Below, one piece after another: positions 1 through 64,000 of a stretch of 64,000 nt of DNA. How positions within the stretch are numbered: the first letter of the stretch is position 1; every line of letters starts with the position of its first letter. A model generated the notes under the pieces. The model ran no database searches, was not told the DNA's origin, and saw nothing but the letters and a program-made list of their open reading frames with translations. The position numbers and the translations under genes are program-made. The DNA is from Amycolatopsis thermoflava N1165. GTDB lineage: Bacteria; Actinomycetota; Actinomycetes; Mycobacteriales; Pseudonocardiaceae. The stretch is from positions 1,973,731-2,037,730 of the forward strand of contig NZ_KI421511.1 in NCBI RefSeq assembly GCF_000473265.1, in the 5' to 3' direction.

Positions 1-604
1 GGCCCAGCGGGATCACCAGGTCCGGGTCGGAGGGCACCGGGCCGCGTTTGAAGTTGAGCTGCTTGCTCGGGTAGTACAGCACCGGGTTCGGATCCCGGAT
101 TGCGGCCTTGAGCAATCCCTTGGCGTCCGCGGGATTCGACGGCACGACCGCCTTGAGCCCCGGGAAGTGCATGGGCAGCATTTCCATCGAGCCGGAGTGC
201 TCCGGACCCGCACCACCGCTGGGGCCAATCGGCATGATGATCACGGCGGGCAGTTCGAACTGGCCGCCGTGCATGTGCCGCCATTTGCCGAGCTTCTGGA
301 AGATCTCGTCACCGGCGATCAGGCTGAAGTCGGCGAAGCCGAGCTGAACCACCGGGCGCATGCCGGTCATCGCCGCGCCGGCGGCGGCGCCGACCATGAA
401 AGCCTCGGTGATGCCGGTGTTGCGGACGCGTTCCAGGCCGAACTCCTCGACCAGGCCGCGGCCGCCGCCGAAGAAGCCGCCCATCGCCACGTCCTGCCCC
501 ATCAGGAACACGGTCGGATCGCGCCGCATCTCCTCGGCCAGCGCCGCACCCTGGGCGGCGTCGTAGCTGATCACGGCGGTGTCAGGCACCGTTTCCACGC
601 TCAT
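1..604 (-). CDS. 2-oxoacid dehydrogenase E1 component, beta subunit (C-terminus outside window)
   Basis: This encodes the beta chain of a thiamine-diphosphate-dependent 2-oxoacid dehydrogenase (pyruvate, acetoin or branched-chain type) that would pair with the alpha chain directly upstream. About 201 N-terminal residues are present. They show the family pattern: a GQDV stretch near residue 36, a glycine-rich GGFFGGGRG segment, and NTGITEAF with Glu67 at the position that activates the cofactor. The ATG at 604 overlaps the alpha-subunit stop as ATGA, so the two are translationally coupled. No E2 or E3 gene is visible before the window edge, so the substrate cannot be read from the sequence. 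Confidence 0.85.
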   Translation of the reverse strand, partial: MSVETVPDTAVISYDAAQGAALAEEMRRDPTVFLMGQDVAMGGFFGGGRGLVEEFGLERVRNTGITEAFMVGAAAGAAMTGMRPVVQLGFADFSLIAGDEIFQKLGKWRHMHGGQFELPAVIIMPIGPSGGAGPEHSGSMEMLPMHFPGLKAVVPSNPADAKGLLKAAIRDPNPVLYYPSKQLNFKRGPVPSDPDLVIPLG

Positions 605-1545
605 GCGAACACGTCCTTCAAGATCACGGTGGGGTCGGGGTAGGGGGCCGCTTCGGCCTCCTCGAGCGCGGCGGCCACTTCGTCACGGGCCTCGGCCACG
701 ATCTTGTCGGCCAGATCGCCGTCCACGCGGGAGCGCATGATCTCCAGCGGATCCCGGTAATCCGCCAGGAAATCGGCGGGGCGGTACTGCTGGGCGTCGC
801 CTTCCCAGTGGCCGCCCACGCGGGTCACTGTCGCTTCGATCAGCGTCGGCCCTTGCCCGGCCCGGGCCCGTTCCACGGCCTTCGCCACCGCGTCGTACAC
901 CGCGAGCGCGTCGTGGCCGTCGACGACCTCACCCGGAACGCCGTAGGCTGCGGCGCGTTCGGCGATCGTCTTGGTCGGGCTGACGTCCTCGAACCGGGTG
1001 GAGACCGAAATACCGTTGTTCTCGCAGAAGTAGATCAGCGGCAGGCGCCACACCGAAGCCTGCAGCAGCGTCTCGTGGAAGGTGCCGCGTGCTGAGGTGC
1101 CGTCGCCGAAGTCGGCGAGCGCCACCTGCGAGGTCCCCCGCATCTTCGCCGAGAGCGCGGCGCCGGCCGCGATGTGGAAGACGCTGCCCAGGGAGGCGCC
1201 CTCCCCCATGATGCCCAGCGACGCGTCGGCCCAGTGCGGAACGCCGGCGCCCTTGCCGCCGGTGGATCCGGTCGCCTTGCCGAGCAGGTCACCGATGATG
1301 GGGCCAAGCCCCATGCCCTTCGCCAGCGGCCAGGTCACGCCGCGCCCCTGGTAGAACAGGTAGTCGTCGCGTGCGAGCGCGGCGGCGGCGCCCGTCGCGG
1401 CCGCCTCCTGGCCCTTGCCCGGATGCCAGTACCCCGCGAAACCGTGGTCGCGGATGTGGACGGCCAGGGCGTCCTCCACCGCGCGGGCCCGCGCGATCGT
1501 GGTGAACAGCGCCACCGACAACTCGGTGCGGTCCACTGTGGTCAT
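601..1545 (-). CDS. 2-oxoacid dehydrogenase E1 component, alpha subunit
   Basis: A 314-residue E1 alpha chain of the pyruvate/acetoin dehydrogenase family. The thiamine diphosphate motif is clear: GDG at residues 147-149 and NN at 176-177, with the usual spacing. The ATG at 1545 is chosen because GAGGAGGGGC lies directly before it; a longer open frame runs upstream but only inside the preceding transporter gene. The start overlaps the transporter stop (ATGA) and the stop overlaps the beta-subunit start. The gene is therefore the middle member of a transporter-E1alpha-E1beta operon. It probably handles a 2-oxoacid or acyloin made by local catabolism; the exact substrate is unknown. Confidence 0.88.
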   Translation of the reverse strand: MTTVDRTELSVALFTTIARARAVEDALAVHIRDHGFAGYWHPGKGQEAAATGAAAALARDDYLFYQGRGVTWPLAKGMGLGPIIGDLLGKATGSTGGKGAGVPHWADASLGIMGEGASLGSVFHIAAGAALSAKMRGTSQVALADFGDGTSARGTFHETLLQASVWRLPLIYFCENNGISVSTRFEDVSPTKTIAERAAAYGVPGEVVDGHDALAVYDAVAKAVERARAGQGPTLIEATVTRVGGHWEGDAQQYRPADFLADYRDPLEIMRSRVDGDLADKIVAEARDEVAAALEEAEAAPYPDPTVILKDVFA

Positions 1546-2987
1546 TGCCCCTCCTCGTGTGCTTTCCGCCGCGTTCCCGCGGCGAGGACCGCCACCACTG
1601 CCACCAGCGACAGCGCGGCGACCAGGATGAACGCGATGGTGTAGGACGATCCGGCGTAGATCGGCTGGCCGCCGGCGACGGCGACGACCTGCAGCGCCAG
1701 GACGATGAAGATGATCTGCACTCCGGCGCTGGATCCCAGGCTTTGCAACAGGCTCACCACACCGGCGGTCACCCCCTGCTGGTCCGGCGGGACCGCGGCG
1801 ATCACCAGGTTCGGCACCGCGCCCATCGCAAGTCCGCTGCCGGCGCCGCTGATCAGGTACCCGGTCACGACCTGCCACGGTTCGCCGTGGAGGAACGCGA
1901 GCGCGACCGAGCCGACGGCCATGAGGGTCGCCCCGAGCACCAGCAGTCGGTGCGGGCCCAGCTTGCGGGCCAGCGCACCGATGGCGAAGCCGCCGAGCAT
2001 GGTCGCCACTCCCGCCGGTACGAGGTACAGCGGCACGTCGCTCGCCGTCGCGTCGAACCCGTAACTGCCTGCCAGCGCCCTCGGCGTCTGCACCATCAGC
2101 GGGATCAGTACGGCCGCGGCCGTGACGGCCGTCATCACGGCCGCACCCGCGACCATCACCGTCCACACCGGACGGGCGCGGACCACCCGCAGGTCGACCA
2201 GCGGCTCATCGCCGCGCCGCTGGTGCCACCACCACAGCACGCCCGCGAGCACGCCGCCGAGCAGGGGCAGCAGGGCCGCGAGGGACCCCCAGCCGTGCTC
2301 CGGGCCGAAGGTCAGGCCGAGCAGCAGCAACGCCACGGCTCCGCCGAGCAGCACCCCGCCCAGCACGTCGAGGCGAGCCGGCAGCCGCAGGGGCGACTCC
2401 GGCACGAGGACCAGCAGGGCCACGAGCGCGAGCGCCCCGAGGCCCGCCAGGAACCAGAACACACCCCGGAACCCGAAGTGGTCGATCAGGAAGCCGGACA
2501 GGAACGGGCCCGCCACGGTCACCAGCCCGATACCGGTGGTCGAGATGCTCGCACCCAGCGCGAGCATGCGGCCGGGCATGACGTCGCGCATCAGCGAGTA
2601 GGTCAGCGGGCCGGCGGCGATCATCAGGCCCTGCAGGGCGCGACCGGCGAGGACGACGCCGAAGGTCGGCGCGAGGGCCACGACGATCGAGCCGACGATC
2701 ATGGCCGCCGTCAGCCACACCATGACCTTCTTCTTGCCCCTGATGTCGGCCGACTTGCCCGCCAGCGGGACCGCGATGGCGCCCACCAGGCTGAGGATCG
2801 TGACGACCCAGCCGATCTGGGCCGTCTGGAACACGGCCGACATCTCGGTCAGCGCCGGCGTGACCAGCTGGAAGGACAGGGCCACGACCTCGGTCACGAA
2901 CACGAGGACCGTGAGGACCGCGATCGCACGGCCGAGCCCGAGCTCGGCGGCGCGCACTGGGGCCTCGGGCGGCTGCACTGCCGTCAA
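1542..2987 (-). CDS. MFS transporter (drug:H+ antiporter type)
   Basis: An integral membrane transporter of about 481 residues with roughly 14 hydrophobic segments. The loop motif GKSADIRGKKK after segment 2 is typical of the major facilitator superfamily, and the length fits the 14-helix DHA2 branch. A TTG start at 2987 is preferred because GGAGGT sits six bases upstream of it; the ATG at 3017 has no comparable site. The gene heads an operon with the E1 alpha and beta genes and is divergent from a TetR gene, with palindromic operators between them. It may import the substrate or export a toxic intermediate; the direction cannot be told from sequence. Confidence 0.85.
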   Translation of the reverse strand: MTAVQPPEAPVRAAELGLGRAIAVLTVLVFVTEVVALSFQLVTPALTEMSAVFQTAQIGWVVTILSLVGAIAVPLAGKSADIRGKKKVMVWLTAAMIVGSIVVALAPTFGVVLAGRALQGLMIAAGPLTYSLMRDVMPGRMLALGASISTTGIGLVTVAGPFLSGFLIDHFGFRGVFWFLAGLGALALVALLVLVPESPLRLPARLDVLGGVLLGGAVALLLLGLTFGPEHGWGSLAALLPLLGGVLAGVLWWWHQRRGDEPLVDLRVVRARPVWTVMVAGAAVMTAVTAAAVLIPLMVQTPRALAGSYGFDATASDVPLYLVPAGVATMLGGFAIGALARKLGPHRLLVLGATLMAVGSVALAFLHGEPWQVVTGYLISGAGSGLAMGAVPNLVIAAVPPDQQGVTAGVVSLLQSLGSSAGVQIIFIVLALQVVAVAGGQPIYAGSSYTIAFILVAALSLVAVVAVLAAGTRRKAHEEGQ

Positions 2988-3050
2988 GGATTCACCTCCG
3001 CTTCGTTGCGGAACCACCGGGAGGTGGCCTCGCTCACGGGCAGCCTATTC

Positions 3051-3086
3051 CGATCAACTGATCGAATCAAGTGTTCGGTTCACTTG
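3051..3086. promoter_or_regulatory. Two adjacent inverted repeats, candidate TetR operator
   Basis: The divergent promoter region holds CGATCA-AC-TGATCG (3051-3064), a perfect palindrome, and CAAGTG-N7-CACTTG (3068-3086), a second perfect inverted repeat. Both lie between the MFS start at 2987 and the TetR start at 3125, the expected place for autoregulation. Degenerate copies of the first element recur at 6045-6073. Confidence 0.6.
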
Positions 3087-3124
3087 CTCGGTAGACTGAC
3101 CTGAATCCGGCACGAGGAGGACCG

Positions 3125-3775
3125 ATGGCCCGGCGGAGTGGACCGCGCGACGGTGAGGCGACGCGCGCGGCGCTGGTCGACGCGGCGGCGAAACTGTTCG
3201 CCGAGCAAGGCGTGGACGGGGTATCGATCCGAGCCGTGAACACCGAGGCCGGGCTCGCGCCCGCGGCCGTGCACTACCACTTCGGCAGCAAGGACGCCCT
3301 GCTCAACGCCGTGCTCCTGCGGGACGGCGAGCCGGTGCGCGAGCGGATCCACGGCCTCGCCGAGGAGCTGGCGGCGCGGGAGACGGTCCCGACCGCGCGA
3401 GATCTGGTCGGGCTGCTCACCATCCCCTACCGGGAGCTGATCGAACGCGACCCCGAGCGAGCGGCGCGGTGGCTGGCGATCTGCGGGCAGCTGAGCCTCG
3501 CCCACGACGAACGCCTGCTCGGCACCGCACCCGCCACGAACAAGCTCCTGCACGAGCTCGTGTCCCGGGCTTACCCGGACGTGCCCGCCGACGAGCAGGA
3601 GCTGAACTGGAGCATCGCGGCCAACACGTTGATCCAGATGACGGCGCGATGGTCGTGGGCCATGGGCGGCGTCCCGTCGCAGGAGACCGAGCGCCAGCTG
3701 ACGGCGCTGGCGGAGTTCGTGGCCGGCGGGCTGGACCACGCCATGGCTGTCGCCGCGGCGCGGTCCAGCGCCTGA
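3125..3775 (+). CDS. TetR/AcrR family transcriptional regulator
   Basis: A 216-residue TetR-type repressor. The N-terminal helix-turn-helix (about residues 12-58) contains the family signature, with IRAVNTEAGLAPAAVHYHF followed by GSKDALL. The C-terminal ligand-binding part is all helical and not assignable to a ligand. GAGGAGG lies four bases before the ATG. It is divergent from the MFS-E1 operon and ends five bases from the converging acyl-CoA dehydrogenase gene. Palindromes in its own promoter and in the promoter of the 6017-3780 operon suggest that it controls both neighbours; that is an inference from shared motifs. Confidence 0.88.
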   Translation: MARRSGPRDGEATRAALVDAAAKLFAEQGVDGVSIRAVNTEAGLAPAAVHYHFGSKDALLNAVLLRDGEPVRERIHGLAEELAARETVPTARDLVGLLTIPYRELIERDPERAARWLAICGQLSLAHDERLLGTAPATNKLLHELVSRAYPDVPADEQELNWSIAANTLIQMTARWSWAMGGVPSQETERQLTALAEFVAGGLDHAMAVAAARSSA

Positions 3776-3779
3776 ACAG

Positions 3780-4991
3780 TCAGTCCGCCGGGCGGTGGCG
3801 GGCGAGCTCGCGCCGGGCCACCACCATGCGGTGCACTTCGTCCGGGCCGTCGATGAACCGCATCGTCCGCGCCTGGACCCACAGCTCGGCCAGCGGCGTG
3901 TCCTGCGACAGACCCGCGGCGCCATGCACCTGGATCGCCTTGTCCAGCACCCATTCCGTCATCGCGGGCGCGGCGACCTTGATCGCCGAGATGTCGGTGC
4001 GCGCGGCACGCGCGCCTTCCCGGTCGATGAGGGAGGCGGCACGCAACACGAGCAGCCGGACCTGGTCGATGCGCACCCGCGCTTCGGCGATCCATTCCTG
4101 GATCACCCCTTGGTCGGCGAGCCCCGTGCCGAAGGTCTGCCGTTCGAGCGCCCGCCGGCACAGCAATTCGAGCCCGCGCTCGGCCATCCCCACCATGCGC
4201 ATGCAGTGGTGAATCCGCCCCGGCCCGAGGCGGGCCTGGGCTAGTGCGGTGCCCGCACCCTCCTCGCCGAGCAGGGCAGTCCGCGGCACCCGGGCGCCGT
4301 CGAACTCGACCTCACCGTGTCCGCCGCTCGCGCTGTGGGTGTAACCGAACATCCGCAGCCCGCGCACCTTCCGCACCCCGGGGGTGTCCGCCGGCACGAG
4401 GACGATGCTGTAGCGCGACTTCGGCGGCGCGGCAGGATCGGACACCCCCATCACGACGAGCAGCTCGCACTCATCGGCCAGCAGCCCGGTCGACCACCAC
4501 TTGCGGCCTCGCAGGACGTACTCGTCGCCGTCCCGTTCGATCGTGGTCGTGAGGTTCCCCGGATCGGACGAGGACACCCCGGGTTCGGTCATGCAGTACG
4601 CCGACCGGATGGCGCCGGCCAGCAGCGGGTGCAGCCAGCGCTGCTTCTGCTCGTCGGTGCCGAACAGGGCGAGCAGCTCCATGTTGCCGGTGTCCGGGGG
4701 CGCGCAGTTGAGCGCTTCCGGCGCGATCGCGGGACTGCGCCCGGTGATCTCCGCCAGGGGCGCGTACTGGACGTTCGTCAGCCCCGCACCGTGCTCGGGA
4801 TCGGGCAGGAACAGGTTCCACAGACCACGCCGCTGCGCCTCGGCCTTCAGGTGAGCCATCACGGCAGGCCGCCGGTTGCCCGCGGCCACCTCGTCCGCGA
4901 ACTGGTCCTCGACCGGGTAGATCTCCTCGTCCATGAAGTCGAGCAGTTCCCGCCGCAGCTTCTCGGTGCGCTCGTCGAAGGTGAAATCCAC
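3780..4991 (-). CDS. Acyl-CoA dehydrogenase family protein (ACAD10/11-like)
   Basis: A 403-residue flavoprotein predicted to catalyse alpha,beta-desaturation of an acyl-CoA. The central region carries a typical MTEPGVSSSDPGN segment of the FAD-contacting beta domain, and the C-terminal helical domain contains QVHGAAGLSQDTPLAE and FIDGPDEVH. These features are like the dehydrogenase half of ACAD10/ACAD11 proteins. The GTG start at 4991 has GAGGAGGGGC before it. The gene follows the phosphotransferase-like gene by nine bases; in animals the two activities are fused in ACAD10 and ACAD11, where they handle 4-hydroxy acids through phosphorylation. A similar role is likely here. Confidence 0.85.
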   Translation of the reverse strand: MDFTFDERTEKLRRELLDFMDEEIYPVEDQFADEVAAGNRRPAVMAHLKAEAQRRGLWNLFLPDPEHGAGLTNVQYAPLAEITGRSPAIAPEALNCAPPDTGNMELLALFGTDEQKQRWLHPLLAGAIRSAYCMTEPGVSSSDPGNLTTTIERDGDEYVLRGRKWWSTGLLADECELLVVMGVSDPAAPPKSRYSIVLVPADTPGVRKVRGLRMFGYTHSASGGHGEVEFDGARVPRTALLGEEGAGTALAQARLGPGRIHHCMRMVGMAERGLELLCRRALERQTFGTGLADQGVIQEWIAEARVRIDQVRLLVLRAASLIDREGARAARTDISAIKVAAPAMTEWVLDKAIQVHGAAGLSQDTPLAELWVQARTMRFIDGPDEVHRMVVARRELARHRPAD

Positions 4992-5000
4992 TGCCCCTCC

Positions 5001-6017
5001 TCAGACCAGGTCCAGGCCGCGCGACACGAGCGGCTCGACCATGTCGCCGATGCTGGCGAACCCCTCGCCGACGGTGAGCCCCTGAGCATGGCGGTAGTGG
5101 ATGCCCTCGAGGATCACCGCGAGCTTGAAACACGCGAAGGCCTGGTACCAGGCGAAGTCGTCGAGACGCAGGTCGGAGCGGCGCCGGTACCGCTGGGCGA
5201 GCTCACCCCAGGACGGGTAGCCCTCGTGCGTCCCGGCGGTGCCCGCGATCGGGTTGTCGATCCCCCGCCAGCCTTCCCAGAACAACCACACCAGGCCGAG
5301 ATCGGTCAGCGGATCGCCGAGCGTGGACATTTCCCAGTCCAGGACGGCGCGCAGCTCCGGGGCGCCGGACAGGTCGAAGATCATGTTGTCGAGCCGGAAG
5401 TCACCGTGGACGACCGCGCCCCGCTGGTCCGCGGGCACCGCGTTCGCGAGCCGGGTCGCCAGCTCGTCCAGTCCGGGCAGGTCGCGAGACCGCGAGCCCG
5501 CCAGCTGTTTCGACCAGCGCGCCACCTGCCTGCCCGCGAAACCGGCCGGGCGACCGAAGTCGCCGAGCCCCACCGCTCCGGGATCGACCGCGTGCAGCGC
5601 CGCCAGAGCGTCCACGTAGGCCTCCCCCAGCGCGCGACGCCGGGCGACCGGAACTGCCGCGAGGTCGGCATCGGTCCGCAGCACCGTGCCCGGGACGCGG
5701 GCCATCACGTAGAAGGATGGATCCGCAGAGGTGACCACCACCCGCGGCACCGGGAACCCAGCCCTGCCGAGGGCTCGCTGTACGCGTGCCTCACGGTCCA
5801 TGTCGTGGGCGGTCGCCAACACGTGACCAAGCGGCGGGCGGCGCAAGACCCACTCGGAGGCGCCGTCGGTGAGCACGAAGGTCAGGTTGCTGCGACCACC
5901 GGACAGCAGGTCCGCGCGGAGCGGGCCGGCCGGTTCGATGCCCGCCTCCCGGAACAGGCGGCTCACCAGCCCGAGGTCGATCGCCTCGGCGTGGTCCTGG
6001 AGGGGCTGGCTTGCCAT
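5001..6017 (-). CDS. Phosphotransferase (APH) family protein, ACAD10/11 N-domain-like
   Basis: A 338-residue kinase-like protein of the aminoglycoside phosphotransferase fold. The catalytic loop is HGDFRLDNMIFD and the metal-binding segment is LDWEMSTLGDPLTDLGLVW, both complete; the glycine-rich nucleotide loop appears as GGRSNLTF near residue 42. Position directly before an acyl-CoA dehydrogenase matches the domain order of ACAD10/11, whose kinase domain phosphorylates 4-hydroxyacyl-CoA. That points to hydroxy-acid catabolism, not antibiotic resistance. It is the first gene of a two-gene operon whose promoter holds a CCGATCA inverted repeat. The true substrate is not known. Confidence 0.85.
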   Translation of the reverse strand: MASQPLQDHAEAIDLGLVSRLFREAGIEPAGPLRADLLSGGRSNLTFVLTDGASEWVLRRPPLGHVLATAHDMDREARVQRALGRAGFPVPRVVVTSADPSFYVMARVPGTVLRTDADLAAVPVARRRALGEAYVDALAALHAVDPGAVGLGDFGRPAGFAGRQVARWSKQLAGSRSRDLPGLDELATRLANAVPADQRGAVVHGDFRLDNMIFDLSGAPELRAVLDWEMSTLGDPLTDLGLVWLFWEGWRGIDNPIAGTAGTHEGYPSWGELAQRYRRRSDLRLDDFAWYQAFACFKLAVILEGIHYRHAQGLTVGEGFASIGDMVEPLVSRGLDLV

Positions 6018-6044
6018 GCGGATTCTCCTCGTCGAGACGCTTGT

Positions 6045-6073
6045 CCGATCAGTTGTTCAAATCATCTGATCGG
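6045..6073. promoter_or_regulatory. CCGATCA-N15-TGATCGG inverted repeat, candidate TetR operator
   Basis: The repeat lies 27 bases upstream of the kinase-like gene and 40 bases downstream of the end of the 6113-6688 TetR gene. It can be read as two abutting degenerate copies of the 14-bp palindrome at 3051-3064 (CCGATCAGTTGTTC and, on the other strand, CCGATCAGATGATT), so the 3125 regulator may bind here as a pair of dimers. Confidence 0.55.
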
Positions 6074-6112
6074 ATAGCGGCCTCGTCAAGCGGCCGCCTG
6101 GCACGTCACAGC

Positions 6113-6688
6113 TCACGACCCGGACACCAGGGCTTCCAGCACTGCCAGGACGGGCCCCGGATCGGCGCCGAGGACAACCGTCCGGTACATCGCGGCTCCC
6201 ACGAGCAGATGCGTGAGGGCCTCCACGTCGTCCGGAACTCGTTCACCCCGCCCCCGCGCCCGCCGCGCGACCTCGCCGAGCGCATCGCGTGTCGCCGCGT
6301 CCACCCGCGCCGCGAACCGCTCCCGGAGATCCCCGTCTCCCCGGGAATCCGCGATCAGGCCGCCGATCACCGCGGCGACCTCCGGCCTGCCGAAGTCGTC
6401 GGCGAACGCGGCGAAGACCGCTGCCAGATCGCCGCCCAGACTGCCCGTGTCGGGCACGACGAGATCGGGCGCTCCCGAGAACACGACGTCGAACACGAGT
6501 TCCGCCTTCGACGTCCACCGGCGGTAGAGCGAGTTCCGGCTGACGCCGGCACGCGTGGCGAGCGCGTCGAAGGTCAGCCTGCCGTACCCACCCTCACGCA
6601 GCAGTGCCAGTGCGGCGTGGCGGATGCGCTCGTCGACCTCGGGGCTGACCGGACGCCCGCGCCTGCGGCGACCTTCATCGCTTGACAC
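6113..6688 (-). CDS. TetR/AcrR family transcriptional regulator
   Basis: A 191-residue TetR-type protein. After a basic RRRRGRP arm comes a helix-turn-helix (about residues 20-65) with LTFDALATRAGVSRNSLYRRW, a version that recognises DNA through a YRRW turn. The C-terminal half is of the TetR_C_11 kind, common among small actinobacterial repressors, and gives no clue to a ligand. The gene is divergent from the COQ4-like gene (58 bases apart) and points toward the kinase-like operon, so its most likely target is the COQ4-like/pterin dehydratase pair. AGCA and TGCT half-sites flank the shared promoter, but this is weak. Confidence 0.85.
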   Translation of the reverse strand: MSSDEGRRRRGRPVSPEVDERIRHAALALLREGGYGRLTFDALATRAGVSRNSLYRRWTSKAELVFDVVFSGAPDLVVPDTGSLGGDLAAVFAAFADDFGRPEVAAVIGGLIADSRGDGDLRERFAARVDAATRDALGEVARRARGRGERVPDDVEALTHLLVGAAMYRTVVLGADPGPVLAVLEALVSGS

Positions 6689-6746
6689 GGCTCCAGCATA
6701 TACGGAACATTCTGCTCACTAATTCGCGACGACGCGAGGAGCCCCC

Positions 6747-7421
6747 ATGGATCACCGAGTGCTCGGCCACGCCCTCACGATGATCGACCGGCCCACGCCG
6801 GAGAAGGCGATGGAACTGGACCGCATCCTCCGGGACGCACAGTCCGAAAAGGATCACGAACGGATCGAAAACATGTGGCGCGGCAGTGAGTACGCCGCCG
6901 AAGCGCTGCGCTCGCGCTACCAGCCGAAGCCGTGTGACATCACCGGACTCGCCCGCATGCCCGAAGACACCCTGGGTGGCGCCTACGGCAGGCACATGAC
7001 CAGACACGGTCTCCGGCAGGACTTCTACCCGGAGGTTCCCCCGTCCGACGACACGCTCTACCTCCGGCAGCGGATCTACCAGACGCACGACATCATGCAC
7101 ACCCTGCTCGGCTACTCCACGAGCGTCGCCGACGAAACCGGGATCACCGGCTTCTACCTGGGCCAGCAGGACCGCTACCTGCCGGCGGAGGGAGGCCTGG
7201 CGATGATCCACAGTGTGATCCAGGAATCGACCGTGCTCCTGCACCACGTGCTGGCCGACCCCGAGCAGGCGCGGCGACACCTGCACGAGCTCGCCACCGG
7301 ATTCGCGCGCGGGCGTGCCGCCAAGCCGTTCCTGTCCTTCGCGCTGGAAGAGATGTGGGAGCGTCCCATCGCCGACGTCCGCGCCGACCTCGGCATCACC
7401 CCGCGGACCATGGAGGTCTGA
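6747..7421 (+). CDS. COQ4 family protein
   Basis: A 224-residue protein of the COQ4 family. The diagnostic metal motif HDxxHx11E is complete: H114, D115, H118 and E130, inside THDIMHTLLGY. In eukaryotes and some proteobacteria COQ4 acts in ubiquinone biosynthesis, recently as an oxidative decarboxylase of the ring. Actinobacteria normally make menaquinone only, so this copy most likely acts on another aromatic or isoprenoid substrate. It ends at 7421, one base before the GTG of the pterin dehydratase gene, so the two are an operon. Start ATG follows ACGCGAGGAGCCCCC. Confidence 0.85.
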   Translation: MDHRVLGHALTMIDRPTPEKAMELDRILRDAQSEKDHERIENMWRGSEYAAEALRSRYQPKPCDITGLARMPEDTLGGAYGRHMTRHGLRQDFYPEVPPSDDTLYLRQRIYQTHDIMHTLLGYSTSVADETGITGFYLGQQDRYLPAEGGLAMIHSVIQESTVLLHHVLADPEQARRHLHELATGFARGRAAKPFLSFALEEMWERPIADVRADLGITPRTMEV

Positions 7422-7422
7422 C

Positions 7423-7713
7423 GTGGCAGCGCTCCTGACCCCGGCGGCAGTCGAGTCCGCGCTCGCCCACCTGCCCGGGTGGATCGCCGACAGCACCGGC
7501 CTGGAACGCACGATGTCGTTCGGCACGTTCCCGCTCGCGATCGAGGCGGTCAACCGGGCGGCGGAAGTGGCCGAGAGGATGAACCACCACCCCGACATCG
7601 ACATCCGCTGGCGCACCGTCCGGTTCCGCCTCACCACCCACACCACCGGTGGCATCACCACGCAGGACGTCGAGCTGGCCGAAGCGCTGCAGATCCTCCT
7701 CGACGGCGCCTGA
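7423..7713 (+). CDS. Pterin-4a-carbinolamine dehydratase
   Basis: A 96-residue protein, the usual family length. The active-site block NHHPDIDIRW (H55, H56, P57) and H73 in TTHTTGGITTQD are both present. The enzyme dehydrates 4a-hydroxytetrahydropterin, the product of pterin-dependent aromatic hydroxylases, and regenerates the cofactor. The GTG start at 7423 gives the normal N-terminus; longer in-frame starts would only extend into the COQ4-like gene. No aromatic amino acid hydroxylase gene is visible nearby, so its pairing with the COQ4-like protein is odd and may mean a pterin-linked ring hydroxylation. Confidence 0.88.
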   Translation: MAALLTPAAVESALAHLPGWIADSTGLERTMSFGTFPLAIEAVNRAAEVAERMNHHPDIDIRWRTVRFRLTTHTTGGITTQDVELAEALQILLDGA

Positions 7714-7762
7714 TCCGGCGTCTCCGGCTTTGACAGCGGGGCCCGCGGTGCGCCACAATCCA

Positions 7763-7776
7763 AGCAAGCGCTTGGT
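7763..7776. promoter_or_regulatory. Perfect KstR2-type box upstream of ribBA
   Basis: AGCAAGCGCTTGGT matches the AnCAAGnnCTTGnT consensus I recall for KstR2 at every fixed base. It ends 11 bases before the ribBA ATG, overlapping the leader, a good place for repression. A wider imperfect palindrome surrounds it (7760-7779). Confidence 0.65.
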
Positions 7777-7787
7777 TGGAGGACAGC

Positions 7788-9062
7788 ATGGCAACCGAAC
7801 CGGCCGTCGTCGCCCTTCCCGGGCGCCGCGGATTCGACACCGTCCAGGCCGCCCTGGACGCCCTCGCCCGCGGCGGCATCGTGCTCGTGGTCGACGACGA
7901 GGACCGCGAGAACGAGGGTGATCTGGTGATGGCGGCCGAGTTCGCCGACGCGCGGTCGCTGGCGTTCTTCGTCCGCCACACCTCCGGGTTTCTCTGTGTG
8001 GCCATGCCCGCCGACCGCGCCGACCGGCTGGACCTCCCCCCGATGGTCCCGCCGGCCGCGAACGCCGACTCGCACGGGACGGCGTTCGCGGTGGCGTGCG
8101 ACGCCGCCGAGGGTGTCGGCACCGGGATCTCGGCCGCGGACCGGGCGCGCACCGCCCGGATGCTCGCCGCGGAGACGACCCGTCCCGCCGACCTCAGGCG
8201 CCCCGGGCACGTGATGCCGCTGCGCGCCCGGCCCGGCGGTGTCCTCGAACGGCCGGGGCACACCGAAGCGACGGTCGACCTGTGCCGCCTCGCCGGGCTG
8301 TCCCCCGTCGGCGTGCTGTGCGAACTGGTGTCGGCGGATGGATCGATGGCCCGCAGGCCCGAACTGCTGGCCTTCGCGCGCGAGCACGACCTGCCGATCA
8401 TCACTATCCGGCAGCTGATCGCCCACCGGCGACGCCACGGGATGGCGGCCGTGGCCGTCACCACGATGCCCACGGCGGAGGGCACCTTCACGGCGCACGC
8501 CTACCGCGGCGTGGACGGCGCCGAGCACCTCGCACTGGTGATGGGCGAACCGGACAAGGCGCCGGCGCCGCTGGTCCGGGTGCACAGCGAATGCCTCACC
8601 GGCGACGTCTTCGGCTCCCAGCGCTGCGACTGCGGCGCGCAGCTGCGGCACTCGCTCCGGTCCGTCGCACGGGAAGGCACCGGCGTCGTGGTCTACCTGG
8701 GCGGCCACGAGGGCCGCGGCATCGGCCTCACGGCGAAGATGGCCGCGTACGCGCTGCAGGAACGCGGGTACGACACCGTCGACGCCAACCACGAGCTAGG
8801 CCTGCCCGCCGACCTCCGGGACTACACCGAGGCCGCCGCGATCCTCCACGATCTGGGCGCGGGACGGGTGCGGCTGATGACCAACAACCCGGCCAAGTGC
8901 GCCGCGCTGGAGTCCGGTGGCATCGGGATCGCCGAACGGGTGCCGATGCCGGCCGCCGTCACGCCGGACAACATCGGCTACCTGCTCACCAAGAACGTCC
9001 GGATGGGGCACCGGATCGCCGGGATCAGCGAGACGCGCGCGTACGGAACGGCCGGCGGCTGA
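7788..9062 (+). CDS. ribBA: Bifunctional 3,4-dihydroxy-2-butanone-4-phosphate synthase / GTP cyclohydrolase II
   Basis: A 424-residue fusion that makes both precursors of riboflavin. The N-terminal half carries the synthase motif DDEDRENEGDLVMAAE and RHTSGFLCVAM; the C-terminal half carries the cyclohydrolase zinc and GTP motifs SECLTGDVFGSQRCDCG and GGHEGRGIGLT. ATG 7788 is chosen because GGAGGA precedes it; a TTG at 7776 would lie inside the operator. No other rib genes are nearby, so this looks like a second, pathway-dedicated copy. With a KstR2-type box before it, it probably boosts flavin supply when the neighbouring LLM monooxygenases are induced. Confidence 0.92.
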   Translation: MATEPAVVALPGRRGFDTVQAALDALARGGIVLVVDDEDRENEGDLVMAAEFADARSLAFFVRHTSGFLCVAMPADRADRLDLPPMVPPAANADSHGTAFAVACDAAEGVGTGISAADRARTARMLAAETTRPADLRRPGHVMPLRARPGGVLERPGHTEATVDLCRLAGLSPVGVLCELVSADGSMARRPELLAFAREHDLPIITIRQLIAHRRRHGMAAVAVTTMPTAEGTFTAHAYRGVDGAEHLALVMGEPDKAPAPLVRVHSECLTGDVFGSQRCDCGAQLRHSLRSVAREGTGVVVYLGGHEGRGIGLTAKMAAYALQERGYDTVDANHELGLPADLRDYTEAAAILHDLGAGRVRLMTNNPAKCAALESGGIGIAERVPMPAAVTPDNIGYLLTKNVRMGHRIAGISETRAYGTAGG

Positions 9063-9066
9063 CGCC

Positions 9067-10275
9067 TCACCCGAGCCCGCTCCCCACGGTCATGGGGATC
9101 CGCTCGGCACCGCTCATCGCCGACAGCCCGGCGGGCACGGCCGGTTCCCCGGCCGGGGCGAGGCCCGGGAACCGGTCGAGGAACAACCGCAGGGCCTCGC
9201 TCATCTCGGTCCGGGCGAGCAGGTGCCCGAGGCACATGTGCCCGCCGACCCCGAACGTCAGGTGCCTCCCCGCGTCCACCCGGCGCAGGTCGAACCGGTC
9301 CGGGTCGGCGAACATCGCCGGGTCCCGGTTGGCCGCGAAGGTGTTGAGGATCAGCGCCGTGCCTGCCGGGATCGTCAGGCCGGCGTACTCGACGTCCTCG
9401 ACCGCCTGCCGCAGCAGCACGTGCAGGGACGGTTCCAGCCGCATCGACTCCTCGACGGCCGCCGGGATCGCCTCCGGCGCCGCCCGCAGGCGCGACCACA
9501 GCCCGTGTTCCACCAGCAGTTGTATGGCCGACCCGAACTGGTACCGGGTCGTGTCGTGGCCGGCGAAGAGCAGGTTCAACAACGCCCCGCACAGTTCGTC
9601 CGGGGTCAGGGTGCCGGTTTCCCGCTGCGCGGCGATCACCGTGCTCACGAAATCGTCGCCGGGTTCCGCCCGTCGCCGTTCGATCAGCTCGCCCAGGTAC
9701 TCGCGCAGGCCGCGGATCGCGGCGTCGATTCGCGCCATGTGCGGCTGGAGCGGGAACTTGGCCAGCAGCCCGAGGTCGACCGTCCAGCCGCGGAAGCGGG
9801 CGATGTCCGCCTCGGGCACGCCCATCAGCGCGCACAGCACCTCGATGGGGTAGATGTCGGTGAAATCGCCGACGAGGTCGAAGGGATCGCGATCGGTCAG
9901 CCGGTCGAGGAGACGGGCCGCGATGTCGCGCATCCGGGGACGCAGCCCCTCGATGCGCGGTCGCGTGAAGCCGTACTGCAAGGCCTTGCGGATCCGCGCG
10001 TGCCGGGGCTCCTCGATCATGGGCAGGGACGCCTGCGTGGCGTACCACATGATCTCCCCGGACGCGCCGAGGTCCCGGTAGTAGGACGGCCCCACGCTGT
10101 CCAGCCGGCGATCCACGCTCAGCTCGCGGCACGCGGCGTAGGTGATCACCTCGTACCCGCGCACCGTCCGCACGATCCACGACTCGTCCCGTGCGGCGGC
10201 GAAAGCAGCGGAGGGATCGCGCCGGCACTCGTCTCCCAGGAGGTCGAAGTCCGGCACGCTCGGGCCCACCGTCAC
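9067..10275 (-). CDS. Cytochrome P450
   Basis: A soluble bacterial P450 of 402 residues. The I-helix oxygen-binding motif is AGHDTT, the K-helix ExxR is EESMR, and the heme loop is FGVGGHMCLGH with the cysteine ligand near residue 348. The subfamily could not be assigned. The GTG start at 10275 overlaps the stop of the LLM monooxygenase gene (GTGA), so it is the last gene of an MFS-LLM-P450 operon. It has no ferredoxin or reductase of its own here and would need redox partners from elsewhere. It converges on ribBA with four bases between the stops. Confidence 0.9.
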   Translation of the reverse strand: MTVGPSVPDFDLLGDECRRDPSAAFAAARDESWIVRTVRGYEVITYAACRELSVDRRLDSVGPSYYRDLGASGEIMWYATQASLPMIEEPRHARIRKALQYGFTRPRIEGLRPRMRDIAARLLDRLTDRDPFDLVGDFTDIYPIEVLCALMGVPEADIARFRGWTVDLGLLAKFPLQPHMARIDAAIRGLREYLGELIERRRAEPGDDFVSTVIAAQRETGTLTPDELCGALLNLLFAGHDTTRYQFGSAIQLLVEHGLWSRLRAAPEAIPAAVEESMRLEPSLHVLLRQAVEDVEYAGLTIPAGTALILNTFAANRDPAMFADPDRFDLRRVDAGRHLTFGVGGHMCLGHLLARTEMSEALRLFLDRFPGLAPAGEPAVPAGLSAMSGAERIPMTVGSGLG

Positions 10276-11465
10276 GACTCCAGCGACCGGGAGGCGTCGT
10301 AACGTTGCTGCGCCCGCTGGTTGGCCGCGGTGAGCGCCTTCTGGAACTCGCCTTCCGACCCGGAGAACGCCCGCCAGTTCTCCACCCTGCGGGTGGCCGA
10401 ATCCTGGAAGTGCGGCGCCACCTCGCGCGCGAACAGCTCGTAGGAGTCGAGCGTGTCCCGCGGACTCGCCCAGTCGAGCACCCGGATCAGGTGCGTGCCG
10501 TACCCACCGGAGATCTCCTGCATGTACTCGATGTGCTCGATGACGTCCTCCGGCGAACCCACCACGCCCAGCTGCGAGGCGCGGAAGACGTCCAGCCAGG
10601 GCGCGTCTTCCGGCAGGCCCGATGTCTCGTACACGGCCTTGAGGAAGCTCGCGTCACGCAGCGCGTAGCGCGCCGCATGGTCGATGCCGTAGGCGACCTG
10701 CCGTTCGGCCTCCTCCCGCGTCGGCGCGACATGCACGCAGCTGACCAGACGCCAGTCGGCGCGGTCGGGTTCGCCGAAACCGTGTCGAGCAAGTTGTTCG
10801 GAGTACATCTCCCAGTGCTTGGCCAGCACCTTGCTGCCCGCCGGACTGGCGGCCGCCAGCGCCAGCATCGGCAGCCCGAACCGGCCGGCCAGGTTCGCCC
10901 CGGCCGGGGACACCACAGCGGTGACGGCGATCGGCGGATGCGGTCGCGTATAGGGCAGCATCTGCAGCTGCGCCCGCCGCAGTTCGAACCAGTCGGTCTT
11001 GCGGTCGATCACCCCGTCCTCGGTGAACAGGGCGAGGATCGCCTCCAGCGACTCCTCCATCCGCTCCCGCAGCTGCGTGTACTCCAGACCCATCATCGCC
11101 GCGTCCGACGGCAGCGCCCCGGGCCCGACCCCGACGATCAGCCGGCCGCGCGTGAGGTGGTCGAGCATCGTGATGCGCTCGGCGACCATCAGCGGGTGGT
11201 GGTAGGGCAGCGAGATCACGCCGGTGGCGAGCTTGATGTCACGCGTCCGCTGGGCCGCGGCCGCAATGAACAGCTCGGGGCTCGAGATGATCTCCCAGCC
11301 GCTGGAGTGGTGCTCACCGATGAACGCCTCGTCGAATCCGAGGCGGTCCAGATGCTCGACGAACTGCAGGTCGCGCTCGAGGTCCCAGGTCGGGTTGTTC
11401 CCGGGTTTGTGCTCCGGCCCGAGGAAGACACCGAACCGCATCCGGCTCGACACACTGCTGGTCAT
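10272..11465 (-). CDS. LLM class flavin-dependent oxidoreductase
   Basis: A 397-residue TIM-barrel monooxygenase of the bacterial luciferase-like family, in the limonene monooxygenase/alkanal monooxygenase branch. Typical segments are MRFGVFLGPE at the first strand, FIGEHH near residue 55, and GRLIVGVGPGALPSD, which lines the flavin pocket. ATG 11465 is used; MRFG seven or eight codons later is an alternative start. The gene lies between an MFS pump gene (14 bases upstream) and the P450 gene (overlapping). It uses reduced FMN or F420 from a separate reductase; substrate unknown. Confidence 0.88.
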   Translation of the reverse strand: MTSSVSSRMRFGVFLGPEHKPGNNPTWDLERDLQFVEHLDRLGFDEAFIGEHHSSGWEIISSPELFIAAAAQRTRDIKLATGVISLPYHHPLMVAERITMLDHLTRGRLIVGVGPGALPSDAAMMGLEYTQLRERMEESLEAILALFTEDGVIDRKTDWFELRRAQLQMLPYTRPHPPIAVTAVVSPAGANLAGRFGLPMLALAAASPAGSKVLAKHWEMYSEQLARHGFGEPDRADWRLVSCVHVAPTREEAERQVAYGIDHAARYALRDASFLKAVYETSGLPEDAPWLDVFRASQLGVVGSPEDVIEHIEYMQEISGGYGTHLIRVLDWASPRDTLDSYELFAREVAPHFQDSATRRVENWRAFSGSEGEFQKALTAANQRAQQRYDASRSLES

Positions 11466-11479
11466 CAGACTCCGATCCC

Positions 11480-12994
11480 TCAATCCATCACTCGCTCGGT
11501 CTGGTGGGCGCCGGTCGTGGCGTCGGCCCCGGTGCGCACACCCAGCACGTCCTGGCGCCGGCCGTGCGGCAGCAGGACCGCGAGCAGCAGGCTCACCAAC
11601 CCACAGCCGGCGGCCACCGCGAAGGCCACCCGGTACCCGGTCTCGCTGTAGAACACGCCGCCACCGGCCTGGACGACGTTCGCCGTCAGCGCGGCGAAGG
11701 CGACCTGGATCAACACGACGGTGCCGATGTTCTGCCCCTCCAGCGCCATGATCGACGCGATCCCCTGCTGCTCCGGTGGCGAGGCCTGCACGACGAGGTT
11801 CGGCAGACCGCCGTACGTCGCACCCATGCCGGCACCGAACAACACGAGCAGACCGGCGACCTGCCACGCGTGGGAATGCCAGATCGCCAGGCCGAGCGCG
11901 GACCCGGCCAGCAACACCGCGCCGGTGATCATCGGCGTGCGGATGCCCCACCGGGCGGCCTTGGCGCCGCACAGGAAGCCCGCGACGACCATGGCCGCGC
12001 CCAGCGGGGACAGGAAGTAGGCGACGCCGATGGCGTCGCTGCCGAAACCGTAGCCGCCGCCGACCTCACGCGGGGTCTGCAGCATGCTCGGCACGATCGA
12101 CGACACGATGCCCGTGGCGGCGTAGACGGAGGCACCGAGCAGGAGCGTGGTCCACATCGGACGACTGCGCAGCAGCGGGAGGTTGATCAGCGGCTCGGGG
12201 AACGACCGGTCCCACCACAGCCATGCCGCGAAGCACACGACCCCGCCGATCAGCAGTCCGAGCACCGCGGGCGAACCCCAGCCCCACTCCGGGCCCTCCC
12301 CGAGCCCGAAGACCAGCGCGGCGCCGCCGAGCCCGAGCAGGACGGCTCCCGGCCAGTCCAGCCGCGCCTTCACGCGCAGCGGCGATTCGGGAAGCAGCGC
12401 CAGCACGGCCACGATGCACACGGCCTCGTAGATCGCGACGAACCAGAAGATCGACAACGCCCCGAAGGAGTCGATGAGCCACCCGGCGAGGAACGGCGCC
12501 AGGATGAACGTGATTCCGGAGCCGGTGAGGGTCACGGCGACTGCGAACGCGATGATGCGCTTCGGGAACACGTCGCGGATCAGCGAGTACGCGAGCGCCG
12601 GCGTGATGTAGAGCAGCCCCTGCAGGGCCCGGCCGACGATGAACAGCGCGTAGTTCGGCGCGAGCGCGGACAGGACCGCGCCGAGCGCCGCGAGCCCGGT
12701 GGCGACGAGCAGCATCAGCCGCTTACCGCGCAGGTCGGCGAGTTTGCCGACGACAGCCATCACCACGGCCGCGGCGAGGTTCGCGATGGTGATCGTCCAG
12801 CCCACCTGGTCGGTTCTGTAGTGCGCGGCGATCCCCGGAAGCGCGGTGGCCACCAGGTTGTATGAGAACGCCGCGAGTTCGGCGAGCAGCACGATGGCGA
12901 GCAGCCCGAGGACACGACGCGGCGTCCAGGTCCGGTCCACGCTGTGGTGGCCGGGACCGGCGGTGTCGGGGTGGGAAAACGATTCGGCGACCAC
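11480..12994 (-). CDS. MFS transporter (drug:H+ antiporter type)
   Basis: A 504-residue membrane protein with about 14 hydrophobic segments and the loop motif GKLADLRGKR. It resembles the 1542-2987 transporter in length and in local sequence such as GRALQGLLYITPALAYSLI, so the two are paralogues. The GTG start at 12994 has AGGAGG seven bases upstream. It is the first gene of the MFS-LLM-P450 operon, divergent from an SDR gene, with a KstR2-like palindrome between them. Probably moves the substrate of the pathway or exports a hydrophobic intermediate. Confidence 0.86.
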   Translation of the reverse strand: MVAESFSHPDTAGPGHHSVDRTWTPRRVLGLLAIVLLAELAAFSYNLVATALPGIAAHYRTDQVGWTITIANLAAAVVMAVVGKLADLRGKRLMLLVATGLAALGAVLSALAPNYALFIVGRALQGLLYITPALAYSLIRDVFPKRIIAFAVAVTLTGSGITFILAPFLAGWLIDSFGALSIFWFVAIYEAVCIVAVLALLPESPLRVKARLDWPGAVLLGLGGAALVFGLGEGPEWGWGSPAVLGLLIGGVVCFAAWLWWDRSFPEPLINLPLLRSRPMWTTLLLGASVYAATGIVSSIVPSMLQTPREVGGGYGFGSDAIGVAYFLSPLGAAMVVAGFLCGAKAARWGIRTPMITGAVLLAGSALGLAIWHSHAWQVAGLLVLFGAGMGATYGGLPNLVVQASPPEQQGIASIMALEGQNIGTVVLIQVAFAALTANVVQAGGGVFYSETGYRVAFAVAAGCGLVSLLLAVLLPHGRRQDVLGVRTGADATTGAHQTERVMD

Positions 12995-13049
12995 TACGGA
13001 CCTCCTGCGGTGCGTCGGTGCACTCCAGAGACTCCGGTCACACTAGACA

Positions 13050-13066
13050 ACCAAGCGCTCGCTTGG
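13050..13066. promoter_or_regulatory. KstR2-like palindrome between MFS and SDR genes
   Basis: CCAAGCG-CT-CGCTTGG (13051-13066) is a perfect inverted repeat. Read as ACCAAGCGCTCGCT (13050-13063) it differs from AnCAAGnnCTTGnT at one base. It lies 56 bases before the MFS start and 38 before the SDR start, so it could control both. Confidence 0.6.
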
Positions 13067-13103
13067 CAAGGGTGCTAGCGTTGCGGCACAAGGAGTCATC
13101 ACA

Positions 13104-13889
13104 GTGGAAGGCGGGACAATGTCGGACTTCTCCGCCAGGACCGGAGCGGCGTTCGTCGCCGGCGGCACCGGTGGCATCGGCCAGGCGATCGTCCGCACGC
13201 TCGCGGCACGCGGCAGCGACGTCGCGTTCACCTACCGGTCGAACCACTCCGCCGCCGACGACCTGGCCCGCGAGGTCAAGGCCCTCGGCCGCCGGCAGAG
13301 TGCCCTCCGGCTCGACCTCGCCGACGAAGCGGCGACAGCCGACGCCGTCGGGCAGGTCGTCGCGGAGTTCGGCGGGCTGCACACCGTGGTGTACGCGGCC
13401 GGCCCGCACGTGCCGATGGTGCATCTGAGCAAGGTTTCCCCGGCCCAGTACCGGGCGCAGCTGGACGCCGACGCCGCCGCGTTCTTCAACCTCGCCCACG
13501 CCGCCCTGCCGCGTTTGCGGGAGAGCAAGGGCAACATCGTTGTCGTCACCACCGCGGCCACGCGCCGGTTCCCGGTGCGCGACGGACTGTCCTCGGGCAC
13601 GAAGGGCGCGGTGGAGGCGGTCGCGCGGGCACTGGCGGCCGAGGAGGGGCGGTTCGGGATTCGCGTCAACTGCGTCGGCCCCGGCATGCTGACCGACGGC
13701 ATGGCCGAGCGGCTGATCTCCTCCGGCGAACTCGACGACGCCGCCCTGGAGGTCACCCGCCGCAACATCCCGCTGCGCCGCTTCGGCGATGCCGAAGACA
13801 TCGCCGAAGCGGTCGCGTTCCTCGCCTCGGACCGGGCCGACTTCATCACCGGCCAGTGCCTCGACGTCGACGGCGGCTACGGCGTCTGA
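13104..13889 (+). CDS. SDR family protein lacking the catalytic tyrosine
   Basis: A 261-residue short-chain dehydrogenase/reductase fold protein. The Rossmann glycine motif GGTGGIG and the NNAG-equivalent YAAG are present, as is the C-terminal GQCLDVDGGY. However, the YxxxK active-site motif reads SSGTK, so Tyr is replaced by Ser while Lys remains, and the usual Ser position reads Thr. It may be a non-redox or very slow enzyme. A GTG start at 13104 has AAGGAG at eight bases; ATG 13119 is the alternative. The gene stands alone and overlaps the end of the converging hydrolase gene by 13 bases. Confidence 0.8.
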   Translation: MEGGTMSDFSARTGAAFVAGGTGGIGQAIVRTLAARGSDVAFTYRSNHSAADDLAREVKALGRRQSALRLDLADEAATADAVGQVVAEFGGLHTVVYAAGPHVPMVHLSKVSPAQYRAQLDADAAAFFNLAHAALPRLRESKGNIVVVTTAATRRFPVRDGLSSGTKGAVEAVARALAAEEGRFGIRVNCVGPGMLTDGMAERLISSGELDDAALEVTRRNIPLRRFGDAEDIAEAVAFLASDRADFITGQCLDVDGGYGV

Positions 13890-14788
13890 ACCGGGGCCGG
13901 TTCGAGGAACCGGCCCAGCACCGCGAGCAGCTCGGCGCGGATCCGGCGGCTGACCGACGCGCCGGGCTGCATCGCGGTGAACGCGTGCGGCACACCGGGC
14001 ACGACGTGCAGTTCGGCTGCCACCCCCGCGGCCTGCAGGCGCAGCGCGTACTGCACGGCCTCGTCCCGCAGGCAGTCCGCCCCGGCGGCGAGCACGTACG
14101 CCGGCGGCAACCCGCGCAGGTCCTGGGCCACCGAGGGTGATCCCCACACCGGCGGGGCTCCGACCAGCGGCCCGAGGTAGTGGCCCCAGCACAAGCGCGC
14201 GTCCTCGGCGTTGAAGACCGGCGCCGCGGACAGCCCGGCCATCGACTCCGCGCCCATGGTCGCGTCCAGAAAAGGGCAGAGCAGGACCTGCCCGTTGATC
14301 ACGGGACCGCCGGTGTCGCGGGCCCGCAACGCGAGCGCCGCCGCCAGGCCGGCCCCGGCCGACATGCCCGCCACCACCAGGGGCGCCCCGGACGCGAAGT
14401 CCAGCAACGCGGCGTAGCAGTCGTCCAGCGCCGCCGGGTAGGGGTGCTCCGGGGCGAGCCGGTAGTCGACGGAGACGACCACCGCGCCGGTGTCGGCGGC
14501 GAGCCTGGCGCAGAACGGCTCGTCCTCATCCGGGTGTCCGATGCAGTACCCACCGCCGTGGATCCACAGCACGACGGGAGCCGCGTCGCCGGCACCGTCC
14601 GGCACGTACCGGCGAACCGGCACCGGATGCGCGGCGGCGACCGTATGGTCCGTCCTGGCGACGCCGTCCGGCCACGGCACTTCCGGCCACTCCGCACGCG
14701 CCTTCGCGCTCAGCTCCCGTTGCGCGGCCGGGTCGGCGAACTGCAGGGGCGGCATCGCCGCCAGGAACTCGGTGAATTCGGGATCCAT
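13877..14788 (-). CDS. Alpha/beta hydrolase (hormone-sensitive lipase family esterase)
   Basis: A 303-residue esterase. The oxyanion-hole motif is HGGGY, the nucleophile elbow is GMSAG, and the acid and base are in AGADCLRDE and PGVPHAF, the order of the HSL/acetyl esterase family. ATG 14788 is used because GGAAGG precedes it by six bases; an ATG at 14806 overlaps the SDR stop but lacks a ribosome site. It is the last gene of the LLM-SDR-hydrolase operon. A Baeyer-Villiger-type LLM, an SDR and an esterase would together turn an alcohol into a ketone, then ester, then cleave it; this is an inference. Confidence 0.88.
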   Translation of the reverse strand: MDPEFTEFLAAMPPLQFADPAAQRELSAKARAEWPEVPWPDGVARTDHTVAAAHPVPVRRYVPDGAGDAAPVVLWIHGGGYCIGHPDEDEPFCARLAADTGAVVVSVDYRLAPEHPYPAALDDCYAALLDFASGAPLVVAGMSAGAGLAAALALRARDTGGPVINGQVLLCPFLDATMGAESMAGLSAAPVFNAEDARLCWGHYLGPLVGAPPVWGSPSVAQDLRGLPPAYVLAAGADCLRDEAVQYALRLQAAGVAAELHVVPGVPHAFTAMQPGASVSRRIRAELLAVLGRFLEPAPVQTP

Positions 14789-14802
14789 GCGTATCCTTCC
14801 GA

Positions 14803-15537
14803 TCATCCGGTGCCCGTGGCACCGCCATCGACGACCAACTCGGTTCCGGTGAGGTAGCTGGAGTCGTCGCACGCGAGGAACAACGCGGCTTGCGCCACCT
14901 CGTCCGGGCGGCCCGCACGGGCGAGCGGGGTGCCCGCCCAGTGGGCGGGGTCGGCCAGCACCTCCGCGGGCACGCTCTGCTCGAGCATCGGTCCCGCGAT
15001 GGCGCCCGGGATCAGGCAGTTGACGCGGATGCCCTGGGCCGCGAGCTCGGCCGCGGCGACCTTGGTGAGGCCGCGCAGCGCCCATTTGGTCATTCCGTAG
15101 GCGCCGTGCCCGGGATAGCCCGTCGTGCCCGCGGTCGAAGACACGTTGATGATCGACCCGCCGCCGCTCATCCGCTTCGCGGCCGCGCGGATACCGAGGA
15201 AGGGCCCGTGCAGGTTGACCGCGAAGATCTGCTCCAGCCCGGACACCGACTCCTCCATCAGTGGCCGGGTCCAGTAGCGAGCCGCGTTGTTGACCAGGAC
15301 GTCGAGCCGGCCGTGGCGCGCCAGGACACCGTCGAGGACCTCCTCCCACGCGGCCTCGTCGCTGACGTCCATGCGTGCGAACTCACCGCCGAAGCCGGCG
15401 GCCGTCGCGCGGCCACCGGTTTCGTCCACATCGGTCACCACCACGCGGGCGCCCTCACGCGCGAACAGGGCCGCCTCGGCGGCGCCCTGTCCACGCGCCC
15501 CGCCGGTGATCACCGCGACCTTTCCGGCCATCCGCAT
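14803..15537 (-). CDS. SDR family oxidoreductase
   Basis: A 244-residue classical short-chain dehydrogenase. It has TGGARGQG for the dinucleotide, VNNAARY, the catalytic serine in INVSSTAG and the YGMTK form of YxxxK. The overall pattern resembles 3-alpha/20-beta hydroxysteroid dehydrogenases, which oxidise ring alcohols. The start ATG at 15537 overlaps the stop of the LLM gene (TGATG), so the two are coupled; MAGKV at 15531 is an alternative. It likely supplies or removes a carbonyl for the adjacent LLM monooxygenase. Confidence 0.87.
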   Translation of the reverse strand: MRMAGKVAVITGGARGQGAAEAALFAREGARVVVTDVDETGGRATAAGFGGEFARMDVSDEAAWEEVLDGVLARHGRLDVLVNNAARYWTRPLMEESVSGLEQIFAVNLHGPFLGIRAAAKRMSGGGSIINVSSTAGTTGYPGHGAYGMTKWALRGLTKVAAAELAAQGIRVNCLIPGAIAGPMLEQSVPAEVLADPAHWAGTPLARAGRPDEVAQAALFLACDDSSYLTGTELVVDGGATGTG

Positions 15538-16697
15538 CAGGCGCGCTTCTCCTTCGCGCGGAAGTGCGGGATGACGTGCTCGCCCCAGTTGCGGATGGTC
15601 TCCAGGCACACCTCCTGCGGGACGGTGCCCATCTGGATCAGGCACAGCACCTCGTCCACCCCGACCCGCTCCAGCTCCGTCACGTAGTCGATCGCGGTCT
15701 CCACGGTGCCGTAGGCGTGGTCGATGTTGTAGTTCGCCGACGCCAGCGAGCGCTCCGAGTACTGCGGAAGCTCGCCGCGGTCGTAGGCCGCTGCCCGCGA
15801 CTCGGCGCGCTCACGCATGAAGGCCACGTTGTCCTCGTTCACCGTGTCCCCCGTAGGCGGCTTCTCCCCGCCGAGATGCCAGTAGCCGATCGACTCACCG
15901 AAGAACCGCTGGCCGCGAGCGCCGATCTCCTTGGCCTGCTGGGCGTCGTCGAGCACGATCGTCGGGCACAACGCCACGAACTGGTCGTTGGTGACGTCGG
16001 AAACGAGCTTCTCCCCGGTCCGCGTCTCGCACCGCTCCCGGTAGAGCTTGTGCTGGTGCGCCACGCTGTCGAGTCCGGCGAACCCGAAGATCAGCGCGCC
16101 CACGCCGAGGTCGGCCGAGTGCACGACGGTGTCGGGCTTGGTGCTGGCCAGGTAGAGCGGCGGGTGCGGGCGCTGGATCGGGCGCGGCAGGATGCGCAGC
16201 GGCGCGTTGCCCTTCGGCGCCTGCAGGTCGAGCAGCTTGCCGTGCCATTCGAAGTCGTCCGAGCGCCAGGCGGCGCTCACGATCCGCAGGGCTTCCTCCA
16301 CCTCGGCAGCCGTGCGCTCGGGATCCACGTTGCACAGCGCTGCCTCCTGGCGGGTGCCGCCACGCGCCGCACCCAGGTTCAGGCGCCCGTTGGACAGCAC
16401 GTCGAGGAAAGCCGCCTTCTCCGCCACGCGGGTCGGGAAGTTGTAGTTGAACGGCATGCACACCGCGCCGTGGCCGATCCGGATGCGCGTGGTCTTCGCC
16501 GCGACCGTGGCGAGGAACAGCTCCGGAGCCGACATGTGGGAGTAGTGCTCGAGCCCGTGGTGCTCGACGGCCCAGATCCCGTCGAACCCCATCTGTTCGG
16601 CGAAGACGGCCTGCTCCACCGAGTCGAGGATCACCTGACGCTCCTTCTCCGGCGTCGGATCGGCGATCTGGGCCTCGAAGATCATCGAGAACTTCAC
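15537..16697 (-). CDS. LLM class flavin-dependent oxidoreductase
   Basis: A 386-residue luciferase-like monooxygenase. It has MKFSMIFEAQ at the first strand, WAVEHHGLEHYSHMSAPELFL for the substrate side, and a GRLNLGAARGG segment at the flavin phosphate site. The substitution GAARGGTR for the more usual GVGRG is typical of one actinobacterial clade. It heads the LLM-SDR-hydrolase operon; a likely FMN reductase gene ends 80 bases upstream. A CGCTTGCTTGG half-site lies 25 bases before the start. Confidence 0.87.
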   Translation of the reverse strand: MKFSMIFEAQIADPTPEKERQVILDSVEQAVFAEQMGFDGIWAVEHHGLEHYSHMSAPELFLATVAAKTTRIRIGHGAVCMPFNYNFPTRVAEKAAFLDVLSNGRLNLGAARGGTRQEAALCNVDPERTAAEVEEALRIVSAAWRSDDFEWHGKLLDLQAPKGNAPLRILPRPIQRPHPPLYLASTKPDTVVHSADLGVGALIFGFAGLDSVAHQHKLYRERCETRTGEKLVSDVTNDQFVALCPTIVLDDAQQAKEIGARGQRFFGESIGYWHLGGEKPPTGDTVNEDNVAFMRERAESRAAAYDRGELPQYSERSLASANYNIDHAYGTVETAIDYVTELERVGVDEVLCLIQMGTVPQEVCLETIRNWGEHVIPHFRAKEKRA

Positions 16698-16720
16698 GGG
16701 TCGTGCCTTTCTGTCGGTCT

Positions 16721-16734
16721 ATCGCTTGCTTGGT
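16721..16734. promoter_or_regulatory. KstR2-like half-site upstream of LLM operon
   Basis: ATCGCTTGCTTGGT has a perfect CTTGnT right half but three mismatches in the left half. It sits just before the LLM start at 16697. Reported because of its relatives at 7763, 13050, 27832 and 27924; on its own it would be weak. Confidence 0.35.
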
Positions 16735-16777
16735 TACCGCGCGCAGGGAGATGCCCTGCCGGAATGCCGGGGTGGAG

Positions 16778-17263
16778 TCAGGCCGCGCGCAGAACGCGGC
16801 GGCTGCGGGCCATGGTGTCGACGCGGCGGCCCAGCAGGGCCAGCCGGGCTGCCACGGTGACGTCGGCGAAAGCCGGTCCCCGCGCCGAATGGACGATGTC
16901 GGCGGCGTCGACGCACACGCCGGCACCGACCGGCAATCCGCCGTGCCTGCGAACCAGGAGCCGGACCTGGGCGAGGACCCGGGCTGCGTGCGCGAGGTCG
17001 GCCGCGACGGCGATCAGGCCGACGGTCCGCCCGTGCAGGCGAGCCCGGGCCAGCGACTCGGGCACCCGGCCGGGAAGATCGCCGTCCGGCCAGTCATCGC
17101 AGGCGATCAGGACCGCGTCCGGGTCAGACCGGTCGTCCGATGTGGACATCGCGGCGTCGAGAACCAGCGGCAGCGCCGGAGAGTCGCCGAGACACAGCGC
17201 GGAACGGGCGGCGACGGGAGCGCGGCGGGCGCGTACGGCAGGGATGTCGAGGATGGAGGTCAT
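16778..17263 (-). CDS. Probable NADPH-dependent FMN reductase-like protein
   Basis: A 161-residue protein that resembles the flavodoxin-fold NAD(P)H:FMN reductases. The core runs DPDAVLIACDD, then DLPGRVPESLA, LHGRTVGLIAVA and an LRxxL-like QVRLLVRRHGG, which follows the family order (strand, PGxLK-like helix, strand, helix). The match is loose: the expected PEYN motif reads CDDWPDG. ATG 17263 is chosen because GGGAG lies six bases before it; ATG 17269 is directly next to that site. Position before an LLM monooxygenase gene supports a role as its flavin reductase. It could also be an inactive relative. Confidence 0.5.
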   Translation of the reverse strand: MTSILDIPAVRARRAPVAARSALCLGDSPALPLVLDAAMSTSDDRSDPDAVLIACDDWPDGDLPGRVPESLARARLHGRTVGLIAVAADLAHAARVLAQVRLLVRRHGGLPVGAGVCVDAADIVHSARGPAFADVTVAARLALLGRRVDTMARSRRVLRAA

Positions 17264-17325
17264 GGCCATCTCCCACTTCGCTGTAGGGGGCACGACCGAT
17301 GTAACCGCGCTCACGCGTGGCGGTC

Positions 17326-17344
17326 AAGAGACTCAGAGTCTCTT
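17326..17344. promoter_or_regulatory. 19-bp perfect palindrome, candidate TetR operator
   Basis: AAGAGACTC-A-GAGTCTCTT is a perfect inverted repeat with a one-base centre. It lies between the end of the TetR gene (17362) and the start of the FMN reductase-like gene (17263). A one-base loop and the absence of a T-run on the minus strand argue against a terminator; it fits an operator for the adjacent TetR protein. Confidence 0.55.
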
Positions 17345-17361
17345 TCTTTACCTAGATCGGT

Positions 17362-17970
17362 TCAGTCGGTCTCGAGCGCCGCGCTCCACATCCGGGTGAG
17401 CACCTCGAGGATCTCCCCGCGATCGACGTCCCAGCCGTGCAGCGACCAGCGCAGGAACATCTGCTGCAGCTGGCCGAACAGCAGCACCGCCCGCGCCTTG
17501 GCCTGCTCGGGATTCCAGCGCCCGCCCTTCTGCAAGGCGGTGCTCAGCATGTCGATGTCGCGTTCGAAGCTCGTCTGCTGCCGCTCCCGGACCGGATCCT
17601 CCAGCAGGGCCGCCTCGGTCACCGCGGCGGAGGCGATCCGGGTGCGCTCCCACACCCGCAACGTGGTGTCCAGCCATTGGGCGATGCGCTCGCGGGTGGG
17701 TTCCTCGGCCAGTTCGGCGAGCGCGGTGTAGACCGGCTCGTACTGCTCGTCGAGGTGCCGCAGCACCTCCATTACGACGTCGGCCTTCGACTTGAAGTGC
17801 CGGTAGAACGTCGCCCGGGTGGTGCCCGCCGCGGCCGTGATGTCCTCGATCGACGTGGCCACGTATCCGGTCAGCGAGAAGCAGTCCACGGCGGCCTCGG
17901 CGAGCCGGGACCGGGTCTGCTCGCGGCGGGCTTGGCGAGCACCGCCCTGTCGCGTCGCTTCCTCCGGCAT
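17362..17970 (-). CDS. TetR/AcrR family transcriptional regulator
   Basis: A 202-residue TetR-type regulator. The helix-turn-helix (about residues 20-65) contains VATSIEDITAAAGTTRATFYR followed by HFKSKADVV. The rest is helical and of unknown ligand. ATG 17970 is used; longer frames upstream have no coding character. The gene is the last of the long leftward operon that begins near 27808, and the palindrome directly after it suggests that it controls the next leftward unit (FMN reductase, LLM, SDR, hydrolase). Confidence 0.85.
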   Translation of the reverse strand: MPEEATRQGGARQARREQTRSRLAEAAVDCFSLTGYVATSIEDITAAAGTTRATFYRHFKSKADVVMEVLRHLDEQYEPVYTALAELAEEPTRERIAQWLDTTLRVWERTRIASAAVTEAALLEDPVRERQQTSFERDIDMLSTALQKGGRWNPEQAKARAVLLFGQLQQMFLRWSLHGWDVDRGEILEVLTRMWSAALETD

Positions 17971-18044
17971 CCGGCTCCCTCGTCTCGTCGGCTGGCCCTG
18001 CTCCAGCAAACCAAGACCGCCCGCGCGGACACAACCCGGCGGTC

Positions 18045-19502
18045 TCACCCGTGCTCGATCCACACGCTCTTGTGCTCCAGCCACTCGTCCAGCGTGTGCG
18101 GCCCGTTGGACGTCCGGTTGCCGCTCTCCTTCTGGCCGCCGAAGGGCAGCGCCCAGTGCAGCCGCCGGTAGGTGTTGACCCAGACCGTGCCCGCGCGCAG
18201 GCCCGCGATCATCCGGTGGGTGCGGGACAGGTCGTTCGTCCAAAGTCCGGCCGCGAGGCCGTAGACCGTGTCGTTGGCCAGGTCCAGGGCATGGCTGTCC
18301 GAAGAGAACGGCAGCGCGACCGCGACCGGGCCGAAGATCTCCTCCTGGCAGACCCTCAGCCGGTTGTCCGGGGTCGCGAACAGCGTCGGCTCCACGAAGT
18401 AGCCCCCGGCCAACGGGGATGCCGGGTCGAACAGCTCCTTGCCGCAGCGCCCGCCGAACACCCGACGGGCGCCCTCGGCCTCGGCGAGGTCCAGGTAGCC
18501 GCGCACCTTGTCGTACTGCGTGTCGAACGCGACCGGTCCCATCGTGGTCTCCGGGTCGAGCGGATCGCCCAGCCGGATCGCGGCGGCCTGCCCGCGCAGC
18601 CGCTCCACGAACTCGTCGAAGATCGAGTCCTCGATCAGGATGCGTGAGCCCGCGATGCACGCCTGCCCGGCGCTGCCGGTGAAGATCCCGGCGGCCACGC
18701 CCGCCGCCGCCGCCTCCAGGTCGGCGTCGGCGAAGACGATGTTGGGTGACTTGCCGCCCAACTCCAGCCCCAGGACCTTGAGGTTGGTCACCGACCGTTG
18801 GGTGATGCGGCGACCGGTCGCCGTCGAGCCGGTGAAGCTGATCTTCGCCACGTCCCGGTGCTCGACCAGGGCCTCACCGGCAGTCGCTCCCTCGCCGCAC
18901 ACGATGTTCACCGCGCCCCGCGGGATCCCCGCCTCGCTCAGGTGGCGGGCCGCGGCGAGGATCGACACCGACGCCCGCTCCGGTGGCTTCACGACGACGG
19001 TGTTGCCCGCGGCGAGCGCCGCCGACACCTTGGCCAGGAACATCGCCAGCGGCGCGTTCCACGGGATGATCACGCCGACCACGCCGAACGGTTCGCGCAC
19101 CGAGTAGGTGTGGGCGGCCGGTGAGATCGACACCGTTTCCGCGGTGATCGTCTCCGCCAGGCCCGCGTGGAACTCGATCTGCGCGGCACCACCGAGCACC
19201 GCGGGCCGCGCCTCGGTGCTCGCCCGGCCGTTGTCGGTGGCGTCGAGCCGCCACAACTCCTCGGCGTGGTCGCGGACCGATCGGGCCCAGGACCGCAGGA
19301 TCGCCGCGCGCTCCATCGGCGGGGTCGCGGCCCACCCCGGTGCCGCCGCCCGTGCCGCGGCCACCGCATCGTGCACGTCGATGGCTTCCCCGGCGGGAAT
19401 GCGGGCCCACACCTCCCCGGTGGCCGGGTTGACGCTGTCGAGCCACTGGCCGCCGCGGGCCGGGCGGAATTCGCCGTCGATGTGGTGGGGGTGGTCGCTC
19501 AC
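18045..19502 (-). CDS. Aldehyde dehydrogenase
   Basis: A 485-residue NAD(P)-dependent aldehyde dehydrogenase. It has the nucleotide motif FTGSTATGR, the general base in ELGGKSPNIVF and the catalytic cysteine in GQACIAGS. The GTG start at 19502 overlaps the thiolase stop (GTGA). The closest functional types are betaine or aromatic/terpenoid aldehyde dehydrogenases, but the substrate is not readable. It lies late in the leftward operon, after thiolase and an F420-type LLM gene. Confidence 0.9.
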   Translation of the reverse strand: MSDHPHHIDGEFRPARGGQWLDSVNPATGEVWARIPAGEAIDVHDAVAAARAAAPGWAATPPMERAAILRSWARSVRDHAEELWRLDATDNGRASTEARPAVLGGAAQIEFHAGLAETITAETVSISPAAHTYSVREPFGVVGVIIPWNAPLAMFLAKVSAALAAGNTVVVKPPERASVSILAAARHLSEAGIPRGAVNIVCGEGATAGEALVEHRDVAKISFTGSTATGRRITQRSVTNLKVLGLELGGKSPNIVFADADLEAAAAGVAAGIFTGSAGQACIAGSRILIEDSIFDEFVERLRGQAAAIRLGDPLDPETTMGPVAFDTQYDKVRGYLDLAEAEGARRVFGGRCGKELFDPASPLAGGYFVEPTLFATPDNRLRVCQEEIFGPVAVALPFSSDSHALDLANDTVYGLAAGLWTNDLSRTHRMIAGLRAGTVWVNTYRRLHWALPFGGQKESGNRTSNGPHTLDEWLEHKSVWIEHG

Positions 19503-20659
19503 GCGTGCTCCAGCCGCTCGATGATCGTCACGTTCGCGGTTCCGCCGCCTTCGCACATCGTCTGCAGGCCGTAGCGGCCTCCCGTGCGTTCCAGTTCGGC
19601 GAGCAGGGTTGTCATCAGGCGCGCCCCGGTGGCGCCCAGCGGGTGGCCGAGCGCGATCGCGCCCCCGTTGACGTTGACCCGCGACGGATCGGCGCCCGTT
19701 TCCGCCAGCCAGGCCAGGACCACGCTGGCGAACGCCTCATTCACCTCGAACCGGTCGATGTCGCCCAGTTCCAGCCCGGCGCGCTCCAGTGCCGCCGCGG
19801 TCGCCGGGATCGGCGCGGTCAGCATGAAGATCGGGTCCGCGCCCAGGACCGACATGTGGTGGATCCGGGCGCGGGGCGTGAGCCCGTGCCGCTCCACCGC
19901 GCGTTCCGAGGCGATCAGCACCGCGGCCGCGCCGTCGGAGATCTGGCTCGACACGGCCGCGGTGAGCCGGCCGCCCTCGGTCAGGGGCTTGAGCTGCGCC
20001 ATCTTCGATGTGCTCGTGTCCCGCCGCGGCCCCTCGTCCGCGGTGACCCCTGCCAGCGGCAGGATCTCGCCGGTGAAGCGGCCTTCGTCGGTGGCACGCA
20101 CCGCCCGCCGGTGGCTCTCCACGGCGTAGGACTCCATGGCCTCCCGCGTGATGCCCCATTTCTGGGCGATGAGCTCGGCTCCGTGGAACTGGTTGACCGG
20201 CTGGTCACCGTAGCGTTCGCGCCAGCCGGCGGATCCGCTGAACGGGTTCTCGAACCCGAGTTCCCGGCCCGCCTTGCGGGAGGTGCCCATCGGGATGGCG
20301 CTCATGTTCTGGACACCGCCGGCGATCACCAGGTCCGCGTTGCCGGACTGGACGGCCTGCGCCGCGAAGTGCACCGCCTGCTGGGACGATCCGCACTGCC
20401 GGTCGACGGTGGTGCCGGGCACGTGCTCGGGCAGACCGGCCGCGAGCCAGGCGGTGCGGGCCACGTTGCCGCCCTGACCACCGACCGTCTCCAGGCAGCC
20501 GAAGATCACGTCCTCGACCGCGCCCGGATCCACGCCGGCGCGCTCGACGAGTCCCGCCAGCACGTGCGCGCCGAGATCCGCCGGATGGATCCCGGCGAGC
20601 CCGCCGCCCCGCCTGCCGACCGGGGTGCGGACGGCGTCGACGATGTAGGCCTCAGCCAT
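19499..20659 (-). CDS. Thiolase family acyltransferase (acetyl-CoA acyltransferase)
   Basis: A 386-residue thiolase with all three active-site blocks: the nucleophile in VDRQCGSSQQA, the histidine in GGAIALGHPLGATGA, and the second cysteine in MCEGGGTANV. It would cleave a 3-oxoacyl-CoA in beta-oxidation. It follows the LLM gene 20678-21535 and overlaps the aldehyde dehydrogenase gene. In this operon it is the complete, catalytically competent thiolase, unlike the Cys-less relative at 27954. Confidence 0.92.
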   Translation of the reverse strand: MAEAYIVDAVRTPVGRRGGGLAGIHPADLGAHVLAGLVERAGVDPGAVEDVIFGCLETVGGQGGNVARTAWLAAGLPEHVPGTTVDRQCGSSQQAVHFAAQAVQSGNADLVIAGGVQNMSAIPMGTSRKAGRELGFENPFSGSAGWRERYGDQPVNQFHGAELIAQKWGITREAMESYAVESHRRAVRATDEGRFTGEILPLAGVTADEGPRRDTSTSKMAQLKPLTEGGRLTAAVSSQISDGAAAVLIASERAVERHGLTPRARIHHMSVLGADPIFMLTAPIPATAAALERAGLELGDIDRFEVNEAFASVVLAWLAETGADPSRVNVNGGAIALGHPLGATGARLMTTLLAELERTGGRYGLQTMCEGGGTANVTIIERLEHA

Positions 20660-20677
20660 GTGGTTGTCTCCCTTGCT

Positions 20678-21535
20678 TCACAGCGACGCGGCGAGCGCGG
20701 CCAGCCCGTCCAGACCGCGCAAGGTCGTCGCTTCGTCCGAGGTGGTCAGCCAGAACACGACCCGGTCGATGCCCATGTCCGCGTAGCGGTCCAGGGCCGC
20801 CGGGTGCGGGCAGGCGTTGAACAGCGTCACCGGGATGTCCGCACGCCCCGCGTCCCCGGCTCGCTTGCGCAGCTCCTCGACGCGCCGCGCGAGGACGGGC
20901 TCGAAGTCCTCGACGGCTCCCGGTGGCGGGTCGGTGACCTGGTCGGTGCCAGCCCGGTAAGGCATCCAGCCGTCGGCGAAGGCGACCACGCGCTCCAGCA
21001 CCCGCGGCCCCATCCCGCCGAGCAGTACCGGGGGTCGTGGCCGCTGCACCGGCTTCGGCCACGACCACAGTGGACCGAAGCGCACGAACTCGCCGTGGTA
21101 GGCCGCCTCGTCCTGGGTCCAGATCGCGGTCATCGCCGCCAGCCGTTCGCGCAGCACGGCGAACCGGCGGCCGGGATCGGTGCCGTGGTTGCGCAACTCG
21201 TCGGCGTCGGAGCCGGCTCCGACGCCGAGCAGCAACCGTCCGCGCGAGAGCTGATCGAGGGTGGCGATCTGCTTGGCGAGCACGACCGGATCGCGCTGAG
21301 GCACCAGGCAGACGGCGGTGCCGATCCGGATCCGGGTGGTGGACGCCGCCACCGCGCCGAGCGTCACGAGCGGATCGAACACCGTGCGGTAATAGCCGGG
21401 GCTGTCCGCGCCCACCGGAACGTGGGTGTGGTCGGGGAAGAAGACCGAGCCGAACCCCCGATCCTCGGCAGCCCGGGCGAAGCCGACCGGGCTGATCGAG
21501 TCCGCGGACGGGAAGAACTGCACGCCGGCCTCCAT
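20678..21535 (-). CDS. LLM class oxidoreductase, F420-dependent type
   Basis: A 285-residue luciferase-like protein, shorter than the other three in the window. The pattern FARAAEDRGFGSVFFPDHTH, then TAVCLVPQRDPVVLAKQIA and GRLLLGVGAGSDADEL, with FADGWMPYR near residue 205, is that of the Rv2161c-like F420 family. It therefore probably uses the deazaflavin F420. ATG 21535 overlaps the stop of the SnoaL-like gene (TGATG). Reaction unknown; such enzymes act as hydride transferases on ketones, alcohols or enoyl groups. Confidence 0.85.
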   Translation of the reverse strand: MEAGVQFFPSADSISPVGFARAAEDRGFGSVFFPDHTHVPVGADSPGYYRTVFDPLVTLGAVAASTTRIRIGTAVCLVPQRDPVVLAKQIATLDQLSRGRLLLGVGAGSDADELRNHGTDPGRRFAVLRERLAAMTAIWTQDEAAYHGEFVRFGPLWSWPKPVQRPRPPVLLGGMGPRVLERVVAFADGWMPYRAGTDQVTDPPPGAVEDFEPVLARRVEELRKRAGDAGRADIPVTLFNACPHPAALDRYADMGIDRVVFWLTTSDEATTLRGLDGLAALAASL

Positions 21536-22020
21536 CAGGCCCGCTCCCAGCGCTGGGGCAGCACGTCGTCGCGCGCGGTCATCGGCTCCAGCAGGTGGCG
21601 GCTCAGATCGCCGAACAGGTCGTTGCCGATGCGCCGCTCGGTGAACCGCCAGCGGCCGTCCACCTTGGCGAACCGGTCGAGGTAGTCCCCGGCGATGATG
21701 GGCTGCAGCGGGAACGTCCCGGCGTGCTGGACCACGAGCACGGAGGAGTACGCGCGGGCACGGTCCGGGCCGTCGTCGTCGACGAGGAGGTTGCTCACGA
21801 TGTGCCGGGTCCGCGGGGTGCCGTTGGGGTGCAGCCGCACGAACCGTTGCCACAGCGCGGTGACGGCGGCCGGGTCCCGCTGGGCGACCAGGTCCTCCCC
21901 CACGTAGAGGTCCGCATCGGCGAACAGCTCGCCGAGCTCGGTGAACCGGCCGTCGTCGAGGTAGTACGGGTAGAGGTGGACCAGTCGCTCGACCTGGCGG
22001 TGGTCGTCGCCGCCGATCAC
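21535..22020 (-). CDS. SnoaL-like / nuclear transport factor 2 family protein
   Basis: A 161-residue cone-shaped alpha+beta protein of the NTF2-like superfamily, the class that includes polyketide cyclases, ketosteroid isomerase and small hydroxylases. Visible features are RLVHLYPYYLDDGRFTELGEL at the first helices, TRHIVSNLLVDDDG and the final strand KVDGRWRFTERRI. GTG 22020 overlaps the upstream SDR stop. It may be an isomerase or hydratase in the pathway, since family members near SDR and CoA ligase genes often act on steroid- or terpenoid-like rings. Confidence 0.75.
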   Translation of the reverse strand: MIGGDDHRQVERLVHLYPYYLDDGRFTELGELFADADLYVGEDLVAQRDPAAVTALWQRFVRLHPNGTPRTRHIVSNLLVDDDGPDRARAYSSVLVVQHAGTFPLQPIIAGDYLDRFAKVDGRWRFTERRIGNDLFGDLSRHLLEPMTARDDVLPQRWERA

Positions 22021-22862
22021 GCCGTGTACCTCGCGGCCGAACCGGCGTTGACGTCGATCACCGAGCCCGTGATGTGCGGCGTGGCGGGTCCGATGAGGAA
22101 CAGCACCGCCGCGGTGATCTCTACCGGCTCCAGCAGGGCGACCGGCTGGACGTGGTGTTCCCGGAGCAGCGCTTCGACGTCCTCCCACCCGGGCGCCGCC
22201 AGATCCGGCCGCAGCGCGTGGTAGAGCGGGTCGTTGTGCACCATCGGGGTGGAGGTGTTGCCCGGCGCGACCGCGTTCACCGTGATGCCGAACGGCGCGA
22301 GGTCCAGAGCCGCGGCCTTCACCAGGCCGATCACGCCCCACTTCGAGGCGACATAGGGCACCGAGCCCGGCACGGCCATCCGCGCCTGGTTGGACGCGGT
22401 TGCCACGATCCGGCCGTAGCCGCGCTCGATCATGTGCGGGGCGACCGCCCGCAGGGACTGGAAGACCCCGGTGAGGTTGGTCGCGACCACCTCGTCCCAC
22501 ACGGCCCGGTGGGCGTCCTGGATGGACCCGCCGCCGTGTACTCCGGCGTTGGCCAGCAGGACGTCGATCCGCCCGAACCGGTCGATCGCCGCGTCGACGG
22601 CCTTGCCCACAGCACCTTCGTCACCGACATCGCCGGTGAGCGCGAGCACGTCGCGGCCGTGGGCCCGCACGAGGTCCGCGCTCTCCGCCAGGTCGGCCTC
22701 GGTGGCGAGCGGATACGCGACGTGCGGCGAGTCGGCACAGCGGTCGAAGAGGACCACGTCGGCGCCCTCGCGCGCGACCGCCTCGGCGTGCGACCGGCCC
22801 TGCCCCCGCGCTCCCCCGGTGACGAACACGACCTGTCCGTCCAGCTGCCCGGCCATGCTCAC
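22017..22862 (-). CDS. Mycofactocin-type SDR family oxidoreductase
   Basis: A 281-residue SDR. The start of the fold reads VTGGARGQGRSHA, the hallmark of the SDR subgroup that holds NAD tightly and passes electrons to mycofactocin. The subgroup also has a long insertion after the second strand, seen here as FDRCADSPHVAYPLATEADL. The serine is in ATASNQARM and YxxxK is YVASK. The start ATGAGCATG overlaps the acyl-CoA synthetase stop. It would oxidise an alcohol (carveol-like secondary alcohols are known substrates for the group). No mycofactocin genes are in the window. Confidence 0.85.
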   Translation of the reverse strand: MSMAGQLDGQVVFVTGGARGQGRSHAEAVAREGADVVLFDRCADSPHVAYPLATEADLAESADLVRAHGRDVLALTGDVGDEGAVGKAVDAAIDRFGRIDVLLANAGVHGGGSIQDAHRAVWDEVVATNLTGVFQSLRAVAPHMIERGYGRIVATASNQARMAVPGSVPYVASKWGVIGLVKAAALDLAPFGITVNAVAPGNTSTPMVHNDPLYHALRPDLAAPGWEDVEALLREHHVQPVALLEPVEITAAVLFLIGPATPHITGSVIDVNAGSAARYTA

Positions 22863-24409
22863 TTCCCTCCGGCGAGGTGACCCCAGCGGTTCAGCACCGC
22901 GCGGCGCAGCAGCTTGCCCTGCCCGCCGGACCCGTCGTTGGCGTGCGGCAGCTCGTCCGCCACCACGACGACGTCCGGACGCGACGGCGGCGGGAGCTTG
23001 TCCGCGACCGCCGACCGCACCACCTCCGGGTCGAGGTGGTGTTCCAGATCGGGGCGCACGACCAGCAGGATCTTCGGCTCGCCATCGGCGCCCGGGACGC
23101 CCACCGCGGCGGCCTCCGCGACGCCGTCCACTGCGGACGCCGCGTCCTCGACCTGGATCGGCAGGGTGAACGAGCCGCCGCGCGCGATCGCGTCGGCGCG
23201 ACGGCCGAGCACCGACACCCGGCCCTGGTCGTCGACGAGGCCGAGGTCGCCGCCGGTGAACCAGCCGTCCCGGAGCGCTTGCCCGGTCACCTCGGGCTGC
23301 CCGTCGTAGCCGGCCGTGACATGCGGCCCCGCGAGCTGGATCTCCCCGATTTCCCCGGTGATCCGCCGCCCGTCGGCATCGACCACCCGGACGGCCCCGC
23401 CGGTGCGCGCCCAGCCCACCACGCCATCAGGCACCTCGTCGCGCCGCGCGATCACGCTGTAGGGCGCCTCGGTCTGCCCGTAGTAGCCGTAGAGGGCCAA
23501 GTCCGGCAGCCTCCGCCGGATCCGCTGCTGCAGCGACGGCAGGATCGGCTCACCGCCGAGCATCGCGACCCGCAACGAGGACAGGTCGGCGTTCTCGTGC
23601 CCCGGCGTGGACAGCAGTTCGACGAAGAAGCTCGGCGTCACGCTGATGTGTGTGACGCGCTCCCGCGGCACCGCGGCCAGGAACTGTTCCGGTCCGAACC
23701 CTTCCTCCAGCACCAGCCGCGCCCCACCCGCGAGCGCGGGCGCGGCCACGGCCAGGAACCCGATGCCCCAGATGATCGGCCCGGTACCCAGAACCGCGTC
23801 CCGTCCCAGCGGCACGTCCAGCCACAGCTTCTCCGCGATCGCCAGCCCGCTGGCGTGCGTGTGCACCACCGCTTTCGGCAGGCCTGTGGTGCCGGAGGTG
23901 AAGAACAGCGCGAGCGGATCGTCTCCCCCGGCCCCGAGCACCGGCTCGCCGTCGCCCGCGGAGGCCGTGAGCGCGTCGAGATCAACCGAACCGCGGGCCG
24001 GGCCGCCCACCCGGATCCAGGTATCGATACCCGGTAGGACTGGCCGCAGTCCGGCCACGAGGTCGTCGAACCGCGCATCGTAGACGAAGGCGGTGGTGCG
24101 GCTGCGCTCCAGGACGGGCGCGAAGGTCTCCGCGGCCCAGAACGGGTTGAGCGCCGCCAGCACCGTCCCCAGCTTGGCCTGCGCCAGGTAGATCTCGGCG
24201 ACGGACAACGGTGAGTCGAGCAGGGTGGCGACCCGGTCCCCGGGTTTCAGCCCCGCGGCGGCGAGTGCGTGGGCGCGGCGGTTGACCCGCTTGTTCAGCT
24301 CGTCGTAGGTGAGGTGGAAGCGGCCGGCGAAGGTCACGGCGATGTCCTCGGGCGCCCGATCACGGTGGGCGGTCAGCACAGCGTGCCCGAAGTTGGCGTA
24401 GCGCGTCAT
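22859..24409 (-). CDS. AMP-dependent acyl-CoA synthetase
   Basis: A 516-residue adenylate-forming ligase. The P-loop-like A3 motif is FFTSGTTGLPKAVVHTH, the A5 region is YGYYGQTEAPY, and the A7 region is GWFTGGDLGLVDDQGR. The A10 lysine region reads GGQGKLLRR. It activates a carboxylic acid with ATP and CoA. It precedes the mycofactocin-type SDR and follows a second synthetase gene by 27 bases. Aromatic, fatty or terpenoid acids are all possible substrates. Confidence 0.9.
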   Translation of the reverse strand: MTRYANFGHAVLTAHRDRAPEDIAVTFAGRFHLTYDELNKRVNRRAHALAAAGLKPGDRVATLLDSPLSVAEIYLAQAKLGTVLAALNPFWAAETFAPVLERSRTTAFVYDARFDDLVAGLRPVLPGIDTWIRVGGPARGSVDLDALTASAGDGEPVLGAGGDDPLALFFTSGTTGLPKAVVHTHASGLAIAEKLWLDVPLGRDAVLGTGPIIWGIGFLAVAAPALAGGARLVLEEGFGPEQFLAAVPRERVTHISVTPSFFVELLSTPGHENADLSSLRVAMLGGEPILPSLQQRIRRRLPDLALYGYYGQTEAPYSVIARRDEVPDGVVGWARTGGAVRVVDADGRRITGEIGEIQLAGPHVTAGYDGQPEVTGQALRDGWFTGGDLGLVDDQGRVSVLGRRADAIARGGSFTLPIQVEDAASAVDGVAEAAAVGVPGADGEPKILLVVRPDLEHHLDPEVVRSAVADKLPPPSRPDVVVVADELPHANDGSGGQGKLLRRAVLNRWGHLAGGK

Positions 24410-24436
24410 TGCGTCTCTCCTGCGGTCGAACAGGTG

Positions 24437-25942
24437 TCAGGTGCCCGGGTATCCGCCGCCGCCGTACCGGGCGTCGAGCAGGTCGTAGTCGGGGGTGAAC
24501 CCCCGTCGTGGGAGCTCCTCGGCGAAGATCACGGTCTTCGGCTTCTTGTAGGAGGCGACCTGGGTGCGCACGTGAGCGATCAGATCCTTCTCCGACACGC
24601 TCGCGCCGTCGGCGAGCACGACGATCGCGACGACGTTCTGGCCCCACACCGGATCCGGCCGTCCGATCACCCCCACTGCCTCGACGTCGGGATGCGTAGT
24701 CAGGGCGCGCTCGACCTCCGCCGGATAGACGTTCTCACCGCCGGACTTGATCATCCGCAGCTTCGGCCCGAGGAAGCTGATCGTGCCGTCCTTTTCACGG
24801 CGGCCCAGGTCGCCGGTGTGGTGCCAGCCGCCGCGGAACTTCGCCGCGTTCAGCTCGGGCTGGTCGAAGTACCCGCTGAACACGTGCGGGCCGCGGGCCA
24901 CGATCTCGCCCACCTGCCCGTCCGGCACCTCCTCGTGGTCCGGGCCGACGATGCGCACCTGCGCCAGTGGGCTCGGCCGCCCAACGTTGCCCGCGCCGTC
25001 CGTGCCGAGCCCGTGGTAGGTGAGCATCCCGGCCACCTCGGTCTGTCCGTAGCCGACGAACGAGCGTCCCCAGGGACTGGTGTCCGGTGTGATCATCGCG
25101 TTCCACGCCTCGTCGCCCGGCGCCGCCCGCAAGCTGGACAGGTCGTAGCGCCGGTCGGCGTTCGCCTTCACCAGCTGCGCGATCATCGCCGGGAAGAGCA
25201 TCGCGGCCTGGCAGCGTTCCCGCTCGATCAGCCGGCACGCCAGCTCCGGGTCGAAGGTCGGCAGCACCACGTTCGTGCCACCGAAAACCAGCGTGGTCAG
25301 CGCGAACATCGTGGTGCCGATGTGGAAGAGCGGCCCGGAGTCCAGGCAGACGAAGCCCTCCTCGACCTGACGGACGACGCCGAGCACCAGACTGTGCGAA
25401 ACGAGCGCGCGCTGCGACAGCATCGCGCCGTGCGGGCGGCCGTCGAACGCCGCGGTGTACAGCACGAGGACCGGCGCGTCCTCGTCCACGTCCAGGCCCA
25501 GGGGGGTGGCGGGGTACTCCGCCAGCCACGCCTCGTAACCGTCGTCGGCGTTGTGGCAGACCCAGCGCGCGGTCGTCCCGCTCCGGAGTGGACCGAGCGC
25601 GGCGTCCAGCGGTCCCGACTCCCAGACGACCACCGCGGGCCTGAGGTCGTCGAGCACGAACTTCAGCTCGTCGCTGCTCTGCCGCCAGTTCGCCGGGCAC
25701 AGCATGGCCCCGGTCTTGGCGCAGGCGATGAGCAGCTCGATGATCCGGAACGAGTTGACGCCCAGCCACAGGACCCGCTCCCCCGGCCCGGCACCGGCGT
25801 CGAGCAGGGCATGGGCGAGGCGGTCGGTGCGCTCGTCGAGATCGGCGTAGGTCAGCCGGTGGTCGCCGTCGACCAGGGCGGTGACGTGGGCGCGGCTGCG
25901 CCGGTGCTCCCGCACCACGTCGGCGAGGGTGAACTGGTGCAT
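24437..25942 (-). CDS. AMP-dependent acyl-CoA synthetase (FadD type)
   Basis: A 501-residue ligase, second of a tandem pair with 22859-24409 but clearly divergent from it. It has YTAAFDGRPHGAMLSQ (a variant A3 motif with Ala-Ala-Phe instead of Ser-Gly-Thr), VGYGQTEVAGM, and GGWHHTGDLGRREKDG. The A10 lysine is in PRRGF, without the usual K, so its adenylation step may be altered; the alignment in this last part is uncertain. ATG 25942 follows AAAGGCG. Two ligases in one operon suggest two acid intermediates, for example a main acid and a released side chain. Confidence 0.85.
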   Translation of the reverse strand: MHQFTLADVVREHRRSRAHVTALVDGDHRLTYADLDERTDRLAHALLDAGAGPGERVLWLGVNSFRIIELLIACAKTGAMLCPANWRQSSDELKFVLDDLRPAVVVWESGPLDAALGPLRSGTTARWVCHNADDGYEAWLAEYPATPLGLDVDEDAPVLVLYTAAFDGRPHGAMLSQRALVSHSLVLGVVRQVEEGFVCLDSGPLFHIGTTMFALTTLVFGGTNVVLPTFDPELACRLIERERCQAAMLFPAMIAQLVKANADRRYDLSSLRAAPGDEAWNAMITPDTSPWGRSFVGYGQTEVAGMLTYHGLGTDGAGNVGRPSPLAQVRIVGPDHEEVPDGQVGEIVARGPHVFSGYFDQPELNAAKFRGGWHHTGDLGRREKDGTISFLGPKLRMIKSGGENVYPAEVERALTTHPDVEAVGVIGRPDPVWGQNVVAIVVLADGASVSEKDLIAHVRTQVASYKKPKTVIFAEELPRRGFTPDYDLLDARYGGGGYPGT

Positions 25943-25953
25943 GGTGACGCCTT

Positions 25954-27012
25954 TCAGCGGAAGGCCGGGATGACTTCCTTGGCGAAGAAGGTGATGGCTC
26001 GCTTCATGTCCTCGAACGGCACGTGGCGCGTGCTGCCGAAGTCGCACATCAGGTGGCCGAAGCCGAACTCCTGGAGCATGGCGACCTGGCCGATGACCCG
26101 CTCCGGGTCGCCGATGACCTCCAGCTGCTCCCAGCGGAAGTCGGTGCCCACGCTGCCGCCCTTGAGGTAGCGGCCTTCCCAGAACTCGAAGCCCTTCGCG
26201 ATCTCGCCCGTACGCGAGTCGATGGGGGCGCTCTTCTCGTTGAAGATGCGGGCGCGGTCGAACGTCCTCTCGAACGCCTCCTGGTCGGCTCGCGCCTGCT
26301 CCACCGTCGGGGCGAGCCACACCGAGCGGGACACGACCAGCTCGACGTCTTCGACGGCGTGCCCGGCCTCCACGGCGACCGACCGCCACGTTTCGGCAGC
26401 CTTGTGCACCTTGCGGAACGGCGCCGCGGGATCGGCCAGAATGGGCAGGCCGCGCCGGGCGTAGCGCTCGACGGTCTCCGGGCTGACCGCGGCCACGTAC
26501 AGCGGCGGATGCGGCCGCTGGAGCGGTTTCGGCGTCAGTTCGACCTCGCCCGTGCGGTAGAACTTCCCGTCGTGCTGGAACTGTTCGTTCCCGAGCAGGC
26601 CGGTGATCACCTCCAGGGACTCGTCGAACCGCTCGCGTGCCTCGGACAGCTCCTGGCCGAACCCGTCGAACTCGATGCTCTGGTACCCGCGGCCGACCCC
26701 GAGGTCCAGGCGGCCGCCGGAGAGGAGGTCGACCTGCGCGGCCTCTTCGGCGACGTGGACCGGGTTATGCAGCGGCAGCACGACCACTCCGGTGCCGAGC
26801 CGGATCCGTTCGGTGCGGGCAGCCAGGTGGCTGAGCATCGTGAAGATGTTCGGGACCGTGCCGTAGTCGCGGAAGTGGTGCTCGGACACCCAAAGCCCGT
26901 CGAAGCCCAGCTCCTCGAGCAGTTCGGCGACCCGGATGTTGTAGTCGTAGACCTCTTTGATGCTGCGCTGCCGGTCGGGCCGGTGGAACAGCAGGAACGC
27001 GGAGAACTTCAT
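25954..27012 (-). CDS. LLM class flavin-dependent oxidoreductase
   Basis: A 352-residue luciferase-like monooxygenase. Key segments are MKFSAFLLFHRPD, LWVSEHHFRDYGTVPN and GRLDLGVGRGYQSIEF, the last with the classic flavin-binding GVGRG. ATG 27012 has AAAGAGGAGC a few bases upstream. It lies between the NIPSNAP gene and the tandem synthetases in the long leftward operon. By length and motifs it belongs with FMN-dependent alkanal/limonene-type enzymes. Substrate unknown. Confidence 0.88.
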   Translation of the reverse strand: MKFSAFLLFHRPDRQRSIKEVYDYNIRVAELLEELGFDGLWVSEHHFRDYGTVPNIFTMLSHLAARTERIRLGTGVVVLPLHNPVHVAEEAAQVDLLSGGRLDLGVGRGYQSIEFDGFGQELSEARERFDESLEVITGLLGNEQFQHDGKFYRTGEVELTPKPLQRPHPPLYVAAVSPETVERYARRGLPILADPAAPFRKVHKAAETWRSVAVEAGHAVEDVELVVSRSVWLAPTVEQARADQEAFERTFDRARIFNEKSAPIDSRTGEIAKGFEFWEGRYLKGGSVGTDFRWEQLEVIGDPERVIGQVAMLQEFGFGHLMCDFGSTRHVPFEDMKRAITFFAKEVIPAFR

Positions 27013-27037
27013 CGCGCGGTGCTCCTCTTTTCCGTTG

Positions 27038-27808
27038 TCAGGCCTGCGAAGGCGCGAGCACCGAACCGGGGAACGGCGCGAGCAGCGTTTCCCGCCACGG
27101 GCCGTCCAGGTACTGCCGGGCAGTCTTGCGCCAGTCGAGCAGCCTCGGGTCGGCCTTCGCCTCGGCGTCCAGGCCGACGGCCGCGTCATACGCGCGCTGC
27201 GTCTCCAGGTGCGAGTCCATGTCGGTCCCCCAGAAGGTGACGACCTCGCTGTCGGACATCAGCACCTCGTACAGGCCGACGAGGCGGTGCCCGTGGTCGG
27301 CGAGGATGGGCGCGCGTTCCTCGCGGACGGCCGCCAGGTAGTCCAGCGCCGCGCCCGGCCGGACGTGGGCGACCTCGTGCAGGAAGAACGGCGCGGTGTA
27401 CCGCTCGTCGCGCAGGGCCTGCAGATCCGGGGTGCCCGGAACGCCGCCCATCGGCCGGGAGAACGCCTTGTGCCTGAGATCGTCGATCGAGGACAGGAAC
27501 AGCTCAGGCTTGACGTTGTCGTAGATGTCGAGCATCTGCCGCCAGCCACCCTCCCAGCCACCGTGGCAGTCCCACAGCGTGACCGCCTTGAACTGCTCGT
27601 GGCCGGTGATGCCGATGGCGTAGAACGCGCCGATCAGGTCGATGGCCCGCGAACGCACGGACAGCCCGGAGGTCAGCTCCGGGGAGGCGTCGCCGCGCTG
27701 CTCGTCCTCCTTCTTGTAGTTCACCAGCCACTGCAGGTATTCGCGCGGGTTGCGCGAGTTCATCGGGTGGAAGTACACCTCTTCGAGCAGATAGATCCCG
27801 CGCGCCAC
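27038..27808 (-). CDS. NIPSNAP family protein
   Basis: A 256-residue protein with two ferredoxin-like (dimeric alpha/beta barrel) halves. The N-terminal half starts MARGIYLLEEVYFHP, and the C-terminal half has FFLHEVAHVRPGAALDYLA then LVGLYEVLMSDSEVVTFWG, the NIPSNAP pattern. Members occur near actinobacterial degradation genes but their reaction is not settled. GTG 27808 is preceded by GAGGGAGAG. It is the first gene of the ten-gene leftward operon, with a KstR2-like box 20-40 bases upstream. Confidence 0.75.
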   Translation of the reverse strand: MARGIYLLEEVYFHPMNSRNPREYLQWLVNYKKEDEQRGDASPELTSGLSVRSRAIDLIGAFYAIGITGHEQFKAVTLWDCHGGWEGGWRQMLDIYDNVKPELFLSSIDDLRHKAFSRPMGGVPGTPDLQALRDERYTAPFFLHEVAHVRPGAALDYLAAVREERAPILADHGHRLVGLYEVLMSDSEVVTFWGTDMDSHLETQRAYDAAVGLDAEAKADPRLLDWRKTARQYLDGPWRETLLAPFPGSVLAPSQA

Positions 27809-27827
27809 AGTCTCTCCCTCACTCCTA

Positions 27828-27849
27828 CTTGAGCAATCGCTTGGTCAAG
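27828..27849. promoter_or_regulatory. KstR2-like box in front of leftward operon
   Basis: AGCAATCGCTTGGT (27832-27845) differs from AnCAAGnnCTTGnT by one base. Around it CTTGA and TCAAG form the outer arms of a 22-bp imperfect palindrome. It lies 20 bases before the GTG of the NIPSNAP gene. Confidence 0.6.
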
Positions 27850-27923
27850 ACTGTAAGGCCGGGCGCATCCGCCGTCAACAATCGCGCCCGTTGACAGCGG
27901 GACCGCGACGTTCGTACTGTCCA

Positions 27924-27941
27924 ACCAAGTGCTCGCTTGGT
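27924..27941. promoter_or_regulatory. KstR2-like box in front of rightward operon
   Basis: ACCAAG-TGCTCG-CTTGGT is an 18-bp inverted repeat. Its first 14 bases fit AnCAAGnnCTTGnT with one mismatch. It ends just before the AAGGAGGT of the thiolase-like gene, so bound protein would block transcription start or early elongation. Confidence 0.6.
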
Positions 27942-27953
27942 GAAGGAGGTGCC

Positions 27954-29114
27954 GTGGCCGCGCTCCGCGACCGCGCCGCGATCGCCGGCGTCGGCTGGAC
28001 CCCGTACTCGAAGAACTCCGGGGTGAGCACCCTGGAGCTCGCGCTACGGGCGATCACCGCCGCTCTCGACGACTGCGGGCTCACCCGTGCCGACGTGGAC
28101 GGATTCGTCACGCATTCCGTGGGTGACGCGACGCCCGCAGCGGTCGTCGCCGCCTCACTCGGAGTGCCGGACCCGCACGTCCTGCTCGACCTGTGGGGTG
28201 GCGGCAGCGTCTCCGCCGCGACGGTTGGCGCGGCCGCGATGGCGGTGGCGAGCGGCCAAGCCGAAACAGTGGTGTGCTGGCGCGCGCTCAACGCGCGATC
28301 CGAGTTCCGCATGGGCGGCACCGGCCGGGCGGCGCCCACGCTCGTCGAGTTCCAGTACCAGGTCCCCTACGGGCTGCTGGCCCCGCCGCAGCAGTACGCC
28401 CTGGTCGGCCGCGCCTACCTCGACGCTTGCGGCGCCGGCGAGGAGGACCTCGGCCGAGTCGCCGTCACCCAGCGCCAGAACGCGTTGCGCAACCCGCGCG
28501 CGATGATGCGCAAGCCGCTGTCGATGGACGAGTACCTCGCCGCGCCCTGGATCGCCGAGCCGCTGCGACTGTTCGACTGCTGCCTGGAGACCGACGCGGC
28601 GATCGCCCTTGTCGTGACCTCGGCCGAACGGGCCCGCGACCTCCGGCAGCCGCCCGTGCTGATCAGCGGAGCCGCGACGGGCGGGGGCCACAGCCTGTTC
28701 TCCGGCGCGCGACCGGACCTGTCCGTCAGCGCGGCCGCCGACATGGCACCGCGTCTCTACGCAGGTGCTGGCATCGGCCCGGAGGACATTCAGATCGCCG
28801 AACTCTACGACGCGTTCACCCCCCTCGTGCTGATGCAATTGGAGGACTACCGCTTGGCACCCCGGCACGGCGCCGCCGACTTCGTCGCCTCCGGCGCCAC
28901 CGCACTGGACGGCAAACTGCCCGTCAACACGCACGGCGGGCACCTGTCCGAGGGCTACCTGCACGGCCTCAACCACGTCGGCGAGGCCGTGACGCAGCTG
29001 CGCGGCCAGGCCGGTGACCGGCAGGTGCCGGGCGCTGAGGTGGCACTGACAACGGGCCAGCCCGGCTACGTCTCGGGCACCACGTCGGCCCTGATCCTGC
29101 GAGCGGACCGATGA
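27954..29114 (+). CDS. Thiolase-like (lipid-transfer/SCP-x type) protein, probable aldolase subunit
   Basis: A 386-residue thiolase-fold protein. The nucleophile loop reads DLWGGGSVSA with no cysteine, so it cannot form the acyl-enzyme of a true thiolase. The C-terminal block reads THGGHLSEGYLHGLNH in place of GHPxGATG. This is the pattern of the Ltp2-type proteins, which with a DUF35 partner form retro-aldolases in steroid side-chain breakdown. The GTG start at 27954 has AAGGAGGT three bases away. Its stop overlaps the DUF35 gene (ATGA), matching the known ltp2-chsH2 pairing. Substrate here unknown. Confidence 0.82.
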   Translation: MAALRDRAAIAGVGWTPYSKNSGVSTLELALRAITAALDDCGLTRADVDGFVTHSVGDATPAAVVAASLGVPDPHVLLDLWGGGSVSAATVGAAAMAVASGQAETVVCWRALNARSEFRMGGTGRAAPTLVEFQYQVPYGLLAPPQQYALVGRAYLDACGAGEEDLGRVAVTQRQNALRNPRAMMRKPLSMDEYLAAPWIAEPLRLFDCCLETDAAIALVVTSAERARDLRQPPVLISGAATGGGHSLFSGARPDLSVSAAADMAPRLYAGAGIGPEDIQIAELYDAFTPLVLMQLEDYRLAPRHGAADFVASGATALDGKLPVNTHGGHLSEGYLHGLNHVGEAVTQLRGQAGDRQVPGAEVALTTGQPGYVSGTTSALILRADR

Positions 29115-29515
29115 CCCGCCCGCTCGCGGACCGCGACTCCACCGCGTGGTGGGAAGGACTGGCGGAGCACCGCCTGCTGCTGCAGACCTGCGGCGCCTGC
29201 GGGAGGCATCGGCTCGTCGCCCGGCCCCTGTGCGCCTCGTGCGGTTCCTTCGCCTGGCGCTGGACGGAGGCGTCCGGCGAGGGCACGATCGCGAGCTGGG
29301 TCGTGTCGCACCGCGCCTACCAGCCCGACCGGACCGCGCCCTACACCGTGGTGATGGTCCGGCTCGCCGAGGGAGACGACCTGTTGCTGCCCGGCGGCTG
29401 GACCGAAGGTGCGGACCTCGCGGTGGGCCTCCCGGTCCGCGCGACCTACCAAGATCTGCCCGGCGATCCACCCGCGGCCCTGCTGCGGTGGCAACCTACC
29501 GGCGAGTCAACCTAG
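29111..29515 (+). CDS. Zn-ribbon/OB-fold (DUF35) protein, partner of thiolase-like protein
   Basis: A 134-residue protein with an N-terminal rubredoxin-like zinc ribbon (C27, C30, C41, C44 as CGAC and CASC) followed by an OB-fold with IASWVVSHRAY and YTVVMVRLAEG. This is the DUF35/ChsH2-C family, which binds acyl-CoA and activates Ltp-type aldolases. It overlaps the thiolase-like gene by four bases, and the TetR gene begins 33 bases after it. The pair should form one enzyme complex. Confidence 0.85.
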   Translation: MTRPLADRDSTAWWEGLAEHRLLLQTCGACGRHRLVARPLCASCGSFAWRWTEASGEGTIASWVVSHRAYQPDRTAPYTVVMVRLAEGDDLLLPGGWTEGADLAVGLPVRATYQDLPGDPPAALLRWQPTGEST

Positions 29516-29540
29516 CACTTGCCCAAGCATGGGGGATACT
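29510..29540 (+). promoter_or_regulatory. Candidate promoter and degenerate KstR2-like box of the TetR gene
   Basis: ACCTAGCACTTGCC (29510-29523) fits AnCAAGnnCTTGnT at all but two fixed bases. GATACT (29535-29540) is a plausible -10 only seven bases before the ATG, which would make the transcript nearly leaderless. The arrangement suggests autoregulation; it is a weak match. Confidence 0.35.
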
Positions 29541-29547
29541 GGCGACC

Positions 29548-30201
29548 ATGGCAGCCACGAAACGCCAGGCGGGCAAGCCCGCCGCCCGAACGGGAGCCCG
29601 CGGCAACGGCAGCAGGGGCGGAGGGTCCGAGCGCCGCCAGGCGCTGGTCGACATCGCCGCCGAACTCTTCGCCGAGCGCGGGTTCAAGGCGACCACCGTC
29701 CGCGAGATCGGCGACGCGGCAGGGGTGCTCTCGGGCAGCCTCTACCACCACTTCGACTCTAAGGAGACGATCGCCGACGAGATCCTGTCCACCTACCTCG
29801 ACGGGATCGTGCAGACCTACAAACGGATCATCGACGAGCACCCCCGTCCCGGGGACGCACTGCGCGAACTGGTGCGCTCGGCGTTCGCCTCGCTGGGGCC
29901 CCACCGCGCCGCCGTCACCATCCTGCAGAACGAGCGCAGATACCTGGCCGAACTGCCCCGGTTCGCCTACGTGACCAAGATCGAGAACGACGTGCGCCGC
30001 ATGTGGGTCAAGGTGATCGAGGCCGGGATCGCCGAGGGCACGTTCCGCGACGATCTCGACCCGAAGCTGACCTACCAGTTCCTGCGTGACGCGATCTGGG
30101 TGGCGGTGCGCTGGTTCACGCCGTCCGGGCGGCTCAGCGTGGACCAGCTCGCCGACCAGTACCTCAAGCTGGTGATGGAAGGTCTCGAGACCGGGCGCTG
30201 A
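29548..30201 (+). CDS. TetR family regulator, KstR2-like
   Basis: A 217-residue TetR protein. After a 25-residue basic Ala/Gly/Arg arm the DNA-binding domain reads LFAERGFKATTVREIGD, AAGVLSGSLYHHF, with DSKETIADE. The C-terminal half has RRMWVKVIEAGIAEGTFR and DAIWVAVRWFTPSGRLSVDQL. I recall very similar stretches from mycobacterial KstR2, the repressor of late steroid catabolism that responds to a CoA thioester. Boxes resembling the KstR2 site occur in front of neighbouring units, so this is the best candidate for their regulator. The genes it would control are not the known kstR2 regulon. Its stop abuts the converging hydratase gene. Confidence 0.85.
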   Translation: MAATKRQAGKPAARTGARGNGSRGGGSERRQALVDIAAELFAERGFKATTVREIGDAAGVLSGSLYHHFDSKETIADEILSTYLDGIVQTYKRIIDEHPRPGDALRELVRSAFASLGPHRAAVTILQNERRYLAELPRFAYVTKIENDVRRMWVKVIEAGIAEGTFRDDLDPKLTYQFLRDAIWVAVRWFTPSGRLSVDQLADQYLKLVMEGLETGR

Positions 30202-30951
30202 TCACCGGGCCGTGAAGCGCTCGATCAGCTCCCGCGCCTCGGGCGTCGTGACGGCCGCGGCGATGGTGTCGGCCTCGTCGGCCGCACTGTCCTGGCGCGC
30301 GGCCTCGAAGGACGACCGGATCAGCCGTTTGGCCTGGCCGAGCGCGGACGCCGGTCCGGTCGCAAGCGACGTGGCCAGCTCTTCGGCACGGCGGTTTAGC
30401 GCGTCGTCGTCGGCGACCTCGGTCACCAGACCCCAGTCGCGGGCCTCCTCGGCGGTGAGCGTGCGCCCGGTCAGGGCCAGCTCCAGGGCGCGCTGGGTGC
30501 CGATCGCACGCGGGAGCAGGTAGGACACGCCACAGTCGGGGGTGAGGCCGATGCCGGAGTAGGCCATCCGGAACTTCGTCGACCGCGCGGCCACCACGAC
30601 GTCGGCGTTGAGCACGAACGCCAGCCCCGCCCCGGCCACCGCGCCCTGCACGCCCGCCACGACCGGCTTGGGCAGCTCGGACAGCCGCCGCAGCGCGGCC
30701 TCCAGCTCGGAGGCCAGCTGGTGCAGGTACTTCGGCGGCTCCTCGGCGGCCAGGAACGACCGGACGTCCCCGCCCGCGCAGAACCGGGCTCCCGCCCCGG
30801 TCAGCAGCACCACCCGGACCTCATCGGACTCCGCAGCGGTCACGGCCTTCGCCAACGTCTGCGCAGTCGGCAGATCGACCGCGTTGGACACGTCCGGCCG
30901 GTCCAGGGTGATCCGCCCGACTCCCCCGCTCAGTTCCCAGCGCACGCTCAC
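30202..30951 (-). CDS. Enoyl-CoA hydratase/isomerase family protein
   Basis: A 249-residue crotonase-fold protein. It contains ITLDRPDVSNAVDLPT, GAGARFCAGGDV and GAVAGAGLAFVLNAD for the oxyanion hole, then YSGIGLTPDCGVSYLLPR with the Asp in place of the second catalytic Glu region. It probably hydrates or isomerises an enoyl-CoA. GTG 30951 overlaps the thiolase stop, so the two form an operon for a beta-oxidation half-cycle. It ends one base from the end of the KstR2-like gene, read in the other direction. Confidence 0.88.
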   Translation of the reverse strand: MSVRWELSGGVGRITLDRPDVSNAVDLPTAQTLAKAVTAAESDEVRVVLLTGAGARFCAGGDVRSFLAAEEPPKYLHQLASELEAALRRLSELPKPVVAGVQGAVAGAGLAFVLNADVVVAARSTKFRMAYSGIGLTPDCGVSYLLPRAIGTQRALELALTGRTLTAEEARDWGLVTEVADDDALNRRAEELATSLATGPASALGQAKRLIRSSFEAARQDSAADEADTIAAAVTTPEARELIERFTAR

Positions 30952-32129
30952 GCGACCCTCCGCAGCAACGCGGCCAGCGCCTGCCCGCCGCCGATGCACA
31001 TCGTCACCACACCCAGCTCCTGGTCGTTCCGCACGAGGTGCTTGGCCGCCCGCAGCGTCAGGATCGCCCCCGTCGCCCCGACCGGGTGTCCCAGCGCGAT
31101 CGCGCCGCCGTAGGGGTTGGTCTTCTCCGGATCCAGCCCGGCGTCGCGGATCACCGCCACCGCCTGCGAGGCGAACGCCTCGTTCAGCTCCACCACGTCG
31201 ATGTCGGCCGGCGTGGTTCCGGTCTGCGCGAACAGCTTGTTCAACGCAGGCACCGGCGCGTAGCCCATCAGCTCCGGTTCCATCGCCGCGGTCGCCACGG
31301 CCTCCAGCGCCACCAGCCCGGTCAGCCCTTGCTCGGCCGCCACGGACTCCCGCGCCAGCACCACCGCCGCCGCCCCGTCGTTGATGCCCGACGCGTTGCC
31401 CGCCGTCACGGTGCCGTCCTTCTCGAACGCCGGCCGCAGCTTCGCCAGGGCCTCCAGCGTCGTGCCGGGCTTGGGGTGCTCGTCCTCGGTCACCGTCACC
31501 GGGCGCCGCCCGCCGACCTCGACCGGCACGATCTCCTCCGCGAAGGCCACCTTCGCCGCCACCGAGGCCGCCCGCCGCTGCGACTCCAGCGCGAACTCGT
31601 CCTGCTCCTGCCGCGAAATCCCATACTCGCGGGCCACGTTCTCCGCGGTCACTCCCATGTGGACGTTGTGGAACGGGTCGGTCAGCATCATCACCGTGCC
31701 GTCGGCCAGCGTCCGGTCGCCGAGCCGGTAGCCGGAGCGGGCGCCGAAGTCGTAGAACGGCATCCGGCTCATCGACTCGTCGCCACCGGCCAGCGCCAAG
31801 TCCACCCCACCCCAGCGCATCTGCATCGCGGCCGACCAGATCGCCTGCAAGCCCGAGCCGCACAACCGGTTCACCGTGTAGGCCGGCGTCGACACCGGCA
31901 GCCCCGCGGCCAGCGCCACGCGGCGCGCGTTGTAGGCATCCGGACCGACCTGGCCGATGCAACCCATGACGACCTCGCCGATCGCTTCAGGTTCGACCCC
32001 GGATCGTTCGATCGCCGCCTTCGCCGCCGTCGCACCCAGCTCGAACCCTGGCACGTCCTTGAACGCGCCACCGAAACTGCCCACCGGTGTCCGCGCGCCT
32101 TCCAGCAGCACGATCCTGTCCTGGCCCAT
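30948..32129 (-). CDS. Acetyl-CoA C-acyltransferase (thiolase)
   Basis: A 393-residue thiolase with a complete active site: nucleophile in NRLCGSGLQA, histidine in GGAIALGHPVGATGA and second cysteine in TMCIGGGQA. ATG 32129 is used because GAGGTG precedes it; starting at the TTG at 32165 would place the initiator inside the operator palindrome. Upstream is a 24-bp inverted repeat that probably controls the operon. It shares the fold and likely role of 19499-20659 but is not closely similar. Confidence 0.92.
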   Translation of the reverse strand: MGQDRIVLLEGARTPVGSFGGAFKDVPGFELGATAAKAAIERSGVEPEAIGEVVMGCIGQVGPDAYNARRVALAAGLPVSTPAYTVNRLCGSGLQAIWSAAMQMRWGGVDLALAGGDESMSRMPFYDFGARSGYRLGDRTLADGTVMMLTDPFHNVHMGVTAENVAREYGISRQEQDEFALESQRRAASVAAKVAFAEEIVPVEVGGRRPVTVTEDEHPKPGTTLEALAKLRPAFEKDGTVTAGNASGINDGAAAVVLARESVAAEQGLTGLVALEAVATAAMEPELMGYAPVPALNKLFAQTGTTPADIDVVELNEAFASQAVAVIRDAGLDPEKTNPYGGAIALGHPVGATGAILTLRAAKHLVRNDQELGVVTMCIGGGQALAALLRRVA

Positions 32130-32163
32130 CCGCACCTCACTCACCCCGGGACTACCTCTCGCC

Positions 32164-32187
32164 AAATAGTAGGTCTTCCGACTATTT
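32164..32187. promoter_or_regulatory. 24-bp imperfect palindrome upstream of thiolase operon
   Basis: AAATAGTAGG-TCTT-CCGACTATTT: the arms match at 9 of 10 bases. It lies 35 bases upstream of the thiolase ATG. No regulator gene is adjacent, so the protein that binds it is unknown; the form is that of a TetR-family site. Confidence 0.5.
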
Positions 32188-32236
32188 AGCGAGTGATAGC
32201 CGCGTCACAGTACAAGGCGACGTTGTCGCTGTGGAC

Positions 32237-32560
32237 GGGTACCGGCGGCTGTCGGCATTGATCGCCGACGCCCAGCTGCGCGGGAAGGAGAAGGCCCGCC
32301 CGGTCTACGACCACGACCAGATCGTTGACGAGCTGCGCGGCCAGGTCGTGGTGCTGACCGGCCGCCGCGAGGGCGCCGTCCGCCGCGCCCTGGTCGAGGA
32401 CGGCCCGGCCGCGGCCGCCGACGCGCTCAGGGCGTTGATCGATCGGTTCGGACGGGGCCATGTCGCCGTCGAACTGCTGGACCTGGACTACCCGGAAAAC
32501 AGCGTGCGCAAAGAGGTGGTGGCCGACCTGGCGGCCGAGCTCGCCCTGCCGACCGTCGCG
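32237..32560 (+). pseudogene. dnaE2: Fragment of error-prone DNA polymerase DnaE2 (PHP domain)
   Basis: About 108 codons in one frame read GYRRLSALIADAQLRG, then ARPVYD, VVVLTGRREGAVRRALVEDG, FGRGHVAVELLDLDYPEN and ELALPTVA. This is the middle of the PHP domain of DnaE2. The full protein is over 1,000 residues; everything before and after is missing and the downstream sequence does not continue the domain. The fragment is therefore a remnant. It may share ancestry with a full dnaE2 elsewhere in the genome. Confidence 0.75.
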
Positions 32561-32748
32561 CCCAAAACGAGATCGACGGCGAAATGGACGTCCGGCTCAC
32601 CGGAGCCGGTCCGCACCGCGCTCGTCGCACTCGGCTCGACACCACCTGAGGAGGAGCGGTGAGCGAACCGGCGCGAACAGCGACGGCCACACGGATGGCT
32701 TGCCCGCGTGCCGGACTGGCGGTTCCCATGAGCTGGGGAATCAGACGT

Positions 32749-33012
32749 CTACGGGAACGTTCCTGCTTCGCACATCTCGCCAGCGTGATACCACGCATCG
32801 GCCACGACCATGTGGGCGTAGCCGGCCATCTTGTGATCCGCCTCGAATTCGGTCGTCGCGGCCTGGTACTCCAGCGCCGCAGACACGTAGTAACCCGCGC
32901 AACTCGGAGCATCTTTGGCTCCCTGCCCACGCGACGCGGCGCTGCTGAGCGCCGCCAGCGCCGCGCGCTTCGCCGCCGTCGCCCGCTCTCGTGGATCCGC
33001 CGTATCCTCCAT
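32749..33012 (-). CDS. Hypothetical small protein
   Basis: An 87-residue acidic protein, not recognised. It starts MEDTADPRERATAAKRAALAA, has one Cys near the middle (DAPSCAGYY), and ends HAGEMCEAGTFP. The strongest evidence for a real gene is GGGAGG seven bases before the ATG at 33012; composition is protein-like with alanine-rich helices in the N-terminal half. It lies in the decayed region and may itself be truncated. No function can be proposed. Confidence 0.5.
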   Translation of the reverse strand: MEDTADPRERATAAKRAALAALSSAASRGQGAKDAPSCAGYYVSAALEYQAATTEFEADHKMAGYAHMVVADAWYHAGEMCEAGTFP

Positions 33013-33219
33013 CGGCTCGCCTCCCGACGCTCGCCGTGCGCATCGCCTGCTACGACCAGTCGCAGCACCCGATCTGGCCGTTACAGTCAGGCACGCCAAG
33101 CCGCTCCAGAGAGCACGAGTTCGCGTGGCCTATTTGCCGCAGAACCAGCCGCTGCCCCAGTTTTGCCCCAATCAGTAACTAAAGTTGCATCCACAGAAGT
33201 CAAACGTTCGGCAGTCCCG

Positions 33220-33257
33220 AAAAAAATTTCCCGACCTGCTACAATTAGCAGATCGGG
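33220..33257 (-). terminator. Intrinsic terminator behind the tRNA remnant
   Basis: On the minus strand, a 12-bp stem (11 of 12 paired; arms at 33230-33241 and 33246-33257) with a four-base loop is followed by AAATTTTTTT. This is a textbook rho-independent terminator. It lies 16 bases downstream of the tRNA remnant in the same orientation, so it was probably the terminator of that tRNA gene. Confidence 0.75.
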
Positions 33258-33272
33258 CGATCTTGACGACCG

Positions 33273-33326
33273 TGAAGCCAAGGGGACTCGAACCCCTGAC
33301 CCCACACTGCCAGTGTGGCGCGCTAC
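33273..33326 (-). tRNA. 3' tRNA remnant, anticodon GGC (Ala)
   Basis: Read on the minus strand, GCGCG is followed by an anticodon arm CCACA-CTGGCAG-TGTGG, a variable stretch, a T arm AGGGG-TTCGAGT-CCCCT and a 3' acceptor strand TGGCTTC with A. The anticodon GGC would read alanine codons. The 5' half does not contain GAAGCCA, which the acceptor stem needs, and the D-arm part is only weakly recognisable. The gene is thus broken. tRNA 3' ends of this kind are left by integrative elements, so the site may be an att scar. Confidence 0.6.
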
Positions 33327-33783
33327 GCACCCTGACCTCACGTCGGTCGCACCTGGACCGCATCGTCCGGGACGATCCCGTCCGCGTGGGGGCCTGAGCG
33401 CTCCCGCCGCCCAAGCGATCGGCGTGGAAGCATCTCCCTCTCGCGGGGACGACGTCGAGTGGTCGGCGTACCTGCTCGGGAAGCTGGAACCACCACCGCC
33501 CGCGAGCGGACGTCAAGGTCGGCAATCCAGCGCTCGATATGCGGGGGAACACCGCTGCTCGCGCTCGACATCGCTGATCTTCACAATGCCGAACACACGA
33601 TCCCGGTGGCCTTCGACACCGCCGCCGTCGATTACGCCGACAGTCGGCGAGGCCTGGCGGATAGCTCGTCCCGGCGCTCGAGGAACTCGGGGCGCAGCAG
33701 GGCCGCCTCGTGTGCGAGATGCAGCCCGAGGACCTCGGGCGGAGGCAGATGGCCAGGTCGCCCAGGCCGGCTACAGCGGCCTG
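33327..33783. other. Decayed DNA, no gene recognised
   Basis: Several frames are open by chance but none has a convincing start, ribosome site or protein-like composition. Stretches on the plus strand such as LDIADLHNAEHTIPVAFD look protein-like but break off. The region is probably the remains of an inserted element next to the tRNA remnant. Confidence 0.4.
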
Positions 33784-33873
33784 TCAGTCCATAGCCGCCA
33801 CAAAGCGCACATTTGCCGACAGCCCGGTAGCCTCGATCCGCTTGACGATGCTCGTCGTGAAGAATATCTCCCC
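33784..33873 (-). pseudogene. Possible immunity-protein C-terminus
   Basis: Thirty codons read GEIFFTTSIVKRIEATGLSA then NVRFVAAMD and a stop. The xxFxxxxIVxxIxxxGLxxxxF layout is like the end of DUF1629-type immunity proteins. A TAA directly before the segment and a frameshift from the preceding frame show that the gene is broken. It lies downstream of the AHH toxin tip in the same orientation, the usual order of toxin and immunity genes. Low confidence. Confidence 0.3.
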
Positions 33874-34102
33874 TTAGCGACCAATTGAGGGACCATGAAC
33901 ACCAGATTCTCCTCGATCTTTTCGCGAAAAAATCGCGACTCTTGAGCGTACGCGTCGCCTTAATCGCAATGCAGCGAGAGCAGTTCTCCAAATTCAGCGA
34001 GAAGGCGTCAATAATTCGTACACGATCGGCCGACACGACGCACCTTGCTCCCTCTCTCAAATCCGTCGTTGGTCCGACGGTAGTAGATGCGAGGGCTCTC
34101 GG

Positions 34103-34399
34103 TCACGGCCACCTTCCCGCTTGTAGCTGTTGGCGAATGTAGTCGAGGATCGCGACTGCGTCCTCTCTGCGGTGGACCGCCTTGCCGTTCGGGTTCGGCG
34201 TGGCTTTGTTGCCGGGTAGGAATACCCCGTTCTCCGCGGAGTTCAGGTCGATGTCGAAGCTGCTCAGGATCTGGCGCGACTTGTCAGAGCGCCTGTCCTT
34301 ATACGGCACGATGTGGTGCGCTTCTTCTCCTGATGCACGGCTGTACCCAGCTGCGTTCAGGTTGTCACCCAGAATCGTTGATGGGCTGCCCGCGGCCAT
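34103..34399 (-). pseudogene. Orphan C-terminal AHH nuclease toxin domain
   Basis: A 98-codon segment carrying an HNH/endonuclease VII-type AHH domain: EEAHHIVPYKDRRSDK (the catalytic His pair), FDIDLNSAENGVFLPG and HRREDAVAILDYIRQQL. In full-length polymorphic toxins this domain is the last part of a protein of over 1,000 residues with secretion and repeat regions. Here the frame upstream of 34399 continues briefly (ending SSCYTAVA) without any of these, and there is no ribosome site. It is an orphan toxin tip, typical of recombination hot spots in toxin loci. Confidence 0.65.
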
Positions 34400-34480
34400 C
34401 GCAACGGCTGTGTAGCAGGAGCTATCGGTGGAGCTTCCACGTCCTGCTGGCCAGCCGGCTCGCCGAAGATGTCGTGTACG

Positions 34481-34722
34481 GCCGAGGTGGATATTGAGTC
34501 CGTCTACGTGCTGGAAGCCGCGCTCGCCGAGCCATTCTGGAGGTGCCCTCAGCGCTGGTCGTGTACCTGTCCGAGGTGAGCTTCCTGGCGGCCTGCGGCG
34601 TTCGGGCCCTGGTCCGAACGCACCAGCGATGCGCGCCTGCCTCCGCGTTGCGGATCGTCGTCACTGGCGTACCTCGCCGGGTTCTCGAGCTGGGCGGGCT
34701 GGCCGGCTCGCTGCCCTTTTGA
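34481..34722 (+). pseudogene. Frameshifted STAS domain (anti-sigma factor antagonist)
   Basis: In one frame the DNA reads AEVDIESVYVLEAALAE, as at the start of a STAS domain. Near 34535 the match moves to another frame: VPSALVVYLSEVSFLAACGV, then RALVRTHQRC, ending RRVLELGGLAGSLPF and a stop. The second part fits the phosphorylated-serine strand and the last helix of an anti-sigma factor antagonist, with Ala-Cys-Gly where the serine is expected. N-terminus missing, one frameshift: a decayed gene. Confidence 0.55.
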
Positions 34723-35139
34723 ACCGCGAGGGCCTGGCCCGTCGTCGACGCCCCCCGCGCGGGTGATCAAGCGGCGGGCGGTCCATCCTGGCCCGGGGAT
34801 ACGGTCGAACCACGACCGCCAAGTCAAGGACCGGATCACCCTGTTTCTCAGCCTTCGCGGTCACACGTGCGTCCGCGAACCACTTCAGATCTACCTCGTC
34901 AACACGGCTTTGGTTTTCGGACGCGACCGCCTGGGCATGCCCCGTTGGCCGGTCATCGTCGACCATCCGCCTACTCCTCACCGATCTCTCCCATCCGGCG
35001 TGGCGGGAGCCCGAGCGTGGAGCCCGTCGGCCCTTCCCTCTGCCGTGCTCGAGTGGCTGAGCAGGCATTTCCTGTACTCCGCGGCGCCACCGTACAGCTG
35101 GTACTGGGAGCCGCGACAGTGAGGCCAGTCGATCATGTC
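34723..35139. other. No gene recognised
   Basis: About 400 bases between the STAS remnant and the ABM gene. Open frames exist on both strands, but none has a ribosome site or a recognisable domain. It forms the right edge of the decayed region. Confidence 0.4.
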
Positions 35140-35466
35140 TCAGATCCTCGGGGTTTCCGGAATATCGCTCGGAAACACCGGTGACCCGAAGATGTTCACG
35201 TGGCCGCCGGGGCGGACGCAGCGCGCCGCGGCCTTTCGCCAGGTCGCGTAGTGCGGGGCGGAGCGGTGCTCGACTTCGAACGCCTTCTGGTCGCGGTAGA
35301 TCTCGTACAGCAGGAACCGGTGCGGGTCCTCGGCCGAGCGGTGCACGTCGAAGCGGAGGCAGCCGGGTTCGTCGCGCAGGGTGGCGTGCGCGTTGGCGCG
35401 GATCGCGTCCAGGAATTCGCCGAGGCGCTCGGGGATCACGTCGAGCGTGACGATCACCGTGTACAT
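35140..35466 (-). CDS. Antibiotic biosynthesis monooxygenase (ABM) domain protein
   Basis: A 108-residue dimeric alpha/beta-barrel protein. It begins [20 protein letters not shown], has EPGCLRFDVHRS and FLLYEIYRDQKAFEVE, and HYATWRKA, the standard ABM layout. Such proteins are small cofactor-free monooxygenases or isomerases. ATG 35466 overlaps the stop of the Ldh-family gene (TGATG). It is the last gene of the leftward arm of the acid cluster; a second ABM gene sits at the end of the rightward arm (53254). Confidence 0.82.
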   Translation of the reverse strand: MYTVIVTLDVIPERLGEFLDAIRANAHATLRDEPGCLRFDVHRSAEDPHRFLLYEIYRDQKAFEVEHRSAPHYATWRKAAARCVRPGGHVNIFGSPVFPSDIPETPRI

Positions 35467-36518
35467 CAGGCGGCCAACTCCAGGTTGAGACCGCAGCTCG
35501 CGGCGAGGGCGTGCAGCTCCTCCACCGTCTTGGCCGGCAGCACCACACCGTCGCGCCGCCCGGCGGCCTCGGCGCGGGTTTCGATCTCGCCGGGGTGGAA
35601 GATCTCCGCAGCGCCCGCGGCCAGCGGCACGGCTTTGGTGCAAGCGATCAGGTCCTCGATGCGGCGGTCGAACTCCGCCGGACCCAAAACGGCGTCCACG
35701 CGGAGGGCGAGGACCAGGTGGCCGCAGCCGCTGCGCCGGTCCGGGACATAGGGGCCGGCGACGTCGGTCGCGTACGAGCTGCCGGTCAGCACGCCGGAGA
35801 GCACGTCCATCATGAACGAGATCCCGTACCCCTTGTGCCCGGCCATCGGCGCGAGGATCCCGTCGATCGCCGCGCGCGGGTCGGTCGTCGGCGCGCCGCC
35901 GGCGTCGATCGCCCACCCCTCCGGGATGCGCTCGCCGCGCTGCAGGGCGGCGTAGATCTTCCCGCGCGCCACGCCGGTGTTGGCGATGTCGAGCACCACC
36001 GGACCGTGTGCGCCGCCGGGTGTCGCGATCGACCACGGGTTCGCGCCGACCGTCTTGGCGCGCCCGCCCCACGGCGCCATCGCGGGACTGCCGTTGGTGG
36101 TCAGGATGCCGACGCAGCCCGCCCGCGCCATCCGCCGCGTCCAGTAGGCGGCGGTGCCGAAGTGGTTGCTGTTGCGCACCGCCACCACGCCGACCCCGTG
36201 CTCGCCGGCCCGCTCGACCGCCAGGGCGCAGGCGCGGTCGGTGACAACCTGCCCGATTCCGTCGTCACCGTCGAGCACGGCGACGGCCCCGATGTCGGTG
36301 ACGAGCCGCGGCTCGGTGACCGCGCGCATCACGCCGGACCGCAGCCGCGCGACGTACCAGCCCAGCCGCAGCATGCCGTGCGAGGGGTGGCCCCACAGGT
36401 CGGCGGTGACGAGGCTGTCGCTGACCAGGCGCGCGTCCGCTTCCGGGACGCCAGCGGAGCGCAGGATGGCCGCCCCGGCGTCGGTGAGGGCGCCGGGGTC
36501 GACGCGGATGTCGTTCAC
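35466..36518 (-). CDS. Ldh family oxidoreductase (malate/L-lactate dehydrogenase type II)
   Basis: A 350-residue NAD(P)-dependent 2-hydroxyacid dehydrogenase of the Ldh_2 family, unrelated to classical lactate dehydrogenase. Its hallmarks are HPSHGMLRL with the catalytic histidine, [11 protein letters not shown], and [16 protein letters not shown]. Members interconvert 2-oxo and 2-hydroxy dicarboxylates or ureidoglycolate-like acids. GTG 36518 overlaps the aconitase stop. Its place after aconitase suggests it oxidises or reduces a hydroxy di- or tricarboxylic acid. Confidence 0.88.
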
Positions 36519-39145
36519 AGTGGACCGTCCTCGGTGGTGAGCAGGGAACGCAGGACGTAGGGCAGGATCCCGCCGTGCCGGTGGTAGTCCCGCTCCCGTT
36601 CGGTGTCGAGGCGCACCACCACCTCGAACGTCACGCCGTCGGCCTCCACCGTGGCGGTGCGCGGGTAACCGGCCAGGCCGCGCACGGTGAACCGTTCGTG
36701 CCCGGTGAGTCCGAGCGATTCGGCCGACTGGCCGGGGAGGAACTGCAGCGGCAGCACGCCCATCCCGATGAGGTTGGAGCGGTGGATGCGTTCGAACGAC
36801 TCGGCGAGCACGGCCCGCACCCCGAGCAGGGCCGGGCCCTTGGCGGCCCAGTCGCGGGAGGAGCCGGAGCCGTAGTCCCGCCCGGCGAGCACCAGCAGGG
36901 GCGTGCCGGCGTCGCGGTGCGCGAGGGCCGCCTCGTACACGCTGGTCACGGTGCCGTCCGGGGCGAGCGCGTAGCCGCCTTCGGTGCCGGGGACGAGCTG
37001 GTTGCGCAGCCGGACGTTGGCGAAGCAGCCGCGCATCATGACCTCGTGGTTGCCGCGGCGGGAGGCGTAGGTGTTGAGGTCGAATCGCGGCACGCCGAGT
37101 CCGGTCAGGTACTGCCCGGCGGGGGTGTGCGGGGGGATCGCGCCGGCCGGTGAGACGTGGTCGGTGGTGACAGAGTCGCCGAGCTTGACCAGCACCCGCG
37201 CGCCCTCGATGCCGGTGACCGGCCCGGGTTCCGGGCGCATGCCGTCCAGGTAGGGCGGGCGGCGCAGGTATGTCGAGCCGTCGTCCCACGCGAAGGTCTC
37301 CCCGGCCGGCGCGTCCAGCTCCTGCCAGCGCCGGTCGCCGGTGAACACGTCCCGGTAGACCTCGGTGAACATCTCGGGCCGCAGCGACTCGTCGATGACC
37401 TCGCGGATCTCCGCCGCGCTGGGCCAGATGTCGCGCAGGAACACCGGTTCTCCCCCGGCGCCGGTGCCCAGTGGTTCGGTGAGCAGGTCGGTGTCCATCG
37501 TGCCGGTGAGCGCGTAGGCGACGACCAGCGGCGGCGAGGCGAGGTAGTTCATCCGCACCTCGGGGTTGATCCGGCCGTCGAAGTTGCGGTTGCCGGACAG
37601 CACCGCCACCACGGTCAGGTCGTGCTTGGTGACCTCCCGCGACACCTCCGGGATGAGCGGCCCGGACGCGCCGATGCACGTCATGCACCCGTAGCCGGTG
37701 AGGTGGAACCCCAGCTTCTCCAGGTACGGGGTCAGCCCCGCGCGGTCGAAGTAGCCGGTGACCACGCGGGACCCGGGCGACAGGCTGGTCTTCACCCACG
37801 GCTTGCTCGACAGCCCGGCGCGCACGGCGTTGCGGGCGAGCAACCCGGCCGCGACCATCACCGCCGGGTTGGAGGTGTTGGTGCACGAGGTGATCGCGGC
37901 GATGACGACCGAGCCGTGGCCGAGCCGGTCCGCGGCCGGCTCCTGGGACGCGACGCCCATCTCCGCGAGCGCCTGCCGGAAACCGGTTTTCGCCGCGTCC
38001 AGCCGCACCCGGTCCTGCGGCCGGCGCGGTCCGGCCAGCGACGGCACCACGGTGCCCAGGTCGAGCTCGACGGTCTCGGAGTAGCGCGGCTCGTGGGACG
38101 GGTCGTGCCACAGCCCCTGTTCCTTGGCGTAGGCCTCGACGAGCCGGACGTGCTCCGGGTCGCGCCCGCTGAACCGCAGGTAGCGGATGGTCTCGGCGTC
38201 GATCGGGAAGTAGGCGCAGGTCGAGCCGAACTCGGGGCTCATGTTGGCGATGGTGGCGCGGTCGGCCAGGCCGATGGCGCCGACGCCGGGCCCGGTGAAC
38301 TCGACGAACTTGCCGACCACGCCGTGCGCCCGCATCAGCTCGGTGATCGTGAGGACCAGGTCGGTGGCGGTCGCGCCCTCGCGGAGTTCGCCGTGCAGCC
38401 GCAGTCCGACGACCCGTGGCACGAGCATCGACAGGGACTGGCCGAGCATCGCGGCCTCGGCCTCGATCCCGCCGATCCCCCAGCCGAGGACGCCGAGCCC
38501 GTCGACCATCGTGGTGTGCGAGTCGGTGCCGAGGCACAGGTCGGGGTAGGTCCAGCCGCCGCCGGTCATCACGACGCGGGCCAGGTACTCCAGGTTGACC
38601 TGGTGCATGATCCCGGTGCCGGGCGGCACGACCGCGAAGTTCCGCAGCGTTTCCTTGCCCCACTTGAGGAACCGGTAGCGTTCGGCGTTGCGCCGGTACT
38701 CGATCTCGACGTTGCGGTCCAGCGCGTCCGGGCGGCCGAACACGTCCGCGATCACCGAGTGGTCGATGACGAGTTCGGCCGGGATGACGGGGTTCACCCG
38801 GCGCGGGTCGCCGCCGAGCGCGGCCATGGCGTGCCGCATCGCCGCCAGGTCGGCCAACGCCGGGACGCCGTTGGTGTCGTGCAGGAAGATCCGGGCCGGG
38901 TGCAGGTCGACGGCGGTGTCGTGCACGTCCGGCGCGCCCCACCGCAGCAGCGCTTCGATCTGCTCGCCGGTGACGACGCGGCCGTCCTCGTGGCGGAGGA
39001 GGTTCTCCAGCACGATCTTCAACGTGACGGGCAGGCCGTCGGGGGCCAGTCCGGCGATGCGGTGGATGCGGTGGTCCACCCCGCCGACCGTGAGGACGCC
39101 TGCGGTGCCGAAGCTGTTCCGGCTTGGGAAGGTCGGGGCGGTCAT
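36515..39145 (-). CDS. acnA: Aconitate hydratase family protein (AcnA type)
   Basis: An 876-residue aconitase with all three 4Fe-4S cysteines ([11 protein letters not shown] and GYGCMTCIG), the substrate-binding [14 protein letters not shown], and the swivelling C-terminal domain with [15 protein letters not shown]. It is shorter than the roughly 940-residue housekeeping aconitases of actinobacteria. Overlap with the Ldh and aldolase genes on both sides puts it in a catabolic operon, so it is likely a dedicated copy that moves a hydroxyl on citrate or a citrate-like acid. AcnD (2-methylcitrate dehydratase) is an alternative; no prp genes are nearby. Confidence 0.9.
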
Positions 39146-39771
39146 CGGGTCTCCGCTGGTCGGAGCGCGGCGGCTTGCTCCGGCGTGAGGGGCCGGGTCG
39201 CGTGCCCGCGCAGGAGCAGGTGCAGGCGCGCCGTCTCTTCGAGTTCCTCGACGGCGTCGGCCGCGGCCGCGAGGTCGGCCCCGGCTACGACCGGTCCGTG
39301 GTTGGCGAGCAGCATGGCGTGGTGGCGGCGCGCGGTGTCTTCGGCGAGCGGCCCGAGCGCGGGGTCGCCGGGCGCGTGGTAGGGCAGCAGCGGCAGGGTG
39401 CCGACGCGCATCGCGTAGTAGGCGGTCAGCGGCGGCAGCACGTCGGCCGGGTCGACGTCGGCGAGGCAGGACACCGCGACCGCGTGGGTCGAGTGCAGGT
39501 GCACCACCGCACCGGCGCCGGGGCGGGCGCGGTACACCGCGGCGTGCAGGAAGGCCTCTTTGGACGGTCGTGGTCCGTCGACGTGCCGTCCGTCGGCGTC
39601 GATGACGGCCAGCGCGTCCGGGTCGAGGTCGCCCAGGCTCGCGCCGGTCGGGGTGACGAGGATCTGCTCACCGTGCCGCACGCTGAGGTTGCCGGTGCGG
39701 CCGAACGTCAGCTTCCGATGGAACAACGACGCGCCCAGGGCGGCGATCTGCGCGCGGATTCCGGTGCTCAT
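39142..39771 (-). CDS. Class II aldolase/adducin family protein (OtnC-like)
   Basis: A 209-residue zinc aldolase. Motifs: [20 protein letters not shown], the Glu-His pocket in [12 protein letters not shown], the metal ligands [12 protein letters not shown], and NHGPVVAG for the third histidine. Length and the adjacent DUF1537 kinase match the OtnC-OtnK pair of four-carbon acid-sugar breakdown, in which the phosphorylated 2-oxoacid is decarboxylated to dihydroxyacetone phosphate. The ATG at 39771 overlaps the kinase stop (ATGA), and the stop overlaps the aconitase start. Confidence 0.88.
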
Positions 39772-40997
39772 CGCGTCGCTCCGTCCATCGCGCGGACCAG
39801 CAGGTCCGGCCGGCCGAAGTTGCCGGACTTCAGCAGCAGCGCCACCGGATCGTCGGTGGTCGTCACGCACCACGGCACCCCGCGGTCGGCCTCGTCGCCG
39901 ACGACGACCTGCTCGACACCGAGCGCGGTGGTCACCGCGCCGGAGGTCTCCCCGCCGGCCACCGCGATCCGGCGGACGCCGAGTTCGACCGCGCGCCGGG
40001 CGAGCAGTCCGAGGGTCTCCTCCAGAACCTCGGCGATCCCCGGCCCTGTCGCCCGCTGCTCCGCAGGCGCGGACGAGTACAGCACCACGGGACCGTCGCC
40101 GAGGTTGCGCTCCAGCCACTCCACCGCGACCGCGGCCAGCTCGGCCGGGACCGGGGCGGCGACCGGGTCGAGCCGGTGCCCGGGAAAACGGGCCAGTGCC
40201 TGGTCGAGCTGGCCGAGCGTGGCCGCCGAACAGCTGCCGGCGAGGATCACGCCCGGCCCGGGCGGGAGCGGGACGATCTCCGCCGTGCGCGCCGCTTCCG
40301 GCACGGCCACCCGGGCGATCGCACCGGCCAGGCCCGCTCCCCCGGTGAGGAGCGGCCAGTCGCTCGTCGCGCGGGCGAGGGCGAGCAGGTCGGCCTCTTC
40401 GGTGGCATCGGCGACGACGTGGCGGACGTCGAGCCCGTCGAGGTGCTCCTGGACGAAGGCCGGGCCGCGCCGCACCGCGGTCAGCGGCAGCAGCCCGACC
40501 GGGTGCGGGGTCTGCCTGCCGAGCACGCGCACCAGGTTCGCGTCGGTCATCGGGGTGAGCGGGTGGTGGCGCATCGGGGAGTCCGACAGCAGCACGTCGC
40601 CGACGAACAGGTGCCCGAGGTAGGTGGTGCGGCCGTGTTCGGGTGAGGCCGGGCAGATCAGCGTGCGGCCACCAAGGACACCGAGGAGCGCGTCGGCGAC
40701 CGGGCCGATGTTGCCCGCATCGGTCGAATCAAAGGTGCTGCAGTACTTGAAGTAGAACCGGGTGACGCCGAGCGCGGCGAGCCACCGTTGCGCGGCCAGC
40801 GTCCGCGTGACCGCATCGTCCGCCGGGATGCTGCGGGTCTTCAGGGCGACCACGACGGCATCACAGTCCGGCACGCCGGCCCGCTCGCCCGGAACCCCGA
40901 AGCGCAGGACCGTCCGCATCCCGGCGCGGCGCAGCGCGGCGGCGACGTCGCTGCCGCCGGTGTGGTCGTCGGCGATGCAGCCGAGCACCGGGCTCAC
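39768..40997 (-). CDS. Four-carbon acid sugar kinase family protein (DUF1537)
   Basis: A 409-residue kinase of the OtnK/DtnK family. It opens LGCIADDHTGGSDVAAALRR, has FYFKYCSTFDSTDAGNIGP for the acid-sugar pocket and ICPASPEHGRTTYLGHLFVG, and in the nucleotide-binding half AGSCSAATLGQ and AGGETSGAVTTALG. The family phosphorylates 3-oxo-4-hydroxy acids. GTG 40997 overlaps the racemase-family stop. Together with the class II aldolase this makes the phosphorylation/aldol part of the pathway. Confidence 0.9.
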   Translation of the reverse strand: MSPVLGCIADDHTGGSDVAAALRRAGMRTVLRFGVPGERAGVPDCDAVVVALKTRSIPADDAVTRTLAAQRWLAALGVTRFYFKYCSTFDSTDAGNIGPVADALLGVLGGRTLICPASPEHGRTTYLGHLFVGDVLLSDSPMRHHPLTPMTDANLVRVLGRQTPHPVGLLPLTAVRRGPAFVQEHLDGLDVRHVVADATEEADLLALARATSDWPLLTGGAGLAGAIARVAVPEAARTAEIVPLPPGPGVILAGSCSAATLGQLDQALARFPGHRLDPVAAPVPAELAAVAVEWLERNLGDGPVVLYSSAPAEQRATGPGIAEVLEETLGLLARRAVELGVRRIAVAGGETSGAVTTALGVEQVVVGDEADRGVPWCVTTTDDPVALLLKSGNFGRPDLLVRAMDGATR

Positions 40998-41653
40998 GCG
41001 TGCACCTCCGCGCGCAACGCCCGCGCTGCGAGGTGGGGCGGACTGAGCACCGGCACCCCGAGCGCGGCCTCGACCGCGTCCCGGACGGGGGCGAGGGAGA
41101 ACTGGCCGAGCACCACCAGATCCGTCTCCCCCGCCGCCCGCGCGGTCTCCGCGACCAGCTCCGCCGCCCGCGGGATGTCGCCCGCCGCCAGCGCTTCCCG
41201 CGCGCCGGCCACGACGTGACCGTCCACTGTGGTCCGCGGATCGAGGTGCGCACGCAGGCGGGCGACCGTGTCGCGGGTGCCCGCCTCGATCGGGCCGAGG
41301 ACCACCACCCGCTCCGGCGCGAGCCGGGCCGCCTCCGCGAACAGCGCGCCGTCGGAGGACAGCACCGGGACCGGCAGCCCCGGCGCCGCCTCGTCGGCGA
41401 CCGGCCCGTACATCGAGCAGCTCAGCAGCACCGCGTCCGCGCCGCCCTCGACGGCGTAGGAGATCAGCGCGCGCATCCGGCTCCGCAGCGCCGGGGTGAG
41501 CCCGCCGGCCCGCTCGGCGTCGCTGATCAGGGTGTCGTCGAGCAGGTTCCACCGGCGCGCCTCCCCGAACTCGTCGTCGAATGCGGTGGCTGCGGGCGCC
41601 ATGGCGGCGGGGGTGGCGTGGACGAGGGCCACGAGGGGCTGGTGCCCGGTCAC
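40994..41653 (-). CDS. Aspartate/glutamate racemase family protein
   Basis: A 219-residue protein of the Asp/Glu/hydantoin racemase and maleate isomerase fold. The first catalytic cysteine is present (LLSCSMYGP), but the position of the second reads VVLGQFSLAPV with no cysteine. It may act with one cysteine, as some isomerases and decarboxylases do. GTG 41653 is used, with AAAGG about seven bases upstream. Lying between a kinase and an IDH-like gene it may set the configuration of a carboxylic acid. Confidence 0.78.
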   Translation of the reverse strand: MTGHQPLVALVHATPAAMAPAATAFDDEFGEARRWNLLDDTLISDAERAGGLTPALRSRMRALISYAVEGGADAVLLSCSMYGPVADEAAPGLPVPVLSSDGALFAEAARLAPERVVVLGPIEAGTRDTVARLRAHLDPRTTVDGHVVAGAREALAAGDIPRAAELVAETARAAGETDLVVLGQFSLAPVRDAVEAALGVPVLSPPHLAARALRAEVHA

Positions 41654-41678
41654 GGTCGGCCTTTCTGTGTGCGGGTGG

Positions 41679-42767
41679 TCAGGCGGCCTGGATGGCATCC
41701 ACGACGGCGTCGGTGAACTCCGTCGTGGACGCGGTCCCGCCCAGGTCACGCGTGCGGGTGCCGGCGGTGACGGTCGCGGTGACGCCGTCCTCGACGCGGC
41801 GGGCGGCGTCGGTCAGGCGCGGGTCGTCGTTCTTCGCGGCGAGCCACTGCAGCAGCATGGCGCTGGAGAGGATCATCGCGATCGGGTTGGCGACGTTGCG
41901 CCCGGCGATGTCCGGGGCGGACCCGTGCGCGGCCTGCGCCATCGCGTGGGTGTCCGAGGAGTTGACCGACGGGGCGATGCCGAGCGAGCCGGCGATCTCC
42001 CCGGCCAGGTCGGAGAGGATGTCGCCGAACATGTTCTCGGTGACGATGACGTCGAACTCGTCGGCCTTGCGGACCAGCTTCATCGTCATCGCGTCGATGT
42101 GGAAGTCGTCGACGGTGACGTCCGGGTAGTCGGCGGCCACTTCCCGGCAGACCGTGCGGAACAGGCCGGTGGTCAGCTTCAGCACGTTGGCCTTGTGCAC
42201 GATGGTCAGCTTCTTGCCGCGCGCCTGGGCGAGCTCGAACGCGGTGCGGGCGATCCGCTCGGTCGCCGCGCGGGTGATGATGCCCATCGCGATCGCCACG
42301 TCCGGGGTGGGCATGAACTCGCCGGTGCCGGCGTGGGTGTTGCGGTCGGCGTAGAAGCCCTCGGTGTTCTCCCGCACGATCACCAGGTCGGTGCCCTCGA
42401 CGACGGCGTTGCCGCCGGGGAACGCCTTGGCCGGGCGGATGTTGGCGTAGAGCTGGAAGTGCTTGCGGATCGTGCCGCTGGGGTTGAGCTGCGAGCGGTG
42501 CGGCTCGGGGTAGGAGACGCTGTCGTGCGGGCCGAGCAGCCACGCGTCGAGCCCGGCGAGGGCCTCCAGCGTCGCGGCCGGGGTGTGCGCGCCGTGGGTC
42601 TCGATGGCGGCGGCGCCCAGCGGCAGCTCGGTCCACTCGACGGGTTCGAGGCCCGCCGCGTCGAACGCGGCGTCCAGGATCGCCACGGCGGATGGCACGA
42701 TCTCCGGTCCGATGCCGTCGCCGTGCAGGACGCCGAGCCGGTAGCGGCGGTTCGGGTTGCTGGTCAT
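41679..42767 (-). CDS. Isocitrate/isopropylmalate dehydrogenase family protein
   Basis: A 362-residue NAD(P)- and metal-dependent decarboxylating dehydrogenase of 2-hydroxy acids with a 3-carboxylate. Clear elements are LHGDGIGPEIVPSAV, LYANIRPAKAF, VIVRENTEGFYADRN, the Tyr/Lys/Asp region with VHKANVLKLTTG, and ENMFGDILSDLAGEIAGSLG. The substrate loop (NPSGTIRKHFQLY) differs from both true isocitrate and isopropylmalate enzymes, so the substrate is probably tartrate, malate or an alkylmalate-like acid. It follows the ABC transporter genes by 30 bases. Confidence 0.88.
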   Translation of the reverse strand: MTSNPNRRYRLGVLHGDGIGPEIVPSAVAILDAAFDAAGLEPVEWTELPLGAAAIETHGAHTPAATLEALAGLDAWLLGPHDSVSYPEPHRSQLNPSGTIRKHFQLYANIRPAKAFPGGNAVVEGTDLVIVRENTEGFYADRNTHAGTGEFMPTPDVAIAMGIITRAATERIARTAFELAQARGKKLTIVHKANVLKLTTGLFRTVCREVAADYPDVTVDDFHIDAMTMKLVRKADEFDVIVTENMFGDILSDLAGEIAGSLGIAPSVNSSDTHAMAQAAHGSAPDIAGRNVANPIAMILSSAMLLQWLAAKNDDPRLTDAARRVEDGVTATVTAGTRTRDLGGTASTTEFTDAVVDAIQAA

Positions 42768-42797
42768 GTCGGGGTGTGCGCCTTTCGGTACGGGGTT

Positions 42798-43925
42798 TCA
42801 GACTTGCAGCGTGAGGAGGTCTTCGGCGTCCTCCGAGGGGACCACGGCGTCGGCGTAGAGCAGGGCCGACTCCGGGGCGAAGGTGAGGCCGACCCGCCCG
42901 GAAAGCCCGGGGCGGGTGCTTTCGACCTGCACCACCTGGTTGCCCAGGCGCACGTCGTACTCGTAGTGGGAGCCGACGTAGGAACGGGTCAGGATCTCGG
43001 TGCCGAGCAGGTTCGCGGCGCCGGCTTCGCGGTCGGCGGGCAGGACTTCGAGCTTCTCCGGCCGGATCGCGACCGTGACCTGCCCGCCGGCGCCCACCTC
43101 GACCGGGGAGGCGACGGTCACGACCTCGCCCCCGGCGTCCAGCCGGACGTCGGTGCGGCCGTCGGCGCGCCGCTCGACCGTGCCGCGCAGGAAGTTGCAG
43201 CGGCCGACGAACGCGGCGACCGCCGCCGCGGCGGGCTGCTCGTAGATCTCGTGCGGGGTGCCGATCTGGAGCATGTCGCCCTCGCTCATCACCGCGATCC
43301 GGTCGGACAGGGCCAGCGCCTCGTCCTGGTCGTGGGTGACGTAGACGGTGGTGATGCCCAGGTCCTCCTGCAGGCGCTTGAGCCAGGCGCGGGCCTGCTC
43401 GCGCAGTTTGGCGTCCAGGTTGGACAGCGGCTCGTCGAGCAGCAGCACGCTCGGCGAGTACACCAGTGCGCGGGCCAGCGCGACCCGCTGCTGCTGGCCG
43501 CCGGAGAGCTGGTGCGGGTAGCGGTCCCGCAGGTGGGCCAGGCCGACCTTGTCCAGCGCGTCGGTGATGCGCCGGTCCTGCTCGTCCTTGCCGATCTTGC
43601 GGATCTTCAACGGCATCGCCAGGTTGGCGGCGATGGTCATGTGCGGCCACAGGGCGTAGGACTGGAAAACCATGCCGAGGTTGCGTTCCTCGGGTGTGCG
43701 GAACACCTTCCGCGCCACGTCGACGAACACCTCGCCGCCGACGCTGATGCTGCCGCCGGTCGGCTTCTCCAGCCCGGCGATGCAGTTGAGCGTGGTGGAT
43801 TTGCCGCAGCCGCTGGGGCCGAGCAGGGTGAAGAACTCGCCGTCGCGGATGGTGAAGTCGACGCCCTTGAGCACGCTGGTCGTGCCGAACGTCTTGTCGA
43901 GCTGGTGGACGCGGACCTCAGGCAT
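42798..43925 (-). CDS. ABC transporter ATP-binding protein (FbpC/PotA type)
   Basis: A 375-residue ATPase. Walker A is GPSGCGKST, the signature [15 protein letters not shown], Walker [15 protein letters not shown], and the H-loop [10 protein letters not shown]-terminal TOBE domain (about residues 280-375) is present, as in iron(III), polyamine and other importers. It overlaps the permease gene by eight bases. With the permease and binding protein it forms a complete importer. Confidence 0.9.
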
Positions 43926-45681
43926 CGCGGTGCCCCTTCATGAGTAGCCGGGCGAGGCCGACGAATACGGCGGTGATGACGATCTGGACGGTGGCGAGGG
44001 CGGCGACCGAGCCGGTGTTGCCCTGCACCCAGAGTTCGAGCATGGTCGTGCCGATGACGTTGGAGTCGGCCGAGGCGAGGAACACCGCGGGCGAGTACTC
44101 CTTGAGCATCGTGACGAAGGTGAGGATCATCGCGCCGGCGAACGCCGGGGTGAGCAGCTTGCCGAGGACTCGGGTGAAGGTGCGCACCCAGTCCGCGCCG
44201 GACACGCGGGCGGCGTTGTCGAGTTCCTGCCCGATCTGCATCACTGATGGCGCGATCGAGCCGAACCCGGACGGCAGCGCCCGCAGCCCGAAGCCGACGA
44301 CCAGCGCGGCGAGCGTGCCCTGGACGAGTCCGCCCATCCCGAACGGCAGGTAGGCGAAGGCCCAGAACAGCCCGATGCCGATGATGATGCCGGGGATGGC
44401 CTGCGGCGCCAGCGCGAGGTACTCGGCCAGCCGCCGGAACCGGAAGGTGGACCGTTTGGACACCAGCACCGCCAGCGTGGCGACGAAGCTGACCACGACC
44501 GCGCCGACCGCGGCGACGATCAGGCTGTTCACAATGGACTGGACGTAGGCGGCGAATCCGAACACCCGCTCGTAGTTCGCGGTCGTCGCCGTCTGCAACG
44601 GGTTCTGCAGCGGCGTGAAGACCCGGGTGAAGGACCGGAACACCAGCCCGCCGATCGGCAGCAGCGCGCCGAACACCACGTAGACGCTGATGGCGGCGAC
44701 GCCGATCCACTTGATCCAGCCCAGTTCGAGCCGCCGGGGCCGGGTGGCCTTGCCGCGCACCGAGACGAACCGCTGCGCCTCCTTCAGCAGCTTCGCCTGC
44801 ACCGCGACCAGGCCCACGGTCACCAGCAGGATCAGCACCGAGGCCGCGCCGAGCACCCCGTAGTCGGGATTGATCGACTGGAGGCCGTTGGTGTAGAGGA
44901 AGGTCGAGAACACCTTGATGCCCACGGGCTGCCCGTAGAGCAGCGGCACGCTCAGCGTCTCCACCGACATGCTGAACACCAGGATGGAGCTGTACACCAT
45001 CGGCGGGCGCAGCATCGGGATGACGACGGAGAACAGGATCCGCAGGGGTTTGGCGCCGCAGACCTGCGCGGCGCTTTCCAATGAGGCGTCGGCCTTGCCC
45101 AGCGCGTTGGCGCAGAACACGTAGGCGATCGGGGCGAGCGCCACCGCCTCGGTGATGGCCATGCCGGGGATCGAGTACAGGTTCCACGGCACGGTGCCGA
45201 TCCACTGGCGGACCTGGGTGCTCACGAACCCGGCCGGGCCGTAGAGCGTGATCCAGCCGAAGCCCAGGATCAGCGAGGAGATGAAGAACGGCCACTGCAT
45301 CGCCGCGGCGAACCCGCGCCCGAAGGGCAGCCTGGTGCGGACCACCAGCACCGCCATCGGCACCGCGATGAGCAGCGTCAGCACGGTGGTGAGTACTGCG
45401 AACATCAGCGTGTTCAGCACCACCGTGCCGAACCCGGCCTCGGTGAACAGCCGGACGTAGTTGGCGGGGGTGAAGATCCCGCCGGCCTCGTAGAGCGGGC
45501 GGTCCAGGACGGACTGGATCAGGGTCGGCACCACCGGGGCGAGCACCAGCAGGGCGAGCAGGGCCAGCACCGCGTACTGCACCCACAGTTCGCGGCGCGC
45601 GCCGAGCAGGCGGCGGTACCGCGGGGCGGGCGGTCCGGGCCGCGGCGGGGCCGCCCGGTCCGGTTCGGTCAGGGTCGTCAT
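43918..45681 (-). CDS. ABC transporter permease, two fused membrane domains (FbpB type)
   Basis: A 587-residue membrane protein with about 12 hydrophobic helices in two halves, the arrangement of FbpB-like iron and of 2-aminoethylphosphonate permeases. Each half has a coupling EAA-type loop, the first around ESAAQVCGAKPLRILFSVV and the second around DNAARVSGADWVRTFTRVL. The N-terminal cytoplasmic part is proline-rich (RAAPPRPGPPAPRYRR). ATG 45681 starts 30 bases after the binding-protein stop at 45711. Confidence 0.9.
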   Translation of the reverse strand: MTTLTEPDRAAPPRPGPPAPRYRRLLGARRELWVQYAVLALLALLVLAPVVPTLIQSVLDRPLYEAGGIFTPANYVRLFTEAGFGTVVLNTLMFAVLTTVLTLLIAVPMAVLVVRTRLPFGRGFAAAMQWPFFISSLILGFGWITLYGPAGFVSTQVRQWIGTVPWNLYSIPGMAITEAVALAPIAYVFCANALGKADASLESAAQVCGAKPLRILFSVVIPMLRPPMVYSSILVFSMSVETLSVPLLYGQPVGIKVFSTFLYTNGLQSINPDYGVLGAASVLILLVTVGLVAVQAKLLKEAQRFVSVRGKATRPRRLELGWIKWIGVAAISVYVVFGALLPIGGLVFRSFTRVFTPLQNPLQTATTANYERVFGFAAYVQSIVNSLIVAAVGAVVVSFVATLAVLVSKRSTFRFRRLAEYLALAPQAIPGIIIGIGLFWAFAYLPFGMGGLVQGTLAALVVGFGLRALPSGFGSIAPSVMQIGQELDNAARVSGADWVRTFTRVLGKLLTPAFAGAMILTFVTMLKEYSPAVFLASADSNVIGTTMLELWVQGNTGSVAALATVQIVITAVFVGLARLLMKGHRDA

Positions 45682-45710
45682 GTCGCGTGGTCTCCGATTC
45701 CTCGTGCGGG

Positions 45711-46880
45711 TCAGCGACCCAGCAGCCCGTCCCAGCGGCCGACGAACTCCTCGACCTCCTGCTCCGGGGTCAGCTCGTACTTCGCGACGATCACGTTCTG
45801 CTGCCCGACCTGGTCCACGACCTCCTGGTAGGTGCGCAGACCCGGCGCGGCGGTGACGTCGGGCCGGTAGGAGGTCAGGCCGCCCTCGGCGACCGCGCGC
45901 TGGCCCTCCTGGGAGAGCACGAAGTCCAGGAACAGCTTGGCGGTGTTGCTGTGCGGCGCCTTCGGGGTGATGCCGATGCCGCGCGGCAGGACGACGGTGC
46001 CGTCCTTGGGGAAGGCCACCTGGAACAACCCGCCGCTGTCCTCGACGACCGGGTAGGCCGGGGCGCCGGAGATGAAGAACCCGGCGAGGTACTCACCGGC
46101 GAGGATCTTCTCGGTCTGGGTGCCCGACGACGTCTCCGGCCGGGCCATCGGCAGCAGCGTCTCCAGGTCCTGCCACGCCGTCGGCACGCTCTCGGTGAAG
46201 GTGTGCGAGACGGTGAACCCGAAGGCGCCGTTGACGTCCCGGGTGGTGATCTTGTCCTGGAACTTGGCCGGGTCCTGGCGCACCATGGCGGCCAGGTCGG
46301 ACAGGCTGGTGGGCGCGCGGTCCAGCAGGGAGGTGTTGTAGGCGATCGTCATCGGATCGGTCGCCATCGTGTACACGTTCGGCATGAGCTGGGCGAAGTC
46401 GGTGAGCTTCGGCAGTTCCGGCGAGGTGTAGTCCAGCAGCCGGCCCGGCTGGGACGCGTACTCCGCCCAGGCCTGGGCGGCGTTGGACACCAGGACGTCG
46501 GCGGGCGAGCCGCCGGTCGCCTGCTCGCTGAGCACGCGCTGGAAGACCTCGTCGCTGTCCAGGTTGTTGGCCTGGATGTTGGTGATCCACGGGTACTTCT
46601 TCTGGAAGTCCCGGAAGACCGGGGCCCAGTTCTCCTGGTCGGTGTTGGAGTAGATGGTGAGCGTGTCGCCCTCCGCCTTGGAACCCTGGATGATCTGCGA
46701 GTAGTCCGCCGGGTAGTAGGCCGGGACCTGCTCGACGGCGATCGGGTTCTCCGCCGCCTGCTCCCCCGTGCTGCCGCCCCCGCACGCGGCGGCGCCGAGC
46801 ACGACCGCCGCACCGACGGCCACCAGGGCCTTGGCCCTGTTTCCCACGCGTGTGCCGGTCACTGCCGACGTTCTGGTCAT
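45711..46880 (-). CDS. ABC transporter substrate-binding lipoprotein (AfuA/PotD type)
   Basis: A 389-residue extracellular binding protein. The signal peptide ends VVLGAAAC, giving a lipobox with the cysteine near residue 32. The body begins GDTLTIYSNTDQENWAPVFR, as in Fe(III), phosphonate or spermidine binders, with later PADVLVSNAAQAWAEY. ATG 46880 is used because GAGGAGCTTCGG precedes it. The promoter holds one of the two GGTTATAACC operators. As the transporter of this cluster it probably binds a carboxylate or an acid-sugar, not iron, but this is inference. Confidence 0.88.
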   Translation of the reverse strand: MTRTSAVTGTRVGNRAKALVAVGAAVVLGAAACGGGSTGEQAAENPIAVEQVPAYYPADYSQIIQGSKAEGDTLTIYSNTDQENWAPVFRDFQKKYPWITNIQANNLDSDEVFQRVLSEQATGGSPADVLVSNAAQAWAEYASQPGRLLDYTSPELPKLTDFAQLMPNVYTMATDPMTIAYNTSLLDRAPTSLSDLAAMVRQDPAKFQDKITTRDVNGAFGFTVSHTFTESVPTAWQDLETLLPMARPETSSGTQTEKILAGEYLAGFFISGAPAYPVVEDSGGLFQVAFPKDGTVVLPRGIGITPKAPHSNTAKLFLDFVLSQEGQRAVAEGGLTSYRPDVTAAPGLRTYQEVVDQVGQQNVIVAKYELTPEQEVEEFVGRWDGLLGR

Positions 46881-46930
46881 CCGAAGCTCCTCGAAGCGAT
46901 AGCGACACTGCTGTCGCGACAGACTCTGAA

Positions 46931-46940
46931 GGTTATAACC
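46931..46940. promoter_or_regulatory. GGTTATAACC palindrome, GntR operator copy 1
   Basis: A perfect 10-bp palindrome with flanking GTAGG on the minus strand, 50 bases before the binding-protein start. It shares 13 bases (GTAGGTTATAACC, on opposite strands) with the copy at 47012-47021, so the two are inverted relative to each other. Confidence 0.65.
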
Positions 46941-47011
46941 TACAACCGTCAAGTCCCAATCTGGCCAAGCGGAGGAAAACGGCCTGCTGTCCGCGCGCGG
47001 AGGGTGTGGTA

Positions 47012-47021
47012 GGTTATAACC
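47012..47021. promoter_or_regulatory. GGTTATAACC palindrome, GntR operator copy 2
   Basis: The second perfect GGTTATAACC lies 16 bases before the GntR start at 47038, overlapping its leader. Two identical sites about 80 bp apart in a divergent promoter point to a GntR dimer pair that represses both directions. Confidence 0.65.
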
Positions 47022-47037
47022 GTCGAAAGGGGGCGCC

Positions 47038-47730
47038 GTGGCGGAGCCGGCTGAGCTGTACGCGACGAAGAGCGATTACGCGTACATGGTCCTGCGCGAG
47101 AAGATCCTGTCCGGGGAGTTCGAACCGGGCGCGGTCCTCAACCAGGCCACCCTCGCGCGCACGATCGGCATCAGCACCACCCCACTGCGGGAGGCGTTGC
47201 GCCGGCTGAAGTCCGAGGGCCTGGTCGACCTGGGCGCGCACAAGGACGCGAAGGTCACCGAGCTCTCCGGCGAAGAGGCCCGTGACCTGCTGGAGATGCG
47301 CCGGTCGCTGGACCCGCTCGCGGTCGCGCTGGCGGCCGAGCGCCGGACCCGCACCGACATCCAGAACATCCGCGAGGCGGTGCGCGGCGTCGAGCCGCTG
47401 CGGTCCAACCCCGGTTACGTCGACCTGATCGCGCACCGGCGCTTCCACGTCGCGCTCTACACGGCCTCGCACAACGAGCTGCTGATCCAGACGCTGGACA
47501 GCCTGTGGGACAAGGCCGACCGGTACCGGCGGCTCGGCCTGCAGGTCGAGCGCAGCCAGGAGGAGCGCGACCAGAAGCACGCCGAGCACCTCGGCCTGGT
47601 CGACGCCATCGTCGCCGGCGACGCCGAGGCCGCGTCGACGATCATGCTCCAGCACATCGACACCAGCCTCGGCGCGAAGGCCGCGTCCCGGCTCGGCGTC
47701 TCCCCCGCCGCCACCCCGCGCGGCGTCTGA
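47038..47730 (+). CDS. GntR family regulator with FCD domain
   Basis: A 230-residue FadR-subfamily regulator. The winged helix (about residues 12-75) contains LARTIGISTTPLREALRRLK, and the FCD domain has the metal-binding His in HRRFHVALYTASHN and in EHLGLVDAI. FCD regulators usually bind small carboxylates. GTG 47038 follows AAAGGGGG. It is divergent from the transporter arm and first in the rightward arm, with matching palindromes on both sides, so it is the likely local regulator of the cluster. Confidence 0.9.
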   Translation: MAEPAELYATKSDYAYMVLREKILSGEFEPGAVLNQATLARTIGISTTPLREALRRLKSEGLVDLGAHKDAKVTELSGEEARDLLEMRRSLDPLAVALAAERRTRTDIQNIREAVRGVEPLRSNPGYVDLIAHRRFHVALYTASHNELLIQTLDSLWDKADRYRRLGLQVERSQEERDQKHAEHLGLVDAIVAGDAEAASTIMLQHIDTSLGAKAASRLGVSPAATPRGV

Positions 47731-47747
47731 GGAGTGACCGCCGACCG

Positions 47748-48932
47748 ATGAGCCCGCGTTCTTCCCGCGCGGCGCTCGCGGCGCTGCTCGCCTGCACGGT
47801 CTTCAGCCAGACCGGCCTCAACCTCGCCCGGCCGCTGATCTCCTACCGCGCGATCGCGCTGGGCGGCGACGGTTTCGCGATCGGGCTGATCACCGCCGCG
47901 TACGCGGTGCTGTCCCTGACCGTCGCGTTGCCGCTGGGCCGCTACACCGACCGCACCGGCCGCACCGGCGCCGTTCTGCTCGCCGGCGCCGCGCTGCTGG
48001 CCGCCGCGCCGGTCCTGCTGGCGCTGTCGACGTCGCTGGTCCTGGTCGGCGCCGCCGCCGCGGCGCTCGGTTTCGGGCACATCGTCTTCATGGTCGGCGC
48101 GCAAGGTTACGTCGCCAGGGCCTCCGGTGACTCCACTTTGGACCGTCACTTCGGACTGTTCACCGCCGCGGTGGCCGCCGGGCAGATGTTCGGGCCGCTG
48201 GGCAGCGGGCTGGTGCTAGGCGGGGCGACCGGTCCGGAACTCCTGCGCCCGGCGGCCACCGCCGCCTTCGTCGCGGCCGGGTGTGCCGCGGCGGCGCTGC
48301 CCGCCGCGGTGTGGCTCAGCCGGGCCCGGACCGCCGCCGCGCCGGAGCGGCGCGACGCGCCCAGCGCGTTCACGATGATCCGCAGCCGCGGCATGGTCGC
48401 CGGCCTGTTCGTCAGCCTCGCGCTGCTCAGCGCGGTCGACCTGCTCACCGCCTACCTGCCGCTGATCGCCGAGGAACGCGCGATCCCGCCGTCCGTCGTC
48501 GGTCTACTGCTGGCACTGCGGTCGGCGGCCTCCATCCTGTCCCGGCTGAGCCTCGGCGCGCTGGTGGCCCGCTGGAGCCGCCGCGCCCTGGTCACCACGA
48601 GCGCGGCGGGCGCGGGCCTGGCCCTCGCGGTCGTGGCGGCGCCCGGGACCGGCGCGCTGGTCATGGCGTTCGCCCTGGTGGCGGGCGGGTTCCTGCTCGG
48701 CATCGGCCAGCCGCTGACGATGACCACGGTGGTGAAGTCGGTGCCCGGTCACGCTCGCGGAGCCGCGCTGGCGCTGCGCCTGTGGGCGAACCGGCTCGGC
48801 CAGGTGGCGATGCCGTCCGCGGCCGGTCTCGTCGCCGGCGCGCTCGGCGCCACCGGCGCGTTGTGGCTCGCCACGGGCGTTCTCGCCGCGGCCGCGGCCT
48901 CCACGCGGGCGACACCGGGCGAGCAGTCCTGA
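47748..48932 (+). CDS. MFS transporter
   Basis: A 394-residue membrane protein with 12 hydrophobic segments, of the major facilitator superfamily (loop motif GRYTDRTGR after segment 2). It follows the GntR gene by 17 bases and is in its operon. Short soluble loops and a length near 400 fit small-solute carriers. Its cargo is unknown; a carboxylate is plausible from the context. Confidence 0.85.
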   Translation: MSPRSSRAALAALLACTVFSQTGLNLARPLISYRAIALGGDGFAIGLITAAYAVLSLTVALPLGRYTDRTGRTGAVLLAGAALLAAAPVLLALSTSLVLVGAAAAALGFGHIVFMVGAQGYVARASGDSTLDRHFGLFTAAVAAGQMFGPLGSGLVLGGATGPELLRPAATAAFVAAGCAAAALPAAVWLSRARTAAAPERRDAPSAFTMIRSRGMVAGLFVSLALLSAVDLLTAYLPLIAEERAIPPSVVGLLLALRSAASILSRLSLGALVARWSRRALVTTSAAGAGLALAVVAAPGTGALVMAFALVAGGFLLGIGQPLTMTTVVKSVPGHARGAALALRLWANRLGQVAMPSAAGLVAGALGATGALWLATGVLAAAAASTRATPGEQS

Positions 48933-48952
48933 TCATTCTTGGTACATCACTC

Positions 48953-48981
48953 TTGTAAAAAACCAGACCGCGCTCTAGGGT
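48953..48981 (+). promoter_or_regulatory. Candidate sigma-70-type promoter
   Basis: TTGTAA, 17 bases, TAGGGT lie 61-90 bases before the dehydrogenase start. The stretch is AT-rich against its surroundings (TTGTAAAAAACC). The MFS gene ends 20 bases upstream, so this would start the 49043-54468 operon separately. Confidence 0.4.
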
Positions 48982-49042
48982 TCCGTCAGACGCCCCGCCT
49001 GACGCGGCGAATTCCCACTCACCCCTGGAAAGGACGCGACAC

Positions 49043-50119
49043 GTGCAGATCCTGGTGCTGCCCGGGGACGGCATCGGCCCCGAAATCACGGCGGCCACCC
49101 TGGACGTCCTCTCGGCCGCCGACCGGCTGCTCGGGCTCGGCCTGGAGTTCGAGACCCGCGACATCGGCCTGAAATCGCTGGCCGACCGGGGCACCACCCT
49201 CCCCGCCGAGGTCATGGAGCGCATTCCCCAGGTCGACGGCGTCCTCCTCGGCCCCGTGTCGCACTACAACTACCCGTCCCGCGCCGAGGGCGGCATCAAC
49301 CCCTCGGCCGAGCTGCGGACGGTGTTCGAACTGTTCGCCAACGTGCGGCCGTGCCGCTCGCACGCGGACCTGTCGATCCTGCGGCACCCGATGGACCTGG
49401 TGATCGTCCGCGAGAACACCGAGGGCTTCTACTCCGACCGCAACATGCACGCCGGCAGCGGCGAGTTCATGCCCGATCCGGACCTCGCCATCTCGCTGCG
49501 CAAGATCACCGCGAAGGCGTCCGAGCGCGTAGCGCGCGCGGCGTTCGAGCTGGCCCGCGGCCGCCGCGGCAAGGTCACCGCGGTGCACAAGGCCAACGTC
49601 GTCAAGCTGTCCGACGGGCTGTTCCTGCGCGAGGTCCGCAAGGTCGCGGCCGACTACCCCGACGTGGAAGTCGAGGAGCTGATCGTCGACGCCGCGGCGG
49701 CCCTGCTCATCCGGCGGCCGCACACGTTCGACGTCATCGTCACCACCAACATGTTCGGCGACATCCTGTCCGACGAGGCCTCGGAGCTGTCCGGCAGCCT
49801 CGGCCTCGGCGGGTCGGTCAACGCCGGGCACGACATCTGCGTGGCCCAGGCGCAGCACGGGTCCGCCCCGGACATCGCCGGGCAGGGCGTGGCCAACCCG
49901 ACGTCGCTGATCCGGTCCGCGGCGATGCTGCTCGACTGGCTGGGCCGCCGCCACGCCGAACCGCGGCTGGTCAAGGCTGCCGAGCTGGTGGACGCGGCCG
50001 TCGACAACGTGCTCGCCGACCCCGCCACCCGGACCCGCGACATCGGCGGCACCCTCGGCACGGCCGAGTTCGCCGCGGCCGTGAAGTCCACTCTGGACAA
50101 GACTGGAGTCCCGTCCTGA
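49043..50119 (+). CDS. Isocitrate/isopropylmalate dehydrogenase family protein
   Basis: A 358-residue paralogue of the 41679-42767 enzyme. It has LPGDGIGPEITAATL, LFANVRPCRSH, VIVRENTEGFYSDRN, VHKANVVKLSDG and TNMFGDILSDEASELSGSLG. The substrate loop here is NPSAELRTVFELF, differing from NPSGTIRKHFQLY in the other copy, so the two probably use different stereoisomers or chain lengths. The GTG start at 49043 follows GGAAAGG. Its stop overlaps the aldehyde dehydrogenase start (TGATG). Confidence 0.88.
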   Translation: MQILVLPGDGIGPEITAATLDVLSAADRLLGLGLEFETRDIGLKSLADRGTTLPAEVMERIPQVDGVLLGPVSHYNYPSRAEGGINPSAELRTVFELFANVRPCRSHADLSILRHPMDLVIVRENTEGFYSDRNMHAGSGEFMPDPDLAISLRKITAKASERVARAAFELARGRRGKVTAVHKANVVKLSDGLFLREVRKVAADYPDVEVEELIVDAAAALLIRRPHTFDVIVTTNMFGDILSDEASELSGSLGLGGSVNAGHDICVAQAQHGSAPDIAGQGVANPTSLIRSAAMLLDWLGRRHAEPRLVKAAELVDAAVDNVLADPATRTRDIGGTLGTAEFAAAVKSTLDKTGVPS

Positions 50120-51492
50120 TGATCGTTTCGACCGACCCGGCCACCGGCGCCGAACTGGCCCGATTCACCCCGCACACCGCGGCGGAGGTGGACGCCGCCC
50201 TCGACCGAGCCGTCGCCGCTCAGCGCGAGTGGCGCGTGCGCCCGATCACCGAGCGCGTCGAACTCCTGCGCGCGATCGCCCGGGTATTGCGCGACGGCAA
50301 GGAGAAGTACGCCCGGCTCATCACCGCCGAGATGGGCAAGCCGGTCACCGAGGCCGAAGCCGAGATCGAAAAGTGCGCGGTCACCTGCGAGCACTACGCC
50401 GAGCACGCGCCGGACTACCTCGCCGACCGGTCGGTCGCCTCGAACGCCACCGAGTCCGCGGTCGTGTACGACCCGCTCGGTGTGGTCCTCGCGGTCATGC
50501 CGTGGAACTACCCGTTCTGGCAGTTCTTCCGGTTCGCCGCGCCCGCGCTCGCGGCCGGCAACGGCGCGATCCTGAAGCACGCCAACAACGTGCCGCAGTG
50601 CGCGCTCGCCGTGGAAGAGGTGGTGCGCGAAGCCGGCGCGCCCGACGGCCTGTTCCGGACCCTGCTGGCCGAGGTGCCCGTAGTGGCCGACCTGATCGCC
50701 GACGACCGCATCGCCGCGGTGACGCTCACCGGGTCCACGGAGGTCGGCGCGATCGTGGCCGCCCAGGCGGGCGCGGCGCTCAAGAAGCAGGTGCTGGAGC
50801 TCGGCGGGTCCGACCCGTTCATCGTGCTCGCCGACGCCGACCTCGCCGCCGCGGCCGCCACCGCGGTGCGGGCCCGGTTCATCAACAACGGGCAGAGCTG
50901 CGTCAACGGCAAGCGATTCCTGGTCGAGGACGCGGTCGCGGACGAGTTCGCCGAGGCGTTCACCGCGGCGGCCGCGGCGCTGCGCGTCGGCGATCCCGCC
51001 GATCCCGCCACCGAGATCGGCCCGATGGCCCGCGCCAACCTGCGGGACGCCCTGCACGACCAGGTGCAACGGACAGTCCAGGCGGGAGCGACCGTGCGCA
51101 CCGGCGGCGCACCGGTCGACGGGCCCGGGTTCTTCTACCAGCCCACCGTCCTCGACCACGTCCGGCCGGGCATGGCGGCCTTCGCGGAGGAGACTTTCGG
51201 CCCGGTGGCCGCGATCGTCCGCGTGCGCGACGCCGAAGAAGCGCTCACCCTGGCCAACCAGACCGAATTCGGGCTCGGCGCCGCGCTGTGGACCCGCGAC
51301 CTCGACCGGGCCCGGGAGTTCGCCCGGCGCATCGACGCCGGCGCGGTGTTCGTCAACGGCCTCGTCGCCTCCGACGCCCGCCTGCCCTTCGGCGGCATCA
51401 AGAAGTCCGGCTACGGCCGGGAACTCGGCGCGGAGGGCATCCGCGAGTTCGTCAACGTCAAGACCCTGTGGATCGGACCGGTGAAACCATGA
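50119..51492 (+). CDS. NAD(P)-dependent semialdehyde dehydrogenase (GabD-like)
   Basis: A 457-residue aldehyde dehydrogenase of the succinate-semialdehyde type. VMPWNYPFWQFFRF, LTGSTEVGAIV, ELGGSDPFIVL and the catalytic cysteine in NNGQSCVNGKRF are all present, with AETTFGPV as AEETFGPVAAI. In this operon it would oxidise the aldehyde left when the IDH-like enzyme decarboxylates its product. The ATG overlaps the preceding stop by one base, and its end overlaps the cupin gene. Confidence 0.9.
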   Translation: MIVSTDPATGAELARFTPHTAAEVDAALDRAVAAQREWRVRPITERVELLRAIARVLRDGKEKYARLITAEMGKPVTEAEAEIEKCAVTCEHYAEHAPDYLADRSVASNATESAVVYDPLGVVLAVMPWNYPFWQFFRFAAPALAAGNGAILKHANNVPQCALAVEEVVREAGAPDGLFRTLLAEVPVVADLIADDRIAAVTLTGSTEVGAIVAAQAGAALKKQVLELGGSDPFIVLADADLAAAAATAVRARFINNGQSCVNGKRFLVEDAVADEFAEAFTAAAAALRVGDPADPATEIGPMARANLRDALHDQVQRTVQAGATVRTGGAPVDGPGFFYQPTVLDHVRPGMAAFAEETFGPVAAIVRVRDAEEALTLANQTEFGLGAALWTRDLDRAREFARRIDAGAVFVNGLVASDARLPFGGIKKSGYGRELGAEGIREFVNVKTLWIGPVKP

Positions 51493-51911
51493 CCAGCCAG
51501 GACAGTTCCTTCCCGCCCGCCGTCCTGCGCCCCGCGGAGCTGCACGCGTTCTCCCGCGGCGGCGGCGCGAGCACGATCCCGCTGGTCACCACCGCCCGCG
51601 GCGCGCAGGTGTTCCTCAACGGGCAGACCCTGTTCGAGGGCGGCGCGGGCATCCCGCTGCACACGCACAACTGCCCGGAGAGCGTGGTGATCCTGGACGG
51701 CGATGCCATCGTCGAGATCGACGGCGTCGAGCACCACCTCACCCGGTTCGACACCACCTACGTCCCGGCCGGGATGCCCCACCGGTTCCGCAACGCCTCC
51801 GCCACCGCGCCGATGCGCATCCTGTGGACCTACGCCTCGGTCGACGCCACCCGCACGCTGGTCGAGACCGGCGTGACCACCCGCGTGGACGCCGAGCACC
51901 GCACTTCCTGA
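51489..51911 (+). CDS. Cupin domain protein
   Basis: A 140-residue single-domain cupin. Metal-binding motif 1 is IPLHTHNCPESVVILDG (two His, Glu), and motif 2 ends with VPAGMPHRFRNAS. This layout fits a small dioxygenase, isomerase or sugar-acid binding protein. ATG overlaps the dehydrogenase stop (ATGA). No substrate can be read from the sequence. Confidence 0.82.
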   Translation: MTSQDSSFPPAVLRPAELHAFSRGGGASTIPLVTTARGAQVFLNGQTLFEGGAGIPLHTHNCPESVVILDGDAIVEIDGVEHHLTRFDTTYVPAGMPHRFRNASATAPMRILWTYASVDATRTLVETGVTTRVDAEHRTS

Positions 51912-51944
51912 AACTCCCCTCCCCTCGCCCATGGAGAAGCAACG

Positions 51945-53240
51945 ATGCTTGCCGTCCTCGGCTTCCTCACCCTCGGCACCTTCATGGTGCTGGTCATGCG
52001 GAAGTACGCGACCGCGTTCGTCGCGATCATCGCCGCGCCCGTCCTGTTCGCGATCGTCGCCGGACGCGGCGCCGACCTCGGCGACATGGCCGTGGACGGC
52101 ATCGAGACCGTCGCGCCGACCGCGGTCCTGCTGCTGTTCGCGGTGCTCTACTTCGGCGTCATGATGGACGCCAAGCTGTTCGACCCGGTCTGCCACGGCA
52201 TCATCCGGCTCTCCAAGGGCGATCCGGTGCGGATCTGCGTGGGGACCGCGGTGCTGTCGCTGCTGGTCGCGCTGGACGGCGACGGCACCACCAGCTACAT
52301 GATCATCTGCTCGGCGTTCCTGCCGATCTACCGCCGGATCGGGATGAACCCGCTGGTGATCGCCGCGATCGCGACCATGAGCCTCGGCGCGATCTCCGGG
52401 TCCACCCCGTGGGGCGGCGCCGCCACCCGCGCCATCTCGGTGCTCCACCTCGACGCCGCCACCTACTTCGTCCCGCTCATCCCGACCCTGCTCCTCACCT
52501 CCGCGCTGATCGTCGTGATCGCCTACTTCCTCGGCCGCGGCCAGCGCAAGCGGATCGACGAGAACGTGCTCGCCGACGTCGCCGCCGAACTGGCCGGGCA
52601 GGAGCGCGACCGGTCGGCGCTGCGGAACTGGCGGCTGTGGGTCAACGCCGGCCTCACCGTGCTGCTGCTCGTGCTCCTGGTCGCCGGGGTGGCCCCGCTG
52701 GTCACGTTGTTCATGGCCGGGTTCGTGATCGCGCTGCTGGTCAACCACCCCCGGCTCGCCGAGCAGGGCGAGGTCGTCAAGCGGCACGCCGCCTCCGCCG
52801 TGCCGGTGGTCATGCTCGTGCTCGGCGCCGGGATCTTCACCGGCATCCTGTCCGAGACCGGCATGGTCGACGCGATGGCCAAGGCGCTGCTCGGCGGCGT
52901 CCCGGACGGCCTCGGCAACCTGATCCCGCTGTTCACCGCGCTCATCGGGCTGCCGTTGAGCTTCTTCATGTCCAACGACGCCTACTTCTTCGGTGTCCTG
53001 CCGGTGCTGGCCGAATCCGCGAGCCACTACGGCATCGCGCCCTACGAGATCGCCCGCGCCGGGGTCGCCGGCCAGATGCTGCACTCGATCGGGCCGGCGT
53101 CGGCGCCGCTGTGGGTGCTGCTCGGGCTGGTCAAAAAGGACCTCGGCGAGTTCCAGCGGTTCGCCCTGCTCCGGGTGACGGTCGCGTCGCTGGGCATGAT
53201 CGCGTTCACGGTCGCCACCGGGGCGATCACCCTCACCTGA
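51945..53240 (+). CDS. CitMHS family citrate:cation symporter
   Basis: A 431-residue membrane transporter with about 12 segments. The family hallmark LDGDGTTSYMIICSAFLPIY is present near residue 110, together with SLGAISGSTPWGGAATR and LSFFMSNDAYFFGVLPVL. CitMHS proteins import citrate (or closely related tricarboxylates) bound to divalent metal ions with protons. Finding it in one operon with aconitase- and isocitrate-type genes in the same cluster strongly suggests that a citrate-like acid enters the cell here. Confidence 0.9.
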   Translation: MLAVLGFLTLGTFMVLVMRKYATAFVAIIAAPVLFAIVAGRGADLGDMAVDGIETVAPTAVLLLFAVLYFGVMMDAKLFDPVCHGIIRLSKGDPVRICVGTAVLSLLVALDGDGTTSYMIICSAFLPIYRRIGMNPLVIAAIATMSLGAISGSTPWGGAATRAISVLHLDAATYFVPLIPTLLLTSALIVVIAYFLGRGQRKRIDENVLADVAAELAGQERDRSALRNWRLWVNAGLTVLLLVLLVAGVAPLVTLFMAGFVIALLVNHPRLAEQGEVVKRHAASAVPVVMLVLGAGIFTGILSETGMVDAMAKALLGGVPDGLGNLIPLFTALIGLPLSFFMSNDAYFFGVLPVLAESASHYGIAPYEIARAGVAGQMLHSIGPASAPLWVLLGLVKKDLGEFQRFALLRVTVASLGMIAFTVATGAITLT

Positions 53241-53253
53241 AAGGAGACCGCGC

Positions 53254-53550
53254 ATGGTCACCGAGATCGCGCACATCCGGGTCCGTCCCGGCGCGGAGGC
53301 GGCGTTCGAAGCGGCGGTCGCGGAGGCCGTCCCGCTGTTCCGGGCCGCTGAGGGCTGTCACGGGGTCCGGCTGGTGCGCAGCGTCGAGGTCCCGTCGCTC
53401 TACCGGCTGCTCGTGGAGTGGGAGACGGTCGAGCACCACACCGTGACGTTCCGCGGCTCGGCCGGGTTCGCGCGGTGGCGGGAGCTCGCGGGCCCGCACT
53501 TCGCGGCGCCGCCGGAGGTCGAGCACGTCGCGGACGTGCTGGAGCCGTAG
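53254..53550 (+). CDS. Antibiotic biosynthesis monooxygenase (ABM) domain protein
   Basis: A 98-residue protein, second ABM in the cluster. It starts MVTEIAHIRVRPGAEAAFEA and has EGCHGVRLVRSVEVPSLYRL and ETVEHHTVTFRGSAGFARW. It follows the CitMHS gene by 13 bases and AAGGAG precedes the ATG. Similar function to the ABM protein at 35140 is possible, but their sequences differ considerably. Confidence 0.8.
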   Translation: MVTEIAHIRVRPGAEAAFEAAVAEAVPLFRAAEGCHGVRLVRSVEVPSLYRLLVEWETVEHHTVTFRGSAGFARWRELAGPHFAAPPEVEHVADVLEP

Positions 53551-53586
53551 TCTTGTGCTGACCGTCGCAGGAGGGGGACAACGGTA

Positions 53587-54468
53587 GTGGCGCCGACCGC
53601 ACTCACCCGCCAGATCGCCGCGCGCATCGTGGACTACATCCGGACGGAGCAGGCGCCGCCCGGGACCCGGCTGGTGGAGCGGACGCTCGCCGAGCACCTG
53701 CGGGTGTCCCGGTCCCCCGTCCGCAGCGCGCTGCGGCTGCTCGAGGACGAGGGCGTGGTCGGCGTCGCGGAGCGGGGCGGCTACACGGTGCTGCGGCCGG
53801 TCGAGGAGCTGCCCACGCCGGCGGCCGACGACGACACCGAGGAGCTGTACCTGCGGATCGCGGCCGACCGGCTGGACGGCAAGCTGCCCGACCGGGTCAC
53901 CGAGAACGGGCTCGCCCGCGACTACGGCCTGACCCCCGGGCAGCTGGCCCGCATCCTCCGGCGCATCAACGCGGAGGGCTGGATCGAGCGGCTCCCCGGG
54001 TACGGCTGGGAGTTCCAGCCCATGCTGACCTCCCTGCGGTCCTACGAGGACAGCTACCGGTTCCGGCTGGCGATCGAGCCGACCGCGATTCTGGAACCGG
54101 GCTTCGCCCTGGACCGCAAGGCCGTGGAGGCCGTGCGCGATCAGCAGCAGGAACTCGTCGACGGCCGCATCTGGACGGTCAGCAACGCGGAGCTGTTCGA
54201 CCTCAACAGCACCTTCCACGAGACGATCATGGAGTGCAGCGGCAACACGTTCTTCATCGACGGCCTCCGGAGGGTCGACCGCCTCCGGCGGCTCATCGAG
54301 TACCGCCGGTCACTGGCCCGCGACCGCGCGATCATCCGCTGCCGGGAACACGTCGAGATCGCGGACCTGCTGCTGGCCGGCGAACGGCGCGAGGCCGCGG
54401 ACGCCCTGCGCCACCACCTCGGCACCGTCGGCGCCGAAAAGGTGACCAAGAACCAACCCGGTGGCTAG
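53587..54468 (+). CDS. GntR family regulator with an extra winged-helix domain and FCD
   Basis: A 293-residue regulator. The first winged helix (about 8-70) contains LAEHLRVSRSPVRSALRLLE. A second helix-turn-helix follows (about 95-145: LARDYGLTPGQLARILRRIN), then the FCD ligand domain (about 160-290) with LNSTFHETIMECSGN and REHVEIADLLLAG. The extra winged helix between the two usual parts is uncommon. GTG 53587 follows AGGAGGGGG. Last gene of the rightward arm, so it may regulate either the 49043 unit or the LuxR-driven operon beyond. Confidence 0.85.
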   Translation: MAPTALTRQIAARIVDYIRTEQAPPGTRLVERTLAEHLRVSRSPVRSALRLLEDEGVVGVAERGGYTVLRPVEELPTPAADDDTEELYLRIAADRLDGKLPDRVTENGLARDYGLTPGQLARILRRINAEGWIERLPGYGWEFQPMLTSLRSYEDSYRFRLAIEPTAILEPGFALDRKAVEAVRDQQQELVDGRIWTVSNAELFDLNSTFHETIMECSGNTFFIDGLRRVDRLRRLIEYRRSLARDRAIIRCREHVEIADLLLAGERREAADALRHHLGTVGAEKVTKNQPGG

Positions 54469-54984
54469 CCCTTCAGGCGCGGGAACAGTGCCTGGCAGTT
54501 GTCGCGGTCGGGCGATAATCAACGGTTCTTGACTTGAAGGAGGCGCACAGGGCTGATCCGCAGCCGAGGTCGGCGAAGTGCCAGATTCGCGAGGCGCCCG
54601 ACATGCAGACGCTCGCCGCGGAGTGGAGGCTGCTGCCGTCGGCCTGTCGATCTGACCGTCGCGAGTGGCGACTTCGGGCCAGCCCCTCTCCCGCAGCCGG
54701 CGGGTAGCGCGAGCACCGCGAAGACACGGCACGGACAACGCCGCACGATGGCCCGTCCGCGATCTCCCCGGCCAGGCCCAGGTTCCTTGGTTCGCTCGCC
54801 GCGATCTGCGCCGGCACGGGACCTACCTCCATCTCGCAAGCCCGACGCGCTGCTGCTCGACAACCTGGCGGGGAAGCCCGGCCTCCTCGAACCCGCGCGG
54901 CCTTCCTGGCTGCCGGTGAGCTCGGTTCATCGCGAACCTTCGAGGGTCGGCGGGTCCGTCTTCCACTCCCTTGCGGGGTATTTA
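54469..54984. other. Long intergenic stretch, no gene recognised
   Basis: About 500 bases between the GntR gene and the LuxR promoter. TTGACTTGAAGGAGGCGCAC near 54530 looks like a ribosome site, but no convincing protein follows. Open frames on both strands are arginine- and proline-rich chance frames. It may hold remains of a deleted gene. Confidence 0.4.
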
Positions 54985-55002
54985 CCTCCCCCTCCGGGGA
55001 GG
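54985..55002. promoter_or_regulatory. CCTCCCC-CTCC-GGGGAGG inverted repeat before the LuxR gene
   Basis: A perfect 7-bp inverted repeat with a four-base spacer, 95 bases upstream of the LuxR start. On the other strand it contains CCCCGGAGG, shared with 56247-56264; related ACCCCTT(A/C)GG elements occur at 61781 and 61801. Confidence 0.5.
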
Positions 55003-55097
55003 AACTTTTCACGGCGACGTGTCTCTCGGGCACCCACCGGGTGACAATCGGCCGAACAGAGCAGTGCGCCGCTCTGCACACGAACGAGGAGACGGTT

Positions 55098-56216
55098 GTG
55101 AACAGTGGTGTTCCGTCCGGTCCCGTCCGCGCGGCTCTCGAACCGGCCGACGACGTGGTGCGCCGGTCCCGCGACATCCTGCAGGTGGTGGCAGCAGTGA
55201 CCGGGGAGCCGGTTCTCGCCACCGCCCGCGATCTACCCTCGGCCGAGACCGGGTTGCGCGCGGCGGAGCACATCCTGCTCCGCGAGCTGGCGGCGGGCGG
55301 CGGGAGCGAGCCCACCCGGCTCGCGGCCCTGCTGGCCCAGGTCGGCGGCACTCTGGCGGCGGTACGGGACGGCAGGCTCGCCGTGCGCACCGCCGCGATG
55401 GGCGACCTGCACCAGTGCCTGGCCCGGCTGCGCGGCGCGAGCACGCTGCACGAACTGGCGCAGCAGGTACCGGCCGAACTGCATCGCCTCGGGTACCGGC
55501 GCGCGTTGTTCTCCCGCCTGTCCGGGCCGGCGTGGAGCCCGCGCTCGGCCTACACCCACGACGACCCTCAGCTGGCCGAAGATCTGGTGCGCATCGGCAC
55601 CGCCGTGCCCGGGCAACTCGGCCGCGAACTGCCCGAGACCGAGGTGGTACGCACCCGAACCCCGGTGCTCGTGGACGACGCCCAGCACAACCCACGGGTA
55701 CACCACCGGCTGATCAACCTGGCCCGCACACTGGACTACGTGGTCGCCCCCCTCGTGACCCGGGGCGAGGTGGTCGGCCTGGTGCACGCGGACCAGCATG
55801 TGGAACACGACCACGTCGACGAGTTCGACCTGCGCCTGCTCGGCCTGTTCGCCGAAGGCCTGGGCTGCGTGTTCGAGCGGGTCGTGTTCGCCGAGCAGCT
55901 GCGGCTGATGCGGGAGCGGATGCGGGAGGTCGACGACCTGCTCGACGGGTACCCGGTCGCGCCCCAGCCGCAGCGGCCACGTCCGGTGGATCCGCTCGAG
56001 AAGTACGAGGGCCCCTTCGCCGAGCTGACCCGCCGGGAACTGGACGTCCTGCGCCACCTGGTGCTCGGCGAGAGCAACAGCCAGATCGCGGCCGCGCTGT
56101 TCGTCTCCCCCGGCACGGTGAAGACGCACGTCAAGAACGTGCTGCGCAAGCTCGGCGTCTCCAACCGGGCCGAGGCGACCGCGCGCTACCACGAGCTGAT
56201 GCAGCGGCACCGGTAA
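55098..56216 (+). CDS. LuxR family regulator with GAF domain
   Basis: A 372-residue regulator. The N-terminal third is helical; residues about 125-275 form a GAF domain with LHRLGYRRALFSRLSG, then LDYVVAPLVTRGEVVGLVHA. The C-terminal helix-turn-helix (about 310-365) begins LTRRELDVLRHLVLGESNSQ and has SPGTVKTHVKNVLRKLGVSN. The GTG at 55098 with GAGGAG upstream is the likely start. It is directly upstream of the P450 operon and probably activates it on binding the substrate; boxes at 54985, 56247 and 61801 may be its sites. Confidence 0.88.
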   Translation: MNSGVPSGPVRAALEPADDVVRRSRDILQVVAAVTGEPVLATARDLPSAETGLRAAEHILLRELAAGGGSEPTRLAALLAQVGGTLAAVRDGRLAVRTAAMGDLHQCLARLRGASTLHELAQQVPAELHRLGYRRALFSRLSGPAWSPRSAYTHDDPQLAEDLVRIGTAVPGQLGRELPETEVVRTRTPVLVDDAQHNPRVHHRLINLARTLDYVVAPLVTRGEVVGLVHADQHVEHDHVDEFDLRLLGLFAEGLGCVFERVVFAEQLRLMRERMREVDDLLDGYPVAPQPQRPRPVDPLEKYEGPFAELTRRELDVLRHLVLGESNSQIAAALFVSPGTVKTHVKNVLRKLGVSNRAEATARYHELMQRHR

Positions 56217-56246
56217 GCACGACGGGGAGAGAACCGGGAGAGAAAT

Positions 56247-56264
56247 CTCTTCCTCCGGGGTGAT
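56247..56264. promoter_or_regulatory. CCTCCGGGG box before the P450 gene
   Basis: TCTTCCTCCGGGGTGATG lies 73-90 bases upstream of the P450 ATG. Its core CCTCCGGGG is shared with 54985-55002. An AGAGA-AA-TCTCT inverted repeat is just upstream (56239-56250). Candidate LuxR activator site. Confidence 0.45.
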
Positions 56265-56336
56265 GCACGACACGTCGCACTGGCCCAAAGATTGGACCGA
56301 ACGCGCAACGATGCCGTCTTCCCCGGAGGAACTCAC

Positions 56337-57662
56337 ATGACCACTACGCCCGAACTGTCCACGCGCCCGATCCCGGACGAGATCGCGAGGCAGGTCGTGC
56401 TGCCGGAGGGCCACCGCCACGACGGGCCGCTGTTCGAGGCCTACCGCTGGCTGCGGGAGAACAACCCGCTGGGCCAGGTGAAGGTCGAGGGTTACGACCC
56501 GGTCTGGCTGGTGACCAAGCACGCCGACATCATGGAGATCGAGCGCCAGCCGCACGTGTTCACCAGCGGCGGTGGTGACGAACCCGGCTCGCACAACCCG
56601 ATCCTGCAGAACCAGGCCGGCGACGCCTTCACCAAGCAGCTCACCGGCGGCAGCCTGCGCATCCTCGACACGCTCACCTACCTGGACCCGCCCGAGCACA
56701 CCGAGATCAAGGACATCGCCAACGACTGGTTCCGCCCCGCGAACCTGAAGAAGTGGGAGGACCGGATCCGGGCACTGGCGAAGGAAGCCATCGCCAAGTA
56801 CCTGCGCAGCGGCGCCAACGACATCGACTTCGTCCAGGAGTTCGCCCTCTACTACCCGCTGCACGTGATCATGAGCCTGTTCGGCGTCCCGGAAGAGGAC
56901 GAGCCGCGCATGATGACGCTGACGCAGGAGTTCTTCGGCACCGCAGACCCGGACGCGCAGCGCGAGGACGTCGAGCCGCTGACCCCGGAGGCCGCGGCGC
57001 AGCAGTGGTCGGCCGCCATCCAGGACTTCTACGCCTACTTCGACAAGCTGGTCGAGGACCGGCGGGCGATTCCGCGCGACGACCTGGCGACGATCATCGC
57101 GCGGGCGAAGGACGGCAACGGTGAGTACTACCGCAAGGAGTTCGCCTACGGCTGGTTCATCGCGATCGCGACCGCGGGCCACGACACCACGTCGAGCACG
57201 ATGGCCGGCACGATCGAGGCGCTGGCCCAGTTCCCCGACCAGCTCGCGCAGGTGCAGGCCAACCCCGCCCTGATTCCGGACCTGGTCAACGAGGGCCTGC
57301 GGTGGGTCTCGCCGGTCAAGCAGTTCACCCGTCAGGCCACGCAGGACTACGTGCTGCGCGGGCAGCAGATCCGCACCGGCGACCGGTTCATGCTGCTCTA
57401 CCAGTCGGCCAACCGGGATGCCGACGTGTTCGACGAGCCGGACACCTTCCGCCTGGACCGCAAGCCCAACAAGCACATCGCCTTCGGCTACGGCCCGCAC
57501 ATGTGCATCGGCCAGCACCTGGCCAAGCTCGAGCTGCGGATCATGTTCGAGGAGCTGCTGCCGCTGATCAACAGCGTTCAGGTGACCGGCGAGCGCAAGT
57601 CGGTGGTGACCAACTTCGTCGGGGGGCTGAAGAAACTGCCCGTGCGCCTGGAGCTCAAGTGA
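56337..57662 (+). CDS. Cytochrome P450, CYP108 (P450terp)-like
   Basis: A 441-residue soluble P450. It has the I-helix motif AGHDTTSS near residue 280, ExxR in NEGLRW, and the heme loop [17 protein letters not shown] with the cysteine near residue 389. The N-terminal segments [18 protein letters not shown] and [19 protein letters not shown] and the C-terminal [14 protein letters not shown] closely match what I recall of CYP108A1, which hydroxylates the ring methyl group of alpha-terpineol. ATG 56337 follows GGAGGA. First gene of the P450-reductase-ferredoxin-ADH-ALDH operon. Confidence 0.9.
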
Positions 57663-58876
57663 GCCGCGTTCTGATTGTCGGCGCCGGTCACGCCGGCGCC
57701 ACCCTGGCCGGCCTGCTGCGGCAGGCCGGCCACCGGGGCCCGGTCGAACTCTTCGGAGACGAGGTGGACCTGCCCTACCACCGGCCGCCGCTGTCCAAGA
57801 AGTTCACCGGCGGCGAGCTGGAGCAGTGGCTGCGGCCGCCGGAGTTCTACCGGGAACAAGACATTACGGTCCGGCTCGGCGAGCCCGTCACCACGATCGA
57901 CCGGGACGGGTGCCGGGTGCGGACCGGCTCGGGCGAGTTCCACCGCTACGACCACCTCGTCCTGGCGACCGGAGCCGAGCCACGGGCCCTGCCCGTGCCC
58001 GGCGCGGATCTCGCCGGTGTGGTGTCGCTGCGGACACTGGCCGACGCCCGGATGTTGCGCACCTGCATCGACGAGCGGCGCAGCCTGGTCATCGTCGGTG
58101 GCGGCTACATCGGGCTCGAAGTCGCCGCGGTCGCCCGGTCTTGTGGCGTCGAGGTCACGGTCGTCGAGCGCGAAGACCGGGTGCTGGCCCGCGTCGCCAG
58201 CCCGCGGCTGTCGGAGATCCTGGCCGCCCACCACCGGGAGCAGGGCACGCGGATCGTCACCGGGGCCGAGGTCACTCGCATCGACGGCGCAGGCGGGCGG
58301 GCGCGGGCGGTCGTGCTCGGGGACGGAACAACGATCCCCTCCGAGGCGGTGCTGGTCGGTGTCGGCGCGGTGCCCCGCGACCGGCTGGCCGCGGACGCGG
58401 GACTGCTGTGCGCGCAGGGCGTCGTCGTCGACGAGCACGCCCGCACCAGCGACCCGCGGATCCTCGCGATCGGCGACGTCACCCGGCGGCCCCTGGCCTC
58501 CGGCGCGCTGGTCCGGCTGGAAAGCATCCCGAGCGCCACCGAACAGGCCAGGCAGGCGGTCGCCACCATCACCGGTGCGGCACCGGTGGCGGCCGAGGTG
58601 CCGTGGTTCTGGTCCGATCAGTTCGACCTCAAACTCAAGATCGCCGGCCTCGTCCCGGCCACACCGAGCACGGTGCTGCGCGGCGATCCCGCGACCGGCC
58701 GTTTCGCGCTGTTCCACCACCATGGCGGCACCGTCACCGCCGTCGAATCCGCCAACTCACCCGGCGAGTTCATGGCGGGCAAGAAGTTCATCGCCTCACG
58801 TGCGCGCATCGATCCGGACCGGCTGGCCGACGCCTCGGTCCCGCTGCGCGACGTCGTCCACCAGTACGGAGCCTGA
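57659..58876 (+). CDS. FAD-dependent ferredoxin reductase of the P450 system
   Basis: A 405-residue NAD(P)H:ferredoxin reductase of the putidaredoxin reductase type. The FAD motif GAGHAG is at residue 8, YHRPPLSKK follows, the NAD(P) motif [10 protein letters not shown] lies near residue 143 and the second FAD block GDVTRRP near 275. The GTG at 57659 overlaps the P450 stop (GTGA). It passes electrons through the 2Fe-2S ferredoxin encoded next to the CYP108-like protein, a complete class I P450 system. Confidence 0.92.
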
Positions 58877-58878
58877 CA

Positions 58879-59196
58879 ATGCCCAAGGTCACCTACGCGC
58901 TGCCCGACGGAACCACGCACACCCTCGACGTCCCGTGTGGACAGAGCGTCATGGACGGTTCCGTGCGCAACAACCTGCCCGGCATCGTCGCCGAGTGCGG
59001 CGGCAGCTGCTCGTGCGCCACCTGCCACGTCTTCGTCGACGAAGGCGGCGCGTGCTTCGACGAGCCCACCGACGAGGAGCGTGAGCTGCTCGAATACGCC
59101 GAAGGCGCGCGCCCCGACTCCCGCCTGTCGTGCCAGCTGATCCTCAGCGACGCCTGCGAGCACGTGCGCGTCACTGTCCCCGACACCAACGGCTGA
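58879..59196 (+). CDS. 2Fe-2S ferredoxin (putidaredoxin/terpredoxin type)
   Basis: A 105-residue ferredoxin. The cluster ligands are C40, C46 and C49 (with an extra C44 between) in ECGGSCSCATCH, and C85 in RLSCQLIL. Spacing C-x5-C-x2-C-x35-C is that of putidaredoxin and terpredoxin. It starts two bases after the reductase stop. It shuttles single electrons from the reductase to the P450. Confidence 0.93.
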   Translation: MPKVTYALPDGTTHTLDVPCGQSVMDGSVRNNLPGIVAECGGSCSCATCHVFVDEGGACFDEPTDEERELLEYAEGARPDSRLSCQLILSDACEHVRVTVPDTNG

Positions 59197-59231
59197 TTCC
59201 CTCCCTCCCCCACGGACAAAGGAGTCCTCGC

Positions 59232-60341
59232 ATGGACATCACCGCCGCGGTGGCCACCGAGATCGGTGGCACCTTCGAGCTGCAACGACTCACCCTGGCC
59301 GATCCCGCACCCGGCGAGGTCGTCGTCGAGATCGCCGGCGTCGGCCTGTGCCACACCGACCTGGCCGCCAAGGACGGCCATCTGCCCTTCCCACTGCCCG
59401 GCGTCTTCGGTCACGAGGGCAGCGGAGTGGTCACCGCGGTCGGCGACGGCGTCACGAAGGTCGCCGTCGGCGACAAGGTGGTGCTCAGTTTCGACAGCTG
59501 CGGCGAGTGCCGCGAGTGCCGCCGCGACGAGCCCGCCTACTGCCAGAACTTCATGGCCTATAACTTCGGTGGCGCCCGGCAGGACGGCACCAGCCCGCTG
59601 ACCCGCGAGGGCGAGCCGGTCGGCTCGGCGTTCTTCGGGCAGTCCTCCTTCGCCACCCACGCCCTGGCCCGGGAACGCAACGTGGTGAAGGTGCCCGACG
59701 ACTCGCCGCTGGCGGTGCTCGGCCCGCTCGGCTGCGGGGTGCAGACCGGCGCGGGCGCGGTGCTCAACTCACTGGACTGTCAGCCGGGTGAGTCGCTGCT
59801 CGTGCTGGGTGGCGGTTCGGTCGGGCTCTCGGCGGTGCTGGCCGGTGTGGTGCGGGAGTTGAGCCGGATCATCGTCGTCGAGCCGCACGCCGCGCGCCGG
59901 GACCTCGCGTTGTCGCTGGGCGCCACGGACGTGATCGACCCGGCGGACGGGCCGCTGCCCGAGCATGTGCGGGCGATCGTGCCCGACGGGGTGGACCACG
60001 CGATCGACACGACCGGGATCGCCGCCGTCCTGCAGGACGCCATGCTCGCGCTGGCCCACCGCGCGAAGGTCGGGATCATCGGGGTGCCCGCCGATCCCGA
60101 GGCCGCGCTCGCGCTGAACCTCATCCAGGCGCAGGTGCTGGGTGTGCGGGTGATGGGCATCGTCGAGGGCGACAGCGACCCCGACGTGTTCGTCCCGCAG
60201 CTGCTCCAGCTGCACCGCAGCGGGCGTTTTCCGTTCGACAAGCTTGTCACCACCATGCCGTTCAACCGGATCAACGAAGCCGTCGCCGCCCAGCACCGGG
60301 GCGACGCGGTCAAGATCGTGCTCGTGCCCGAGGAGTCCTGA
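59232..60341 (+). CDS. Zinc-dependent alcohol dehydrogenase
   Basis: A 369-residue medium-chain dehydrogenase. Catalytic zinc ligands are in GLCHTDLAAKDG and FGHEGSGVV; the structural zinc is held by the four cysteines of CGECRECRRDEPAYC. The nucleotide motif is GGGSVGLSAV. It resembles aryl/benzyl and terpenoid alcohol dehydrogenases. Placed after the ferredoxin gene, it likely oxidises the primary alcohol made by the P450. GGAGTCCTCG precedes the ATG. Confidence 0.9.
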   Translation: MDITAAVATEIGGTFELQRLTLADPAPGEVVVEIAGVGLCHTDLAAKDGHLPFPLPGVFGHEGSGVVTAVGDGVTKVAVGDKVVLSFDSCGECRECRRDEPAYCQNFMAYNFGGARQDGTSPLTREGEPVGSAFFGQSSFATHALARERNVVKVPDDSPLAVLGPLGCGVQTGAGAVLNSLDCQPGESLLVLGGGSVGLSAVLAGVVRELSRIIVVEPHAARRDLALSLGATDVIDPADGPLPEHVRAIVPDGVDHAIDTTGIAAVLQDAMLALAHRAKVGIIGVPADPEAALALNLIQAQVLGVRVMGIVEGDSDPDVFVPQLLQLHRSGRFPFDKLVTTMPFNRINEAVAAQHRGDAVKIVLVPEES

Positions 60342-61795
60342 TGACCATCGACTACGACCGGCTCTACCTCGCCGGCAACTGGACCGCGCCTGTGACGCGG
60401 CAGCGCATCGACGTGCACTCGGCCGGCACCGAAGAGCTGATCGGCAGTGTTCCCGAAGCCGCTGAGTCCGACGTCGACGACGCCGTGGCCGCGGCGCGCC
60501 GCGCGTTCGACGATCCGGCGGGCTGGTCCCGCTGGGAGCCGCGGCGGCGCGCCGAGGTGCTCGAACGGTTCGCCGTCGCGCTGGAAAAGCGCGTCGGGGA
60601 GACCGCCCGGCGGGTGACGATCCAGAACGGCATGCCGCTCTCACTGGCACAGCAGTTCGAAGGCGGGTTCCCGCCGGTGCTGCTGCGGTACTTCGCCGGG
60701 CTGGTCACCCAGAACCCACAGGAGGAGACCCGGCCGGGCATGCTCGGCGGCAGCTCGCGCGTCATCCGGGAGCCGATCGGAGTCGTCGCGGCGGTCGTGC
60801 CGTGGAACGTGCCGCAGGCGATCACGTTCCTCAAACTGGCGCCCGCGCTGGCCGCGGGGTGCACCGTGGTGCTCAAGCCCGCACCGGAGACGGTGCTGGA
60901 CGCGATGCTGATGGCCGAGGCCGCGGCGGAGGCCGGGCTTCCCGAGGGCGTGCTCAGCGTGGTCCCGGGCGGCCGTGAGCTGGGCGCCTACCTGATCGCG
61001 CACCCGGGCGTGGACAAGGTGTCGTTCACCGGCTCCACCGCGGCGGGACGGTCGATCGCCGAGACCTGCGGGCGCCTGCTGCGGCCGGTGACGCTGGAAC
61101 TGGGCGGCAAGTCCGCCGCGATCGTCCTCGACGACGCGAACCTCGCCGAAACCATCGAGAGCTTCTTCGCGGCCACGCTGCTGAACAACGGCCAGATCTG
61201 CTGGCTCGGCACCCGCGTGCTGGCTCCGCGGTCGCGCTACGGCGAGGTCGTGGACACCATCACCGACCTGGCCCGCTCGCTCGCGGTCGGGGACCCACTC
61301 GACGAGGACACCCAGGTCGGGCCGCTGGTGTCCGCCCGCCAGCGGGACCGGGTCGAGTCCTACATCGCCAAGGGGCTCGATGAGGGTGCGCGCCTGACCG
61401 CGGGCGGCGGGCGGCCGTCCGGGCTCGACCGCGGCTGGTTCGTGGAGCCCACGGTGTTCGCGGACGTGGACAACCGGCACACGATCGCCCAGGAGGAGAT
61501 CTTCGGCCCGGTGCTGTCGGTGATCCCCTACACCGATGAGGACGAGGCGGTGGCGATCGCCAACGCCAGCGAGTACGGGCTGGGCGGCAGCGTATGGACG
61601 ACCGACCCCGGCCGCGGCGAATCCGTCGCCCGGCGGGTGGCGTCGGGAACGATCGGTATCAACGCCTACGCCAACGACCCGACCGCGCCCTTCGGCGGCA
61701 TCAAGTCCAGCGGCATCGGACGGGAGCTGGGGCCCGAGGGCCTGCACTCCTACCAGGTGTTCAAGACCATCTACCTGGACCCTCCGAAGGGGTAG
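60341..61795 (+). CDS. Aldehyde dehydrogenase
   Basis: A 484-residue aldehyde dehydrogenase with FTGSTAAGRSI, ELGGKSAAIVL and the catalytic cysteine in NNGQICWLG. ATG overlaps the ADH stop by one base, so it completes a P450-ADH-ALDH chain that turns a methyl group into a carboxylate. The stop overlaps the first of two boxes that probably control the next unit. Confidence 0.92.
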   Translation: MTIDYDRLYLAGNWTAPVTRQRIDVHSAGTEELIGSVPEAAESDVDDAVAAARRAFDDPAGWSRWEPRRRAEVLERFAVALEKRVGETARRVTIQNGMPLSLAQQFEGGFPPVLLRYFAGLVTQNPQEETRPGMLGGSSRVIREPIGVVAAVVPWNVPQAITFLKLAPALAAGCTVVLKPAPETVLDAMLMAEAAAEAGLPEGVLSVVPGGRELGAYLIAHPGVDKVSFTGSTAAGRSIAETCGRLLRPVTLELGGKSAAIVLDDANLAETIESFFAATLLNNGQICWLGTRVLAPRSRYGEVVDTITDLARSLAVGDPLDEDTQVGPLVSARQRDRVESYIAKGLDEGARLTAGGGRPSGLDRGWFVEPTVFADVDNRHTIAQEEIFGPVLSVIPYTDEDEAVAIANASEYGLGGSVWTTDPGRGESVARRVASGTIGINAYANDPTAPFGGIKSSGIGRELGPEGLHSYQVFKTIYLDPPKG

Positions 61796-61819
61796 GCGAC
61801 CTCTCCCCTAAGGGGTAAA
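61781..61819. promoter_or_regulatory. Two GGGGTA boxes upstream of the hydrolase operon
   Basis: CCTCCGAAGGGGTAGG (61781-61796) and CTCTCCCCTAAGGGGTAAA (61801-61819) are tandem copies 20 bases apart, about two turns of DNA. The second contains the palindrome CCCCT-A-AGGGG. They end 14 bases before a -35 element, a fitting place for the LuxR activator. Confidence 0.5.
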
Positions 61820-61833
61820 CGGCGGCGGCACCC

Positions 61834-61862
61834 TTGATAACGCTCGTTCACAGACCTAGATT
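61834..61862 (+). promoter_or_regulatory. Candidate sigma-70-type promoter
   Basis: TTGATA, exactly 17 bases, TAGATT. It gives a start around 61870, about 65 bases before the hydrolase ATG. Its position next to the two GGGGTA boxes suggests activator-dependent transcription of a second unit. Confidence 0.55.
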
Positions 61863-61934
61863 CGGGACAACGCGAGCGCGCCACGGGTGCCGCCGCCGTG
61901 TTCTTCTCACACTTCGAAAGGATCTCGGGTCACC

Positions 61935-62729
61935 ATGGACGACTTCACCGACATCACGTACAAGGTCGACAACGGCCTCGCGTGGATCACGATCAACCGG
62001 CCCGAGCGGTACAACTCCTTCCGCGCCCGCACCGTCGACGAGCTCGTCAAGGCGTTCAAGAAGGCGTGGAACAGCAACGAGGTCGGCGTCATCTGCCTGA
62101 CCGGCGCCGGCGAGAAGGCGTTCTGCACCGGCGGCGACCAGAAGCAGCGCGCCGAGACCGGCGACTACGGCCCGTCGGACTCCGGGCTGTTCGAGATCGA
62201 CGCCCTGCACCACGTCATCCGCGACGTGCCGAAGCCGGTCATCGCCGCGGTGAACGGCTTCGCGATCGGCGGCGGGCACGTGCTGCACGTGCTGTGCGAC
62301 CTGACGATCGCCGCCGACACCGCGGTCTTCGGCCAGAACGGCCCACGCGTCGGCTCGTTCGACGCCGGGTTCGGCACCGGCTACCTCGCCCGCATCCTGG
62401 GCGAGAAGCGGGCGCGCGAGGTCTGGTTCCTGTGCCGCCGCTACACCGCGGCCCAGATGGAGAACTGGGGCCTGGTCAACAAGGTCGTCCCCGCGGCCGA
62501 CCTGCAGAACGAGGTGCGCGCCTGGGCCGACGAGATCCTGGCCCTGTCCCCCACCGCACTGAAGGTGCTCAAGCAGTCCTTCAACACCGACACCGAGCAG
62601 TTCGCCAGCGTCGGGCAGATGGCCTACTCGCACCTGAAGATCTTCGGCGAGACCGCCGAGGCGCAGGAGGGCATCAAGGCGTTCAACGAGAAGCGCAGCC
62701 CGGACTTCTCCGCCTTCCGCGGCAACTGA
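61935..62729 (+). CDS. BadI/MenB-type crotonase (2-ketocyclohexanecarboxyl-CoA hydrolase-like)
   Basis: A 264-residue crotonase-superfamily enzyme. Segments LAWITINRPERYNSFRARTV, GAGEKAFCTGGDQKQR, AIRDVPKPV-like VIRDVPKPVIAAVNGFAIGG and GYLARILGEKRAREVWFLC match both 1,4-dihydroxynaphthoyl-CoA synthase (MenB) and BadI. The phrase GEKKAREIWYMCKRY that I recall from BadI is close to GEKRAREVWFLCRRY here. BadI opens a six-membered ring by hydrolysing 2-oxocyclohexanecarboxyl-CoA. A MenB role is less likely in this catabolic setting. ATG 61935 is used. Confidence 0.85.
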   Translation: MDDFTDITYKVDNGLAWITINRPERYNSFRARTVDELVKAFKKAWNSNEVGVICLTGAGEKAFCTGGDQKQRAETGDYGPSDSGLFEIDALHHVIRDVPKPVIAAVNGFAIGGGHVLHVLCDLTIAADTAVFGQNGPRVGSFDAGFGTGYLARILGEKRAREVWFLCRRYTAAQMENWGLVNKVVPAADLQNEVRAWADEILALSPTALKVLKQSFNTDTEQFASVGQMAYSHLKIFGETAEAQEGIKAFNEKRSPDFSAFRGN

Positions 62730-62744
62730 TAACGGCCGTTCACG

Positions 62745-63881
62745 ATGAAGTTCACCCCCGAACAGGATGAGTTCGCCGCCGCGGTGCGCGCGTTCTGCGA
62801 CCGCGAGTGCCGGACACTCGCCCAGCGGGACGCGCTCACCGCGGGCGGCACCCTCGCCAACAGCCCGGAGATCCTGCGCAAGCTCGCCGCACACGGCTGG
62901 CTCGGCGTGTCGATCCCGGAGGCCTACGGCGGAGCCGGGGCCGGCATGGTCGACGAGTGCCTGTTCCTCGAGGAGACCTCGCGGGGCCTGGCGCCGATCA
63001 CGGCCTACTCGACCGGGCTGACCGCCGCGCAGACCTACCTGCGTTACGGCACCGAAGAGCAGAAGAAGGACATCCTCGGCGGCATCTGCGCCGGCGAGAT
63101 CGAGGCGATCGCGCTGTCCGAACCCGGGGCGGGCTCCGACCTGGGCTCGGTGCGCATCAAGGCCACGCTCGACGGCGACCACTACGTGGTCAACGGCCAG
63201 AAGACGTGGACCTCGGCCGCGCACATCGCCAGGCACATCCTGCTGCTGGCCCGCACCGACCCGGGCGGGACCAAGCACCAGGGCCTGACGTTGCTGATCG
63301 TGCCCACGGACACCCCCGGCCTGGAGATCCGCGGGATCCAGACCATGGAACCGCACACGGTCAACGACCTGTTCTTCACCGACGTGCGGATCCCGGTCGC
63401 GAACGTGGTCGGCGAAGCGGGACAGGCGTGGAAGCACCTCATGCGCGGCCTGTCCGTCGAACGGCTCATCATCGCCACCATGTCGCTGGGCGCGGCGCAG
63501 CGGTCGCTGGACGACGTGCTGGCCTACGTCAAGGAGCGGGAGCAGTTCGGCCGCCCGATCGGCAGCTTCCAGGCCATCCGGCACCGCATCGCCGACCTGG
63601 CCACCGAAATCGCCTACGCCAAGGCGTTCGTCTACGACGTCGCCGCGCGGATCGACGCCGGCGAGGAGGACCAGCTGGCGCGGGAGGGCGCGATGGCGAA
63701 GCTCAAGTGCACCGAGATCGCCAAGCACACCGCGCTGGAGGCGATGCAGATGATGGGCGGCTACGGCTACGCCCGCGAATACGGCATGGAAGGCCAGGTG
63801 CGCAAGGCACTGGCCCCGCCCATCTACGGCGGCACCAACGAGATCCAGCGCGAGATCATCAGCAAGAGCCTCGGGCTGTAG
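62745..63881 (+). CDS. Acyl-CoA dehydrogenase
   Basis: A 378-residue flavoprotein. It shows LSEPGAGSDLGSVR and NGQKTWTSAAH for FAD contact, QAIRHRIADLATEIA, and a C-terminal IYGGTNEIQREI. The usual YEGT reads YGGT, so the base must lie elsewhere, as in isovaleryl-CoA-type enzymes. It follows the BadI-like gene by 15 bases and would desaturate the ring or chain acyl-CoA before hydration. Confidence 0.9.
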   Translation: MKFTPEQDEFAAAVRAFCDRECRTLAQRDALTAGGTLANSPEILRKLAAHGWLGVSIPEAYGGAGAGMVDECLFLEETSRGLAPITAYSTGLTAAQTYLRYGTEEQKKDILGGICAGEIEAIALSEPGAGSDLGSVRIKATLDGDHYVVNGQKTWTSAAHIARHILLLARTDPGGTKHQGLTLLIVPTDTPGLEIRGIQTMEPHTVNDLFFTDVRIPVANVVGEAGQAWKHLMRGLSVERLIIATMSLGAAQRSLDDVLAYVKEREQFGRPIGSFQAIRHRIADLATEIAYAKAFVYDVAARIDAGEEDQLAREGAMAKLKCTEIAKHTALEAMQMMGGYGYAREYGMEGQVRKALAPPIYGGTNEIQREIISKSLGL

Positions 63882-63893
63882 AGAGGGACACGC

Positions 63894-64000
63894 ATGGCAT
63901 CGACGAGGAAGTCCGTGTTCGCCCCCGACCTGCTGGCGGGCAAGCGGATCCTGATCACCGGCGGCGGCACCGGCCTCGGCCGCGGCGTGGCCCGGCACCT
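63894..64000 (+). CDS. SDR family oxidoreductase (truncated by window end)
   Basis: Only 35 residues are visible: MASTRKSVFAPDLLAGKRIL and the dinucleotide-binding ITGGGTGLGRGVARHL. The TGGGTGLG form is typical of dienoyl-CoA reductases and 3-hydroxyacyl-CoA dehydrogenases of the SDR class. It starts 12 bases after the dehydrogenase gene with GAGAGGGAC before the ATG, so it belongs to the same operon. Confidence 0.75.
   Translation, partial: MASTRKSVFAPDLLAGKRILITGGGTGLGRGVARH

Follow-up and report, generated by a model that had tools for sequence, protein, structure and literature searches.

The two halves of the catabolic route considered here are known separately, and in the literature found their joining in an actinobacterium is unreported. 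In Castellaniella defragrans 65Phen, the mrc cluster is described as encoding a BadI-type hydrolase (MrcE), a BadH-like protein (MrcD), a hydratase (MrcF), an acyl-CoA dehydrogenase (MrcB) and a 2,4-dienoyl reductase (MrcC), an mrcF mutant failing to grow on limonene or α-phellandrene and an mrcC mutant on limonene (PMC4109377). According to the same account, the mrc/ctm/geo island converts the ring methyl to perillate, with a CoA ligase and a hydratase acting next, and it starts with CtmAB, a limonene dehydrogenase that works without oxygen. In Rhodococcus globerulus, CYP108N12 and CYP108N14 are reported to oxidize limonene and p-cymene at the ring methyl, and CYP108N14 to do so with terpineols too (PMC11279926); like P450tol of Rhodococcus coprophilus, they are actinobacterial P450s that hydroxylate ring or benzylic methyls, and the accounts found report no ring-opening module beside them. 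The bad-ali clusters of R. palustris and Aromatoleum and the BadI/BadH-type chcpca cluster for cyclohexanecarboxylate of Rhodococcus aetherivorans BCP1 (PMC5906575) follow a shared logic of CoA ligase, acyl-CoA dehydrogenase, hydratase, BadH and BadI, and their available descriptions mention no methyl-oxidizing P450 operon.

Here we describe a catabolic island of about 37 kb (about G000:C1:2028771-2066143) in Amycolatopsis thermoflava N1165 that is cut at position 64000 by the end of the window, the whole 64,000-nucleotide stretch of DNA analysed. The island probably degrades a methyl-bearing six-membered alicyclic ring, most likely that of a p-menthane monoterpene such as limonene or α-terpineol. 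As in C. defragrans, a hydrolase of the MenB/BadI group, a BadH-like short-chain dehydrogenase/reductase (SDR), an acyl-CoA dehydrogenase and a dienoyl-reductase-like gene lie on one island, together with a CoA ligase and with crotonase genes of which none is assigned to the MrcF role; in contrast to CtmAB, the first enzyme is a P450. The island also shares the bad-ali and chcpca logic but adds the methyl-oxidizing operon, and its P450 is linked to a probable ring-opening module, none being reported for the Rhodococcus P450s in the accounts found. The claim of an earlier note that such a combined route was undescribed in an actinobacterium stands for the route as a whole, since our literature search found no paper joining P450 methyl oxidation to ring opening in this group, but not for its halves, both of which are on record in Rhodococcus as far as the published accounts go (PMC11279926, PMC5906575).

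Organization of the island

From the P450 to the SDR at the window's end, the genes are tightly packed on one strand, with successive gaps of -4, 2, 35, -1, 139, 15 and 12 nt (Table 1). A Pfam profile search places the gene families of the window part of the island far above chance, and with the coordinates confirms the eight genes from P450 to SDR that had been proposed earlier. The 139-nt gap between the aldehyde dehydrogenase and hydrolase genes contains an 18-nt inverted repeat. The LuxR/GAF regulator upstream of the P450 has a homologue (45-66% identity) similarly placed in Amycolatopsis L021, L022 (A. echigonensis, which has the island) and L024, and also in G278 and G087.

Table 1. Features of the island. 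Numbers up to 64793 are window positions; larger ones are contig positions (G000:C1).
Feature	Position	Strand	Basis or remark
LuxR-type regulator with GAF domain	55041 or 55098 to 56216	+	Pfam GerE and GAF
CYP108-type cytochrome P450	56337-57662	+	PF00067
FAD ferredoxin reductase	57659-58876	+	PF07992, PF14759; 4-nt overlap with P450
[2Fe-2S] ferredoxin	58879-59196	+	PF00111
Zn alcohol dehydrogenase (ADH), aryl/benzyl-alcohol type	59232-60341	+	PF08240/PF00107
Aldehyde dehydrogenase (ALDH)	60341-61795	+	PF00171, 519 bits
HYD, crotonase-fold CoA hydrolase, candidate ring-opening enzyme	61935-62729	+	Profile scores, tree, alignment
Acyl-CoA dehydrogenase (ACAD)	62745-63881	+	PF00441/PF02770/PF02771
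SDR, 2,4-dienoyl-CoA-reductase-like	63894-64793 (L009:9125-10024); in window to 64000	+	1w6u
MenB2, second MenB-like hydrolase	2050707-2051531		Candidate ring-opener
BadH-like SDR	2051528-2052286 (L010:3528-4286)		Best match BadH, 311 of 431 bits
CoA ligase (LIG)	2063558-2065216		TIGR03208, 434 bits (cut-off 792)
HMG-CoA lyase	Downstream of 64000, in island
Thiolase; CoA transferase	In island

The methyl-oxidation operon

By convention, a P450 belongs to the CYP108 family when its identity to a member exceeds 40%. The window P450 is 70.1% identical to P450tol (PDB 7v40) and 47.1% identical to P450terp (CYP108A1; 1cpt); these figures cover P450tol and P450terp, and CYP108N12 and CYP108N14 are compared by description. 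P450tol thus displaces P450terp, which the earlier note had named as the close relative. The proteobacterial terp operon of Pseudomonas nevertheless resembles the present one in holding P450, ferredoxin, alcohol dehydrogenase and aldehyde dehydrogenase genes. The pocket residues of the window P450 (ITTFFWAAFFV) differ from those of P450tol at 2 of 11 positions, T112 and T114, where P450tol carries Ala and Pro; the corresponding pair in P450terp is Ser and Thr. Species with a HYD-linked P450 do not all share one pocket. The nearest solved structures are 5tnx, then the benzyl alcohol dehydrogenase 1f8f, for the ADH, and 3b4w for the ALDH.

A probable third subfamily of MenB/BadI-group hydrolases

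HYD had been described as BadI-like; judged by profile score, tree position and C-terminal residue, it is not a BadI. It scores 334.8 bits against the BadI profile TIGR03210 (cut-off 467.6), and as a MenB it also falls short (326.7 against a cut-off of 342.7 for TIGR01929, 348.9 against 380 for PRK07396). In the tree, whose bootstrap is not settled and whose branches are long, HYD lies in a clade of its own apart from MenB and BadI; three named badI references and two further plasmid genes form a separate clade (100/97), outside which fall both HYD and a fourth row labelled badI (Azoarcus L105). S140 and D142 of HYD, which form what we take to be the active-site loop motif Ser-x-Asp of BadI-type hydrolases, show no variation in any of the 38 aligned rows. 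At the position of the C-terminal Tyr, equivalent to the supposed active-site residue Tyr258 of Escherichia coli MenB, HYD has Gly, whereas the Tyr is kept in all three named badI references, all five MenB references from men operons and the MrcE-type protein of Azoarcus. The gene for this last protein, which fits a published MrcE relative by its neighbours and their order, is only 52% identical to HYD. HYD is thus probably a member of a third subfamily beside MenB and BadI and a candidate ring-opener; three actinobacterial plasmid records label the subfamily only 'enoyl-CoA hydratase-related'.

The context of HYD is catabolic, not that of menaquinone synthesis. Because another MenB-clade gene, at 5348140 in the same genome, adjoins menD at about 200 nt, both HYD and MenB2 are spare for menaquinone. 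MenB2 is a second candidate for the ring-opening role that had been given to HYD alone, and in this genome the BadH-like gene is overlapped by MenB2, not by HYD, from which it lies about 15 kb away. A BadH homologue stands at most 200 nt from HYD in 13 of 80 HYD loci. MenB2 is absent from the examined stretch in 9 of the 14 BadH-linked loci among those whose flanks were examined, a point in favour of HYD as the ring-opening enzyme.

Dehydrogenase, reductases and downstream genes

The SDR at the window's end had been cast as the ring-hydroxyl dehydrogenase. Its nearest solved structure is a mitochondrial 2,4-dienoyl-CoA reductase, it reaches 229 of 318 bits against PRK07677 and it is not BadH-like; the role would pass to the BadH-like SDR about 13 kb further on. 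The search beyond position 64000 that the earlier note advised did yield a ligase, and four other crotonase genes (ECH1-4) as hydratase candidates, none of them assigned. There are two CoA ligases downstream. A Mycobacterium has a ligase some 6 kb away from HYD, and its best match in the A. thermoflava genome (59%) is LIG.

These genes bear on an alternative that we consider unlikely: the same chemistry acting on a non-terpenoid alicyclic substrate, such as methylcyclohexane or a naphthenic acid, with ACAD as ring desaturase in line with the earlier note. LIG and the downstream SDR best match cyclohexanecarboxylate-CoA ligase and BadH, both below curated cut-offs, and R. aetherivorans is described as degrading cyclohexanecarboxylate with a bad-like cluster (PMC5906575). 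ACAD, however, reaches only 169-180 bits against two cyclohexanecarboxyl-CoA dehydrogenase models with cut-offs of 575 and 650, CYP108 enzymes with substrates reported in the accounts found take monoterpenes, alkylbenzenes or polycyclic aromatics, and HMG-CoA lyase and a dienoyl-CoA reductase would better fit a branched product.

Linkage of the two halves

An Amycolatopsis-like genome (G278), which matches an Amycolatopsis locus at 88.6% DNA identity, carries a closely similar island with unchanged gene order and with identities of 77-93% from the P450 through the CoA transferase, 68-93% for other genes and 62% for the LuxR regulator. Among 394 Actinomycetes genomes, A. thermoflava included, HYD is found in 7 of 7 genomes with the P450 and the P450 in 7 of 8 with HYD; the six other genomes belong to one family and so are not independent, and because few candidates per genome were scored the absences are not firm. 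In an order-level sample of 298 genomes (limits of at least 80% for the P450 and 75% for HYD), the P450 occurs in three genomes, again counting our own, and HYD in seven, and all three P450 genomes have HYD 4.3-5.5 kb away. The probability of this co-occurrence by chance is 8e-6, or 3.4e-4 without our own genome, with identity limits set after the hits were seen. A fourth genome of the order (G230) has a 64% identical P450 but no HYD at 1e-100. The linkage also persists where the arrangement is divergent (Frankia and Protofrankia) or inverted (Nocardioides), or where a few kilobases separate the genes (mycobacteria).

Among 54 HYD loci (at least 75% identity) with flanks examined, the P450 is present in 16, SDR in 32, ACAD in 26, BadH in 14 and LIG in 15, and the order HYD-ACAD-SDR recurs in 21; a P450 of at least 55% identity is lacking from the examined flank in 38 of the 54, 13 of the 54 loci having at most 8 kb of upstream sequence.

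It is doubtful that the P450 operon merely turns p-cymene or another alkylbenzene into an aromatic acid, with HYD, ACAD and SDR as a separate acyl-CoA module. The identity to P450tol fits such a role, and in Rhodococcus ruber genes for a ring-hydroxylating dioxygenase, an amidohydrolase and an extradiol dioxygenase come after a P450 of 75% identity, with the HYD-ACAD-SDR trio about 70 kb off on the same plasmid, so that close relatives of the P450 may act on p-cymene. Against this stand the genome-by-genome co-occurrence of P450 and HYD and the position of the three ring-hydroxylating dioxygenases above cut-off in the A. thermoflava genome, the nearest about 0.4 Mb away; moreover, a BadI-type step is useless to a benzoate-type acid without ring reduction. 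That the trio is a general β-oxidation unit lying by chance beside the P450 operon, as the many loci with HYD, often with ACAD or SDR, but no P450 and the ALDH-HYD gap with its repeat might suggest, is very improbable given a linkage that outlasts re-arrangement and the low chance of the order-level co-occurrence. The earlier view that the two units belong together is thereby upheld, and the island is probably one conserved catabolic cluster of soil actinobacteria.

Proposed pathway

From gene content, order, conservation and co-occurrence we infer the following reactions for the favoured p-menthane substrate. The P450, with ferredoxin and reductase, would hydroxylate the ring methyl; ADH and ALDH would convert the alcohol to the carboxylate, and LIG would form its thioester. 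A crotonase-type hydratase would hydrate the double bond of the ring, and the BadH-like SDR would oxidize the hydroxyl to give the 2-oxo-acyl-CoA. Hydrolytic ring opening would then fall to HYD, alone or together with MenB2. The branched pimeloyl-CoA product would be degraded by ACAD, the dienoyl-CoA-reductase-like SDR, thiolase and HMG-CoA lyase. The rings of perillate and oleuropeate are already unsaturated next to the carboxyl, so the ring desaturation proposed earlier would not be needed for these acids.

Speculatively, and with little confidence in the whole, these features could be combined into an aerobic actinobacterial terpineol pathway. In it, the hydroxyls of T112 and T114 might seat the tertiary alcohol of α-terpineol, and the ring might be opened by the third MenB/BadI-group subfamily, lacking the C-terminal Tyr. 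After shortening, the HMG-CoA-lyase-like enzyme might split off the hydroxyisopropyl group in a retro-aldol reaction that yields acetone. In Rhodococcus the methyl-oxidation cassette might have been combined with an aromatic-ring module, and in Amycolatopsis, Frankia and Nocardioides the same cassette with an alicyclic-ring one.

The natural flux of carbon through monoterpenes is large, yet actinobacterial CYP108 work, in the accounts found, stops at the first oxidation (CYP108N12 and CYP108N14). The island would supply a complete set of genes, open to testing, for the route from hydrocarbon to β-oxidation, present in Amycolatopsis and Frankia and partly in Nocardioides and mycobacteria. In addition, the HYD subfamily, which is large and well conserved and differs from the references for both MenB and BadI in one supposed active-site residue, stands out as a probable ring-opener.

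Gene content of the island

The + strand at the window end carries all the named genes: LuxR/GAF, P450, ferredoxin reductase, ferredoxin, alcohol and aldehyde dehydrogenases, followed by the crotonase-fold hydrolase HYD, an acyl-CoA dehydrogenase (ACAD) and an SDR, the last running over the window end. HYD lies 139 nt from the aldehyde dehydrogenase gene, whereas genes of the same unit are spaced by −4 to 35 nt, compatible with two transcription units or a single long one. The 139-nt gap holds an inverted repeat that may be a terminator, an attenuator or an operator.

The SDR directly follows ACAD, is 2,4-dienoyl-CoA-reductase-like and is complete in the sequence past the window. Next, on the other strand, come a phosphotransferase, a DUF7064 protein, two crotonases, an LLM oxidoreductase and a CaiB-type CoA transferase, then a branched-chain-type ABC transporter (binding protein assigned by Pfam, remaining subunits by eye). 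Beyond it lie a crotonase, a second MenB-like hydrolase (MenB2), a BadH-like SDR, an HMG-CoA lyase, a CoA transferase, a thiolase and an SDR, then three further acyl-CoA dehydrogenases, an acetate/acetoacetate-CoA-ligase-like enzyme, a ligase nearest to cyclohexanecarboxylate-CoA ligase, and a crotonase. Candidates for the ligase and hydratase sought past position 64000 are thus present, as two CoA-ligase-like genes and crotonases.

Features of the hydrolase unit and island
Feature	Position	Strand	Remarks
Inverted repeat	window 61819-61836 and 61882-61899		18 nt, 94% complementary, 45 nt apart
HYD	window 61935-62729	+	
ACAD	window 62745-63881	+	
SDR	window 63894-64793	+	crosses window end
MenB2	L010:2707-3531 = G000:C1:2050707-2051531	-	above two MenB cut-offs: 447.5/380, 385.7/342.7 bits

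Linkage of the P450 operon and the hydrolase unit

In G278, a genome of the order sample, the island genes are identical in kind and order to those of the present genome, with identities of 77-93% from the P450 through the CoA transferase, 62% for LuxR and 68-93% for the remainder; the matched stretch is without the CaiB and transporter genes. The DNA of G278 is 88.6% identical to Amycolatopsis locus L021; the host of the window, which falls in the family of G278 but in a different genus, therefore probably belongs to the Pseudonocardiaceae. From 292 HYD loci in named genomes 80 were kept, 54 of them with HYD at ≥75% identity; neighbours were counted in flanks of up to 10 kb (41 of the 54 have >8 kb upstream). 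A P450 at ≥55% accompanies HYD in 16 of these 54 loci (mycobacteria 10, Amycolatopsis 3, Frankia 1, Protofrankia 1, Nocardioides 1) and was not found within those flanks in 38. No ferredoxin or reductase match (≥40%) was found in the 10 mycobacterial loci, where the P450 is often near the edge of the examined stretch. Because the P450-HYD layout varies by lineage, the linkage has survived re-arrangement.

Among the 298 genomes of the order sample (P450 at E 1e-150, HYD at 1e-100), four carry the P450. In three, the present genome, G278 and G087, it has 83-100% identity and HYD lies within 4.3-5.5 kb; in G230 (P450 64%) HYD was not found at 1e-100. HYD at ≥75% occurs in 7 genomes, and the chance probability that 3 of 3 P450 genomes carry it is 8e-6, or 3.4e-4 without the present genome, the identity limits having been chosen after the hits were seen. 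The class sample (394 genomes, partly overlapping; P450 E 1e-150, HYD E 1e-125) has the P450 in 7, HYD in 8 and both in 7, the present genome included; since the other six with both are a single family, the very small formal probability is not taken at face value. Of these six, two have the P450 and HYD ~0.7 kb apart, a third 19 kb and a fourth 60 kb (31 kb if a weaker copy of the P450 is taken), and in the other two the genes are on separate contigs. Few candidates per genome were scored in each search, so that absences are not firm. The order in G278, the linkage in re-arranged lineages and the co-occurrence across genomes uphold the proposed link between operon and hydrolase unit; the island is real, conserved and catabolic.

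The P450 and its pocket

The description of the P450 as very similar to P450terp (198/420 positions, 47.1%) is not borne out as stated: its nearest relative is P450tol of R. coprophilus (307/438, 70.1%), the top match among solved structures (723 bits, versus 454 for P450terp and 324 for 3tkt). Eleven toluene-contact residues are given for P450tol in PMC11219674; the window P450 departs at two, T112 and T114 in place of Ala and Pro. At these two positions P450terp carries Ser and Thr, and at a further contact position it has Phe where the other two carry Trp. T/T is common to three Amycolatopsis P450s (L021, L022, L024), G278, G087 and Nocardioides L065; A/P occurs in Frankia L050, Protofrankia L053, R. 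ruber L017, G230 and 10 of 10 mycobacterial P450s tabulated, including a M. paragordonae plasmid; the plasmid P450s of R. erythropolis and R. opacus have V/T and T/S. With these pairs so spread across species, pocket residues and ring module do not simply go together.

The ring-opening enzyme

HYD belongs to the MenB/BadI group, yet it scores below both families' cut-offs and falls outside the clade of named badI references. In a tree of 99 sequences (three distant crotonases placed far off), five MenB references with men neighbours, the genome's own gene at 5348140 and MenB2 group together (100/96), three named badI references form a second clade, and HYD falls in a third, which has 36 rows (96/99); with a bootstrap that had yet to stabilise and several long branches, no order among the groups is read. 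An Azoarcus sequence initially labelled badI (L105, 60% to HYD) is also placed outside the badI clade. HYD retains the Ser and Asp, but the Tyr of the badI and MenB references is replaced by Gly. As the gene at 5348140 lies ~200 nt from menD, menaquinone synthesis seems to need neither HYD nor MenB2. Automatic annotation would probably label MenB2 as MenB.

Gene neighbourhoods favour HYD as the candidate ring-opening partner, because 13 of the 80 loci, most of them from distant relatives (Solirubrobacterales, Thermoleophilaceae, Chloroflexi and others), have a BadH homologue ≤200 nt from it and MenB2 is absent from the examined stretch in 9 of 14 BadH-linked close HYD loci. In the present genome MenB2, which overlaps the BadH-like gene by 4 nt within the catabolic island, is an equal candidate.

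Relation to known pathways

R. ruber plasmid pmega_1 carries a single methyl-oxidation cassette and two ring modules: after a 75% identical P450 operon come genes for an aromatic-ring dioxygenase, an amidohydrolase and an extradiol dioxygenase (L017), and ~70 kb away lies the HYD-ACAD-SDR trio (L106). A proteobacterial plasmid of Sphingopyxis macrogoltabida (L107) encodes a dienoyl-reductase-like SDR (59% to that of the window), an acyl-CoA dehydrogenase, BadH-like and HYD/BadI-like proteins, an AMP-binding protein and an alkane 1-monooxygenase, and is possibly an AlkB-started counterpart of the island. On a Mycobacterium dioxanotrophicus plasmid (L139) a 66% HYD homologue and an SDR adjoin alcohol and aldehyde dehydrogenase, AMP-binding protein and GroEL genes.

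In Castellaniella (PMC4109377), limonene is converted to perillate via methyl oxidation, with MrcF (hydratase), MrcD (BadH-like) and MrcE (BadI-like) proposed for onward steps; the mrc cluster also carries MrcB (acyl-CoA dehydrogenase) and MrcC (2,4-dienoyl reductase), and mrcF and mrcC insertion mutants do not grow on limonene. At 888 bp, mrcC has a length that fits an SDR-type reductase as large as that of the window (299 aa). For CYP108N12 and N14, oxidation of the ring methyl is described with p-cymene and limonene as substrates, and for N14 with terpineols too (PMC11279926). CYP108J1 of Rhodococcus P14 acts on polycyclic aromatics, and its cluster (LuxR, ferredoxin, P450, reductase, alcohol and aldehyde dehydrogenases) is controlled by a LuxR-family repressor (PMC7037279). 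For cyclohexanecarboxylate, R. aetherivorans carries a cluster of the bad-like kind (PMC5906575). The claim that the whole route is new in actinobacteria therefore narrows: each half is already known there, so that the novelty, as far as our searches show, is the union of methyl-oxidation and ring-opening halves, no description of both joined in an actinobacterium having been found in the literature searched. On balance, the island appears rather likely to encode an aerobic route of the p-menthane type in which the ring is opened by hydrolysis.
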